Shown here: positions 1 to 35,893 of the stretch, piece after piece
Numbering within the stretch: the first letter of the stretch is position 1
Layout: every line of letters begins with the position of its first letter
IMG/VR virus record: IMGVR_UViG_3300033146_001169
Span: 1-35,893 of that record
Direction: 5' to 3' (one strand)
Length of the DNA: 35,893 nt
DNA from: a virus
Notes under the pieces: model-generated
Databases searched by the model: none
What the model saw: the letters and a program-made list of their open reading frames with translations, nothing else
Told to the model about the DNA's origin: nothing
Made by a program: the position numbers and the translations under genes

Positions 1-2132
1 GAAAGAGTTCGATCAAATTCTATTGTTTTTACATCAACATCATGAGTAATAACGAAAGAACTATATTCTCCTTCATCTAAACCAAGTATACTCATAAAAT
101 TCTCTATACCGTCTCCATCAAGAGAACCATCAAATATTTCATCAAAAATGATAATATTTGTAGCATTTCTTGATTTCTTGAGAGCTATCTCTCTCCATGT
201 AAATAATATTGCTAAATCAATTCTTGCTTTTTCTCCTTCAGAAAATGAATAATAACTAAAATCATTCCTGAATTTAGATTGAATTGTCTCATTAAAATTT
301 TCATCAAAAGTAAATTCAATAGGAAAATCAAATTTATCAAGATACATATTAACCGTTGCATTGATAATTGGCAAGAAATTTTTAATTATATTTGTTTTTA
401 TTCCATCATCTTTAAGAAGTTTCTGAGTAATCCCATAATAATACAAAAGCTGATTCTTTTTATCAAGTGATTCTTTCAAACTCTTAATCTGCTCTGCCAA
501 CTCATCAATATCTTCTTGAGTGACCGATGATGCTGGAGATTCTTTCAGAGATTTAAGTTCCTCATTGAGTCCATCTATTTTTTCCTTATACTGATTAATA
601 GCTTGCAAACATAATGCATAATTCTTCTCTGTTGTAATCAACTCATCTTTAACCTTGTTCATTTCTTTAACATCATCATCATACTTCTCAAGATCATCTC
701 TCAACTGTACCAATTCATCTTGATACTTCTTTTTTTCTCCTTTCATATTTTTAAGAACATCATCTGAAGTTATTTCAAATCCACAATCAAGAGAAACCTC
801 TTTCTCTTCTATTAATTTAATAGCAGCATCTTTTTTTATCTCAAAAGAAGATATATCTTGATTAATTTTTAATATTTTTTTATCAATTTCTTGAATTTTA
901 ATAATATCATTATCTATCCGAACCAATTCCGAAACCAATACATCTCGATCATTTTCATATTGTTTGATATCAGCATTTAATGAATCACAAGTAATATCAG
1001 TAAACTCATTTCCAATTTCTTGTCCACATTCCGGACAAGCATCAAATCGTTCATAAAATTCAAGTTTTTTATCTGCTTCATTAATTTTAGTATTAAAAAT
1101 TGCTATCTGTTCTCGTATCCAATCCCTTTTATCAATTGGACCAACCGTTTCCTTTTCTTTTTCCATCTCAGATCGGGTTTTAATAAGTTCGTCAAGAACA
1201 TCATTATATTTACCGACATCTTTCTTCAATGATAATATTTCTTCATTAATAGCCGTTATCTTAATATTTACATCTTCAGATGTTTCTATCTCTTCTTTTA
1301 ATACCCGAAGAGCCGATTCTTTATTCTGAATATAAATGTTAGCCTGACGAATAAGTTCTTCTGTTTTTACAAACTCCTCTATCTGATTTTTCAAATATTC
1401 AATAGAATCTTCAAATCCTTCTTTATCCATATAACGAAGACGGCTTTTTTCATTTACATCTTGAATATTCTCTTTCAAATCAGCAATACGTTTATTTCGT
1501 TTATCTACTGCCTCTTGAAAATACTCTCGTTTTGATTTATATCTTTCTTTAACCAAATCAATTTTATGTTTAACATCAACAATATCAGCTTTTAATTCTT
1601 TAATACCAGATTTTAATAAAGAGTTCATATCAGAAAATATAGAAATATCAAGTAAATTTTCTATAATTTCTCTCCGATCTCCAAGTTTAAGCTGCATAAA
1701 TGGTTTATAAGAAGCAGACCCAAGAATAATAATTTGAGTAAATGATTTATAATTAAGCTTCAGTATATCATTTTCAAGAATACATTGATAATCTGCTACC
1801 GTTGCTGGTTGAGGAATTAATTCATGATTAACAAAAATTTCAAATAATGATGGTTTCATCCCTCGATTAACAGTATACTCATTATTTCCAATAGAAAATT
1901 TAATACTAACGAGCAATCCTCGTTCGTTCACATTATTAATAAGCTGTCCAAGCCTTACCTTACGAAAGGGTTTTCCAAACAAACCATATACCAACGCATC
2001 AATAAAAGTAGATTTTCCATCTCCATTACGACCAGTCACAATGGTTGTTGATGTTTTATCTAAATCAATAGTAATTCCTTGATCTCCAGTAGAAAGGAAA
2101 TTTTCATACGAAATACTGTGAAATTTTATCAT
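1..2132 (-). CDS. 46: gp46-like recombination nuclease subunit (SbcC/Rad50 family), 3' end cut by window
   Basis: ATPase subunit of the T4 gp46/gp47 (Rad50/Mre11-type) complex that resects DNA ends for recombination-dependent replication. I translated it from the ATG at 2132-2130; about 710 codons are present and the frame is still open at base 1. Seen: Walker A GRNGDGKST (residues 34-42), long coiled-coil arms, a zinc-hook CPECGQ near residue 367, the ABC signature YSFSEGEKAR, and Walker B NIIIFDEIFDGS followed by an FVITHD switch motif. The visible end, FDRTL, suggests only a few residues are missing. It is longer than T4 gp46 (about 560 aa), mainly in the coiled coil. The ATG overlaps the stop of gene 47 by 4 nt (ATGA), so translation is probably coupled to its partner. 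Confidence 0.96.
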   Translation of the reverse strand, partial: MIKFHSISYENFLSTGDQGITIDLDKTSTTIVTGRNGDGKSTFIDALVYGLFGKPFRKVRLGQLINNVNERGLLVSIKFSIGNNEYTVNRGMKPSLFEIFVNHELIPQPATVADYQCILENDILKLNYKSFTQIIILGSASYKPFMQLKLGDRREIIENLLDISIFSDMNSLLKSGIKELKADIVDVKHKIDLVKERYKSKREYFQEAVDKRNKRIADLKENIQDVNEKSRLRYMDKEGFEDSIEYLKNQIEEFVKTEELIRQANIYIQNKESALRVLKEEIETSEDVNIKITAINEEILSLKKDVGKYNDVLDELIKTRSEMEKEKETVGPIDKRDWIREQIAIFNTKINEADKKLEFYERFDACPECGQEIGNEFTDITCDSLNADIKQYENDRDVLVSELVRIDNDIIKIQEIDKKILKINQDISSFEIKKDAAIKLIEEKEVSLDCGFEITSDDVLKNMKGEKKKYQDELVQLRDDLEKYDDDVKEMNKVKDELITTEKNYALCLQAINQYKEKIDGLNEELKSLKESPASSVTQEDIDELAEQIKSLKESLDKKNQLLYYYGITQKLLKDDGIKTNIIKNFLPIINATVNMYLDKFDFPIEFTFDENFNETIQSKFRNDFSYYSFSEGEKARIDLAILFTWREIALKKSRNATNIIIFDEIFDGSLDGDGIENFMSILGLDEGEYSSFVITHDVDVKTIEFDRTL

Positions 2133-3163
2133 TGTTCATTCGCCTTTTCATAAAGTTGTTTTAATATAGTCTGGATAACAAATTTATCATTCTTCGTTAA
2201 TCCTTCAATCTCATCAACAGATAATAATAAAATACTTAATGTATCCATATCATCATCTATATCATCTCCTATGGTATTAATATAAAGATGCTCTTCCTTA
2301 ATGTCAATTTCATGTGGACCGATTGATTCTAATTTACTGATAAATTCTTCAAAATCTTTTGGATCTTCCTTACTCTTAACTAAAATACGGATAATTTTAT
2401 CCTTACATTCTGATAAGTATAGTGATTTTTGTCCATCCGGTAATGGATATTCTATTTTAAAAAATATATCTTCACTTAAATATACATCCTCTGTTGTATC
2501 AAATTCTGTATCATAAATAATAATTCGTTTAGAATCATCATAATCAGACCAAGACATCTGATATGGCGAACCAACATAATATCTGGATTTTTTGTGAAAA
2601 TGTCCACTGAATACATGAGAATAATGTGAAAATATACCCGTATCAATACCCTTTTTTGAAACTCGTGTTCCTTGTTGTATAACTCCCATCATTTCAAAAT
2701 GTCCACAACATATTTCATCAGTAGATAATTGAATAATATCAGATATTTCTTCTCGCTGAATAGGGAATATCCAAGGAACCATTAACATTGACCGTCCACC
2801 AAGATTAATATGAGATAAACTATCAAAAACATATATATTTGGCTCTTTATCAAAGAGTAATTTAGTAGAAGAAAGTTCCCCATTAGATTTATAATAAGAA
2901 TCATGGTTTCCCATAAGAATATGAAGGGTTATTTCACTTTCTATCAATGGATTAATAAAACAATCCATTGCATGACGAAGAGTTTCAAAATTTACAGTCT
3001 TACGATTATCAAAAAAATCTCCAAGATGAATAATATTTTTAATATCATTTTTACGTAAATAAGGAAAAAAACAATCTTCATAAAATTTTCGTTGCACTTC
3101 CATAAAATATTTAGAGTTTTTTCTTGCTCCAAAATGAGTGTCAGCAATAATGGCAATTTTCAT
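2129..3163 (-). CDS. 47: gp47-like recombination endonuclease subunit (SbcD/Mre11 family)
   Basis: Metallophosphoesterase nuclease partner of gp46. The 344 residues (T4 gp47 is about 340) carry the phosphoesterase motifs in order: DTH (residues 8-10), GDFFD (48-52), GNHD (85-88), a CCGH motif and a late FSGHFHKK motif that completes the two-metal site. It starts one base after the stop of gene 55 and ends in a 4-nt overlap with gene 46, giving a tight 55-47-46 cluster as in many T4-like phages. The role is end resection in host cytoplasm, feeding UvsX/UvsY recombination. Confidence 0.96.
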   Translation of the reverse strand: MKIAIIADTHFGARKNSKYFMEVQRKFYEDCFFPYLRKNDIKNIIHLGDFFDNRKTVNFETLRHAMDCFINPLIESEITLHILMGNHDSYYKSNGELSSTKLLFDKEPNIYVFDSLSHINLGGRSMLMVPWIFPIQREEISDIIQLSTDEICCGHFEMMGVIQQGTRVSKKGIDTGIFSHYSHVFSGHFHKKSRYYVGSPYQMSWSDYDDSKRIIIYDTEFDTTEDVYLSEDIFFKIEYPLPDGQKSLYLSECKDKIIRILVKSKEDPKDFEEFISKLESIGPHEIDIKEEHLYINTIGDDIDDDMDTLSILLLSVDEIEGLTKNDKFVIQTILKQLYEKANEQ

Positions 3164-3164
3164 A

Positions 3165-3719
3165 TCAATATGGTTCTCCTTTTTGTATTAAATCAACAAC
3201 ACCATTTTTCTTTTTTGAAGTTTTCTTTATTTTTTCTTTTGGAAGTTCAACATTCATATCATCAAGTATTGATTGCATATAATCAACATATGTATTATAA
3301 TGTTTAACATCATTAGGACTATCAGCATCTAAAGCATCTCTGATTTCATCTTCTGCAAACATTTTTCTAATATATAATAAATGATCAATATGCCGCTTTT
3401 TTTCTTTTTTTATTCTACGCACAAAAGCATAATATGCAATAGTTGAAATATATCCAAATGCATTATTATATTTTATAGGATCAAAATTCTTGATATATCG
3501 AATACAATTCTCAATAGCGTCTCCAATCATATCTTCCTTATAAGTATAATTGATAAAGGAAGACTTATAACTCATGTTTGTACAGATCAGAAACACACAT
3601 TCTGCAATATAATCCGGCATTCTTTCCGGCTTTTCATCATTTTCAATTTGTTTTCTTACTCTACCAGCCCATTCACCCAATTCTTTTGTTAGTTTTTTGT
3701 TATCAACATAATCTGCCAT
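3165..3719 (-). CDS. 55: gp55-like late-transcription sigma factor
   Basis: Sigma factor that directs host RNA polymerase to late promoters (TATAAATA), normally helped by the sliding clamp. The 184 residues match T4 gp55 in length (185) and in its central region: an EDMIGDAIENCIRYIKNFDP block, then YNNAFGYISTIAYYAFVRRIKKEKK, here recognised in shorter pieces such as NFDPIKYNNAFGYI and AFVRRIKKEK, which line up with NFDETKYKNPHAYI and AFVQRIKKER of T4. The C-terminus (VVDLIQKGEPY) may play the part of the hydrophobic/acidic clamp-binding tail of T4 gp55. Its presence fits the several TATAAATA boxes found in this window. It abuts uvsW upstream without a gap. Confidence 0.95.
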   Translation of the reverse strand: MADYVDNKKLTKELGEWAGRVRKQIENDEKPERMPDYIAECVFLICTNMSYKSSFINYTYKEDMIGDAIENCIRYIKNFDPIKYNNAFGYISTIAYYAFVRRIKKEKKRHIDHLLYIRKMFAEDEIRDALDADSPNDVKHYNTYVDYMQSILDDMNVELPKEKIKKTSKKKNGVVDLIQKGEPY

Positions 3720-5264
3720 TTACATTAATTTAAACTCCGATATATTAATAGGAAATTTTTCGTTTTTGTAAATATCAAATCTCTTCTGGAAATGTTTAAA
3801 AGAGTAATTCACATATTTTTTATAACGAAAATCATCCACTATATCGAATAAAACAGCCTTCTTTTTTCCCTTGTTCTTACGTAAAATTCTCCCTATAGAC
3901 TGAAGAACTTTAATTTCAGACTTATAAGGAGAAGCAAATACAACAAATTGCAAACTTTTGATATTTACACCAGTTGATAGGGTGCCATACGAAGCAACCA
4001 ATACAGAATCCGTTTCCTTTTCTATAGATCCTCGTATTTTTTCACGATTATCAACTTTAGTCTCCCCACTAATGTAATACACATTCTTCTTCTTGTCAAG
4101 TCGTTGTTTCATCATCTCGTACAGAGGCTTACCATGCTTTTGAACTTTATTGAAAAGAACAAGAACATTACCCGGCAAAACAGACACAAGATTACATATA
4201 TAGAGATGTCGTGCCATACACTGAGTAATAAAATCCATCTCAACAATATAATTCTTCCTGTATATCTTTTTACCTGTAGGAGTTATTTTTTCTACAACTC
4301 GTCTATTTATTTCCTTACAGATTGATTGATTATATTTTAAAATCATAAATTTAACATCTAATTTAGTAATAAATCCTCTATCCATAAGATCACGCGCTGA
4401 TGTCACCTTCTTAATATCTCCAAATAACCCCACAATAGTAAGCTGATGAAGTTTCATATCCTTGAGTGTACCAGTGAACCCAATGCGTATAAAAGCATTC
4501 TTGGCTTTTTCCATAATACCAATTATTGAAGCGGCTGATGCACCATGAACTTCATCACATAGGATAACATCAAATTGACTAAAATATTCTTCTGACATCT
4601 TGTAAACAGATTGCCATGTGGAGACATATACCTGCTTATCAGAATTTTTCTTTTTGCCTTGATGAATTTTATGCACATTCTCTTCAACATCCCAAAATCC
4701 ATCAACTCGTGAATAATCATCAAAATCAGAATGCATTTGAGAAACAAGATTAGTTGTTGGAACAAGAATAAGAATCTTTCCTTTCGTCTTTTGTTGATAC
4801 CAACGAATAAGAGAATAAATGATCAGGGATTTACCAGATGATGTGGCAGATACAATAGTTGCTCTACTATCAAGGATGGATGTTTTTACGGCATTTACCT
4901 GATAATCATAGTGTTGGATCGGCCCATTATCAGAATGTGGCTGTAATGCCGTCAAGAAGTCCTCTATTTCGTCCTCAGACGGTGTTTCTATAGGAATAGG
5001 GGTTCTCCTATCAACAACAGTATAATCGTTGTCAGAAGCGAATTTTAATAATATATTAAATAATCCTGCGGGTAGAGTAGAACCAATAATTTTATATAAC
5101 CGAGTTTTGCCATCCCAAATACCATTTTTATATTTTGGCATGAATCGGTAATTTGGTGTCATAAACGAAAAATAATCAGATAATTCTTGTGCTATAGATG
5201 GATCTGTATCAATATATAAAAAAGAATTATCTATATTTTCAACAATTATTTCATAATCATTCAT
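3720..5264 (-). CDS. uvsW: UvsW-like DNA/RNA helicase
   Basis: Superfamily 2 helicase that unwinds R-loops and branched DNA and switches T4 replication from origin to recombination mode. It has 514 residues (T4 UvsW about 500). Seen: N-terminal UvsW-specific region, a Q-motif-like HYDYQVNAV (118-126), Walker A SATSSGKS (139-146), DEVH box (237-240), motif III GFTGT and motif VI QSIGRILR. Starts in a 4-nt overlap with the stop of the preceding 81-aa gene and ends directly before the gene 55 start codon. Confidence 0.96.
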   Translation of the reverse strand: MNDYEIIVENIDNSFLYIDTDPSIAQELSDYFSFMTPNYRFMPKYKNGIWDGKTRLYKIIGSTLPAGLFNILLKFASDNDYTVVDRRTPIPIETPSEDEIEDFLTALQPHSDNGPIQHYDYQVNAVKTSILDSRATIVSATSSGKSLIIYSLIRWYQQKTKGKILILVPTTNLVSQMHSDFDDYSRVDGFWDVEENVHKIHQGKKKNSDKQVYVSTWQSVYKMSEEYFSQFDVILCDEVHGASAASIIGIMEKAKNAFIRIGFTGTLKDMKLHQLTIVGLFGDIKKVTSARDLMDRGFITKLDVKFMILKYNQSICKEINRRVVEKITPTGKKIYRKNYIVEMDFITQCMARHLYICNLVSVLPGNVLVLFNKVQKHGKPLYEMMKQRLDKKKNVYYISGETKVDNREKIRGSIEKETDSVLVASYGTLSTGVNIKSLQFVVFASPYKSEIKVLQSIGRILRKNKGKKKAVLFDIVDDFRYKKYVNYSFKHFQKRFDIYKNEKFPINISEFKLM

Positions 5265-5506
5265 TTTTTATTTAATTTCTTTTTATCATTATACCATAAT
5301 AACATTACATTTCTTAATGCGCTATCTGGATTATTGAATATATCCTCTACTGATAATTTATTTTTATCAAATAAATCTAATTCTGTTTTCGCAGCATCAT
5401 ATAAATCAATTCCCTGATACATTCTAAATCCTTTAGGAATAACATATTTTTTTATATCGCGACTGAAATTTGTTATTTTATTTTTTCTAAAACTATCTAT
5501 ACTCAT
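5261..5506 (-). CDS. Hypothetical 81-aa protein between uvsY and uvsW
   Basis: I do not recognise it. It is a small, charged, soluble-looking protein: a basic N-terminus (FRKNKITNFSRDIKK), a central LYDAAKTELDLFDKNK segment likely helical, and a basic C-terminus. The start codon overlaps the uvsY stop by one base (TAATG) and its stop overlaps the uvsW start (ATGA), so it is translated as part of one recombination operon. The position suggests, but does not prove, an accessory role in recombination. T4 also has small unnamed frames beside uvsY and uvsW; I cannot say that this is homologous to any of them. Confidence 0.8.
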   Translation of the reverse strand: MSIDSFRKNKITNFSRDIKKYVIPKGFRMYQGIDLYDAAKTELDLFDKNKLSVEDIFNNPDSALRNVMLLWYNDKKKLNKK

Positions 5507-5952
5507 TAATTTATACCTTGTTTAAAATAAAGAGTTTTAATAATATTCCCTATGTGATAACTTCTATTATTAATCTCTTTTAATTTATCTTCAATAAATT
5601 TCTTTTTCATTTCAAGCATTTCAATAGTAAATGTGAGTTTTAAAATATCATCATCAGATTCTATATGCATTTTAACATCAGATTTCATAATTTTATGATC
5701 AAGTGGTTGTTTTTTATAAACATCGGGATGAGCTTTTCCCATATAATAATACCACTTATCTCTCCACATTCGTTTTAATGCCAACTGAGAATGAATTAAT
5801 TCTGTCTTAACAATTCGGTATTCTTTATAATATTTATTAAAAATCTTGGGAGTATTCGCAGAATCTTCTTCTGTCCGGTCAATACGGAGTTCCATATCAA
5901 CCTCTGCCTCTTCCTCAATTTGTTCAATAGGTTTTGATTTTATATTTTTCAT
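5506..5952 (-). CDS. uvsY: UvsY-like recombination mediator
   Basis: UvsY loads the UvsX recombinase on gp32-coated single-stranded DNA. The 148 residues (T4 UvsY 137) show the UvsY layout: a helical, basic region ALKRMWRDKWYYYMGKA, then HPDVYKKQP, IMKSDVKMHIESDDDIL, and a C-terminal coiled region (EMLEMKKKFIEDKLKEINNR). This is the pattern I know from UvsY of marine and other divergent T4-like phages rather than close identity to T4. N-terminal 35 residues are acidic. Position immediately upstream of uvsW supports the call. No strong ribosome-binding site is visible before the ATG. Confidence 0.8.
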   Translation of the reverse strand: MKNIKSKPIEQIEEEAEVDMELRIDRTEEDSANTPKIFNKYYKEYRIVKTELIHSQLALKRMWRDKWYYYMGKAHPDVYKKQPLDHKIMKSDVKMHIESDDDILKLTFTIEMLEMKKKFIEDKLKEINNRSYHIGNIIKTLYFKQGIN

Positions 5953-5979
5953 AATATCACATATTATAAATCAAAAATA

Positions 5980-6501
5980 TTATTTGTCAATTGGTTTAAA
6001 AAAATAATACGAATAATCAAATGTAGCTGTAGCCTGAATAGGAGACACTGTAGTATCTATATTAGTAAAATCTACAGGACTTAAATCTGTTGGAAAACAA
6101 TCAACAAAATGAATTTTTGTATGAGGATTGAATTTATTTGTTGTTACTGTTAAGATTATATCTGATGTTTCCGTATATGGTGTATGATGTTCTTTAAGTA
6201 ATCTAAACTGTTCTGTTGATTCAGGAAATCCAAGAGCCATCATCCAATTAAAAACTTCAATATAATTACGTAGATATTCATCAACCATAAAAGTAATTAC
6301 AAGATCTTCAAACTCTACTTTATCTCCCGGAACATTATAATCAACATTAGAAGTAGGCACAGCCGCTCGACCAAGAGATGATCCCGGAATAGAAAAATTT
6401 TGAGCAAATAATGATACATTTGGAAGTTCTGGTATCTCAAAATGAAAATTATTATCTCCAAGTATATTAAGATTTTCTCCTAAATTTAAATCTGCGCCCA
6501 T
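5980..6501 (-). CDS. Tail-tube-fold protein (gp19/gp54-type paralogue)
   Basis: A 173-residue virion protein probably sharing the T4 gp19 tail-tube fold. Seen: a PNVSLFAQNFSIPGSSLG segment, VPGDKVEFEDLVITFMVDEYLRN, FNWMMALGFPES, and a C-terminal HFVDCFPTDLSPVDF...ATATFDYSYY. These parallel the true tail tube at 14661-15167 (SSLPASNVE, VPGNRIFEEWTVTVFND, VDMFPTMLAPIDL, EEFEVTFNYNYWE). It is thus a second tube-type subunit, perhaps a tube initiator, terminator or baseplate-proximal component; I cannot decide which. It lies after gene 23 and before uvsY, downstream of a TATAAATA box at 6748-6755, so late expression is likely. Confidence 0.65.
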   Translation of the reverse strand: MGADLNLGENLNILGDNNFHFEIPELPNVSLFAQNFSIPGSSLGRAAVPTSNVDYNVPGDKVEFEDLVITFMVDEYLRNYIEVFNWMMALGFPESTEQFRLLKEHHTPYTETSDIILTVTTNKFNPHTKIHFVDCFPTDLSPVDFTNIDTTVSPIQATATFDYSYYFFKPIDK

Positions 6502-6502
6502 T

Positions 6503-6742
6503 TTAATGTATCCTTGTATTTATTCTCATATTCATTAAAGTCGATATAATTTCTTCTGAGATATCCATACGATCTCTATAAGCAAAAAAATTTATCAAAT
6601 CACTTGCAGTAGCACCATTTAATATATATCCATATACATCATCATAAACATACATTTCTCCTATATTATTATCATCAACTGACATGATAATACTCGGAGA
6701 AATGGAAAATACTTTATTACTTTTATTACGTAATGATCCCAT
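6503..6742 (-). CDS. Hypothetical 79-aa late protein
   Basis: Unrecognised. The frame stays open upstream to an ATG at 6826, but that extension would read through the gene 23 terminator hairpin, so I place the start at the ATG 6742-6740 (protein begins MGSLRNKSNKVFS). A TATAAATA late box lies 5 nt upstream of this ATG and GGAGG about 13 nt upstream, an awkward spacing; a late transcript starting at the usual distance would be nearly leaderless, so a promoter further up or the read-through mRNA may be used. The protein is acidic in the middle (DDNNIGEMYVYDDVYGY) with a helical C-terminal half. Ends one base before the tail-tube-like gene. Confidence 0.6.
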   Translation of the reverse strand: MGSLRNKSNKVFSISPSIIMSVDDNNIGEMYVYDDVYGYILNGATASDLINFFAYRDRMDISEEIISTLMNMRINTRIH

Positions 6743-6747
6743 ATAAT

Positions 6748-6755
6748 TATTTATA
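6748..6755 (-). promoter_or_regulatory. Late promoter box TATAAATA
   Basis: Exact match on the minus strand to the T4 late promoter core recognised by gp55. It lies after the gene 23 terminator and before the 79-aa gene, and could supply late mRNA for the tail-tube-like gene. Confidence 0.65.
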
Positions 6756-6762
6756 CCTCCAC

Positions 6763-6794
6763 AAAAAAAGGGATATTCCAAAATGGAATACCCC
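6763..6794 (-). terminator. Rho-independent terminator after gene 23
   Basis: On the minus strand GGGGTATTCCA, loop TTT, TGGAATATCCC, then seven T. Stem of 11 bp with one G-U pair. It starts 38 nt after the major capsid stop codon, the classical place to end the abundant gene 23 mRNA. Confidence 0.9.
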
Positions 6795-6831
6795 TTTACT
6801 ATAACAGCTATTATTTCTTTCGTCAACCAGA

Positions 6832-8202
6832 TTACATAAGATTATCAATCTTGAAGATACGGAAATAATTATTGCTTCTTGCTTCCAATCCAGAGTTGAA
6901 AGAACCACCAGAGAACTCACGAACAAACGGATTAGCACCGATGCCGTAACGAGTCTTGAAGCCCAAACGAGGCTGGAATGAATCACTATGTGTAGTTTTG
7001 TAAAGAGTCAATGGAATATACGGACAGAAATAAGCCCCTGCGTCGTATGCATTTGCACCCTTATAACCCACAACACCCATGTCGATTGTTACATAAGGAT
7101 CAACATAAACCTTAATCATACCGTTCATTGTTCCAACAAACAGATTACCAACAGGATCAACATTACCCGGAGTAACTTTTGTGTTACCAGCGGTATCAAG
7201 AAGTCCTGTCATTGCAAGAGCAGATGCCACGTTAGCAGAACAGATAATCCAATTACCTTTACCACGTCTTGTAGCGATTGCGATTGCATTTGCTTCACGC
7301 TCAATCTGGAACATAAGTCCCTTGAAGCGTTCAACAGACCAACGACCATTGGAATCAACGTCGAGATCATAAATACCCGGTGTAGCAATATCTGCTTCCT
7401 GACAACCAAGAACAGCCATGTTGTATGTTCTACGAATGATTTCACGATTCATTTCGTTTGTTACTTCTGTACTCATAATAGAAGCAAGCTCTTGTTCGGC
7501 AGAAAGACCATGGATAGCTTTCAAATCCTGAGCAAGCTCAACGGAGTATTCAGATTTCAAACCACGAGATTTTGCCTCTACAGACAATTTCTCGATTGTG
7601 AAGCTCATTTTTGCCCAATCAGATTCTTCACCAAGCTGTTCCGCAAGGTTTGTATCCATACCCACACCATAACCAAAATCAGCATGGAATGGGTCAGTAA
7701 TTGTAGCATCAGATGTAGCCGGAGTTGGTTGATCATTCAATGTATCCGGAGTCATGTTTGAAGGATACTCTGTACCTTTACCTGCATTTGGTGATGCAGG
7801 ATCACGAGGGGCACCAGTGAATCCAGAATCAGCTTCATTGAAAAGTGCTTCATTTGCAGTTGTATCTTCACCAATCTTAGGTTGAGATCCATATTGTGCT
7901 CTTAACGCAAATATAAGACCAGTCGGGCCTTTCATTGGTTGTACACCAAAAATATCGAAAGCAAGCATTGCAGGCACAGAACGTCTTACCATGGAGATAA
8001 GGACGGGATCGTACTTATCAACACCACCTGTTACGTTAGTAGGTGCTTCATGGAGAGCCTGTTCAGAAAGATGTTCTTTCTGATTCTGCAAAAGAATACC
8101 TGTAACTTTCTTACGATATGTATCCTTAATTTCAGGAATATCTTTGTGTTCCAGAACTGGTTTCCAATTCTCCTGAATTTGTTCAGCAGTTAAATGTTCC
8201 AT
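6832..8202 (-). CDS. 23: gp23-like major capsid protein precursor
   Basis: HK97-fold protein of the T4 gp23 family; forms the hexamers of the head. 456 residues against 521 in T4. Recognised segments: VDKYDPVLISMVRRSVPAML, FDIFGVQPMKGPTGLIFALR, WAKMSFTIEKLSVEAKSRGL, KSEYSVELAQDLKAIHGL and a conserved C-terminal RYGIGANPF. A gp21-type cleavage site, LHE followed by APTN, lies at residues 50-52 and would remove the N-terminal delta-piece at head maturation. Codon use is less AT-rich than its neighbours, as expected for the most strongly expressed gene. Ribosome-binding site AGGAG upstream. Followed by a strong terminator. Confidence 0.98.
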   Translation of the reverse strand: MEHLTAEQIQENWKPVLEHKDIPEIKDTYRKKVTGILLQNQKEHLSEQALHEAPTNVTGGVDKYDPVLISMVRRSVPAMLAFDIFGVQPMKGPTGLIFALRAQYGSQPKIGEDTTANEALFNEADSGFTGAPRDPASPNAGKGTEYPSNMTPDTLNDQPTPATSDATITDPFHADFGYGVGMDTNLAEQLGEESDWAKMSFTIEKLSVEAKSRGLKSEYSVELAQDLKAIHGLSAEQELASIMSTEVTNEMNREIIRRTYNMAVLGCQEADIATPGIYDLDVDSNGRWSVERFKGLMFQIEREANAIAIATRRGKGNWIICSANVASALAMTGLLDTAGNTKVTPGNVDPVGNLFVGTMNGMIKVYVDPYVTIDMGVVGYKGANAYDAGAYFCPYIPLTLYKTTHSDSFQPRLGFKTRYGIGANPFVREFSGGSFNSGLEARSNNYFRIFKIDNLM

Positions 8203-8233
8203 TTTATTTCTCCTAAAAATTTATATGTTTATA

Positions 8234-8263
8234 TGAATCAATGATTAAAGACTCATTGATTCT
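8234..8263 (-). other. Inverted repeat between genes 22 and 23
   Basis: TGAATCAATGA and its near-perfect complement flank an 8-nt loop that contains the gene 22 stop codon. No U-tract follows on either strand, so a processing site, partial attenuator or mRNA-stabilising hairpin just ahead of gene 23 is more likely than a terminator. Confidence 0.6.
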
Positions 8264-8994
8264 GATAAAGCATCCACATATCGTTTCATGCTTTCATCAG
8301 TCTTTTCTTTATCATCTTTATCTTCATCATCTTTATCTTCATCATCTTTATCTTTATCATCTTCTTCATTAAGAGATGATTTAGTAAAATATGTTTCTAC
8401 AATAGATTTAACACGATCTTTAAATTGTTCTTCATCTTCAAATGCAACCATTTCAACAAGATCATTTACTTTATCAACTTGAGTATCTGCAAGACCATCA
8501 GTACATTCTTTAATGATTAAAGATCTTTTCATATTATTAATTTCTTCTTGTAATTGAATATTTTTATCAATTTCTTTATCAAGAACAGATGTTTTCTTTT
8601 CAAGTTCTTCTGCCATCTCAGCAACAACATCAACTTTGCTTTCTGGTACTTCAACATAAGCCTCTGTGAAAAGGTCTTTCATGCCTTTAAGAAAGTTTTC
8701 AGCAATTTCTACCTGAATACCATTCTCAACTGCAAGTTCATTTTCTTTCATCCATTCTTCAGCAACATATGTCAAATAAGAATCAATTTTTTCTTCAAGT
8801 TCTTCTTCGACTTCTTTACGTTGCTCTTCTAATTTTGTTTTGAATTCTTCTTCAATAACCTTTTTTTCTTCAGCTACTTGACCAGCAACGGCATTCTCAA
8901 AGATAACAGTTGCTTTAGTCTTAAAGTCTTCAGAAAGGTCAGAAAGAGAATCATCGCTAAACAAAATTTCAATTGGTTTCTTTTCGTCTGCCAT
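8245..8994 (-). CDS. 22: gp22-like prohead core (scaffold) protein
   Basis: Main scaffolding protein of the T4 prohead core; degraded by gp21 to small peptides during maturation. 249 residues (T4 gp22 269). It is highly acidic and almost entirely helical/coiled coil (AEEKKVIEEEFKTKLEEQRK and so on), with a conserved FLKGMKDLFTEAYVEVPE segment and ADTQVDKVNDLVEMVAFED. A low-complexity DKDDEDKDDE tract near the C-terminus is encoded by a short repeated DNA sequence. Immediately upstream of gene 23 as in T4, with a late promoter box at 9041-9048. Confidence 0.95.
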   Translation of the reverse strand: MADEKKPIEILFSDDSLSDLSEDFKTKATVIFENAVAGQVAEEKKVIEEEFKTKLEEQRKEVEEELEEKIDSYLTYVAEEWMKENELAVENGIQVEIAENFLKGMKDLFTEAYVEVPESKVDVVAEMAEELEKKTSVLDKEIDKNIQLQEEINNMKRSLIIKECTDGLADTQVDKVNDLVEMVAFEDEEQFKDRVKSIVETYFTKSSLNEEDDKDKDDEDKDDEDKDDKEKTDESMKRYVDALSESMSL

Positions 8995-9040
8995 TGTTAG
9001 TTCTCCTTAAAATCAGTTAAAAATATTGGTTTACTATTAT

Positions 9041-9048
9041 TATTTATA
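9041..9048 (-). promoter_or_regulatory. Late promoter box upstream of gene 22
   Basis: TATAAATAATAAT on the minus strand, 47 nt upstream of the gene 22 ATG, with TTAAGGAGAACT as ribosome-binding site between. The extended box is the same as before genes 18 and 16, which supports it as the local late consensus. Confidence 0.85.
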
Positions 9049-9063
9049 AAAACAGTGAATTTG

Positions 9064-9438
9064 CTATTTTTTTATCGTATTATATGTATTAATTATAGTT
9101 TCTCTTGCACTCTCAAGAGTATCAAAATCAACTCGACCACTTTGTATATCTTTCAATACTTCAGTTGTTGAATCCCTTCTTGATGATCTACCGGAAATTA
9201 TCCATGCACTCAAAAGTAATCCTGCGGCCCATCGAACTTCTTCCATAGTTCCGATCTTATAAATCTTCTTCGCCAATTTCTTCAATATATTATCACGTTT
9301 ACGTACATTCTTTTTATTAACATCCAATTCATAATCATTATAATCAAAATTCTTGAATGATTTTATACGTGGAGTTTTAGTAAGTTTATTATCATCATAA
9401 TTATAATTAAAAGACGAATATCTCGGTTTATTTCTCAT
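9064..9438 (-). CDS. Hypothetical 124-aa protein in the head-core gene cluster
   Basis: Unrecognised. The N-terminal half is basic and rich in Asn/Tyr/Asp (YSSFNYNYDDNK), the middle strongly basic (KKNVRKRDNILKKLAKKIYK). A short hydrophobic stretch (WAAGLLLSAWIISG, about residues 70-83) could be a membrane or buried helix, and the C-terminus is an acidic amphipathic helix. It lies in the gene 21-22 interval where T4-like phages keep core and internal proteins, and shares the operon (1-nt gap to the next gene). It has no clear capsid-targeting start. A minor core or DNA-binding head protein would fit; the evidence is position only. Confidence 0.7.
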   Translation of the reverse strand: MRNKPRYSSFNYNYDDNKLTKTPRIKSFKNFDYNDYELDVNKKNVRKRDNILKKLAKKIYKIGTMEEVRWAAGLLLSAWIISGRSSRRDSTTEVLKDIQSGRVDFDTLESARETIINTYNTIKK

Positions 9439-9439
9439 A

Positions 9440-9754
9440 CTATTCTCCTGATGCCCCTATAAACATTTCTTCCATATCATCATAGTCATCAACTCCTCTT
9501 TTTACTAAAAAAGTGTATAGTAATCGTAAATCTTTTTCAGATAGATCCATGATTGATTTCTTTCGTCTTAATTTCTTCAATATTGTATACAACCGAGGAT
9601 CAATATTACCATCTACTTCATGACCCCATTCTTTTGCTGCCATAAGAAATTCATGTACACCGGGATACTTATTATTGATATAATCAAATCGTTTATCAAA
9701 TTCTGAATTTTTAAATAATGAATATTCAATTATAAGTTCTTTATATGATTTCAT
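9440..9754 (-). CDS. Predicted internal head protein with capsid-targeting start, 104 aa
   Basis: Begins MKSYKELIIE, which aligns with the T4 capsid-targeting sequence MKTYQEFIAE and provides an I-x-E cleavage site at residues 8-10. The remaining ~94 residues are a compact charged domain (FDKRFDYINNKYPGVHEFL, LYTILKKLRRKKSIMDLS, EKDLRLLYTFLVKRG) with an acidic end (DDYDDMEEMF). The mature function is unknown. Stop/start junction with the following internal protein is back to back. Together with the two genes that follow in coordinates it forms a small internal-protein cluster directly after the protease gene. Confidence 0.72.
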   Translation of the reverse strand: MKSYKELIIEYSLFKNSEFDKRFDYINNKYPGVHEFLMAAKEWGHEVDGNIDPRLYTILKKLRRKKSIMDLSEKDLRLLYTFLVKRGVDDYDDMEEMFIGASGE

Positions 9755-10222
9755 TTATTTCTCCATGACATTTAATGATTTTGATAACACACCATCAATA
9801 TCTCCATAAAATACATTTTTGCCTTTTATTTGTTTTTCATACTCTTTCATCAATTTATCTTTTTTATTGACTTTATCAATAATGCTAAAAAATACATATA
9901 AAGCAGCACGTTCACCAATATCAACAATCTTATCTGGATTGTTTTTTGCATACTTCTTTATTGTTTTTAGTCGTTTATACATATAATTCTTGACTTTCTT
10001 ACCAACATTTTTAAACTTATCTATCACCCCTTCATCAACAATATTGTCTTTCTTAGCCAATATCTCAAGTCTTCTGATCTCTTTATCAATTTCCTTTTTC
10101 ATTCTCTTATTCTTTCTTACAACAGCCATATAACGTAACTGTCCGGCAATAGCCTGAATAAGAAGAACCCCAAATATAATATCAAGTTCAGATTCTTGTA
10201 TGAATTGCTGATAAGTTTTCAT
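9755..10222 (-). CDS. Predicted internal head protein with capsid-targeting start, 155 aa
   Basis: Begins MKTYQQFIQE, differing from the T4 internal-protein tag MKTYQEFIAE at only two positions; gp21 cleavage is expected after residue 10. The mature part has a hydrophobic helix right after the tag (LDIIFGVLLIQAIAG), a very basic stretch (RKNKRMKKEIDKEIRR, KKVKNYMYKRLKTIKKYAK) and a mildly hydrophobic C-terminal helix. Basic charge fits a DNA-associated ejected protein, as in T4 IPI-IPIII. Its start codon overlaps the previous gene's stop by 4 nt. Shares the tag with the 157-aa neighbour but little else. Confidence 0.8.
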   Translation of the reverse strand: MKTYQQFIQESELDIIFGVLLIQAIAGQLRYMAVVRKNKRMKKEIDKEIRRLEILAKKDNIVDEGVIDKFKNVGKKVKNYMYKRLKTIKKYAKNNPDKIVDIGERAALYVFFSIIDKVNKKDKLMKEYEKQIKGKNVFYGDIDGVLSKSLNVMEK

Positions 10223-10692
10223 TTTTTTGGTTTAAAATATCCTGTATTTTTTATAAAATCATCAAGATTTTTCAAATATTTATCAACATATTCTTTATTA
10301 AACTTATCTTCTTCAACATATTTCATTTCTTTATCAATTTGATCAATTTTTTTATATACAACATTTCGCATAAAATTAGTAAAATTTCGAATAACATCAT
10401 GCCATTCTTCAGTATTTTTATTATAATGAAATTCTTTTTTATATTTATTAGTAATATACATAGATATGTCTTGTTCTTTCTCAAGATTATCAATTATAGC
10501 ATTTAAAGAATTTATATATTTATATGAAGAATTATCACTTGATATTACATCAAAAACATATTTTTTAGTTTTATTAAATTTCCATTTTTTTCTTAAATAT
10601 TTAAATGCTTTATAAAGAGAATATACAATAACTCCTCCAGATACAAGACCAGCACCATATTTTTCGTCTATAAATTGTTGATATGTTTTCAT
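10219..10692 (-). CDS. Predicted internal head protein with capsid-targeting start, 157 aa
   Basis: Begins MKTYQQFIDE, again nearly identical to the T4 tag, with a predicted gp21 cut after residue 10 (I-D-E). Then a short hydrophobic segment (AGLVSGGVIVYSLYKAF) and a long basic, helical domain (KYLRKKWKFNKTKKYVF, MYITNKYKKEFHYNKNTEEW, NVVYKKIDQIDKEMKYVEED). It follows the protease gene 21 with a one-base overlap (TAATG). The layout tag-hydrophobic helix-basic helices is shared with the 155-aa neighbour, so the pair may be diverged duplicates. No catalytic motif seen. Confidence 0.8.
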   Translation of the reverse strand: MKTYQQFIDEKYGAGLVSGGVIVYSLYKAFKYLRKKWKFNKTKKYVFDVISSDNSSYKYINSLNAIIDNLEKEQDISMYITNKYKKEFHYNKNTEEWHDVIRNFTNFMRNVVYKKIDQIDKEMKYVEEDKFNKEYVDKYLKNLDDFIKNTGYFKPKK

Positions 10693-11357
10693 TATTCCTT
10701 TATCCTATTCATCATTTTCTCAAATGCGATAAGAGTTATTTGCTCTTCAACCATAGAAAATCCGGTTTTACTTGCTTCGGAATCAATCTGTTTCTTTACA
10801 CGTTCAATAAACTCTTCATCATCGCCCATATAGAACTCTTTGCCTTCATAGATACCATTAACCCATGCTTCAGGCGCAGATGGATCAGAAACAACATCAA
10901 TAGTTGTCATATAATAATCTTCATTAACATATTTGGTTCCATCATCTTCACGAAGTGTACCAAGACCACGAGAAGAAACACCAAGCTGTACTCCATCTTC
11001 AATTAAACCACGAACAATTTTACCAAGTCCCTGTGAAGTTACTTGTGATTTTCCATACCAATTATTACCATCTTTTCGAAGTTCTTTAATAAAATGACAT
11101 GCACGTTCAGGATTAATAGATGGAGATTCTGGATGATTAAGTTCCCCAAGAGACCGATTCTTTGCAATATATTCTTTTTTATACCGTTCAACTTCTCGTT
11201 CAAGAATAGGGGAAGGATAAATTCGTCCATTACGATTTTTTTGTTCAGCCTGAAGAAATATTCCTTCAATAAAATATTTCTTTTTATTTGTTTCTGATTC
11301 AGTAATAACTTGAGCTTTCACATTATCAAAATTGTCTTCTGTAATTAAAAATGCCAT
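10692..11357 (-). CDS. 21: gp21-like prohead maturation protease
   Basis: Serine protease of the phage prohead protease family (T4 gp21, 212 aa). It cleaves capsid and core proteins after I/L-x-E. 221 residues. Catalytic motifs are seen: SLGELNHPESP with His75, and GVSSRGLGTL with the Ser at 128/129, then TIDVVSDPSAPEAWVNG, a highly conserved block. It is the enzyme expected to trim all tagged proteins in this window. Sits between the small core genes and gene 22, as in T4. Confidence 0.97.
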   Translation of the reverse strand: MAFLITEDNFDNVKAQVITESETNKKKYFIEGIFLQAEQKNRNGRIYPSPILEREVERYKKEYIAKNRSLGELNHPESPSINPERACHFIKELRKDGNNWYGKSQVTSQGLGKIVRGLIEDGVQLGVSSRGLGTLREDDGTKYVNEDYYMTTIDVVSDPSAPEAWVNGIYEGKEFYMGDDEEFIERVKKQIDSEASKTGFSMVEEQITLIAFEKMMNRIKE

Positions 11358-11367
11358 GTTAATTTCC

Positions 11368-11853
11368 TTATTGATTAAAATTTTTCTTAAAAGCTCTTAA
11401 TCCAATATCATATCCACCATTATCTAAATAATCTTTATATGCAATTTTCCATTCTTTATCACTCTGCGAAGATGTTCCTTTCTTAAAAGCTCTTAATCCA
11501 ATATCATATCCACCATTATCTAAATAATCTTTATATGCAATTTTCCATTCTTTATCATTTTTAGGATCTATATCACCTTTTTTACCATTTATAAGTCCAA
11601 GAAGTTCATTAATAATATCTTCGTTGATAGTTTTGGAAAATAAATAATCAAGAAGAACAGATTCACCTAAATCTCTTTCTCTTTTAAGAAGAGCAATAGC
11701 TTGCTTGACATGCTCATTATTTCCCGTATTAATACGTTCAAGCTCTTTTATAAGTTTATCAAATTTATCTTTATTTCTTGATTTTGTCTTTTCAGAGACA
11801 ATTGAAGAAAAATGACTCTCAAGCTTTTCTAATAAAATATCTTCGTTTTCCAT
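11368..11853 (-). CDS. 161-aa prohead-core-region protein with a duplicated C-terminal module
   Basis: Occupies the place of T4 genes 67/68 between portal and protease. N-terminal 110 residues are charged and helical and start MENEDILLEKLES, offering possible L-x-E sites. The C-terminus holds two copies of a ~26-residue unit (DKEWKIAYKDYLDNGGYD plus IGLRAFKK), period 32 residues. The two copies are identical at protein and DNA level over 78 bp, so the duplication is recent. The unit has no function I can name. A core protein is likely from position, but sequence similarity to gp68 is not evident to me. Confidence 0.75.
   Translation of the reverse strand: MENEDILLEKLESHFSSIVSEKTKSRNKDKFDKLIKELERINTGNNEHVKQAIALLKRERDLGESVLLDYLFSKTINEDIINELLGLINGKKGDIDPKNDKEWKIAYKDYLDNGGYDIGLRAFKKGTSSQSDKEWKIAYKDYLDNGGYDIGLRAFKKNFNQ
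11384..11557 (-). repeat. In-frame tandem duplication, period 96 bp
   Basis: Two 78-bp copies (11384-11461 and 11480-11557) without any mismatch, separated by an 18-bp non-repeated spacer. The period is 32 codons, so the reading frame is kept. Lies within the 161-aa gene. Confidence 0.95.
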
Positions 11854-11855
11854 TT

Positions 11856-12143
11856 TTATATTCCTTTTTGATGTTTAATATTCTCGTATTCAAGAACAAG
11901 ATTATATACTTTATCAATATTTCTTATATTATTATTTATAAGATTACTTATTTTGGCCTGATTATAAACATTTGTGTTTTTGTAAAAACGTTTTATAGAA
12001 GATAATTTTGATCCACTTATAGAAATCCCTTTTTCTTCAAATAAATTATCACTTTCCATCAATCGTTCAGTTCTACTCAAATCAAATTCTGGATTCTCTA
12101 AAACTTCACACATAAAAATAAAATCTTCATAAAGCGTAGCCAT
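11856..12143 (-). CDS. Hypothetical 95-aa head-core-region protein
   Basis: Unrecognised. Starts MATLYEDFIFMCEVLENPE, which loosely resembles a targeting tag (aromatic and acidic residues, V-L-E at 14-16) but is not a clear match. The middle has DLSRTERLMESDNLFEEKG with further L-x-E-like sites, the C-terminal half is helical and Asn-rich. Two bases separate it from both neighbours. A minor prohead-core component is a reasonable guess because all genes between 20 and 21 in T4 have that role. Confidence 0.68.
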   Translation of the reverse strand: MATLYEDFIFMCEVLENPEFDLSRTERLMESDNLFEEKGISISGSKLSSIKRFYKNTNVYNQAKISNLINNNIRNIDKVYNLVLEYENIKHQKGI

Positions 12144-12145
12144 GA

Positions 12146-12310
12146 TTATCTCCCAAAAATATCTCTTCCTACTTCTTTACGTTTATCCTGAATCATTCCC
12201 ATTACTCGTGAAGCAATTTCTTTATTAACAATATTTTTCAATTGAGATGGTTCTTTATTATTAATATGAGTAATAATTTGCTGTACATTATTTGCTTGTT
12301 CTTTTTTCAT
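12146..12310 (-). CDS. 54-aa protein, possible gp67-like core protein
   Basis: A short frame read directly from the sequence: begins MKKEQANNVQQIITHIN and ends KRKEVGRDIFGR. ATG overlaps the last base of the portal stop codon (TAATG), and ATCCTCC on the plus strand gives a good ribosome-binding site (GGAGGAT) in the portal 3' end. The pattern of its C-terminal half (IVNKEIASRVMGMIQDKRK) resembles the N-terminal helical part of T4 gp67, the small prohead core protein encoded directly after gene 20, but the acidic tail of gp67 is missing. Real gene likely, gp67 identity tentative. Confidence 0.7.
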   Translation of the reverse strand: MKKEQANNVQQIITHINNKEPSQLKNIVNKEIASRVMGMIQDKRKEVGRDIFGR

Positions 12311-13998
12311 TATTGATTATCCTCCTTTTTAACTGTTTGTGTTGCTGTTTTTTCCTTCGTCATTTTTTCTTCTTTTCGTTCATTTGCTCTTTCTTCTGGA
12401 GATGGAAAATCACTTTCTTCTGCATATGGACCATATGCACCCTGCTGTGCCATTATATCTTGACCAACATTACCAAAAGCCTGTGTTGTATCACGTTCTT
12501 CTTTTTCTTCATTACGCTGTTTCTCAAGTTCTTTAGCCTCTTCTTCTGTCTGCATCAAGATATTTGATCTGATATATTCCATAGAGTAATAACGTTCAAT
12601 CATCTGATCCATTGCTTCCACAACATCAATACGTTCTTTAAGCATTGCCAATTTCTTGAGTTCTGCAAAATGAGAATCTTCTTCCCATTGATACATGATA
12701 TGGGCTTCGATATTATCCCAATCATCAGAAGTAATAATCTTTTTCATTATAAGCTGTTTATATAACATATCAGAAAAAACACCACGAGAAAATCTACTAC
12801 GCAAACGATGAATAAATTTAGAAAATTTTACTTCTTCACGAGTAATTTCATTATCACGAGCAAGATTAAAAATAGAATTTTCACTATCAAGTCTTCCAAG
12901 AGGAACATTTAATGATTCATATAATTTATGTCTGAAATATGCAACATCATCCATTTCACCAAGATTATCTCCACCTTGAAGTGTATCAATTTCAGTACCC
13001 CGACCACCTTCTCTACGAGGCAACCAAAAGTCTTCAAGCATAGACATATATCGTTTTCCTTCATCAATTTGTCCTGTTTGTGTATTATACGCAATCTTAT
13101 TACGGTATCTATTCATAATAGAATTTAAATACTCTTCTGCTTTTGTTTTTGGAAGATTACCAACATCAATATAAAAAATACGTCTTTCAGGAGCACGCGC
13201 AACACGATATACAACAACAGAATCTTCCAACATAGCAAGTTGATTTGCTGGTTTAATTGCTTTATGAAGATGAGAAATAATCATCTTTCGTTGTGAATCC
13301 ATTAAACCAGAAGTTCCATAAGTAACAGATTCTTCTGTAAATTTAATAGCTTTTTCTAACTGAGAATAATTATAAGAACCAAGATGAGTTGCTTCTGTAA
13401 TTAAAGGAGGTTTATATACATAAAATATTTCAATATCTTCAATAATACCATCAGAATTTCTGGTTATATTTCTAATTTTCTTAATATAAAGAGAATCAAT
13501 ATGGACGATTTTTTGAATACCATCTTTAATTTTTTTTCCATCAATAATAAGATGAAAATAAATACGACCATCAATATACCACGATCTAAATAATTCATAT
13601 CCATAATCATTAAATTTCAGTAAATATAAGATATTATCAAATTCTTCAGCAATTTTTGTTTTTATTGATTCTGATAATTCAACATTATCCAAATTGATTT
13701 TTACAGGAAAAGGAACATTATCTTCATAAGTAACAGCATCATTAACAATTTCAGAAATAGCTTTATCAATTTCTGTACATTCAGCCATTTCTCGATAATT
13801 CTTAATTAAATTATATTCATCAGTATCAACAACACCAGAATCATAAACTTCAATAAAATGACCACCAAGAGGACCACTTGATATAATATCTCGCGTTCCT
13901 TCTTTATTTTCAGGAATTACTACCTGAACAACTCCTTTTTTATCATCCGGCGTATTCTTTTTTCTTTTTATTTCGAATCCAAACAATCCAAATCCCAT
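12310..13998 (-). CDS. 20: gp20-like portal vertex protein
   Basis: Twelve-subunit portal through which DNA is packed; docks terminase and neck. 562 residues (T4 gp20 524). Seen: the conserved NYREMAECTEIDKAISEIVN block, DYGYELFRSWYIDGR, a SGLMDSQRKMIISHLHKAIK region, MLEDSVVVYRVARAPERRIF and FWLPRREGGRGTEIDTLQGG, all hallmark gp20 stretches. The C-terminus has an extra charged, Gln/Glu-rich tail. Ribosome-binding site AAGGAGAGG 5 nt before the ATG. Preceded by a leader with two hairpins. Confidence 0.97.
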   Translation of the reverse strand: MGFGLFGFEIKRKKNTPDDKKGVVQVVIPENKEGTRDIISSGPLGGHFIEVYDSGVVDTDEYNLIKNYREMAECTEIDKAISEIVNDAVTYEDNVPFPVKINLDNVELSESIKTKIAEEFDNILYLLKFNDYGYELFRSWYIDGRIYFHLIIDGKKIKDGIQKIVHIDSLYIKKIRNITRNSDGIIEDIEIFYVYKPPLITEATHLGSYNYSQLEKAIKFTEESVTYGTSGLMDSQRKMIISHLHKAIKPANQLAMLEDSVVVYRVARAPERRIFYIDVGNLPKTKAEEYLNSIMNRYRNKIAYNTQTGQIDEGKRYMSMLEDFWLPRREGGRGTEIDTLQGGDNLGEMDDVAYFRHKLYESLNVPLGRLDSENSIFNLARDNEITREEVKFSKFIHRLRSRFSRGVFSDMLYKQLIMKKIITSDDWDNIEAHIMYQWEEDSHFAELKKLAMLKERIDVVEAMDQMIERYYSMEYIRSNILMQTEEEAKELEKQRNEEKEERDTTQAFGNVGQDIMAQQGAYGPYAEESDFPSPEERANERKEEKMTKEKTATQTVKKEDNQ

Positions 13999-14035
13999 AT
14001 CCTCTCCTTAAAAAACGATTTTTATAAATAATACT

Positions 14036-14068
14036 GTAGGTTGTCTTTAACTCCTTTTAGCAACCTAC
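14036..14068 (-). other. Leader hairpin before gene 20
   Basis: GTAGGTTG and CAACCTAC form a perfect 8-bp stem around a 17-nt loop that contains AAAAGGAG. It lies between the terminator-like hairpin and the gene 20 ribosome-binding site. Confidence 0.7.
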
Positions 14069-14100
14069 AAAAAAGGGGGAAAGTCAGTATGATTTCCCCC
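14069..14100 (-). terminator. Rho-independent terminator-like hairpin upstream of gene 20
   Basis: Minus strand GGGGGAAA, 10-nt loop, TTTCCCCC, followed by six T. Perfect 8-bp stem with five G-C pairs. It ends transcripts of the 19-73aa-91aa genes ahead of gene 20, but also sits at the expected start of transcripts from the late box at 14106-14113. Confidence 0.85.
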
Positions 14101-14105
14101 TTTCC

Positions 14106-14113
14106 TATTTATA
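14106..14113 (-). promoter_or_regulatory. Late promoter box ahead of gene 20
   Basis: Exact TATAAATA on the minus strand. A transcript starting 5-7 nt downstream would begin in the terminator-like stem, giving gene 20 a ~100-nt leader with two hairpins. It may be used only inefficiently. Confidence 0.55.
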
Positions 14114-14128
14114 TTTATTCATTACGAA

Positions 14129-14404
14129 TTATTCATCATTATCAATATCAACATCTTTTTTTACCTTCTTTGTTGTTTTCTTTTTTGATGTAGATACTTT
14201 TTTCTTTTTTGTGGATGTTTGTCTTTTTTCTGTAATATTTTTTTCCTTTTTAGGGATATATGTTACACCAGACATACATTGTATTACTACTTCTTGACCG
14301 TCTGGTTGTACTCTTACCCATCCTCGTGCATCTCCTATTATAGAAGACTTACCAGTTCCATCTTTTAACATCCAATCATTTGGTTGTGTTTTTGAAGTTC
14401 CCAT
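14129..14404 (-). CDS. Hypothetical 91-aa protein with Lys-rich tail
   Basis: Residues 1-55 form a small beta-rich domain (KTQPNDWMLKDGTGKSSIIG, ARGWVRVQPDGQEVVIQCMS, GVTYIP); the last ~35 residues are a Lys/Thr/Ser-rich tail (TSTKKKKVSTSKKKTTKK) ending DVDIDNDE. The globular part looks like small structural proteins that T4-like phages of other hosts carry near the tail tube, but I cannot name it. A basic tail suggests contact with DNA or RNA. It is followed by the terminator before gene 20. Confidence 0.7.
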   Translation of the reverse strand: MGTSKTQPNDWMLKDGTGKSSIIGDARGWVRVQPDGQEVVIQCMSGVTYIPKKEKNITEKRQTSTKKKKVSTSKKKTTKKVKKDVDIDNDE

Positions 14405-14420
14405 ATTTTTTTACCTATGT

Positions 14421-14642
14421 TTATTGTATTTTAAGCCATTCAGAAGCAGAAATTTCCATTGATCCTTCCGGTGCATCATCTATAAATTTTGTATCTGAAG
14501 GTAATCGCTTTTTAATTTTTTTAATTTGTGAAGAAGAACCAGATATAAGTACAGTCTGTTCTTCTCCACCATCTTTATATGAAAAAGCAATTGATTCTTC
14601 ATCAATAACATTATTCTTCATAAAATCGTTAAAAGTTATCAT
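14421..14642 (-). CDS. Hypothetical 73-aa protein, possible tagged head protein
   Basis: Starts MITFNDFMKNNVIDEES: the first seven residues echo the targeting tag (M-x-x-F-x-x-F) and an I-D-E site follows at 13-15, so packaging and cleavage are possible but less certain than for other members. The rest is a small domain with a GEEQTVLISGSSSQIKKIKK strand-helix pattern. Good ribosome-binding site (AAGGAG) 9 nt before the ATG, downstream of gene 19. Function unknown. Confidence 0.65.
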   Translation of the reverse strand: MITFNDFMKNNVIDEESIAFSYKDGGEEQTVLISGSSSQIKKIKKRLPSDTKFIDDAPEGSMEISASEWLKIQ

Positions 14643-14660
14643 TTAATTTCTCCTTAAAGA

Positions 14661-15167
14661 TTATGTAGTCTCTGCGGATTCCCAATAATTGTAATTAAAT
14701 GTAACCTCAAATTCCTCTACTTCATCGTTAGCATCAAAAGCAAGATCAATAGGAGCAAGCATTGTTGGAAACATATCTACAATATGATATGAATACAATT
14801 CTGCCCCATCTCTACCAAGCTGTGTAACCTGAGCATCTGAATATACATCACGAACACTTGCAAAACCAAGATTATCCTGATGTCCATTAATAGCATTCAT
14901 CCAAGATTCGACCAAACGACGAATTTCAAAATCTGTATCATTAAAAACAGTTACAGTCCATTCTTCAAAAATTCTATTACCCGGCACTTTAATTTGACGA
15001 CCAAGATAAGGAACATCAATTGCTTCTACATTAGATGCAGGAAGACTTGATGCCTTACAAAGAAATTCTAATTTACCACCAAGTTTTTCAGCTCTAACTT
15101 TATATAAATTAGGTCTTGCTCCTGAAATGAAAAAACCTTTAAAATCATTAATATTAAGTGATTCCAT
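14661..15167 (-). CDS. 19: gp19-like tail tube protein
   Basis: Forms the inner tube of the contractile tail. 168 residues (T4 gp19 163). Recognised: the N-terminal ANLYKV-type strand (RPNLYKVRAEKLGG), CKASSLPASNVEAIDVPYLG, RQIKVPGNRIFEEWTVTVFN, WMNAINGHQDNLGF, and the C-terminal VDMFPTMLAPIDLAFD motif followed by VEEFEVTFNYNYWE. Directly after the sheath gene, as in T4. Confidence 0.95.
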   Translation of the reverse strand: MESLNINDFKGFFISGARPNLYKVRAEKLGGKLEFLCKASSLPASNVEAIDVPYLGRQIKVPGNRIFEEWTVTVFNDTDFEIRRLVESWMNAINGHQDNLGFASVRDVYSDAQVTQLGRDGAELYSYHIVDMFPTMLAPIDLAFDANDEVEEFEVTFNYNYWESAETT

Positions 15168-15195
15168 ATATCTATCTCCTAAATTTTATTTTTAA

Positions 15196-15229
15196 AACAG
15201 AGAAATAAAAAATATATTATTTCCCTGTT
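15196..15229 (-). terminator. Hairpin between genes 18 and 19, probable weak terminator
   Basis: A 13-bp stem with one G-U pair (AACAGGGAAATAA with TTATTTCTCTGTT) around an 8-nt loop, followed by TTAAAAATAAAATTT. The broken U-tract suggests partial termination or mRNA processing, setting the sheath-to-tube ratio. Confidence 0.6.
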
Positions 15230-15237
15230 ATTATTTA

Positions 15238-17715
15238 TTATCCAAATTGACCAATGATTTCATCAAAAACAACACCTGTTCCAGTAGCAACAAAGTTCAA
15301 AGTGATAAAGTTAATTGATCTTGCAGGTTTAATATAAATATCTCCAACAAATGCATTATTATCAATAACAAACGGTGTATTGTTTGTTTCATCACACACA
15401 ACTTTAAAGTCATAAATACCACGTCTTCCCTGAACGTCACGAAGATAAGGCTCTACCATTTGAACAAAACGAAGTCTTGTAAAAGTGTCGTTAAATTCGA
15501 AAAGAAGATACTTAGCGGCCTTCGCAATAGCTTTTTCAAGTACAATGAACAATCTACGAACATTGATACGATCAAAAGCTGAAGGTTGAGTAAGCATTGT
15601 TCTATCACCATAAAGAAGTGTTCCCTCACCAAACATTGAAACAACCGGATTAATAGAATTCGGATACATCTCATCACGAGCTGTTCTATTTGGATTCCAT
15701 GCAAGTTTTACACAATTTTTAATATGTCCACGATTATAACCAGCAGGAGACCACCATGGATCACGAGTTTCATCAGTTCTCGCACAAAGACCAGCAATAT
15801 CACCATTACATGCTACCCAACGAAATGTATCATTATATGTATCAAACTGATATTTCCAGTTACAATCAAATACACCATAAGAACTGGAAGGAAGAACATT
15901 ACGTTGACGCATAAGAGCATCAAGTTCACGATCTTTATTATGAATAACACCAACACCAACACCTCCAGAATTTAATGCTTCTGGAGAAATAAATGCTACA
16001 CAATCTTTACGAAATTCTGCAACATTCTGAATAACGAAATCTTGAAGAACACGATCAGCAGGGCCGGTAATAAGTAAACTAATATCAATTTCTTCCACAT
16101 TATTAAAAAGTTCCCATCCCGGAATAAGTTCATTATTAGAAGGAATATTTCCAGAAGCACCATTAGCAAGTGTAACTGCTACAGGTTCTGTAAGAGATTC
16201 GAAATCTCTATCTTGTGCAAGATTACCCCATGCACCCGGTCCAGATTCCATTCCTTGAGGATAATTACCAAACCAAACATATTTAGAACGATCACGAAGA
16301 ACATAAGGATAAAAAGAACTTGTTCCGTCATCATATACAGCATCCTGTGCTTTAGAACAGAACGCATAACGTTCAAGAATACGTCCTTTATCGCCAGTTA
16401 CTTGACCTGTCCCATCAACTACTACTATATGAAGACCATCATTAGTTCCATTTTTCTTTCTTACGTATTCTGTAGTTTTTGGGATTGTAAGGAATTGATC
16501 GTAATACATCCAAAGAGATGCTTCAGCTTCAGCAGTTTCTTCTTGAGTAATGATAGGAGGATCAATAGTAAATCCTTCTGTTCCGTCATATCCATAACCA
16601 GCATTTGTGATATTAATATTTGTTACAACACCATTTGTAATAGCAAGTGTCGCCAATGCATTAGTTACTGTATTATTAGGAACATCAACTGTAGCTGTTG
16701 GAGATCCTGTATATCCAGTTCCCCCATTAGTAATAGATACAGCAGTAATTACTCCGTCAACAACAGTATCTATCTGAGCTGTTGCTCCAGTTCCTGCTCC
16801 AGAAATTGTAATTGCTTCAGTTCCATCATAACCATAACCCCCGTCAACAAGAGTAATACTGTCAATAGCATCACCATCAGTTGTTACAGTAACAGCAGCA
16901 GTTGAGTTTGTTTTTGAAGGAGCATCTATTGTAATTGATTCTGTTCCATCATATCCACTTCCACCATCTGTTATAGCAAAACTATCAACAATTTCATTAG
17001 CAACAGTCATATCTGCTGTTGCTTGTGTTCCTTGAGATGTAGCGGGAGCAGGAATTGTTACTTCTGGTGGATTACGATATCCATAACCATTAGTAGTTAT
17101 TTCTATTTCTGTTACTTGACCTGTAACATCATCTACTGTTTTAATTGTTCCTTCTGCTGTAGTTCCACCATCAAAAGGAGCAGTAAAAATTACAGATCTT
17201 CCTACATCATCAGCAGTTGTATAACCAGTTCCTCCATTGGTTACTTTAACAGACCATACAGCAGAGAAAGTATCTTCATCTGCCATATGAATCTCAATAC
17301 CATTTGCGACAACAGATGGATAACGACCAGCAAATTGACCCCAATCATTTCCAGATGGAATAGAATGATTATCCTGCCAATCATTAATATTTTTAATAAC
17401 AACCGGAGAAGCAGGAGTTGCAGTGCTATCATAAGCATTTTGTGCTCCTTCACCCACAACACGAACAACTTTTAAATTTCTGGAATAATCCAAAAAGTTC
17501 TTTGCACAGAACCAATATCCAAAGTTTTCATCAGTAGGTCTTCCGTATTGTCTAACTAATGCTTCTTCATCAGAGACATAAGAAAATTTTTCTAATGGTC
17601 CCCACTCAAAAGCACCTACGATTGCAGCTCCAGCAGTAGCGACTTGGGGAATAATTTGAGTTAAATCCCATTCTCTTACAGTTACGCCCGGAGACAACAT
17701 AAATGACATGCCCAT
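15238..17715 (-). CDS. 18: gp18-like tail sheath protein with a repeat insertion
   Basis: Contractile sheath protein. 825 residues against 659 in T4. N-terminus SPGVTVREWDLTQIIPQVAT and the C-terminal core (RNVLPSSSYGVFDCNWKYQ, GYNRGHIKNCVKLAWNPN, INVRRLFIVLEKAIAKAAKY, FNDTFTRLRFVQMVEPYLRD, GRRGIYDFKVVCDETNN) are typical. Between roughly residues 155 and 390 an extra domain contains six copies of a [DN]-[GA]-G-x-G-Y motif followed by a beta strand. This accounts for the added length and likely projects from the sheath surface. Late promoter box at 17780-17787. Confidence 0.96.
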   Translation of the reverse strand: MGMSFMLSPGVTVREWDLTQIIPQVATAGAAIVGAFEWGPLEKFSYVSDEEALVRQYGRPTDENFGYWFCAKNFLDYSRNLKVVRVVGEGAQNAYDSTATPASPVVIKNINDWQDNHSIPSGNDWGQFAGRYPSVVANGIEIHMADEDTFSAVWSVKVTNGGTGYTTADDVGRSVIFTAPFDGGTTAEGTIKTVDDVTGQVTEIEITTNGYGYRNPPEVTIPAPATSQGTQATADMTVANEIVDSFAITDGGSGYDGTESITIDAPSKTNSTAAVTVTTDGDAIDSITLVDGGYGYDGTEAITISGAGTGATAQIDTVVDGVITAVSITNGGTGYTGSPTATVDVPNNTVTNALATLAITNGVVTNINITNAGYGYDGTEGFTIDPPIITQEETAEAEASLWMYYDQFLTIPKTTEYVRKKNGTNDGLHIVVVDGTGQVTGDKGRILERYAFCSKAQDAVYDDGTSSFYPYVLRDRSKYVWFGNYPQGMESGPGAWGNLAQDRDFESLTEPVAVTLANGASGNIPSNNELIPGWELFNNVEEIDISLLITGPADRVLQDFVIQNVAEFRKDCVAFISPEALNSGGVGVGVIHNKDRELDALMRQRNVLPSSSYGVFDCNWKYQFDTYNDTFRWVACNGDIAGLCARTDETRDPWWSPAGYNRGHIKNCVKLAWNPNRTARDEMYPNSINPVVSMFGEGTLLYGDRTMLTQPSAFDRINVRRLFIVLEKAIAKAAKYLLFEFNDTFTRLRFVQMVEPYLRDVQGRRGIYDFKVVCDETNNTPFVIDNNAFVGDIYIKPARSINFITLNFVATGTGVVFDEIIGQFG
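16555..17255 (-). repeat. Degenerate GGxGY repeat array inside the tail sheath gene
   Basis: Six motif copies in order: NGGTGYT, TNGYGYRNPP, DGGSGYDGT, DGGYGYDGT, NGGTGYTGSP, NAGYGYDGT, most followed by a short strand such as ESITI or EAITI. Spacing is 30-55 residues. Similar Gly-Tyr repeats occur in other phage tail proteins. Confidence 0.85.
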
Positions 17716-17779
17716 ATTTTTACCTCTTTTGTTAAATGAAAATATGTTTTTCGATTTCTAAAATTAAAGATTACATTAT

Positions 17780-17787
17780 TATTTATA
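17780..17787 (-). promoter_or_regulatory. Late promoter box upstream of gene 18
   Basis: TATAAATAATAATG on the minus strand, 65 nt before the gene 18 ATG. It lies back to back with the plus-strand sigma70 promoter at 17806-17833. Confidence 0.85.
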
Positions 17788-17805
17788 AAAATGAGTTTTT
17801 TGCTC

Positions 17806-17833
17806 TTGACATTCTATTAAAATAGTGTATAAT
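17806..17833 (+). promoter_or_regulatory. Strong sigma70 (early) promoter
   Basis: TTGACA, 16-nt spacer, TATAAT: both hexamers are perfect. It drives the plus-strand gene at 17871. Confidence 0.92.
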
Positions 17834-17870
17834 AAAAAAAATATATGACAATAATAAAAACGGAGAAATT

Positions 17871-18173
17871 ATGGGATTTAAAAAAGAGAAAAAATGTTTT
17901 TTTGTTTGTTTAACGAATCCTTTTTTTCCTGATGTAGTTTTTCTTGTAGTAAAAGAAAAAGGATCAGAAATCATTCTTAAACATGACAAAGTTCCTACAA
18001 AGTTTGATATTTTATTTAAACTTCCTATTAATAAAGGAAGAGAAAATAAAATGAAAGAACTTGTAGAAGATCTTAAATACACAGAATTTCATATAGTTGG
18101 GAATTTTTTTAAAAAAGAAATTCTTAACGCTATAGTAGAAATCAATGAAAATAAAACTGTAATAAAAATCTAA
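17871..18173 (+). CDS. Early protein, possible degenerate GIY-YIG (T5orf172-type) domain
   Basis: A 100-residue protein from a perfect early promoter with ribosome-binding site GGAG 5 nt before the ATG. The pattern FFVCLTNPFFPDVVFLVV, then HDKVPTKFDILFKLPIN, KMKELVEDLKYTEFHIVGNF parallels T5orf172-type GIY-YIG domains (N-P-x-x-P-x-x-x-K-I-G ... G-V-P-T-P-F-x-x-x-Y ... E-F-F). The catalytic features, the K-I-G after the first strand and the following Arg, are not present, so it would be a non-catalytic relative or a false match. The gene is convergent with gene 17 and overlaps its stop codon by 3 nt. The only plus-strand gene between 17 and 18; probably a host-takeover or regulatory protein. 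Confidence 0.8.
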   Translation: MGFKKEKKCFFVCLTNPFFPDVVFLVVKEKGSEIILKHDKVPTKFDILFKLPINKGRENKMKELVEDLKYTEFHIVGNFFKKEILNAIVEINENKTVIKI

Positions 18174-19840
18174 TACACAACTGGCATATCTCCCCATACT
18201 GCTCCATTTCTAAGATGTGGTGGAGTTTCATCTTCAATAATATGTGGTTGATCAAGCCCATCATCTATATGTCCAAAAGGAACCAACGACTCCTCAAGAT
18301 GCTTTAAATGAGTACCTTCGAGGAGTTTCTTTCTTATGTCCTGATTATCAAGCATATCTTTAAAATATTGATTATTAATAAGCCAAGAAAACAAAACTAT
18401 ACTCATACATATATCATCTGTATAACCTTCTTCTGCCTGATATGTATTTAAATGTCGTACAAATGTTGTAAATTCCTTGATTGTATCAAAATCATTTACT
18501 ATATATTGGTCTGATTCTATTAAAGATTTACAAATTGCACACCCAATTCGTTTTGTTGCAGGAGTTGTCTTTACACCAATTATAGTGTCATGCCCGAAAC
18601 CACCAGACACTACCTGACCTGATCTACCTTTCGTTGCTGTCTGAATAAGATTCTCATATTCAAGAGTATGATGCATAATATTACATACAACTGCACCAAT
18701 ATTATTTGCTTCAATAAGAACAAATGCCTCATTATATCTATTTGCAAGATTAAAAATAACATCCGGAAAAATATGAGGATCAATAGAATTATTTCTATAT
18801 ATCGCTGCTTGTTGATATGGTATCTCGGTAACATCAGTTACATTAGCAACCGAATAATCCAAACCAAGCCCCTCAGATGGATCAACAGTAATAACATAAT
18901 TATGTCCCGGTTTCGGAGCAAAATAGATTTTCAGATAATCCTCAGATAAAAGTGGAACCTGATGAACCATTCGTGTCATTACAGAAGGAGAAATAAGAGA
19001 ACCAGCAGAACCAAGGAAATCACACTCAAACTCCTGTCTCCAAGCATCTTCTCCAATATTTGCAATTGTTTCTTTTTTAAAATTTTCATCACGTCCCGGA
19101 ACATCAGACCAATGAATTTCATAAGGAATATATCCATTCCTATTCTCATTAGCATCAACCCATAACTTATAAAAATGATTCATACCATTTGGAGTAGAAA
19201 ACACAAAAATTTTAGATGTCTTACCAGAAGAAATAGTAGGATAAACAGATTTCATAAATTCTTCAGCTTTATTGTTATCAACAAATGCAAATTCATCAAG
19301 AACAAGAAGAGAAATAGATTCGGAACGAGATGCAGATTCAGATGTTGCATCAGCAAATACAACACAACCATTTTCAAGCACAATAGACCCCTTATTCCAC
19401 TCCATAACACCACTCTGAAGAAATTTTGGTAGTTGCCTATATGATTGCTTCAATTTGCCTAAAATACCCCTTGCTGTCTTCGCACGGTTAGCAAGAATAC
19501 CTACTGTTTTATGCTTATTAAAAAGAATATAATGCATCAAATAGCCGACTGTAGTAATAGACTTACCTGATTGTCGGGGAAACTTGAGAGTAACAAAACG
19601 ATTTTTATCATAAAGTTCAACAACTTTTTTCTGATAATCGTACATCTTGAATGGAACAACTCCATAATCTATATGAACAATTCTCATATAATTTTCAATA
19701 AAATAAATGACATCATCTTTACATTTTTTATATTCATCAATATCTTCTCGTGTCCATTCAATAGCAACACCGGGAGCTTTAAGAAGTGAATCTCCAAGAT
19801 AAATTTGTTTTTTTGTCTTATCTTCTATAATTCTTGCCAT
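18170..19840 (-). CDS. 17: gp17-like large terminase subunit
   Basis: Packaging motor ATPase and headful nuclease. 556 residues (T4 gp17 610). Seen: Walker A FPRQSGKS (87-94), Walker B SLLVLDEFAF (178-187) with catalytic Glu, coupling motif FVFSTPNGMNHFYK (213-226), nuclease-domain Asp in YVITVDPSEGLGLDYS (315-330), a second acidic motif VLIEANNIG, and GYTDDICMS near the C-terminus. The partner gene 16 is not adjacent: four large paralogous genes lie between. Confidence 0.97.
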   Translation of the reverse strand: MARIIEDKTKKQIYLGDSLLKAPGVAIEWTREDIDEYKKCKDDVIYFIENYMRIVHIDYGVVPFKMYDYQKKVVELYDKNRFVTLKFPRQSGKSITTVGYLMHYILFNKHKTVGILANRAKTARGILGKLKQSYRQLPKFLQSGVMEWNKGSIVLENGCVVFADATSESASRSESISLLVLDEFAFVDNNKAEEFMKSVYPTISSGKTSKIFVFSTPNGMNHFYKLWVDANENRNGYIPYEIHWSDVPGRDENFKKETIANIGEDAWRQEFECDFLGSAGSLISPSVMTRMVHQVPLLSEDYLKIYFAPKPGHNYVITVDPSEGLGLDYSVANVTDVTEIPYQQAAIYRNNSIDPHIFPDVIFNLANRYNEAFVLIEANNIGAVVCNIMHHTLEYENLIQTATKGRSGQVVSGGFGHDTIIGVKTTPATKRIGCAICKSLIESDQYIVNDFDTIKEFTTFVRHLNTYQAEEGYTDDICMSIVLFSWLINNQYFKDMLDNQDIRKKLLEGTHLKHLEESLVPFGHIDDGLDQPHIIEDETPPHLRNGAVWGDMPVVY

Positions 19841-19846
19841 TTCATT

Positions 19847-21259
19847 TTAATCTTCGTCTATATCATTTGGATGAGGAGCATCATTCCATTCAAGCCAACT
19901 TTCAACAGCATCTCTATCAACAGTATCCCATCCTCCATCATTAGAAAGTTCATATAAATCTATAAAAAAATCATCAAGAGAAACATCTTTACCATTAGCA
20001 GTTAAATAAGTAAAATAATCTTCATAACCACTATAATGAGGATCTGGATGTGAAAGACCATATGATTCTTCATATTCATAAGGAGTTTCTACCCAATCTA
20101 TTGGTGGATATTTTTCTTTATTCCAATAACTCATACTATCATGTTCAAGCATATCTCCAACAGTCATATCATTAATTTTATCTGCGATAGCTTGTAATTT
20201 ATCTCGCTCAGAATAATCAGGTTCTTTGGGCTGTTTTTCTATTTCTTTTTCATAAGTATCAAGATATGCTTGAAGTTCATCTCGTGTATAATCAACACCA
20301 GCAACATTCCAAACAATCTCTCCATCTTTATTTACTCCTGTACCGTTTGGAACTACATCAAGTATTTTTTTAATTGATTCTGCACGATGTTTATATCCTT
20401 TACGTACTTCACCAGCATTAGCTTCTGCTTCTTCTTCTGCTTCTTCTGCCCATTCTTCATATTGATCTGCTGTAGAATCTTTAATACGTTCCATTTCTTT
20501 ATACCAATATGCTTCATCATCAGCTCGTTGATTAGCATAATAAAGAATATCACCAACCAACTTTTCATAAGATTCAATTGCAGCATCTTTATCAAGATGA
20601 TCTAATCCATAAAAATCTTTTCGTATTTCATCATATAATTTAGCTTGTTTCGGACCAATAAGTTCTTTTTTGATAGAAAATCCCGGAATAGGTTCTTTAA
20701 TATGTAAAGCACTATCTTCTCTATTAAATTTATCCCATACTTCATAGGTTTTATTATCAGCTTTAATCATCACAACCCATTTACCATCACCATCTGTAAC
20801 ATAAACAGGGACTTTTCGTTCTTTCAATACATGTCTATTCCAATATTGTTTATCGTGAGGCCATCCAATGCAATAATTTACATTAATAATACCATACTTA
20901 CATGAATTCATATACTGAGCTGTCTTTTGATTAAGAGGAATATTAGCAATAAAATCTTTATTTTTTATCTTCATCGGCCAATAATCTTTTCCTTTTGAGC
21001 CGGGAATTTTAGTAGATTTAAGAAGCAACTTCCGTCCATATTTTGATTTCGTCATTATATGCTGAAATTCATCCCATGTAAGTTCTTTTGGGGCTTTAGA
21101 TTGCCATCCATATTTACGCTCAAAATCTTTACTGGCCTGTTTATTAGAAGTAAAAAAATCATTAATTTTCTTTTTTTGTTCATCAGTAAGTTTCTTATTA
21201 TATTTAAGAAATCTAATAATAGTTTTTGCTTCGTCTATATATGCTATAAAATTTTTCAT
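19847..21259 (-). CDS. Predicted ejected head protein, cargo family member A (acidic C-terminus)
   Basis: 470 residues. Targeting start MKNFIAYIDE, predicted gp21 cut after residue 10. Then the family domain (about 12-215): helix FLKYNKKLTDEQKKKINDFF, YGWQS (50-54), KGKDYWPMKIKNKDFIANIP, AQYMNSCKYGIINVNYCIGW with Cys130, YWNRHVLKERKVPVYV with His143, GKWVVMIKADNKTYEVWDKF, and GFSIKKELIG. The C-terminal half is different: strongly acidic and helical (EEWAEEAEEEAEANAG), ending in Trp/Asp-rich sequence (GGWDTVDRDAVESWLEWNDA). Function unknown. First of four tandem paralogues upstream in the reading order of gene 17. Confidence 0.88.
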   Translation of the reverse strand: MKNFIAYIDEAKTIIRFLKYNKKLTDEQKKKINDFFTSNKQASKDFERKYGWQSKAPKELTWDEFQHIMTKSKYGRKLLLKSTKIPGSKGKDYWPMKIKNKDFIANIPLNQKTAQYMNSCKYGIINVNYCIGWPHDKQYWNRHVLKERKVPVYVTDGDGKWVVMIKADNKTYEVWDKFNREDSALHIKEPIPGFSIKKELIGPKQAKLYDEIRKDFYGLDHLDKDAAIESYEKLVGDILYYANQRADDEAYWYKEMERIKDSTADQYEEWAEEAEEEAEANAGEVRKGYKHRAESIKKILDVVPNGTGVNKDGEIVWNVAGVDYTRDELQAYLDTYEKEIEKQPKEPDYSERDKLQAIADKINDMTVGDMLEHDSMSYWNKEKYPPIDWVETPYEYEESYGLSHPDPHYSGYEDYFTYLTANGKDVSLDDFFIDLYELSNDGGWDTVDRDAVESWLEWNDAPHPNDIDED

Positions 21260-21276
21260 TTTTATTTTATTTTTTT

Positions 21277-22587
21277 TTATTCATTTAAAACTTCAGGATG
21301 ATACCATCCATTATTCGATAAAACATCCTGTGCAGAATATCCGCTATCATCAATAACATAATAATATATTTCCTCATTAGTTTTACTAATATCACCCCCA
21401 TACCCATGTTCTTCCATTAAATCAACATAATCATCATAACGTCCACTATCTATAGAAGGAATCATCACATCATCATAAATATAATCTTCATATGGAGGAT
21501 CTTCTGTCCATTCTATACCTTCAGCATCATGCATTTCATATCCTTCAATATCATCAATAGAATCAATAATTTCTTGAATTTCTCCCTGTTTAATTTCAAG
21601 ATCTTCTTTATTATCTTTAGCATCTTCAAGAAAAGATTCTATATCACTATATGTAAATTCTTCTCCTCCCAAATAAAATAATGACTCTTCATTAGCATCT
21701 TCATCATCCAATAATGATTCATATTCATTAATATTCTCTTCCAATTCTTCAATTTCTTCTTGAATTTCACTCCATTCATTTTCATATTTTTCTTTAGTAT
21801 TTTCTTTAATACGATAGACTTCATCCCAAAAATTAGTATATGCTGCTTCCCATTCATTACGAGCAGTTTCAATATCACGCACAAGTTGATCATAATCAGC
21901 TTCAGCATCATCAATATCAATCCATGTTTCTTCTTCTTCATCATAATATTCTTCTCGAATTTCATCATACATTGCTTTTTGTTTAGGATTAAGAAGATTT
22001 TTTCGTACAGAAAATCCCGGAATACCTTCATGAGTTTTACGAGGATTATTTTCTACTGTCCATACATCATATTTACGATTTCCTTCTTGAATCATAACAA
22101 CCCATTTACCCATAGAATTAATTACATATACAGGAACTTGTTTATATTCAATAACTTCTTCATTCCAATGATATGCATTACCAGTAGAATCTCCTATACA
22201 CCATGGTCCAGAACACACTCCAAGTTTACGAGTATTCATTGCTTGTGCTGCTTCATATGTCAATGGAATAAATGCACAAAATTCTTTAGTAGGCATACGA
22301 ACATTAATATAATCCTTTTTTGATATTCCTTTTATTTTAATTTTATTACACTTTAAATTTCCGGATTTTTTCATTCCAGATGTATATTGCATTCTTATAT
22401 TTTCAAAATCATCATATTTCCAATTACGAATTTTACGACTTTGCCAATCAATTTTACTTCCTGCTTGTGGATTCTTCTTTGAAAAATATTTATTAAGTTC
22501 CGTTCTTTCTTGATCATTAAGATTCTTATTTTTCTTCAAGAAACGCATATAATCTGCTTCAAGAAGGTATACTTTAAATGATTTCAT
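21277..22587 (-). CDS. Predicted ejected head protein, cargo family member B (acidic coiled-coil C-terminus)
   Basis: 436 residues. Start MKSFKVYLLE gives an L-L-E cleavage site at residue 10. Family domain: FLKKNKNLNDQERTELNKYF, DWQSRKIRNWKYDDF, FCAFIPLTYEAAQAMNT, GVCSGPWCIGD with Cys130, VPVYVINSMGKWVVMIQ, IPGFSVRKNLL. This is the most diverged of the four tandem copies and its Cys motif (GPWCIG) links them to the wider W-C-[TVI] pattern seen in the two pentad-repeat members. C-terminal ~200 residues form an acidic coiled coil (EEIQEEIEELEENINEYESL in pieces) and end in Tyr/Asp-rich sequence. Function unknown. Confidence 0.88.
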   Translation of the reverse strand: MKSFKVYLLEADYMRFLKKNKNLNDQERTELNKYFSKKNPQAGSKIDWQSRKIRNWKYDDFENIRMQYTSGMKKSGNLKCNKIKIKGISKKDYINVRMPTKEFCAFIPLTYEAAQAMNTRKLGVCSGPWCIGDSTGNAYHWNEEVIEYKQVPVYVINSMGKWVVMIQEGNRKYDVWTVENNPRKTHEGIPGFSVRKNLLNPKQKAMYDEIREEYYDEEEETWIDIDDAEADYDQLVRDIETARNEWEAAYTNFWDEVYRIKENTKEKYENEWSEIQEEIEELEENINEYESLLDDEDANEESLFYLGGEEFTYSDIESFLEDAKDNKEDLEIKQGEIQEIIDSIDDIEGYEMHDAEGIEWTEDPPYEDYIYDDVMIPSIDSGRYDDYVDLMEEHGYGGDISKTNEEIYYYVIDDSGYSAQDVLSNNGWYHPEVLNE

Positions 22588-22603
22588 TTTTTTTATTTCC
22601 TCG

Positions 22604-23962
22604 TTAAAATATATTACTACTATTAATATTGTATTTTTTATTTATTTCTTTATTTACAGGTGTATGTTCATCAAATTCACACTTATCATCAAATGTTCCA
22701 CCATGAATGATACAATTTTTAAATGATACATTTTTATACGTTCCTTCATAAACATCAACTCTAATCATATCAGAATTTTTAACAATTATATTTTTTACAA
22801 TAGATATTCTTCTTGAAGAATATTGAGGTTTAATTATACAATCACTAAAAGTTCCTCCATTAATAATATATGGAAGAACATCACAAAATTTGAATTCTCC
22901 TTCATCTATAATACCACCATATATTGTATTTCGTTTATAATAACTTTTTCCTTTCAATTTACAATCATCAACAAGAGTATATTCTACTTTACAATTATTC
23001 AATATTGAACAACCAAATATTCTGGAATCAGAATGTTCGCTAAGATCAAAAATTCCATCAGAAAGAACACAACCAGTAATTTTTACAATCAATTCTCCGC
23101 TATCATGAATAGAATATCTTCCCGAAGAGACTGAACCAAGCTCGATATTCAACTGATCATTATTAAATGAAATATCGCAATCAACAAACCAACGGGCATC
23201 CATTTGGTTTTCAAACCATTTAATAATATCTTTATCAGTTGTTTCTATATATAAATTATTATTATAATTTTTATATTCATCAACTAAATATTGATATTCA
23301 GAATGTCCTTTGTAAAAATCATCACGTATTTCATCATATAATTTAGATTGTCTTGAACCAATAAGTTCCTTTTTAATTGAAAAACCAAGAATTGGTTCTG
23401 GATCAGATTTCGCAATGTCGTGACTATTGAATTTATCCCACACTTCATATTTTTTATTGCCCGGAAGAATCATTACAACCCATTTTTTTATACCATCTGT
23501 AATATAAATTGGAACTTTTTGTTCTAAAATTACATGTTCGTCCCAATATTGAACGTTACTTGCCCATCCAATACAGTAATTTACATTAATTGTTCCATAA
23601 TTACATGAATTCATATATTGAGCTGTTTCCCAATTAAGAGGAATATTGGCAATGAATTTCTTGTTTTTTAACTTCATCGGCCAATAATCTTTTCCTTTTG
23701 AGCCGGGAATTTTAATTTGTTTAATATTCGATTTTCTACCAGCAGTCGTACTCATTATATACGATTTAAATTCATCATATAACATTTCTCTAACTCTTTT
23801 TGACTGCCAATCAAAATCTCGTCCAAATTGTTCTCCTGCATGAGGACTTTTCTTAGAAAAAAAATCATTAATCTCTTTCCTTTGTGCTTTTGTAAGATTT
23901 TTATTCTTATTCAAAAAACGAATATAAGATGCTTCTTGTATATAATTTATAAATGTTTTCAT
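22604..23962 (-). CDS. Predicted ejected head protein, cargo family member C (beta-helix-like C-terminus)
   Basis: 452 residues. Start MKTFINYIQE with predicted cut after residue 10. Family domain up to ~215: FLNKNKNLTKAQRKEINDFF, DWQSKRVREM, KGKDYWPMKLKNKKFIANIP, YMNSCNYGTINVNYCIGW with Cys130, HVILEQKVPIYITDGIKKW. C-terminal half is made of short beta-strand-like repeats rich in Cys, Asn, Gly and Ile (ISIVKNIIVKNSDMIRVDVY, YKNVSFKNCIIHGGTFDDKC), typical of right-handed beta-helix or pentapeptide-like solenoids. That shape is common in ligand- or carbohydrate-binding proteins and in DNA mimics; I cannot choose. Stop and start are adjacent to the next paralogue (1-nt overlap). Confidence 0.88.
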   Translation of the reverse strand: MKTFINYIQEASYIRFLNKNKNLTKAQRKEINDFFSKKSPHAGEQFGRDFDWQSKRVREMLYDEFKSYIMSTTAGRKSNIKQIKIPGSKGKDYWPMKLKNKKFIANIPLNWETAQYMNSCNYGTINVNYCIGWASNVQYWDEHVILEQKVPIYITDGIKKWVVMILPGNKKYEVWDKFNSHDIAKSDPEPILGFSIKKELIGSRQSKLYDEIRDDFYKGHSEYQYLVDEYKNYNNNLYIETTDKDIIKWFENQMDARWFVDCDISFNNDQLNIELGSVSSGRYSIHDSGELIVKITGCVLSDGIFDLSEHSDSRIFGCSILNNCKVEYTLVDDCKLKGKSYYKRNTIYGGIIDEGEFKFCDVLPYIINGGTFSDCIIKPQYSSRRISIVKNIIVKNSDMIRVDVYEGTYKNVSFKNCIIHGGTFDDKCEFDEHTPVNKEINKKYNINSSNIF

Positions 23963-25332
23963 TATTCTTTTGTAATTATATTTGCTGTAGTGCTTATTTC
24001 TACATTACTATCAAAGGTGCAATTATAAAAATATCCTTTTTTTATTATAGAATCAGATTCAAAATGACAATTTGTATATTCTCCATCAACAATATCACAA
24101 TCATTAAAAGTACATTTATTATAAATTCCATTAACAACACAAAAGAAATAATCAGATTCTTTATCATTAGCTTTTATTATAGACGTTTTTACATCAAGCA
24201 TATTAATTTCACTATATAATACTTTACAATTTTCCACATGATCTACATATAAAACACAATCATTAAATGTCGTATCATATGATTCTTCTGTATATACAGT
24301 ACAATTTGAAATATTTGCAGTATCAATAAATGGACAATGTTTTATTAATGAATTTTTTATTACTGTATTCATCATAATATCACATTTTGTAATTTCAGAA
24401 AATGAATATTTACTAAATTCAATACGACATCTTTTTAATTCTATACCATCTAACATAATTGGTGTATAACTATCAGTTATTTCACAATTAATGATACGAC
24501 CATCTGATATAAATAAACCATTAGGAGAAATAGTAATAGAAGCATCTCTTATATTATTATAAGGAATATTGCGGACAAGATAATTAATATTTTGTTGTGT
24601 ATCTTTATTGATATCACCACGAGGAACGTTTATAACATTGTTATTATGAGAATAATCTTTTATAATCTGAGAATATTCATTAATAAAAAATTTATCTCGT
24701 ATCTCATTATATAAATTTGCTTTTTGTTTTCCAAGAAGTTCTTTTCTTATAGAAAAATCAGGAATTGGTTCTGGATTATAAGAAGAGATATCTTCTTTAT
24801 TTAATTTATCCCATACTTCATAACTAATATTATTGGGTCTGATCATTACAACCCATTTTTTTGAACCATTAGTAATGTAAATTGGAACTTTCTGCTCATC
24901 AATTACATGATCATTCCAAAAACTTTTATTATCAGTCCATCCAATGCAATAATTCACGTTGATTGTTCCATATTCACACGAGTTCATATATTGAGCTGTT
25001 TTCCAGTTAAGAGGAATATTAGCAATATATTTTTTAGTTCTAAGACGAATAGGCCAATAATCTTTTCCTTTTGTTCCTTTAATCTTAACATCTTTTAAAT
25101 TCTGTTTTACCCAATATGTATAATCACTATTAAATTTTTCAAAATCTTCCCATGTTAATGTTTGAGGAAACGGACTCTGCCACCCAAATGTTTTTTCAAA
25201 TTCAGTTGCTGCTGTCCCCACCTTTTTATAAAAATCATTAAGTTTATTTATCTGAGCTTTAGAAAGATTTTTATTCTTTTTTAAAAATCGTTTATAATCT
25301 GATTCATAAAGATGTTCTGTGAATGTTTTCAT
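23962..25332 (-). CDS. Predicted ejected head protein, cargo family member D (beta-helix-like C-terminus)
   Basis: 456 residues, starting directly after gene 16 with a 4-nt overlap. Tag MKTFTEHLYE, L-Y-E cut site at residue 10. Family domain: FLKKNKNLSKAQINKLNDFY, FGWQSPFPQTLTWEDFEKF, GKDYWPIRLRTKKYIANIP, YMNSCEYGTINVNYCIGW with Cys129, HVIDEQKVPIYITNGSKKW, IRKELLGKQKANLYNEIRDK. The C-terminal ~220 residues form an irregular Cys/Asn-rich strand array (IKHCPFIDTANISNCTVY, YNKCTFNDCDIVDGEYTNCH), as in member C but only weakly alike in detail. Coupled to gene 16, so it should be made late, in time to enter the prohead. Confidence 0.88.
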   Translation of the reverse strand: MKTFTEHLYESDYKRFLKKNKNLSKAQINKLNDFYKKVGTAATEFEKTFGWQSPFPQTLTWEDFEKFNSDYTYWVKQNLKDVKIKGTKGKDYWPIRLRTKKYIANIPLNWKTAQYMNSCEYGTINVNYCIGWTDNKSFWNDHVIDEQKVPIYITNGSKKWVVMIRPNNISYEVWDKLNKEDISSYNPEPIPDFSIRKELLGKQKANLYNEIRDKFFINEYSQIIKDYSHNNNVINVPRGDINKDTQQNINYLVRNIPYNNIRDASITISPNGLFISDGRIINCEITDSYTPIMLDGIELKRCRIEFSKYSFSEITKCDIMMNTVIKNSLIKHCPFIDTANISNCTVYTEESYDTTFNDCVLYVDHVENCKVLYSEINMLDVKTSIIKANDKESDYFFCVVNGIYNKCTFNDCDIVDGEYTNCHFESDSIIKKGYFYNCTFDSNVEISTTANIITKE

Positions 25333-25724
25333 ATAGTTCCTTTATTCATTATCTGCATAAGTTCTTCGGTACTACCAACAAAGATAGCATTGTTATTGAT
25401 TGTGTTTCCTTGTGGAGATTCTTCAATATCTTGCAATTCACCCTTGATTTTCATTTTTTTCTCACGAATTTCAAAAAGACTTTTATTAATATCCGCAAGA
25501 TTCTTAATTAATCCTGAATACACTTCAACCATACGAGGATGATCTGATTCAAGAGCAAGTTCTGCTGTATTTGTTAATACGCTTCGGGATGTCTCTATAA
25601 TTTGTAAAATATTTCCTCTTGCATATTCAAATTCAGCATCAACCTGTGTAAATTTAACATCAGTAGACGGTAAATTTTCTCCTTCTTCTGTAAATTCAGC
25701 TTCGATAATATCATTATTTTTCAT
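25329..25724 (-). CDS. 16: gp16-like small terminase subunit
   Basis: DNA-recognition subunit of the packaging motor. I start it at ATG 25724 (MKNNDIIEAEF) because AAGGAGAA lies 6 nt upstream and the late box is further up; the frame stays open to 25793 but that would include the promoter. 131 residues (T4 gp16 164). Diagnostic: HPRMVEVYSGLIKNLADINK, matching PRHMEVFATLMGQMTTTN of T4, and NNAIFVGSTEELMQIM, matching NATVFMGSPTELMDEI. Confidence 0.9.
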   Translation of the reverse strand: MKNNDIIEAEFTEEGENLPSTDVKFTQVDAEFEYARGNILQIIETSRSVLTNTAELALESDHPRMVEVYSGLIKNLADINKSLFEIREKKMKIKGELQDIEESPQGNTINNNAIFVGSTEELMQIMNKGTI

Positions 25725-25762
25725 AATATTCTCCTTGTTTATGGAAATAAATCCCTCAGTAT

Positions 25763-25770
25763 TATTTATA
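25763..25770 (-). promoter_or_regulatory. Late promoter box upstream of gene 16
   Basis: TATAAATAATACTG on the minus strand, 39 nt upstream of the gene 16 ATG. It is back to back with the early promoter at 25787-25815. Likely drives 16, the four cargo genes and 17. Confidence 0.85.
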
Positions 25771-25786
25771 AAACTAAAAAAAAGGG

Positions 25787-25815
25787 TTGACAATTATGTC
25801 TATATATTGTATATT
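25787..25815 (+). promoter_or_regulatory. Sigma70 (early) promoter
   Basis: TTGACA, 17-nt spacer, TATATT. Transcript would start about 25822, 30 nt before the ATG at 25852. Confidence 0.85.
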
Positions 25816-25851
25816 ATGTTTAATATCAATTTAAAAAAGGTTATATATATT

Positions 25852-26589
25852 ATGAAAACTCTTGTTATTCACATTGAAGATCCTACTACTGACTTCCTGA
25901 AATACATTTATAAAAATATTGACTGCACAATCATTCGTGACGGTTATTCTAAAGATATTATTAAAGCTATCAAAAAGCATGATCGTATCATTATGTGCGG
26001 ACATGGTGGTCCTTCTGGTCTTTTTGGTCGAAGAGGAAACATCATTTCAAAAAATATAGTTCCTTATCTGCGAGATAAAGAGTGTATCTTCATTTGGTGT
26101 CACGCAAATAAATTTGTAGAACAACATAATCTTGCTGGTCTTTACTCAGGAATGTTTATTTCTGAAGTTGCTGAAGCAGAAATGTTTGGTATCATTACAG
26201 ATGAAAAAAGTGTTGAGTTCTCAAATCAGTTTTTTGCACGGATGCTTGGAAATTGTCTGAAACATAATATGAATTTGAAAGATTCATTCAAATTTATTAA
26301 AGAAAATTATGTTGATGATAAAGATCCTGTTATTAGTTACAATAATGAAAGCATGTACTACGCAGAGATAGAAGGCGACTTTCTGGTCTCATACAAATCT
26401 ATGTCTGGTTCTGTTGAAATTGATGATAATTTTGATGATTTCATAGAATTAAATGAACGTTTTTTTGATGATTACACTGAAAATGATTATTGGGATTATG
26501 ATATTGATGAGGATGAACGATTCGATGATATATTTGAAGATTGGAATTTTGATGAAGATGATAATTTTGATGATATGATCAAATTCTGA
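25852..26589 (+). CDS. Early protein with caspase/CHAT-like His-Cys signature and acidic tail
   Basis: 245 residues from ATG 25852; the frame is open further upstream but that part overlaps the promoter. Residues 1-190 alternate strand and helix: MKTLVIHIED, KAIKKHDRIIMCGHGGPSGL with His51-Gly52, then KECIFIWCHANKF with Cys83 at the end of a hydrophobic strand. A His-Gly after one core strand and a Cys after the next is the arrangement of caspase-fold (clan CD: caspase, CHAT, clostripain) proteases. A following LYSGMFISEVAEAEMFG helix fits. The last ~55 residues are very acidic (DDNFDDFIELNERFFDDY, DIDEDERFDD). The family and substrate are unknown to me; a non-protease Rossmann-like protein is the alternative. 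Early promoter points to action on the host. Confidence 0.85.
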   Translation: MKTLVIHIEDPTTDFLKYIYKNIDCTIIRDGYSKDIIKAIKKHDRIIMCGHGGPSGLFGRRGNIISKNIVPYLRDKECIFIWCHANKFVEQHNLAGLYSGMFISEVAEAEMFGIITDEKSVEFSNQFFARMLGNCLKHNMNLKDSFKFIKENYVDDKDPVISYNNESMYYAEIEGDFLVSYKSMSGSVEIDDNFDDFIELNERFFDDYTENDYWDYDIDEDERFDDIFEDWNFDEDDNFDDMIKF

Positions 26590-26594
26590 GAAAT

Positions 26595-26602
26595 TATAAA
26601 TA
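26595..26602 (+). promoter_or_regulatory. Plus-strand late promoter box
   Basis: Exact TATAAATA on the plus strand, 40 nt before the ATG at 26643. A TTGACA follows at 26609-26614 with only a poor -10 (TATCCT) after it. Confidence 0.6.
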
Positions 26603-26642
26603 AAAGTATTGACAAAGAAGAAATAATGATTATCCTCATATT

Positions 26643-27020
26643 ATGAGATATTTTAACCCGGTAAATAAAAAAACCAGTGTAAAAAGAATAAAAAAACGAG
26701 CACAAATTATAGAAATAGGAAAAATTTCTTGTTCTTTTTACGATTTCGATACTGGTAAAAGACTGCGTATTCAAGCAGATAAACCACTAAGAGGAGATAA
26801 AGTTAAAAAAGGAGATTATGTATATATTTGGTATACAAGAGTTAAACATGGTTATAATACCAAGTTTAAAAAAATATACATAAAAAAATCGAAATATCCT
26901 TTTAAAAAAACAAAGAGGAATGATAACAAATCCAATATCTCTTGTAAGGATAATACGGCAAAAACAAAACCAAAAGTAATAAAAATACGAAAAAAGATAC
27001 AAAAAAATACAAATAATTAA
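26643..27020 (+). CDS. Basic 125-aa hypothetical protein
   Basis: Unrecognised. N-terminal ~85 residues look like a small beta barrel with basic surface (IIEIGKISCSFYDFDTGKRL, GDKVKKGDYVYIWYTRVKHG); the remaining ~40 are a Lys-rich disordered tail (KVIKIRKKIQKNTNN). An OB- or SH3-like nucleic-acid-binding protein would fit this composition. No good ribosome-binding site precedes the ATG. Instead a six-codon frame (ATG at 26626, MIILIL) ends in TGA overlapping the ATG by ATGA, so coupled translation is possible. Both a late box and the upstream early transcript could supply mRNA. Confidence 0.65.
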   Translation: MRYFNPVNKKTSVKRIKKRAQIIEIGKISCSFYDFDTGKRLRIQADKPLRGDKVKKGDYVYIWYTRVKHGYNTKFKKIYIKKSKYPFKKTKRNDNKSNISCKDNTAKTKPKVIKIRKKIQKNTNN

Positions 27021-27104
27021 AAAAAAAATACACAAAAAATTACACAAAATAAAATTACTTTCTATCCTGCTGTAGTTATCAACAAAAAAACAATATCATA
27101 AAAT

Positions 27105-27365
27105 TACTGGCCCTATCACCGTGGGGCCGATCATCCTGCTCTATCTCACCATTTTATAGCAATGGAAATCGCAGGAGTAACGGATATTGTGTGTCCGGTC
27201 AATGATGGAAACTATATAAGCATCTTGAAATAGATGTGAAATTAGTGGAAAGTAATTGAGAAAAGGGAATGACTCTGCGGAGGGAGGCACACGTTAATTC
27301 AGTAAAAAATAAATTGAGATACATATCTTGCCTCGATTGGCACCATGCATAGGGTGCCGAGGTGC
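27105..27365 (+). ncRNA. Candidate structured noncoding RNA
   Basis: A gene-poor stretch of higher G+C than its surroundings with many complementary segments. Seen on the plus strand: GGCCC/GGGCC (27109-27113 with 27124-27128); CCTGC/GCAGG (27135-27139 with 27171-27175) enclosing CCATT/AATGG (27149-27153 with 27161-27165); CGGA/TCCG (27181-27184 with 27194-27197); CATCT/AGATG (27221-27225 with 27232-27236); CTC-TGCG-GAG (27273-27282); and CCTC+GGCACC with GGTGCC+GAGG (27331-27362). GAGGC at 27284-27288 can alternatively pair with GCCTC at 27330-27334. Purine-rich unpaired segments favour the plus strand. No promoter is obvious directly before it. A 41-codon frame runs through part of it (to TAG near 27231) but has no start signal that convinces me. 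Confidence 0.5.
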
Positions 27366-27412
27366 GTCTAAAAAAAATATTAAAAAAAATATTAAAAAAA
27401 ATTATAAAATGA

Positions 27413-27452
27413 CCGAACGGAACGTTCGGGCAATATGAGAACGGAACGTTCG
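27413..27452. repeat. Two palindromic ACGGAACGTTCG sites
   Basis: CCGAACG-GAA-CGTTCGG (27413-27429) and GAACG-GAA-CGTTC (27439-27451). The shared 12-mer recurs with 24-bp spacing, about two helical turns, as expected for a dimeric or cooperative DNA-binding protein; as RNA both would form hairpins. Confidence 0.75.
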
Positions 27453-27476
27453 AATAATTAATGATGATTCTATTTT

Positions 27477-27672
27477 ATATAAATATCATTTCTTGATAAT
27501 TAATTTCTTGATAATTTCGTTTCCCATATAGACATTATCTCTTATATGTAAATTTCTTGATAATTTCGTTTCCCATATAAATATCATTTCTTGATAATTA
27601 ATTTCTTGATAATTTCGTTTCCCATATAGACATTATCTCTTATATGTAAATCTCTTGATAATTTCATATAAG
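27477..27672. repeat. 98-bp direct tandem repeat, two copies, with TATAAATA boxes
   Basis: Copy one 27477-27574 and copy two 27575-27672, matching over about 90 bp with a single T-to-C change and then diverging at the end. Each copy holds three TTCTTGATAATT elements, TTTCCCATATAGACATTATC and a plus-strand TATAAATA (27478-27485 and 27576-27583). No gene lies on either strand. It could be a replication origin, a tandem regulatory region, or a source of a noncoding late transcript running toward gene 15. Confidence 0.9.
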
Positions 27673-27761
27673 GGAAATGGATATTTTTGTCTTGTTAATA
27701 TAACAAGAATACCACCTGTCACATAAAAAATCACAAGGAAACACAAGGAAACATCATTTCA

Positions 27762-27800
27762 TGTCCCTTCGGGACAAGATGGGCCGCTCACGTCCCATCT
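27762..27800. other. Two GC-rich hairpins at the 3' end of gene 15
   Basis: TGTCCC-TTC-GGGACA (27762-27776) and AGATGGG, 10-nt loop, CCCATCT (27777-27800), directly adjacent. On the plus strand a T-run follows only after a further 10 nt (27810-27816); on the minus strand there is no U-tract. They may block 3' ends of both the gene 15 mRNA and any plus-strand transcript. Upstream are a CTTGTT/AACAAG hairpin near 27692-27708 and a doubled ACAAGGAAAC. Confidence 0.65.
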
Positions 27801-27814
27801 CTAAAACCATTTTT

Positions 27815-28669
27815 TTAAATAACTTTTCCTGTTGCTTTATCTTTGAAATACATGAAACCTTCATATTCTTTTCCCCCAAGATCAACATCAACAGGAGGTA
27901 TCACCCGATGAGTTGAATCATGAGAAGAAATGATTTCTTCATTATATGCCCATAAATCTTCTTGTCGGGCATCTATCGGGTCAACATCAAGATAATATCT
28001 TTCGTCCACATCTTCCACATATTTACCATCTTTACTTGTGTAATAATCAACATAAACCCGCTTGATAATTTTCTGGTCTTTCACTGGTCCATAATAATTC
28101 GCTTTGATTGTGAATGACAAATCCCATCTTAACAACCTGAATCCATCAGCAACTTCACCTTCAGATGTATCGTCATGAGAAATACTATCAAGAATAATTG
28201 GTATATCCCGCATCACACCCATTGGATCAAGTTCATTAATGGTGATGTTAAATGATGGTTTAAAAAATGGAATTATTTGTTCTAACACCTGTAAACCATC
28301 AGCCATATTTTTCGAATATATGGACAACTCAATATTTATATCCCATGGAACGGGCAGGAACATTTTTTTATGTGCTCGGTCATCCATAGATTGAGCGTGA
28401 AATTTGCCGATACTGGACTGTTTTCTTTCAAAATCATATCCCATATCAGTAATAACAAATCCCATTCTTGGAAGAATTAAATTACTCATACGATCAAGAT
28501 TATAATTTTGTTTAAAGGTAATGTAAAACTTTTCTTTTGATGCATAAGTTAGTGGAACTGTGATGATTTTATCATATTTCCTTGTGATAGTTATGTTATT
28601 AAATAATGTACCAAAAGCCACTATAATTTTTCTTGTGCTTCCATGATAGAAGTGATCTGTTATTGCCAT
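27815..28669 (-). CDS. 15: gp15-like tail completion / sheath stabiliser protein
   Basis: Hexameric ring that caps the tail and joins it to the neck. 284 residues (T4 gp15 272). Recognised: YHGSTRKIIVAFGTLFNNIT near the start (T4 FYNSSFRRYATLMGDLFSNI), IITVPLTYASKEKFYITFKQ (T4 IRVPITYASKEHFMMKL), LILPRMGFVITDMGYD, then NIELSIYSKNMADGLQVLEQ and IIPFFKPSFNITINE (T4 YELSIFTRYEDDMFQIVEQ, ILPYFQPHFNTTMYE). Confidence 0.95.
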   Translation of the reverse strand: MAITDHFYHGSTRKIIVAFGTLFNNITITRKYDKIITVPLTYASKEKFYITFKQNYNLDRMSNLILPRMGFVITDMGYDFERKQSSIGKFHAQSMDDRAHKKMFLPVPWDINIELSIYSKNMADGLQVLEQIIPFFKPSFNITINELDPMGVMRDIPIILDSISHDDTSEGEVADGFRLLRWDLSFTIKANYYGPVKDQKIIKRVYVDYYTSKDGKYVEDVDERYYLDVDPIDARQEDLWAYNEEIISSHDSTHRVIPPVDVDLGGKEYEGFMYFKDKATGKVI

Positions 28670-28677
28670 ATTATTTC

Positions 28678-30585
28678 CTATTGTATTTCGTTAGTTTTTC
28701 CAAATTTTCTGTGAAATTCTTCAAGATCTTCTATTATGCAATCAATAAAAATACATCCTTCTGCTTTATCAAGATTTTCTGGATAAATCATACAATCTTT
28801 AAATGCACAATTTATAAATGAATTTCCTGCTGGAGTAATTCTTTCAAATCTACTGTTTCTTATATTTCCAAGATCAAAATCTTTAAATTTTTTATTTTTA
28901 TCTTTTGTTACCATTGAAATATTATTTGCTCTTATTGAAAAATCAGGAAATGAAGCAGATAAATTTGAAATATTATCAATAAGAAAATGACCACCTTTTA
29001 TTTCTGAATCATATATAGGCATTAAATTTCCAAATTTTATCATACATTCTAATATATCACAAAAGAAAAATTCAAATTGATTAATTTTATCATCAATATA
29101 TTTTATTGTACAATTGTCAAATTTTATTTTAATTTCTTCAGGAATCTTTAATTTTCTTAAAAGAACAAAATCTACATAAGCATTTTCAATAGAAAAATAA
29201 TTTTCTTTTTTATATGTGAGTATTATATTTCCTTTTTTTCCTTTTAGATGTCCTCCTTCAATCATATGATATAATGTAATAAGAAAATCTTTATATCTTG
29301 ACCATAAATCAGCTTTGTAATTTTTTTGCATACTATTTAAATCAATTTCTGAAAATACATTTTCGATTATATCTTCTTCATTCCATGCAGATGGAGCTAT
29401 AATTTTTCTTCTTCCATGTTTATCAATTCCTTTTTCCCATGATCCATCTTTCCATGTTCCTCCTTCCCATGTTCCATCTTTCCATACTCCTTTATGCCAT
29501 ATACCATTTTCCCATGTTCCATCTCTCCACATTCCACCATACCAATCTCCTGATTTCCAAATACCATTATGCCACATACCGTCACGCCATACACCATTTC
29601 TCCAGATTCCAGTTTCCCATATTCCTTTTATCCATTCACCATCTTCCCATATTCCACTATCCCATGATCCACGATGCCATATACCATTTTTCCAAATTCC
29701 ATCTTCCCACCATCCATCATACCATTCTCCTGCTTCCCATGTTCCATCATACCATTCACCGTTTTTCCATACTCCTTTTTTCCATATTCCTTTTTTCCAG
29801 ATTCCATTTTCCCAAACACCACCATACCACGTACCTTTCTCCCATATAACACCGTTTAAAGATTCATCATAATGATAAATAGCATCATCACTTGACTTTA
29901 TTTCTTTTACCCAATCAGGAATGCTTTCTAATTGTTGTATTTCTCGTATTTCATCATATATTTTTCCCATATTTTTTTTAAGTAATTCTTTTTTTATAGA
30001 AAATCCCGGAATAGGTTCTTTAATATGTAAAGCACTATCTTCTCTATTAAATTTATCCCACACTTCATAATTATGATTGTCTTCAAGAATCATAACTACC
30101 CATTTATTATATCCATTTGTTATATAAACAGGAACTTTTTGCTCATCAATTACATGATCTTTCCAATAACTCTTATCATCAGACCAACCAATGCAATAAT
30201 TTACATCAATAGATCCATAACGACATGAATTCATATATTGAGCTGTTTTCCAATTAAGAGGAACATTTGCTATATAATCTTTATTTTTTATATGAATAGG
30301 CCAATAATCAATACCTTTTTTACCGGGAACATTTGAAACTTTAAGAAGCATTTTTCGACCAATTTTATAATCAGTCATAAAATTATAAAAATCCTTCCAT
30401 TCCATATTTTGAACTTTTTTTGATTGCCAACCATAATCAGTTTCAAATTTTCTGCTGGCTGGTTTATTTTTAGTAAAAAATTTATTAATTGTGTTTTTTT
30501 GAGATTTAGAAAGATTATCATTCTTTTTTAAAAATCGTTCCACACTCTTTGCTTCTAATATAATATATTCTGTAAATGCTTTCAT
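28678..30585 (-). CDS. Predicted ejected head protein, cargo family member E (28 W-x-x-G-x pentads plus beta-helix-like end)
   Basis: 635 residues, the largest family member. Tag MKAFTEYIILE with I-L-E at 9-11. Family domain to ~225: FLKKNDNLSKSQKNTINKFF, YGWQSKKVQNMEWKDFYNFM, YMNSCRYGSIDVNYCIGW with Cys131, HVIDEQKVPVYITNGYNKW, IKEPIPGFSIKKELL. Residues 248-387 are 28 uninterrupted pentads (for example WKKGVWKNGEWYDGTWEAGE). The C-terminal ~240 residues resemble the strand/Cys arrays of members C and D (FFFCDILECMIKFGNLMPIY, SFINCAFKDCMIYPENLDKA). It thus joins both C-terminal module types in one protein. Between gene 15 and the 2H phosphoesterase gene. Confidence 0.88.
   Translation of the reverse strand: MKAFTEYIILEAKSVERFLKKNDNLSKSQKNTINKFFTKNKPASRKFETDYGWQSKKVQNMEWKDFYNFMTDYKIGRKMLLKVSNVPGKKGIDYWPIHIKNKDYIANVPLNWKTAQYMNSCRYGSIDVNYCIGWSDDKSYWKDHVIDEQKVPVYITNGYNKWVVMILEDNHNYEVWDKFNREDSALHIKEPIPGFSIKKELLKKNMGKIYDEIREIQQLESIPDWVKEIKSSDDAIYHYDESLNGVIWEKGTWYGGVWENGIWKKGIWKKGVWKNGEWYDGTWEAGEWYDGWWEDGIWKNGIWHRGSWDSGIWEDGEWIKGIWETGIWRNGVWRDGMWHNGIWKSGDWYGGMWRDGTWENGIWHKGVWKDGTWEGGTWKDGSWEKGIDKHGRRKIIAPSAWNEEDIIENVFSEIDLNSMQKNYKADLWSRYKDFLITLYHMIEGGHLKGKKGNIILTYKKENYFSIENAYVDFVLLRKLKIPEEIKIKFDNCTIKYIDDKINQFEFFFCDILECMIKFGNLMPIYDSEIKGGHFLIDNISNLSASFPDFSIRANNISMVTKDKNKKFKDFDLGNIRNSRFERITPAGNSFINCAFKDCMIYPENLDKAEGCIFIDCIIEDLEEFHRKFGKTNEIQ
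29425..29844 (-). repeat. 15-bp / W-x-x-G-x repeat array, 28 units
   Basis: Tandem 15-bp units encoding W-x-x-G-x without interruption; W and G are invariant, position 2 is mostly K, E, Y, H or R, position 3 mostly D, N or K, position 5 mostly I, T, V or E. Confidence 0.95.
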
Positions 30586-31091
30586 AAGTCTATTTTGATA
30601 TATTTGTTATCGTCTTTTGAACTGAACTCTATACTTGTAAATTCAATTTCCATTCCATCAAATCGGTCATCTCCTGCGTATTTTTTTCCTTCGCCTTTTT
30701 TCAGATATGCAATAGTCGCATGAGGATGATATTCATTTTGTGTTTCTGTTGTTTTAATCTTTGATACTATCTCCGCATTCAATCTGCGAAGATCATCAGA
30801 TTCTATGTCGATCTTGAGAACATCTTTATCATTCTCAAATAAGCTGGACTTACGCATGACAGCAGTTATCTTATTCGGCAGTACAACAGAATCAAGTACA
30901 TCTGGAGTTGATGAATGAATACCATATTTTATTGTTATGTGAGGTCTCAAATCTCTTCCATCAGGAGCAAGCTCAATATCTGGTATTTCCCGGCCATAAG
31001 CTCTCATCAACTCAGACACATCTTCCGGCATCTTCACCTGAACAGAAGAATAATCATAATTCTCATTTAAGAAAGTTTTATAAGATTTCAT
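30582..31091 (-). CDS. 2H phosphoesterase with capsid-targeting start (candidate ejected anti-CBASS or RNA-processing enzyme)
   Basis: 169 residues. Start MKSYKTFLNE is a capsid-targeting tag with an L-N-E site at 8-10. The rest has the two H-x-T motifs that define the 2H (LigT/2'-5' RNA ligase-like) superfamily: RPHITIKYG with His51/Thr53 and HPHATIAYL with His124/Thr126, separated by 73 residues, each at the end of a strand. This superfamily hydrolyses 2',3'-cyclic phosphates or 2'-5' linkages and includes T4 Acb1, which degrades CBASS cyclic-nucleotide signals. Which substrate applies here is inference. The start overlaps the upstream 67-aa gene by one base and the stop overlaps member E by 4 nt. 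Confidence 0.88.
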   Translation of the reverse strand: MKSYKTFLNENYDYSSVQVKMPEDVSELMRAYGREIPDIELAPDGRDLRPHITIKYGIHSSTPDVLDSVVLPNKITAVMRKSSLFENDKDVLKIDIESDDLRRLNAEIVSKIKTTETQNEYHPHATIAYLKKGEGKKYAGDDRFDGMEIEFTSIEFSSKDDNKYIKIDL

Positions 31092-31294
31092 TATTTAACC
31101 AATTCAGCTTTATATTTGCTATACGAGAATTTCATTGTTTTCTTCTTATTTTTCATCGTCTGTTGTTCATCCCGTTTTTTTATAGCTTCTTTTGGATCAG
31201 AAGCAGAAACTCTTTTTCCGTAACGTCCATCATATGTTACCCAATATTGATTAGACATTTCTTCTGGTTCAACAAAATTTTTATATGATTTCAT
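31091..31294 (-). CDS. 67-aa basic protein with tag-like start
   Basis: Starts MKSYKNFVEPEEMS: the first seven residues are a clear tag-type sequence, but the cleavage site is less standard (V-E-P-E or similar). The body, NQYWVTYDGRYGKRVSASDP followed by KEAIKKRDEQQTMKNKKKTM, suggests a single strand pair plus basic helix. T4-like internal proteins of this size and charge are known. One-base overlaps with both neighbours (gene 14 and the 2H gene), so it is co-translated. Function unknown. Confidence 0.7.
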   Translation of the reverse strand: MKSYKNFVEPEEMSNQYWVTYDGRYGKRVSASDPKEAIKKRDEQQTMKNKKKTMKFSYSKYKAELVK

Positions 31295-31935
31295 TAATAT
31301 TCTCCGTCTGAAAATGGATCAGATTCATCAAAATTAACAAATGTATCTGATTCCTGTTGAATTGGTGGGCCATCTGTAAGATCTTTATCCATATCAACCG
31401 GGGTATCGTCAATCTCAGGAACCTCAGTTGCCATTGTCTCATGACTGTAATTAAATCGTTCTGTTTCCATTCTAAAAACATTAGATTTACCAATTTGATA
31501 AAATGGTGTCTCTTTTTCTGTATAAGTTATTTCAAATATTGATAATGGTTCTGAAGGATCGACTTTAAAAACGATCAGATCGCCCTCTCTTGGTCGTACA
31601 ATTTCCGGGTATAGCTCAGTAACCTCTTCTTTAAATCGTGTAACGGAAACTAAAAATGTAGCTGTATCATCAAGTTCAAGAGCAAATCTGCCTATTGCTA
31701 TTGAACCATCAAAACCAGTGCTTACATTTTCGCAATAAAATTCCATAAGAACAGCAGTATCGAAAATATTTTCTGGATCTTCACCAAATAAATAATCAAA
31801 CCCTTTTTCTGAATTTGTTCTTGGAATATAATATAACAATAATCCTCTTTGATAAATAGTTTCTCTTGTTAAAGAATCTATGAGAGACTGCTCATTTTTT
31901 GCTGTTACATGTTGAAAATATGGTGATATTGCCAT
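31294..31935 (-). CDS. 14: gp14-like neck protein
   Basis: Joins with gp13 to close the head after packaging. 213 residues (T4 gp14 256). It matches the gp14 pattern known from T4-like phages: SPYFQHVTAKNEQSLIDSLT, RGLLLYYIPRTNSEKG, DTAVLMEFYCENVSTGFDG, IVRPREGDLIVFKVDPSEPL with the conserved RPREGDL, SIFEITYTEKETPFYQIGKS and FRMETERFNYSHE. The C-terminal ~50 residues are acidic and variable. Located between gene 13 and gene 15 as in T4, but with cargo genes on both sides. Confidence 0.92.
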   Translation of the reverse strand: MAISPYFQHVTAKNEQSLIDSLTRETIYQRGLLLYYIPRTNSEKGFDYLFGEDPENIFDTAVLMEFYCENVSTGFDGSIAIGRFALELDDTATFLVSVTRFKEEVTELYPEIVRPREGDLIVFKVDPSEPLSIFEITYTEKETPFYQIGKSNVFRMETERFNYSHETMATEVPEIDDTPVDMDKDLTDGPPIQQESDTFVNFDESDPFSDGEY

Positions 31936-31952
31936 GTTATTTTCTCCTTATT

Positions 31953-33362
31953 TTACCATTTATCTGGTGAATCATCTTCTTCATGCCAATTTCTGTATTG
32001 ATCATATCCGCCTTTCCATTTACCACCAAGCCAGTTTCCTGTTACCCATGTTCCATTTTTCCATGTTCCATCATGCCATGTTCCATCTTTCCATACTCCT
32101 TTATGCCATATACCATTTTCCCATATTCCATCTTTCCATAAACCATCATACCATTCACCATCTTCCCATGTTCCATTATACCATGTTCCATCTTCCCATC
32201 TTCCTCTATACCATTCACCATCATACCATTCACCATCATACCATATTCCACCGTTCCACGTTCCTTTATACCATTTTCCATATTCCCATATTCCATCTTC
32301 CCATGTTCCATTATACCATGTTCCATCTTTCCATTTACCATATTCCCATACACCATCTACCCATGTTCCATCTTCCCATTTACCATTTTCCCATTTACCA
32401 TTTTCCCATTCACCATTTTCCCATACACCATCTACCCATGTTCCATTTTCCCATGTTCCATCTTCCCATTCACCATCTTCCCATGTTCCATTATACCATG
32501 TTCCATCTTCCCATTTTCCATATTCCCATTTACCATTTTCCCATTTACCATTTTCCCATGTTCCGTCTTTCCATAAACCACCTTTCCATTTACCACCAAG
32601 CCAGTTTCCTATTATCCATAATCCACCATGCCATAATCCATCACGCCATGTTCCTTTTTCCCATGTTCCATTATACCATATAACTTCTTCACTATTAATA
32701 ATTTCATATTTAGCATTTTTTATTAATGCTTTGTCTATCCAATGTTGGTTTTTAACAGAACTCCATGATTTATTAATTATGTTTTTATTCCTTTTAATTA
32801 TAGAAAATACATTTATATTTGGAACAGATTTAATTTTATTATCTTCTTTATTCCATATCTTTATATTTTTAAAATCATTAGATATTTGTAATGCATATTT
32901 TTCAAATCCATCATAACTAATAAGAAATATGAATATGTGATTTTCTGTATATGAGTTCCAATAACTAATATTTTTTTGATATGCAACACACCATTCTCCT
33001 GTGCATTTTCCAATATAATTATTAGCTATATGTTTTGATGCTTCCCATGATAAAGGCATATATGCGTAATATCCGGGAAATAAATAAGAAAGGTCTATAT
33101 AATCTATTTTTTCTCGAAGACCACGGATTCCTTTTTTCTTAATCAATTTTTTAGTTTTTGATTTAGAAGGAGAATGAATAATATATTGGAAATCTGTAAT
33201 ATTTAATTTTTTATTATTCCAATCTATCTCTTCTTCTTTATGTGGGTTTTTTTTAAAAAAGTCGATAAGTTGTTTCTTTTCATCTCTATTGAGTTTACGA
33301 AGTTTGTTAATTTTTGATTTAACATCTTCTATTATGATATTATATGATTTAAATCTTTGCAT
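31953..33362 (-). CDS. Predicted ejected head protein, cargo family member F (45 W-x-x-G-x pentads)
   Basis: 469 residues. Start MQRFKSYNIIIE is a variant tag with I-I-E at 10-12. Diverged family domain: LRKLNRDEKKQLIDFFKKNP, IDWNNKKLNITDFQ, YYAYMPLSWEASKHIANN, YIGKCTGEWCVAYQKNISYW with Cys125, IFLISYDGFEKYALQI, IKSVPNINVFSII. The W-C-V motif followed by a Lys-Tyr-x-x-x-I strand resembles a domain widespread in phage proteins with a W-C-[TV]-[AS] core, which I cannot name. Residues 229-453 are 45 perfect pentads, then a 16-residue end DQYRNWHEEDDSPDKW shared with member G. Confidence 0.87.
   Translation of the reverse strand: MQRFKSYNIIIEDVKSKINKLRKLNRDEKKQLIDFFKKNPHKEEEIDWNNKKLNITDFQYIIHSPSKSKTKKLIKKKGIRGLREKIDYIDLSYLFPGYYAYMPLSWEASKHIANNYIGKCTGEWCVAYQKNISYWNSYTENHIFIFLISYDGFEKYALQISNDFKNIKIWNKEDNKIKSVPNINVFSIIKRNKNIINKSWSSVKNQHWIDKALIKNAKYEIINSEEVIWYNGTWEKGTWRDGLWHGGLWIIGNWLGGKWKGGLWKDGTWENGKWENGKWEYGKWEDGTWYNGTWEDGEWEDGTWENGTWVDGVWENGEWENGKWENGKWEDGTWVDGVWEYGKWKDGTWYNGTWEDGIWEYGKWYKGTWNGGIWYDGEWYDGEWYRGRWEDGTWYNGTWEDGEWYDGLWKDGIWENGIWHKGVWKDGTWHDGTWKNGTWVTGNWLGGKWKGGYDQYRNWHEEDDSPDKW
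32004..32678 (-). repeat. 15-bp / W-x-x-G-x repeat array, 45 units
   Basis: Forty-five in-frame 15-bp units with no insertion. Higher-order copies are visible: for instance WENGKWENGKWE and WEDGTWVDGVWE blocks recur, and the DNA reads as repeated TTCCCAT/TACCATT words, so unit gain and loss by slippage or recombination is likely. Confidence 0.95.
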
Positions 33363-33373
33363 TTTTTCTTATT

Positions 33374-34456
33374 TTACCATTTATCTGGTGAATCATCTTC
33401 TTCATGCCAATTTTTGTATTGATCATATCCGCCTTTCCATTTACCACCAAGCCAGTTTCCTGTTACCCATAAGCCACCATGCCATGTTCCATCTTCCCAA
33501 ATACCATCATGCCATATTCCATATAACCAGTCACCATTTTCCCATGTTCCGCCTTTGTGATAACCAAAGACCCATAATCCATCCCACCAAATGCTATCGT
33601 CATCATCTCCTTCCCATGTTCCATATTCCCATTTACCTTTTTCCCATAAACCACCTTTCCATAATCCATCACGCCATGTTCCTTTTTTCCATGTTCCGTA
33701 TTCCCATACACCATCTACCCATATACCATTGAGCCATGTTCCATTTTTCCAATGAATAGTATTATTTGATGTAACTTCATAATCAGCATCAATTACTTTT
33801 GCTTTACTAAACCATTTAACTGTTTTATGTTTTTCTGTTTTAATTTTATTTCTATATGATATTATTTCTCGTTTATTGTTCTGAATAACACTAACAACAT
33901 TTTCATGAGGAACAGACTTAATTTCATCTCCTTTAGAATCATAGATTTCTACATCCATAAGTCTGTCATGAGTTGCGGCAGCATATTTTTTCTTTCCATC
34001 AGGAGATACAAGAATAATAATTACTACTCCTTGACGAGCATAATCATTCCAAGATGCCGGACGATTTCCTGAAGTACACCATTTTCCTTCACATTTTCCA
34101 ATATATTCTGTTCCAAACATTTGAGATGCAATATGATTAAGAGGAATATATGCATTGTAATAATCAAACATATAAGATATATCAACATAATCTTTTCCTT
34201 CTTTTAATCCTTTAAGCCCGTGTTTTTTTACATCTTTTTTAATTTTTCTTGATGATCTTTTATTCATTACATCTTTAAAATCAGAAAAGACAAGATTTCT
34301 ATTATTCCAATCAATTCCTCCCGATTTTCCTTCAAGATGAGGGTTTTGTTGAAAAAATTTAATGAGTTCGTTTCGTTCTTTACTTGAGAGGTTTTTTAAT
34401 CGTCTAAGTTTTGATTTAATATCTTCTGACAGTATATATAATTTAAACGGTTTCAT
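33374..34456 (-). CDS. Predicted ejected head protein, cargo family member G (about 21 W-x-x-G-x pentads)
   Basis: 360 residues. Start MKPFKLYILSE with L-S-E at 9-11. Family domain: LRRLKNLSSKERNELIKFFQ, GIDWNNRNLVFSDFKDV, YYNAYIPLNHIASQMFG, YIGKCEGKWCTSGNRPASWN with Cys127, GVVIIILVSPDGKKKYAAAT. Pentads span 236-344, broken once by an acidic insert (WEGDDDDSI) and once with His replacing Trp (HKGGT). The final ~32 residues and their ~100 bp of DNA are almost identical to member F, showing recent duplication or gene conversion. Ribosome-binding site weak (AAAGGAT far upstream). Follows gene 13. Confidence 0.87.
   Translation of the reverse strand: MKPFKLYILSEDIKSKLRRLKNLSSKERNELIKFFQQNPHLEGKSGGIDWNNRNLVFSDFKDVMNKRSSRKIKKDVKKHGLKGLKEGKDYVDISYMFDYYNAYIPLNHIASQMFGTEYIGKCEGKWCTSGNRPASWNDYARQGVVIIILVSPDGKKKYAAATHDRLMDVEIYDSKGDEIKSVPHENVVSVIQNNKREIISYRNKIKTEKHKTVKWFSKAKVIDADYEVTSNNTIHWKNGTWLNGIWVDGVWEYGTWKKGTWRDGLWKGGLWEKGKWEYGTWEGDDDDSIWWDGLWVFGYHKGGTWENGDWLYGIWHDGIWEDGTWHGGLWVTGNWLGGKWKGGYDQYKNWHEEDDSPDKW
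33425..33751 (-). repeat. 15-bp / W-x-x-G-x repeat array, about 21 units
   Basis: Twenty regular 15-bp units plus one 27-bp unit carrying an Asp-rich insert. The last three units and the following 16 codons match the end of the neighbouring array. Confidence 0.92.
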
Positions 34457-34497
34457 ATTATTGGTTTATATCCTTTTTCTATTAAATTATTCCATTT

Positions 34498-35253
34498 TCA
34501 ACCACAGAAAAAATCTACGGGTTCTTCCCATTTTAAGCTAAATTCTTCTTCTAATTGATTTTTCCAATCATTATAACGATCATAAATCTTATCTCCATCA
34601 AGTGTTAATCCACCCGGAAGTTCTACATTATCAAATTTAGAAAGATTTACTCCCCATTGACAACCAATAAGACATGTAGCATATTCTTGAAGAGATCGGT
34701 CTGCCCATACATCAGGAGTTTTTTCTGGATCTATTATTCTGTATACTTCAAATGCTAATGTTCCTCCTTCTTTTATTTGGGTCCAATCAGTATTAATATA
34801 AATACGATGATTTCTATATTGAAATTCTATAGAATTGTTAATTTGGAATGTAAATCTTAATTGTGCCATATAATTCATCATCATTGTATAATAAGAAGTT
34901 CCATAACGACATGCTCCGGAACCAAATCCAATATCATAAGCAATATTTTTCATAGCGTGCCATAAATTATTCATGAATCCCCCTTTTATAAGATCATCTC
35001 CATCATATATAATCTGAACTACTGAAACAATTTCAGGAGGCATAGTAATATATTTGTTATTAATGTCGTTTTGAGTAATATCATATGTTATTGCGATATG
35101 TTCTATAGCATCATAGTGATATGTTTGATAAAATAAAATAGCTTCATCTATTCTATCATCTACTTGATCATCAGCAACATTTATATCAATAACTGGAGCA
35201 CCTAATTTTCTCAAACAGTAATCTTTGAATTCATCTCTATCTTGTGGTATCAT
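34498..35253 (-). CDS. 13: gp13-like neck protein
   Basis: Head-completion protein that binds the portal and gp14. 251 residues (T4 gp13 309). Matches the family at FKDYCLRKLGAPVIDINVAD, VDDRIDEAILFYQTYHYDAI, a KYITMPPEIVSVVQIIYDGD strand and WADRSLQEYATCLIGCQWGV, NLSKFDNVELPGGLTLDGDK, IYDRYNDWKNQLEEEF. Ribosome-binding site AGGAG 9 nt before the ATG. First gene of the minus-strand run 13-14-15. Confidence 0.94.
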   Translation of the reverse strand: MIPQDRDEFKDYCLRKLGAPVIDINVADDQVDDRIDEAILFYQTYHYDAIEHIAITYDITQNDINNKYITMPPEIVSVVQIIYDGDDLIKGGFMNNLWHAMKNIAYDIGFGSGACRYGTSYYTMMMNYMAQLRFTFQINNSIEFQYRNHRIYINTDWTQIKEGGTLAFEVYRIIDPEKTPDVWADRSLQEYATCLIGCQWGVNLSKFDNVELPGGLTLDGDKIYDRYNDWKNQLEEEFSLKWEEPVDFFCG

Positions 35254-35291
35254 GTATTTATCTCCTATAGGAATAAAGAATGTCTTATTAT

Positions 35292-35299
35292 TATTTATG
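35292..35299 (-). promoter_or_regulatory. Probable late promoter box upstream of gene 13
   Basis: CATAAATAATAATAAG on the minus strand: one mismatch (C for T) from the box used before genes 16, 18 and 22, with the same AATAAT extension. 39 nt upstream of the gene 13 ATG. Confidence 0.65.
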
Positions 35300-35310
35300 A
35301 AAAAAAGTTC

Positions 35311-35338
35311 TTGACATATTTTTAAAAACGTGTATAAT
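35311..35338 (+). promoter_or_regulatory. Strong sigma70 (early) promoter
   Basis: TTGACA, 16-nt spacer, TATAAT, both perfect; same spacing as the promoter at 17806. It drives the small plus-strand operon below. Confidence 0.92.
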
Positions 35339-35406
35339 GATTACATACTAAACAATTGCAACTCCTGTTCGTGTTGAGACGGGGTAGGACGTATAAGGAC
35401 GCTAAA

Positions 35407-35481
35407 GTGGATTTTTGGGAACAATGGAAGGAAATGTGTTGTGATGTATACCTTGAGTTCAAATTCTTAAACAGGAGGTGA
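35407..35481 (+). CDS. Candidate 24-aa early peptide
   Basis: GTG start at 35407 with AAGGAC 9 nt upstream; reads (M)DFWEQWKEMCCDVYLEFK and ends FLNRR before TGA 35479-35481. The AGGAGG of the next gene lies inside its last codons, and only 4 nt separate its stop from the next GTG, the layout of translational coupling. The frame also stays open upstream to another GTG at 35371 (36 aa), but that has no ribosome-binding site. Acidic/aromatic and Cys-Cys containing; function unknown. The ~65-nt leader before it can form short hairpins (CAAC/GTTG, ACTCC/GGGGT). Confidence 0.55.
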   Translation: MDFWEQWKEMCCDVYLEFKFLNRR

Positions 35482-35485
35482 TTCT

Positions 35486-35713
35486 GTGGCTTTAACGGTA
35501 GAAGAAATAGAAAATATGGTGGATATGTGTAAAGAATCGCAATATGATGTTATTCATTTTACAGATGTGTATCTTGACATAGATGTTGTTGAGGAAGGAC
35601 TTCGATGTATTCTTGCAAAGATAAGAAATACAGCAATGGGACTAAGTACACTCAATGCGGCTGATCGTCTGTTACTCATGCTTATTGATGGACAGAGAGA
35701 GACACATTTTTAA
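35486..35713 (+). CDS. Hypothetical 75-aa early protein
   Basis: GTG start with a perfect AGGAGG 7 nt upstream, behind a consensus early promoter and followed by a terminator, so certainly an expressed unit. The protein is acidic and helical: ALTVEEIENMVDMCKESQYD, a VYLDIDVVEEGLRCILAK segment, then LSTLNAADRLLLMLIDGQRE. Phage early proteins of this size often bind and redirect host enzymes, but nothing in the sequence identifies a target. Confidence 0.85.
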   Translation: MALTVEEIENMVDMCKESQYDVIHFTDVYLDIDVVEEGLRCILAKIRNTAMGLSTLNAADRLLLMLIDGQRETHF

Positions 35714-35726
35714 GAGGGACTAAGTA

Positions 35727-35760
35727 GGGGACTAAGTAGAAATACTCAGTCCCCCCTTTT
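35727..35760 (+). terminator. Rho-independent terminator of the early operon
   Basis: GGGGACTAAGTA, loop GAAA, TACTCAGTCCCC, then CCTTTTATT. 12-bp stem with one mismatch (A opposite C). The word GGGACTAAGTA occurs twice in a row (35717-35738), so an alternative stem is possible. Confidence 0.85.
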
Positions 35761-35761
35761 A

Positions 35762-35893
35762 TTAAAATTTTATTATTGGTAAATATTGATAATAATGAAC
35801 CCACCTGTAAATCCATTCATCAGTAGTATCAATAAGAAAAGTAACAAATAATAATATGGAGAATATTGCTCCTCCTTCTATATTATCTATCCA
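35762..35893 (-). CDS. C-terminal 43 residues of a membrane-type protein, 5' part outside window
   Basis: Open minus-strand frame from the window edge to TAA at 35764-35762. It has a hydrophobic stretch GGAIFSILLFVTFLI suited to a transmembrane helix, followed by a charged/aromatic end DTTDEWIYRWVHYYQYLP. Converges on the early-operon terminator. Not recognised; too short for a functional call. Confidence 0.6.
   Translation of the reverse strand, partial: WIDNIEGGAIFSILLFVTFLIDTTDEWIYRWVHYYQYLPIIKF

Follow-up and report, generated by a model that had tools for sequence, protein, structure and literature searches.

How T4-like phages hold the portal protein far below the capsid protein is, to our knowledge, not settled. 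The DNA just upstream of the portal gene analyzed here raises the question of whether a small RNA, transcribed away from that gene, takes part in setting its dose. The window is a whole IMG/VR virus record of 35,893 bases, and control of portal dose is a plausible purpose of the element described below.

The junction between genes 19 and 20

The minus strand of the window carries T4-like late genes: terminase 17, sheath 18, tube 19, two small genes, portal 20, protease 21, scaffold and the major head protein. Gene 20 (12310–13998, minus strand; Pfam Portal_T4, E = 9.7e-164) starts with the ATG at 13998, and the closest portal proteins of cultured phages, at about 48% identity, are from Synechococcus phages. 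Gene 19, encoding the tail tube protein (14661–15167, minus strand), matches Pfam Phage_T4_gp19 with an E value of 3e-6 and 27.5 bits, just below the cut-off of 28.2, and relatives of it were found. The two small genes between 19 and 20 have no Pfam or PHROG match; the one upstream of the element (14129–14404, minus strand) has relatives in L082 and L083. The leader DNA of gene 20 gave short matches only (11 records) when compared with cultured phage records.

Read on the minus strand toward gene 20, the order is a late box, an 11-bp hairpin (hp1) followed by six U, an 8-bp hairpin (hp2), the conserved stretch ATTATTTATAA, the ribosome-binding site AAGGAG (14003–14008) and the ATG. The first-pass annotation had described a late box, a terminator hairpin with a U-tract, a second hairpin with AAGGAG in its loop and the real ribosome-binding site, and all of them are present. 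So is the facing TATAAATA that it placed on the plus strand at 14023–14030; ATTATTTATAA is this plus-strand late box read in reverse.

Seven sequences were compared: the window, L082, L083, L122 (a partial contig), L193 (a 156,943-base contig), L334 and L345. L349, 26% identical, was excluded. Seven sequences are few, and L082 and L334 are identical in hp2. A pattern scan with the terminator and the facing box alone, every match of which was listed, recovered the other six, and the remaining matches look unrelated by eye. Three loci of apparently similar layout (L360, L367 and L383) were dropped, their neighbouring genes not being T4-like in appearance. In bacterial genomes, all 24 matches to the hairpin plus loop lacked the perfect stem of at least 8 bp found in the phages (best 5). 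A scan for gene 19 gave 20 loci, six of which lie on the same contigs as the relatives of the gene 20 element. L122 also has, between genes 18 and 19, a 525-codon open frame from stop to stop (1680–3254), which the window lacks and which matches nothing in Pfam; it looks like an inserted gene.

Other features of the window were observed. Between genes 17 and 18, nt 17806–17833 of the plus strand match a sigma-70-type promoter in 12 of 12 positions (TTGACA-16-TATAAT), followed by a plus-strand ORF (17871–18173) that matches nothing in Pfam or PHROG. Taken as a class, promoter-like sites show no excess in the window (54, shuffled mean 69). Repeats include two near-identical 98-base tandem units at 27477–27665, each with TATAAATA, and a long array of 15/60-base repeats at 32045–32595, with similar arrays at 29426–29814 and 33474–33751. 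A perfect tandem repeat of period 96 and 1.8 copies (11383–11557) lies inside the small gene 11368–11853, where it duplicates about 26 residues near the C-terminus.

The facing late box

In T4, late boxes occupy positions −13 to −6 (PMC1524935). The facing box (14023–14030, plus strand; extended form TATAAATAATACTG) has the T4-type late promoter sequence TATAAATA, scores 17.4 with a late-promoter matrix and is kept in all seven sequences. Of all the sites found on the two strands of the window it takes sixth place, and it is the top site of the plus strand. The matrix was built from 17 of 26 sites upstream of genes in the group and gave leave-one-out scores of 5.0–18.8; because the sites were picked by eye, it leans to the consensus. 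It omits two sites of the gene 20 element, three lying no more than 9 nt from a start codon, one 17-mer present in duplicate and three further sites. The late boxes upstream of genes in this group share TATAAATAATAATR, as judged by eye.

In the relatives the facing box scores 19.1 (L193, L122 and L345), 18.2 (L083) and 13.5 (L082 and L334). The forward box, which points into gene 20, scores 8.8 or 11.4 in the window, depending on its position (see below), and 11.7–14.0 in five relatives; L345 has none. The two boxes are about equal in L082 and L334, at 13.5 for the facing box versus 13.9 and 11.7 for the forward one. The 8-mer TATAAATA alone is not rare, with 15 copies in the window against a shuffled mean of 9.5 and at least 15 copies in 6 of 100 shuffles. 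In 20 single strands of window length simulated with a Markov background, no site equalled the facing box.

A search of about 180 nt at each of 80 distant gene 20 loci found no exact facing box TATTTATA, a few of these loci (e.g. L004 and L035) having less than 100 nt upstream. The exact forward box was found in 25 of the 80. The presence of the facing box in 7/7 sequences versus 0/80 distant loci makes it a mark of the window's group. It is also missing from the ten leaders scanned among the 14 other gene 19 loci (L500, L507, L509 and L510 left out). We predict that the facing box is a late promoter, which the phage sigma gp55 would use in late infection.

The predicted antisense RNA and its 5′ hairpin

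Given the T4 box position, the RNA would start at nt 14036, which is the first base of hp2. Relative to the predicted RNA start, hp2 begins at +1 in the window and L193, +2 in L082 and L334, +3 in L345, +4 in L122 and +7 in L083. The predicted late antisense small RNA spans nt 14036–14107 of the plus strand, its start being placed 13 nt past the first T of the box and its 3′ end being approximate, and it measures about 70 nt up to the U-tract. Across the seven sequences the plus-strand RNA would consist of a 5′ hairpin and the terminator, 76–91 nt as cut. In the window, the RNA of nt 14036–14110 is predicted to fold into two hairpins (z = −5.25), and none of 200 shuffles was as stable. A covariance model matches nt 14035–14113 of the plus strand with an E value of 3.9e-18, the window being in its training set. 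No Rfam family reached its gathering score, the best sub-threshold score being 22.3 versus 50. Judged by sequence and conservation only, the predicted RNA has the arrangement of a cis-antisense RNA, with its own promoter opposite the leader of its target. The suggestion in the first-pass annotation that the facing box could make an antisense RNA is thus its best-supported claim, given the conservation of the box, its rank and a predicted start at the hairpin.

Six of the secondary matches of the covariance model were inspected as candidates for further copies. Those at G001 120000 and 15769, G003 10591, G004 1160 and window 6761 are terminator-like hairpins; at G005 3566, upstream of gene 19, a hairpin follows a late box.

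Hp2 (14036–14068) forms the 5′ hairpin of the antisense RNA and is also present in the sense leader. It has a perfect 8-bp stem, nt 14036–14043 pairing with 14061–14068. The stems vary among the relatives, with both sides changed in 8/8 pairs and 55 of 56 cells paired (98.2%), a result equalled in none of 500 shuffles. In the eight counted pairs no change is confined to one side, and pairing is therefore equally good on the two strands.

The 17-nt loop (14044–14060) reads UCUUUAACUCCUUUUAG on the plus strand and is anti-Shine-Dalgarno-like; on the sense strand it reads CUAAAAGGAGUUAAAGA, with AAGGAG. Despite the differing stems, AAAAGGAGNTAAAG is found in the loop of six of the seven sequences, and the seventh, L345, has AAAAAGGAAGGAAAA. 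The sense-strand loop is Shine-Dalgarno-like in all seven. Viewed from the antisense strand, the loop is a conserved unpaired CU-rich motif, as in Yfr1, constant in 6/7 and pyrimidine-only in the seventh. Separately, the antisense loop appears by eye able to pair almost completely with the 5′ arm of the terminator in the same RNA (14070–14083, plus strand; AAAAGGGGGAAAG), and such pairing may allow an antiterminator fold.

The terminator hairpin and the question of strand

Hp1 (14072–14103) is a perfect 11-bp hairpin, AAAGGGGGAAA/TTTCCCCCTTT, in which nt 14072–14082 pair with 14093–14103. It can form on both strands and is present in 7/7 sequences. It has the GC-rich stem and U-tract of a rho-independent terminator. 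The sense tail is six U on the minus-strand RNA (14074–14069). The antisense tail is U-rich, though interrupted, in the window (UUUCCUAUUUA) and is UUUUUU in L345. L345, which is without the forward box, keeps the antisense box and the six-U antisense tail, and its sense U-tract is interrupted. A standard terminator scan of the window did not report hp1, probably because the scan allows loops up to 8 nt and the hp1 loop is 10 nt.

The only other strong terminator of the window lies at 6797–6767, after the major head gene. In that region (6740–6800, minus strand) a forward late box, TATAAATAATTATATG, comes directly after the terminator hairpin.

G–U pairs in hp1 number four on the antisense strand versus four on the sense strand. 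Three antisense and none of the sense pairs are interior, leaving one and four, respectively, at the base or apex. The antisense pairs lie inside the stem in L082, L334 and L083 and at the base in L122; the sense pairs lie at the base in the window, L082 and L083, and at the apex in L083. With equal counts over the full stem, most of the evidence for a strand falls away. The predicted stability of hp1 favours the antisense strand in 5/7 sequences by 0.2–4.6 kcal/mol and the sense strand in the window (1.3 kcal/mol) and L193 (0.9 kcal/mol). For hp2, the antisense strand is better by 0.5–0.6 in five of six distinct stems and the sense strand by 1.7 in L083.

The sense leader and distant T4-like phages

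The forward late box TATAAATA of the first-pass annotation exists at 14106–14113 (minus strand, score 8.8). The forward boxes of the relatives end 8–14 nt ahead of AGGGG, and this spacing points instead to the overlapping AATAAATA at 14119–14112 (minus strand), with the higher score of 11.4. Attenuation of gene 20 transcripts from the forward box, as proposed there, is possible; however, this box is the weaker of the two in the window and, present in 6/7 sequences, is missing in one relative.

The minus-strand leader has a better predicted fold than 199 of 200 shuffles (z = −3.4). Sequestration of the ribosome-binding site of the T4 gene e type was not found in hp1 and hp2, which end upstream of the gp20 site; a small separate stem is predicted over that site. 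Tiny frames after the Shine-Dalgarno-like loop begin with ATG in L082, L334, L083 and L122 and with GTG in L345, and the YYYL residues common to them arise because they are derived from the facing promoter sequence.

A hairpin behind a late box is not confined to the window's group. Once duplicates are removed, the 25 box-bearing distant loci yield 23 distinct exact boxes upstream of gene 20, and in eight of these a hairpin of at least 7 bp starts 1–8 nt past the box, a pattern that had been noticed in these same loci before it was counted. The layout is absent from the 107 other exact boxes that these loci carry on the same strand, and it occurs in none of 500 shuffles. Two more distinct examples ahead of gene 20 are provided by L502/L503 and L504–L506. 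Ahead of gene 19 the layout is found in L137 (reverse strand), L082 (3401), L334 (3562–3600) and L193 (2179), which are 4 of 24 sites outside the gene 20 element, and the window has a weak version at 15239 on the minus strand. By inspection the distant gene 20 hairpins are mostly without a U-tract, so most of them may be 5′-end stabilisers or ends of upstream RNA, not attenuators. The recurrence of the box-then-hairpin layout means that it is in general not necessarily an attenuator.

Proposed function

We tentatively favour, at a little under an even chance, the reading that the interval joins the terminator of the upstream genes to a small late plus-strand transcription unit, which runs antisense to the gene 20 leader. 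What the comparison supports is a conserved promoter sequence, a covarying hairpin, a conserved loop and a terminator hairpin; the making of an antisense RNA, and all of its effects, we infer. The late RNA polymerase would start at the plus-strand late box, the RNA would begin around nt 14036 with a 5′-terminal hairpin, and it would end at the shared terminator as a stable transcript of about 70 nt. For sense transcription, this terminator would cut readthrough from the upstream genes and the RNA from the weak forward box. The antisense RNA would most likely lower gene 20 output in cis. Its loop would pair with that of the sense leader, to which it is complementary, the hairpins would zip up, and the duplex would then be cut or the leader lost. 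Collision of the converging polymerases could aid the reduction. The antisense RNA does not reach the ribosome-binding site of gene 20, so a simple translation block is unlikely.

The cis duplex alone does not account for the constancy of the loop. An alternative is that the antisense RNA acts in trans late in infection, its anti-Shine-Dalgarno-like loop pairing with ribosome-binding sites on host mRNAs or on other mRNAs of the phage. The loop is indeed the conserved part and the stems are free to vary, the L083 loop holds ACCUCCUUUU, and the L345 loop stays pyrimidine-only (UUUUCCUUCCUUUUU). There is a precedent in Yfr1/Yfr10, where a changed UCCU abolished target binding (PMC6778093). The window has nine near-matches to the sense loop with at most two mismatches, against a shuffled mean of 2.8, and 0/100 shuffles reached nine. 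However, only two of the nine lie at a possible start (26807, plus strand; 34464, minus strand) and five are within genes. With at most three mismatches, the 156,943-base record has eight matches versus 17 for a reversed control pattern. A duplex scan of late-strand starts in six records identified no target common to the relatives. Gene 20 itself ranked 4/38, 1/13, 8/8, 6/7, 4/18 and 5/8 in that scan, and a start beyond the 1% background appeared in L389 only, not in the other records. We consider a trans-acting RNA unlikely. Cis control of portal dose is the most likely role of the predicted RNA and blocking of ribosome-binding sites in trans a less likely one. We are equally doubtful that the RNA founds a new family of late phage small RNAs, whose loop resembles the 16S anti-Shine-Dalgarno sequence and which would act on portal dose in cis while occupying ribosome-binding sites in trans. 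If that were true, one portal ring per head would be secured by control in both cis and trans.

A further possibility is that the sense strand alone matters. Hp1 would be the gene 19 terminator, hp2 would serve as a decoy or standby ribosome site or as a protein-binding operator, and the facing box would be unused. This agrees with the Shine-Dalgarno-like sense loop, with the hairpins behind late boxes ahead of gene 20 in distant phages and of gene 19 in four relatives, and with the two hairpins that T4 and RB69 likewise have between genes 19 and 20. The G–U counts are compatible with it. It leaves unexplained a late promoter on the opposite strand that is conserved and phased to the hairpin in 7/7 sequences, in a place where T4 has a forward late box instead. 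The version with a leader peptide fails, the window and L193 having by inspection no ATG, GTG or TTG after the loop. We regard the sense-only function as improbable, to about the same degree as action in trans.

Much less probable is an ordinary junction, with a terminator between two units and neutral or remnant late boxes around it. T4-like phages do have a conserved bidirectional terminator downstream of uvsW.1, as described in PMC1524935, and the 8-mer TATAAATA is frequent in this AT-rich genome. The compensatory changes in all eight hp2 pairs and the constant loop disfavour this explanation, as does the Markov background, which gave no equal of the facing box. Least probable of all is that the inverted repeats act as DNA, as cruciforms or protein-binding palindromes in, for example, recombination or packaging, since the lack of one-sided changes in hp2 would suit this but the strand-specific G–U pairs of hp1, the promoter phasing and the U-tracts are features of RNA.

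Comparison with known systems

A conserved antisense RNA at gene 20 would offer a direct, testable handle on portal dose, and a T4-type late promoter that drives a non-coding RNA would be unusual. In the literature searched, which lay mostly outside subscription journals, no antisense RNA or antisense late promoter was reported at gene 20, including in the accessible part of PMC9964418. According to a review (PMC2984593), CfrI of cyanophage S-PM2 was the first such RNA to be reported in T4-like phages. This detected RNA of about 225 nt lies opposite psbA and a homing endonuclease gene and is believed to be involved in regulating the genes it faces. The RNA of the window would resemble it as an antisense RNA of a T4-like phage; in contrast to CfrI, it would be about 70 nt, lies at gene 20 and is predicted only.

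Yfr1/Yfr10 share with the predicted RNA a constant unpaired motif, UCCU in their case, which Yfr10 carries in a hairpin loop amid poorly conserved sequence (PMC6778093). They differ in being cyanobacterial and trans-acting, and the motif is not the same. The leaders of T4 gene e and I-TevI (PMC3014915) also combine a late promoter with a leader hairpin. In those leaders the promoter is sense and lies inside the hairpin, which masks the ribosome-binding site, whereas in the window the site lies outside hp1 and hp2 and the better promoter is antisense.

The gene 19–20 junction of T4 and RB69 is similar in its two hairpins after gene 19 and a late box some 30 nt upstream of gene 20. Their box points into gene 20, whereas that of the window's group points away. 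CopA/CopT and RNAI/RNAII, which control plasmid copy number, are cis-antisense pairs with complementary hairpin loops. The predicted sense and antisense hairpins at gene 20 would likewise present complementary loops to each other.
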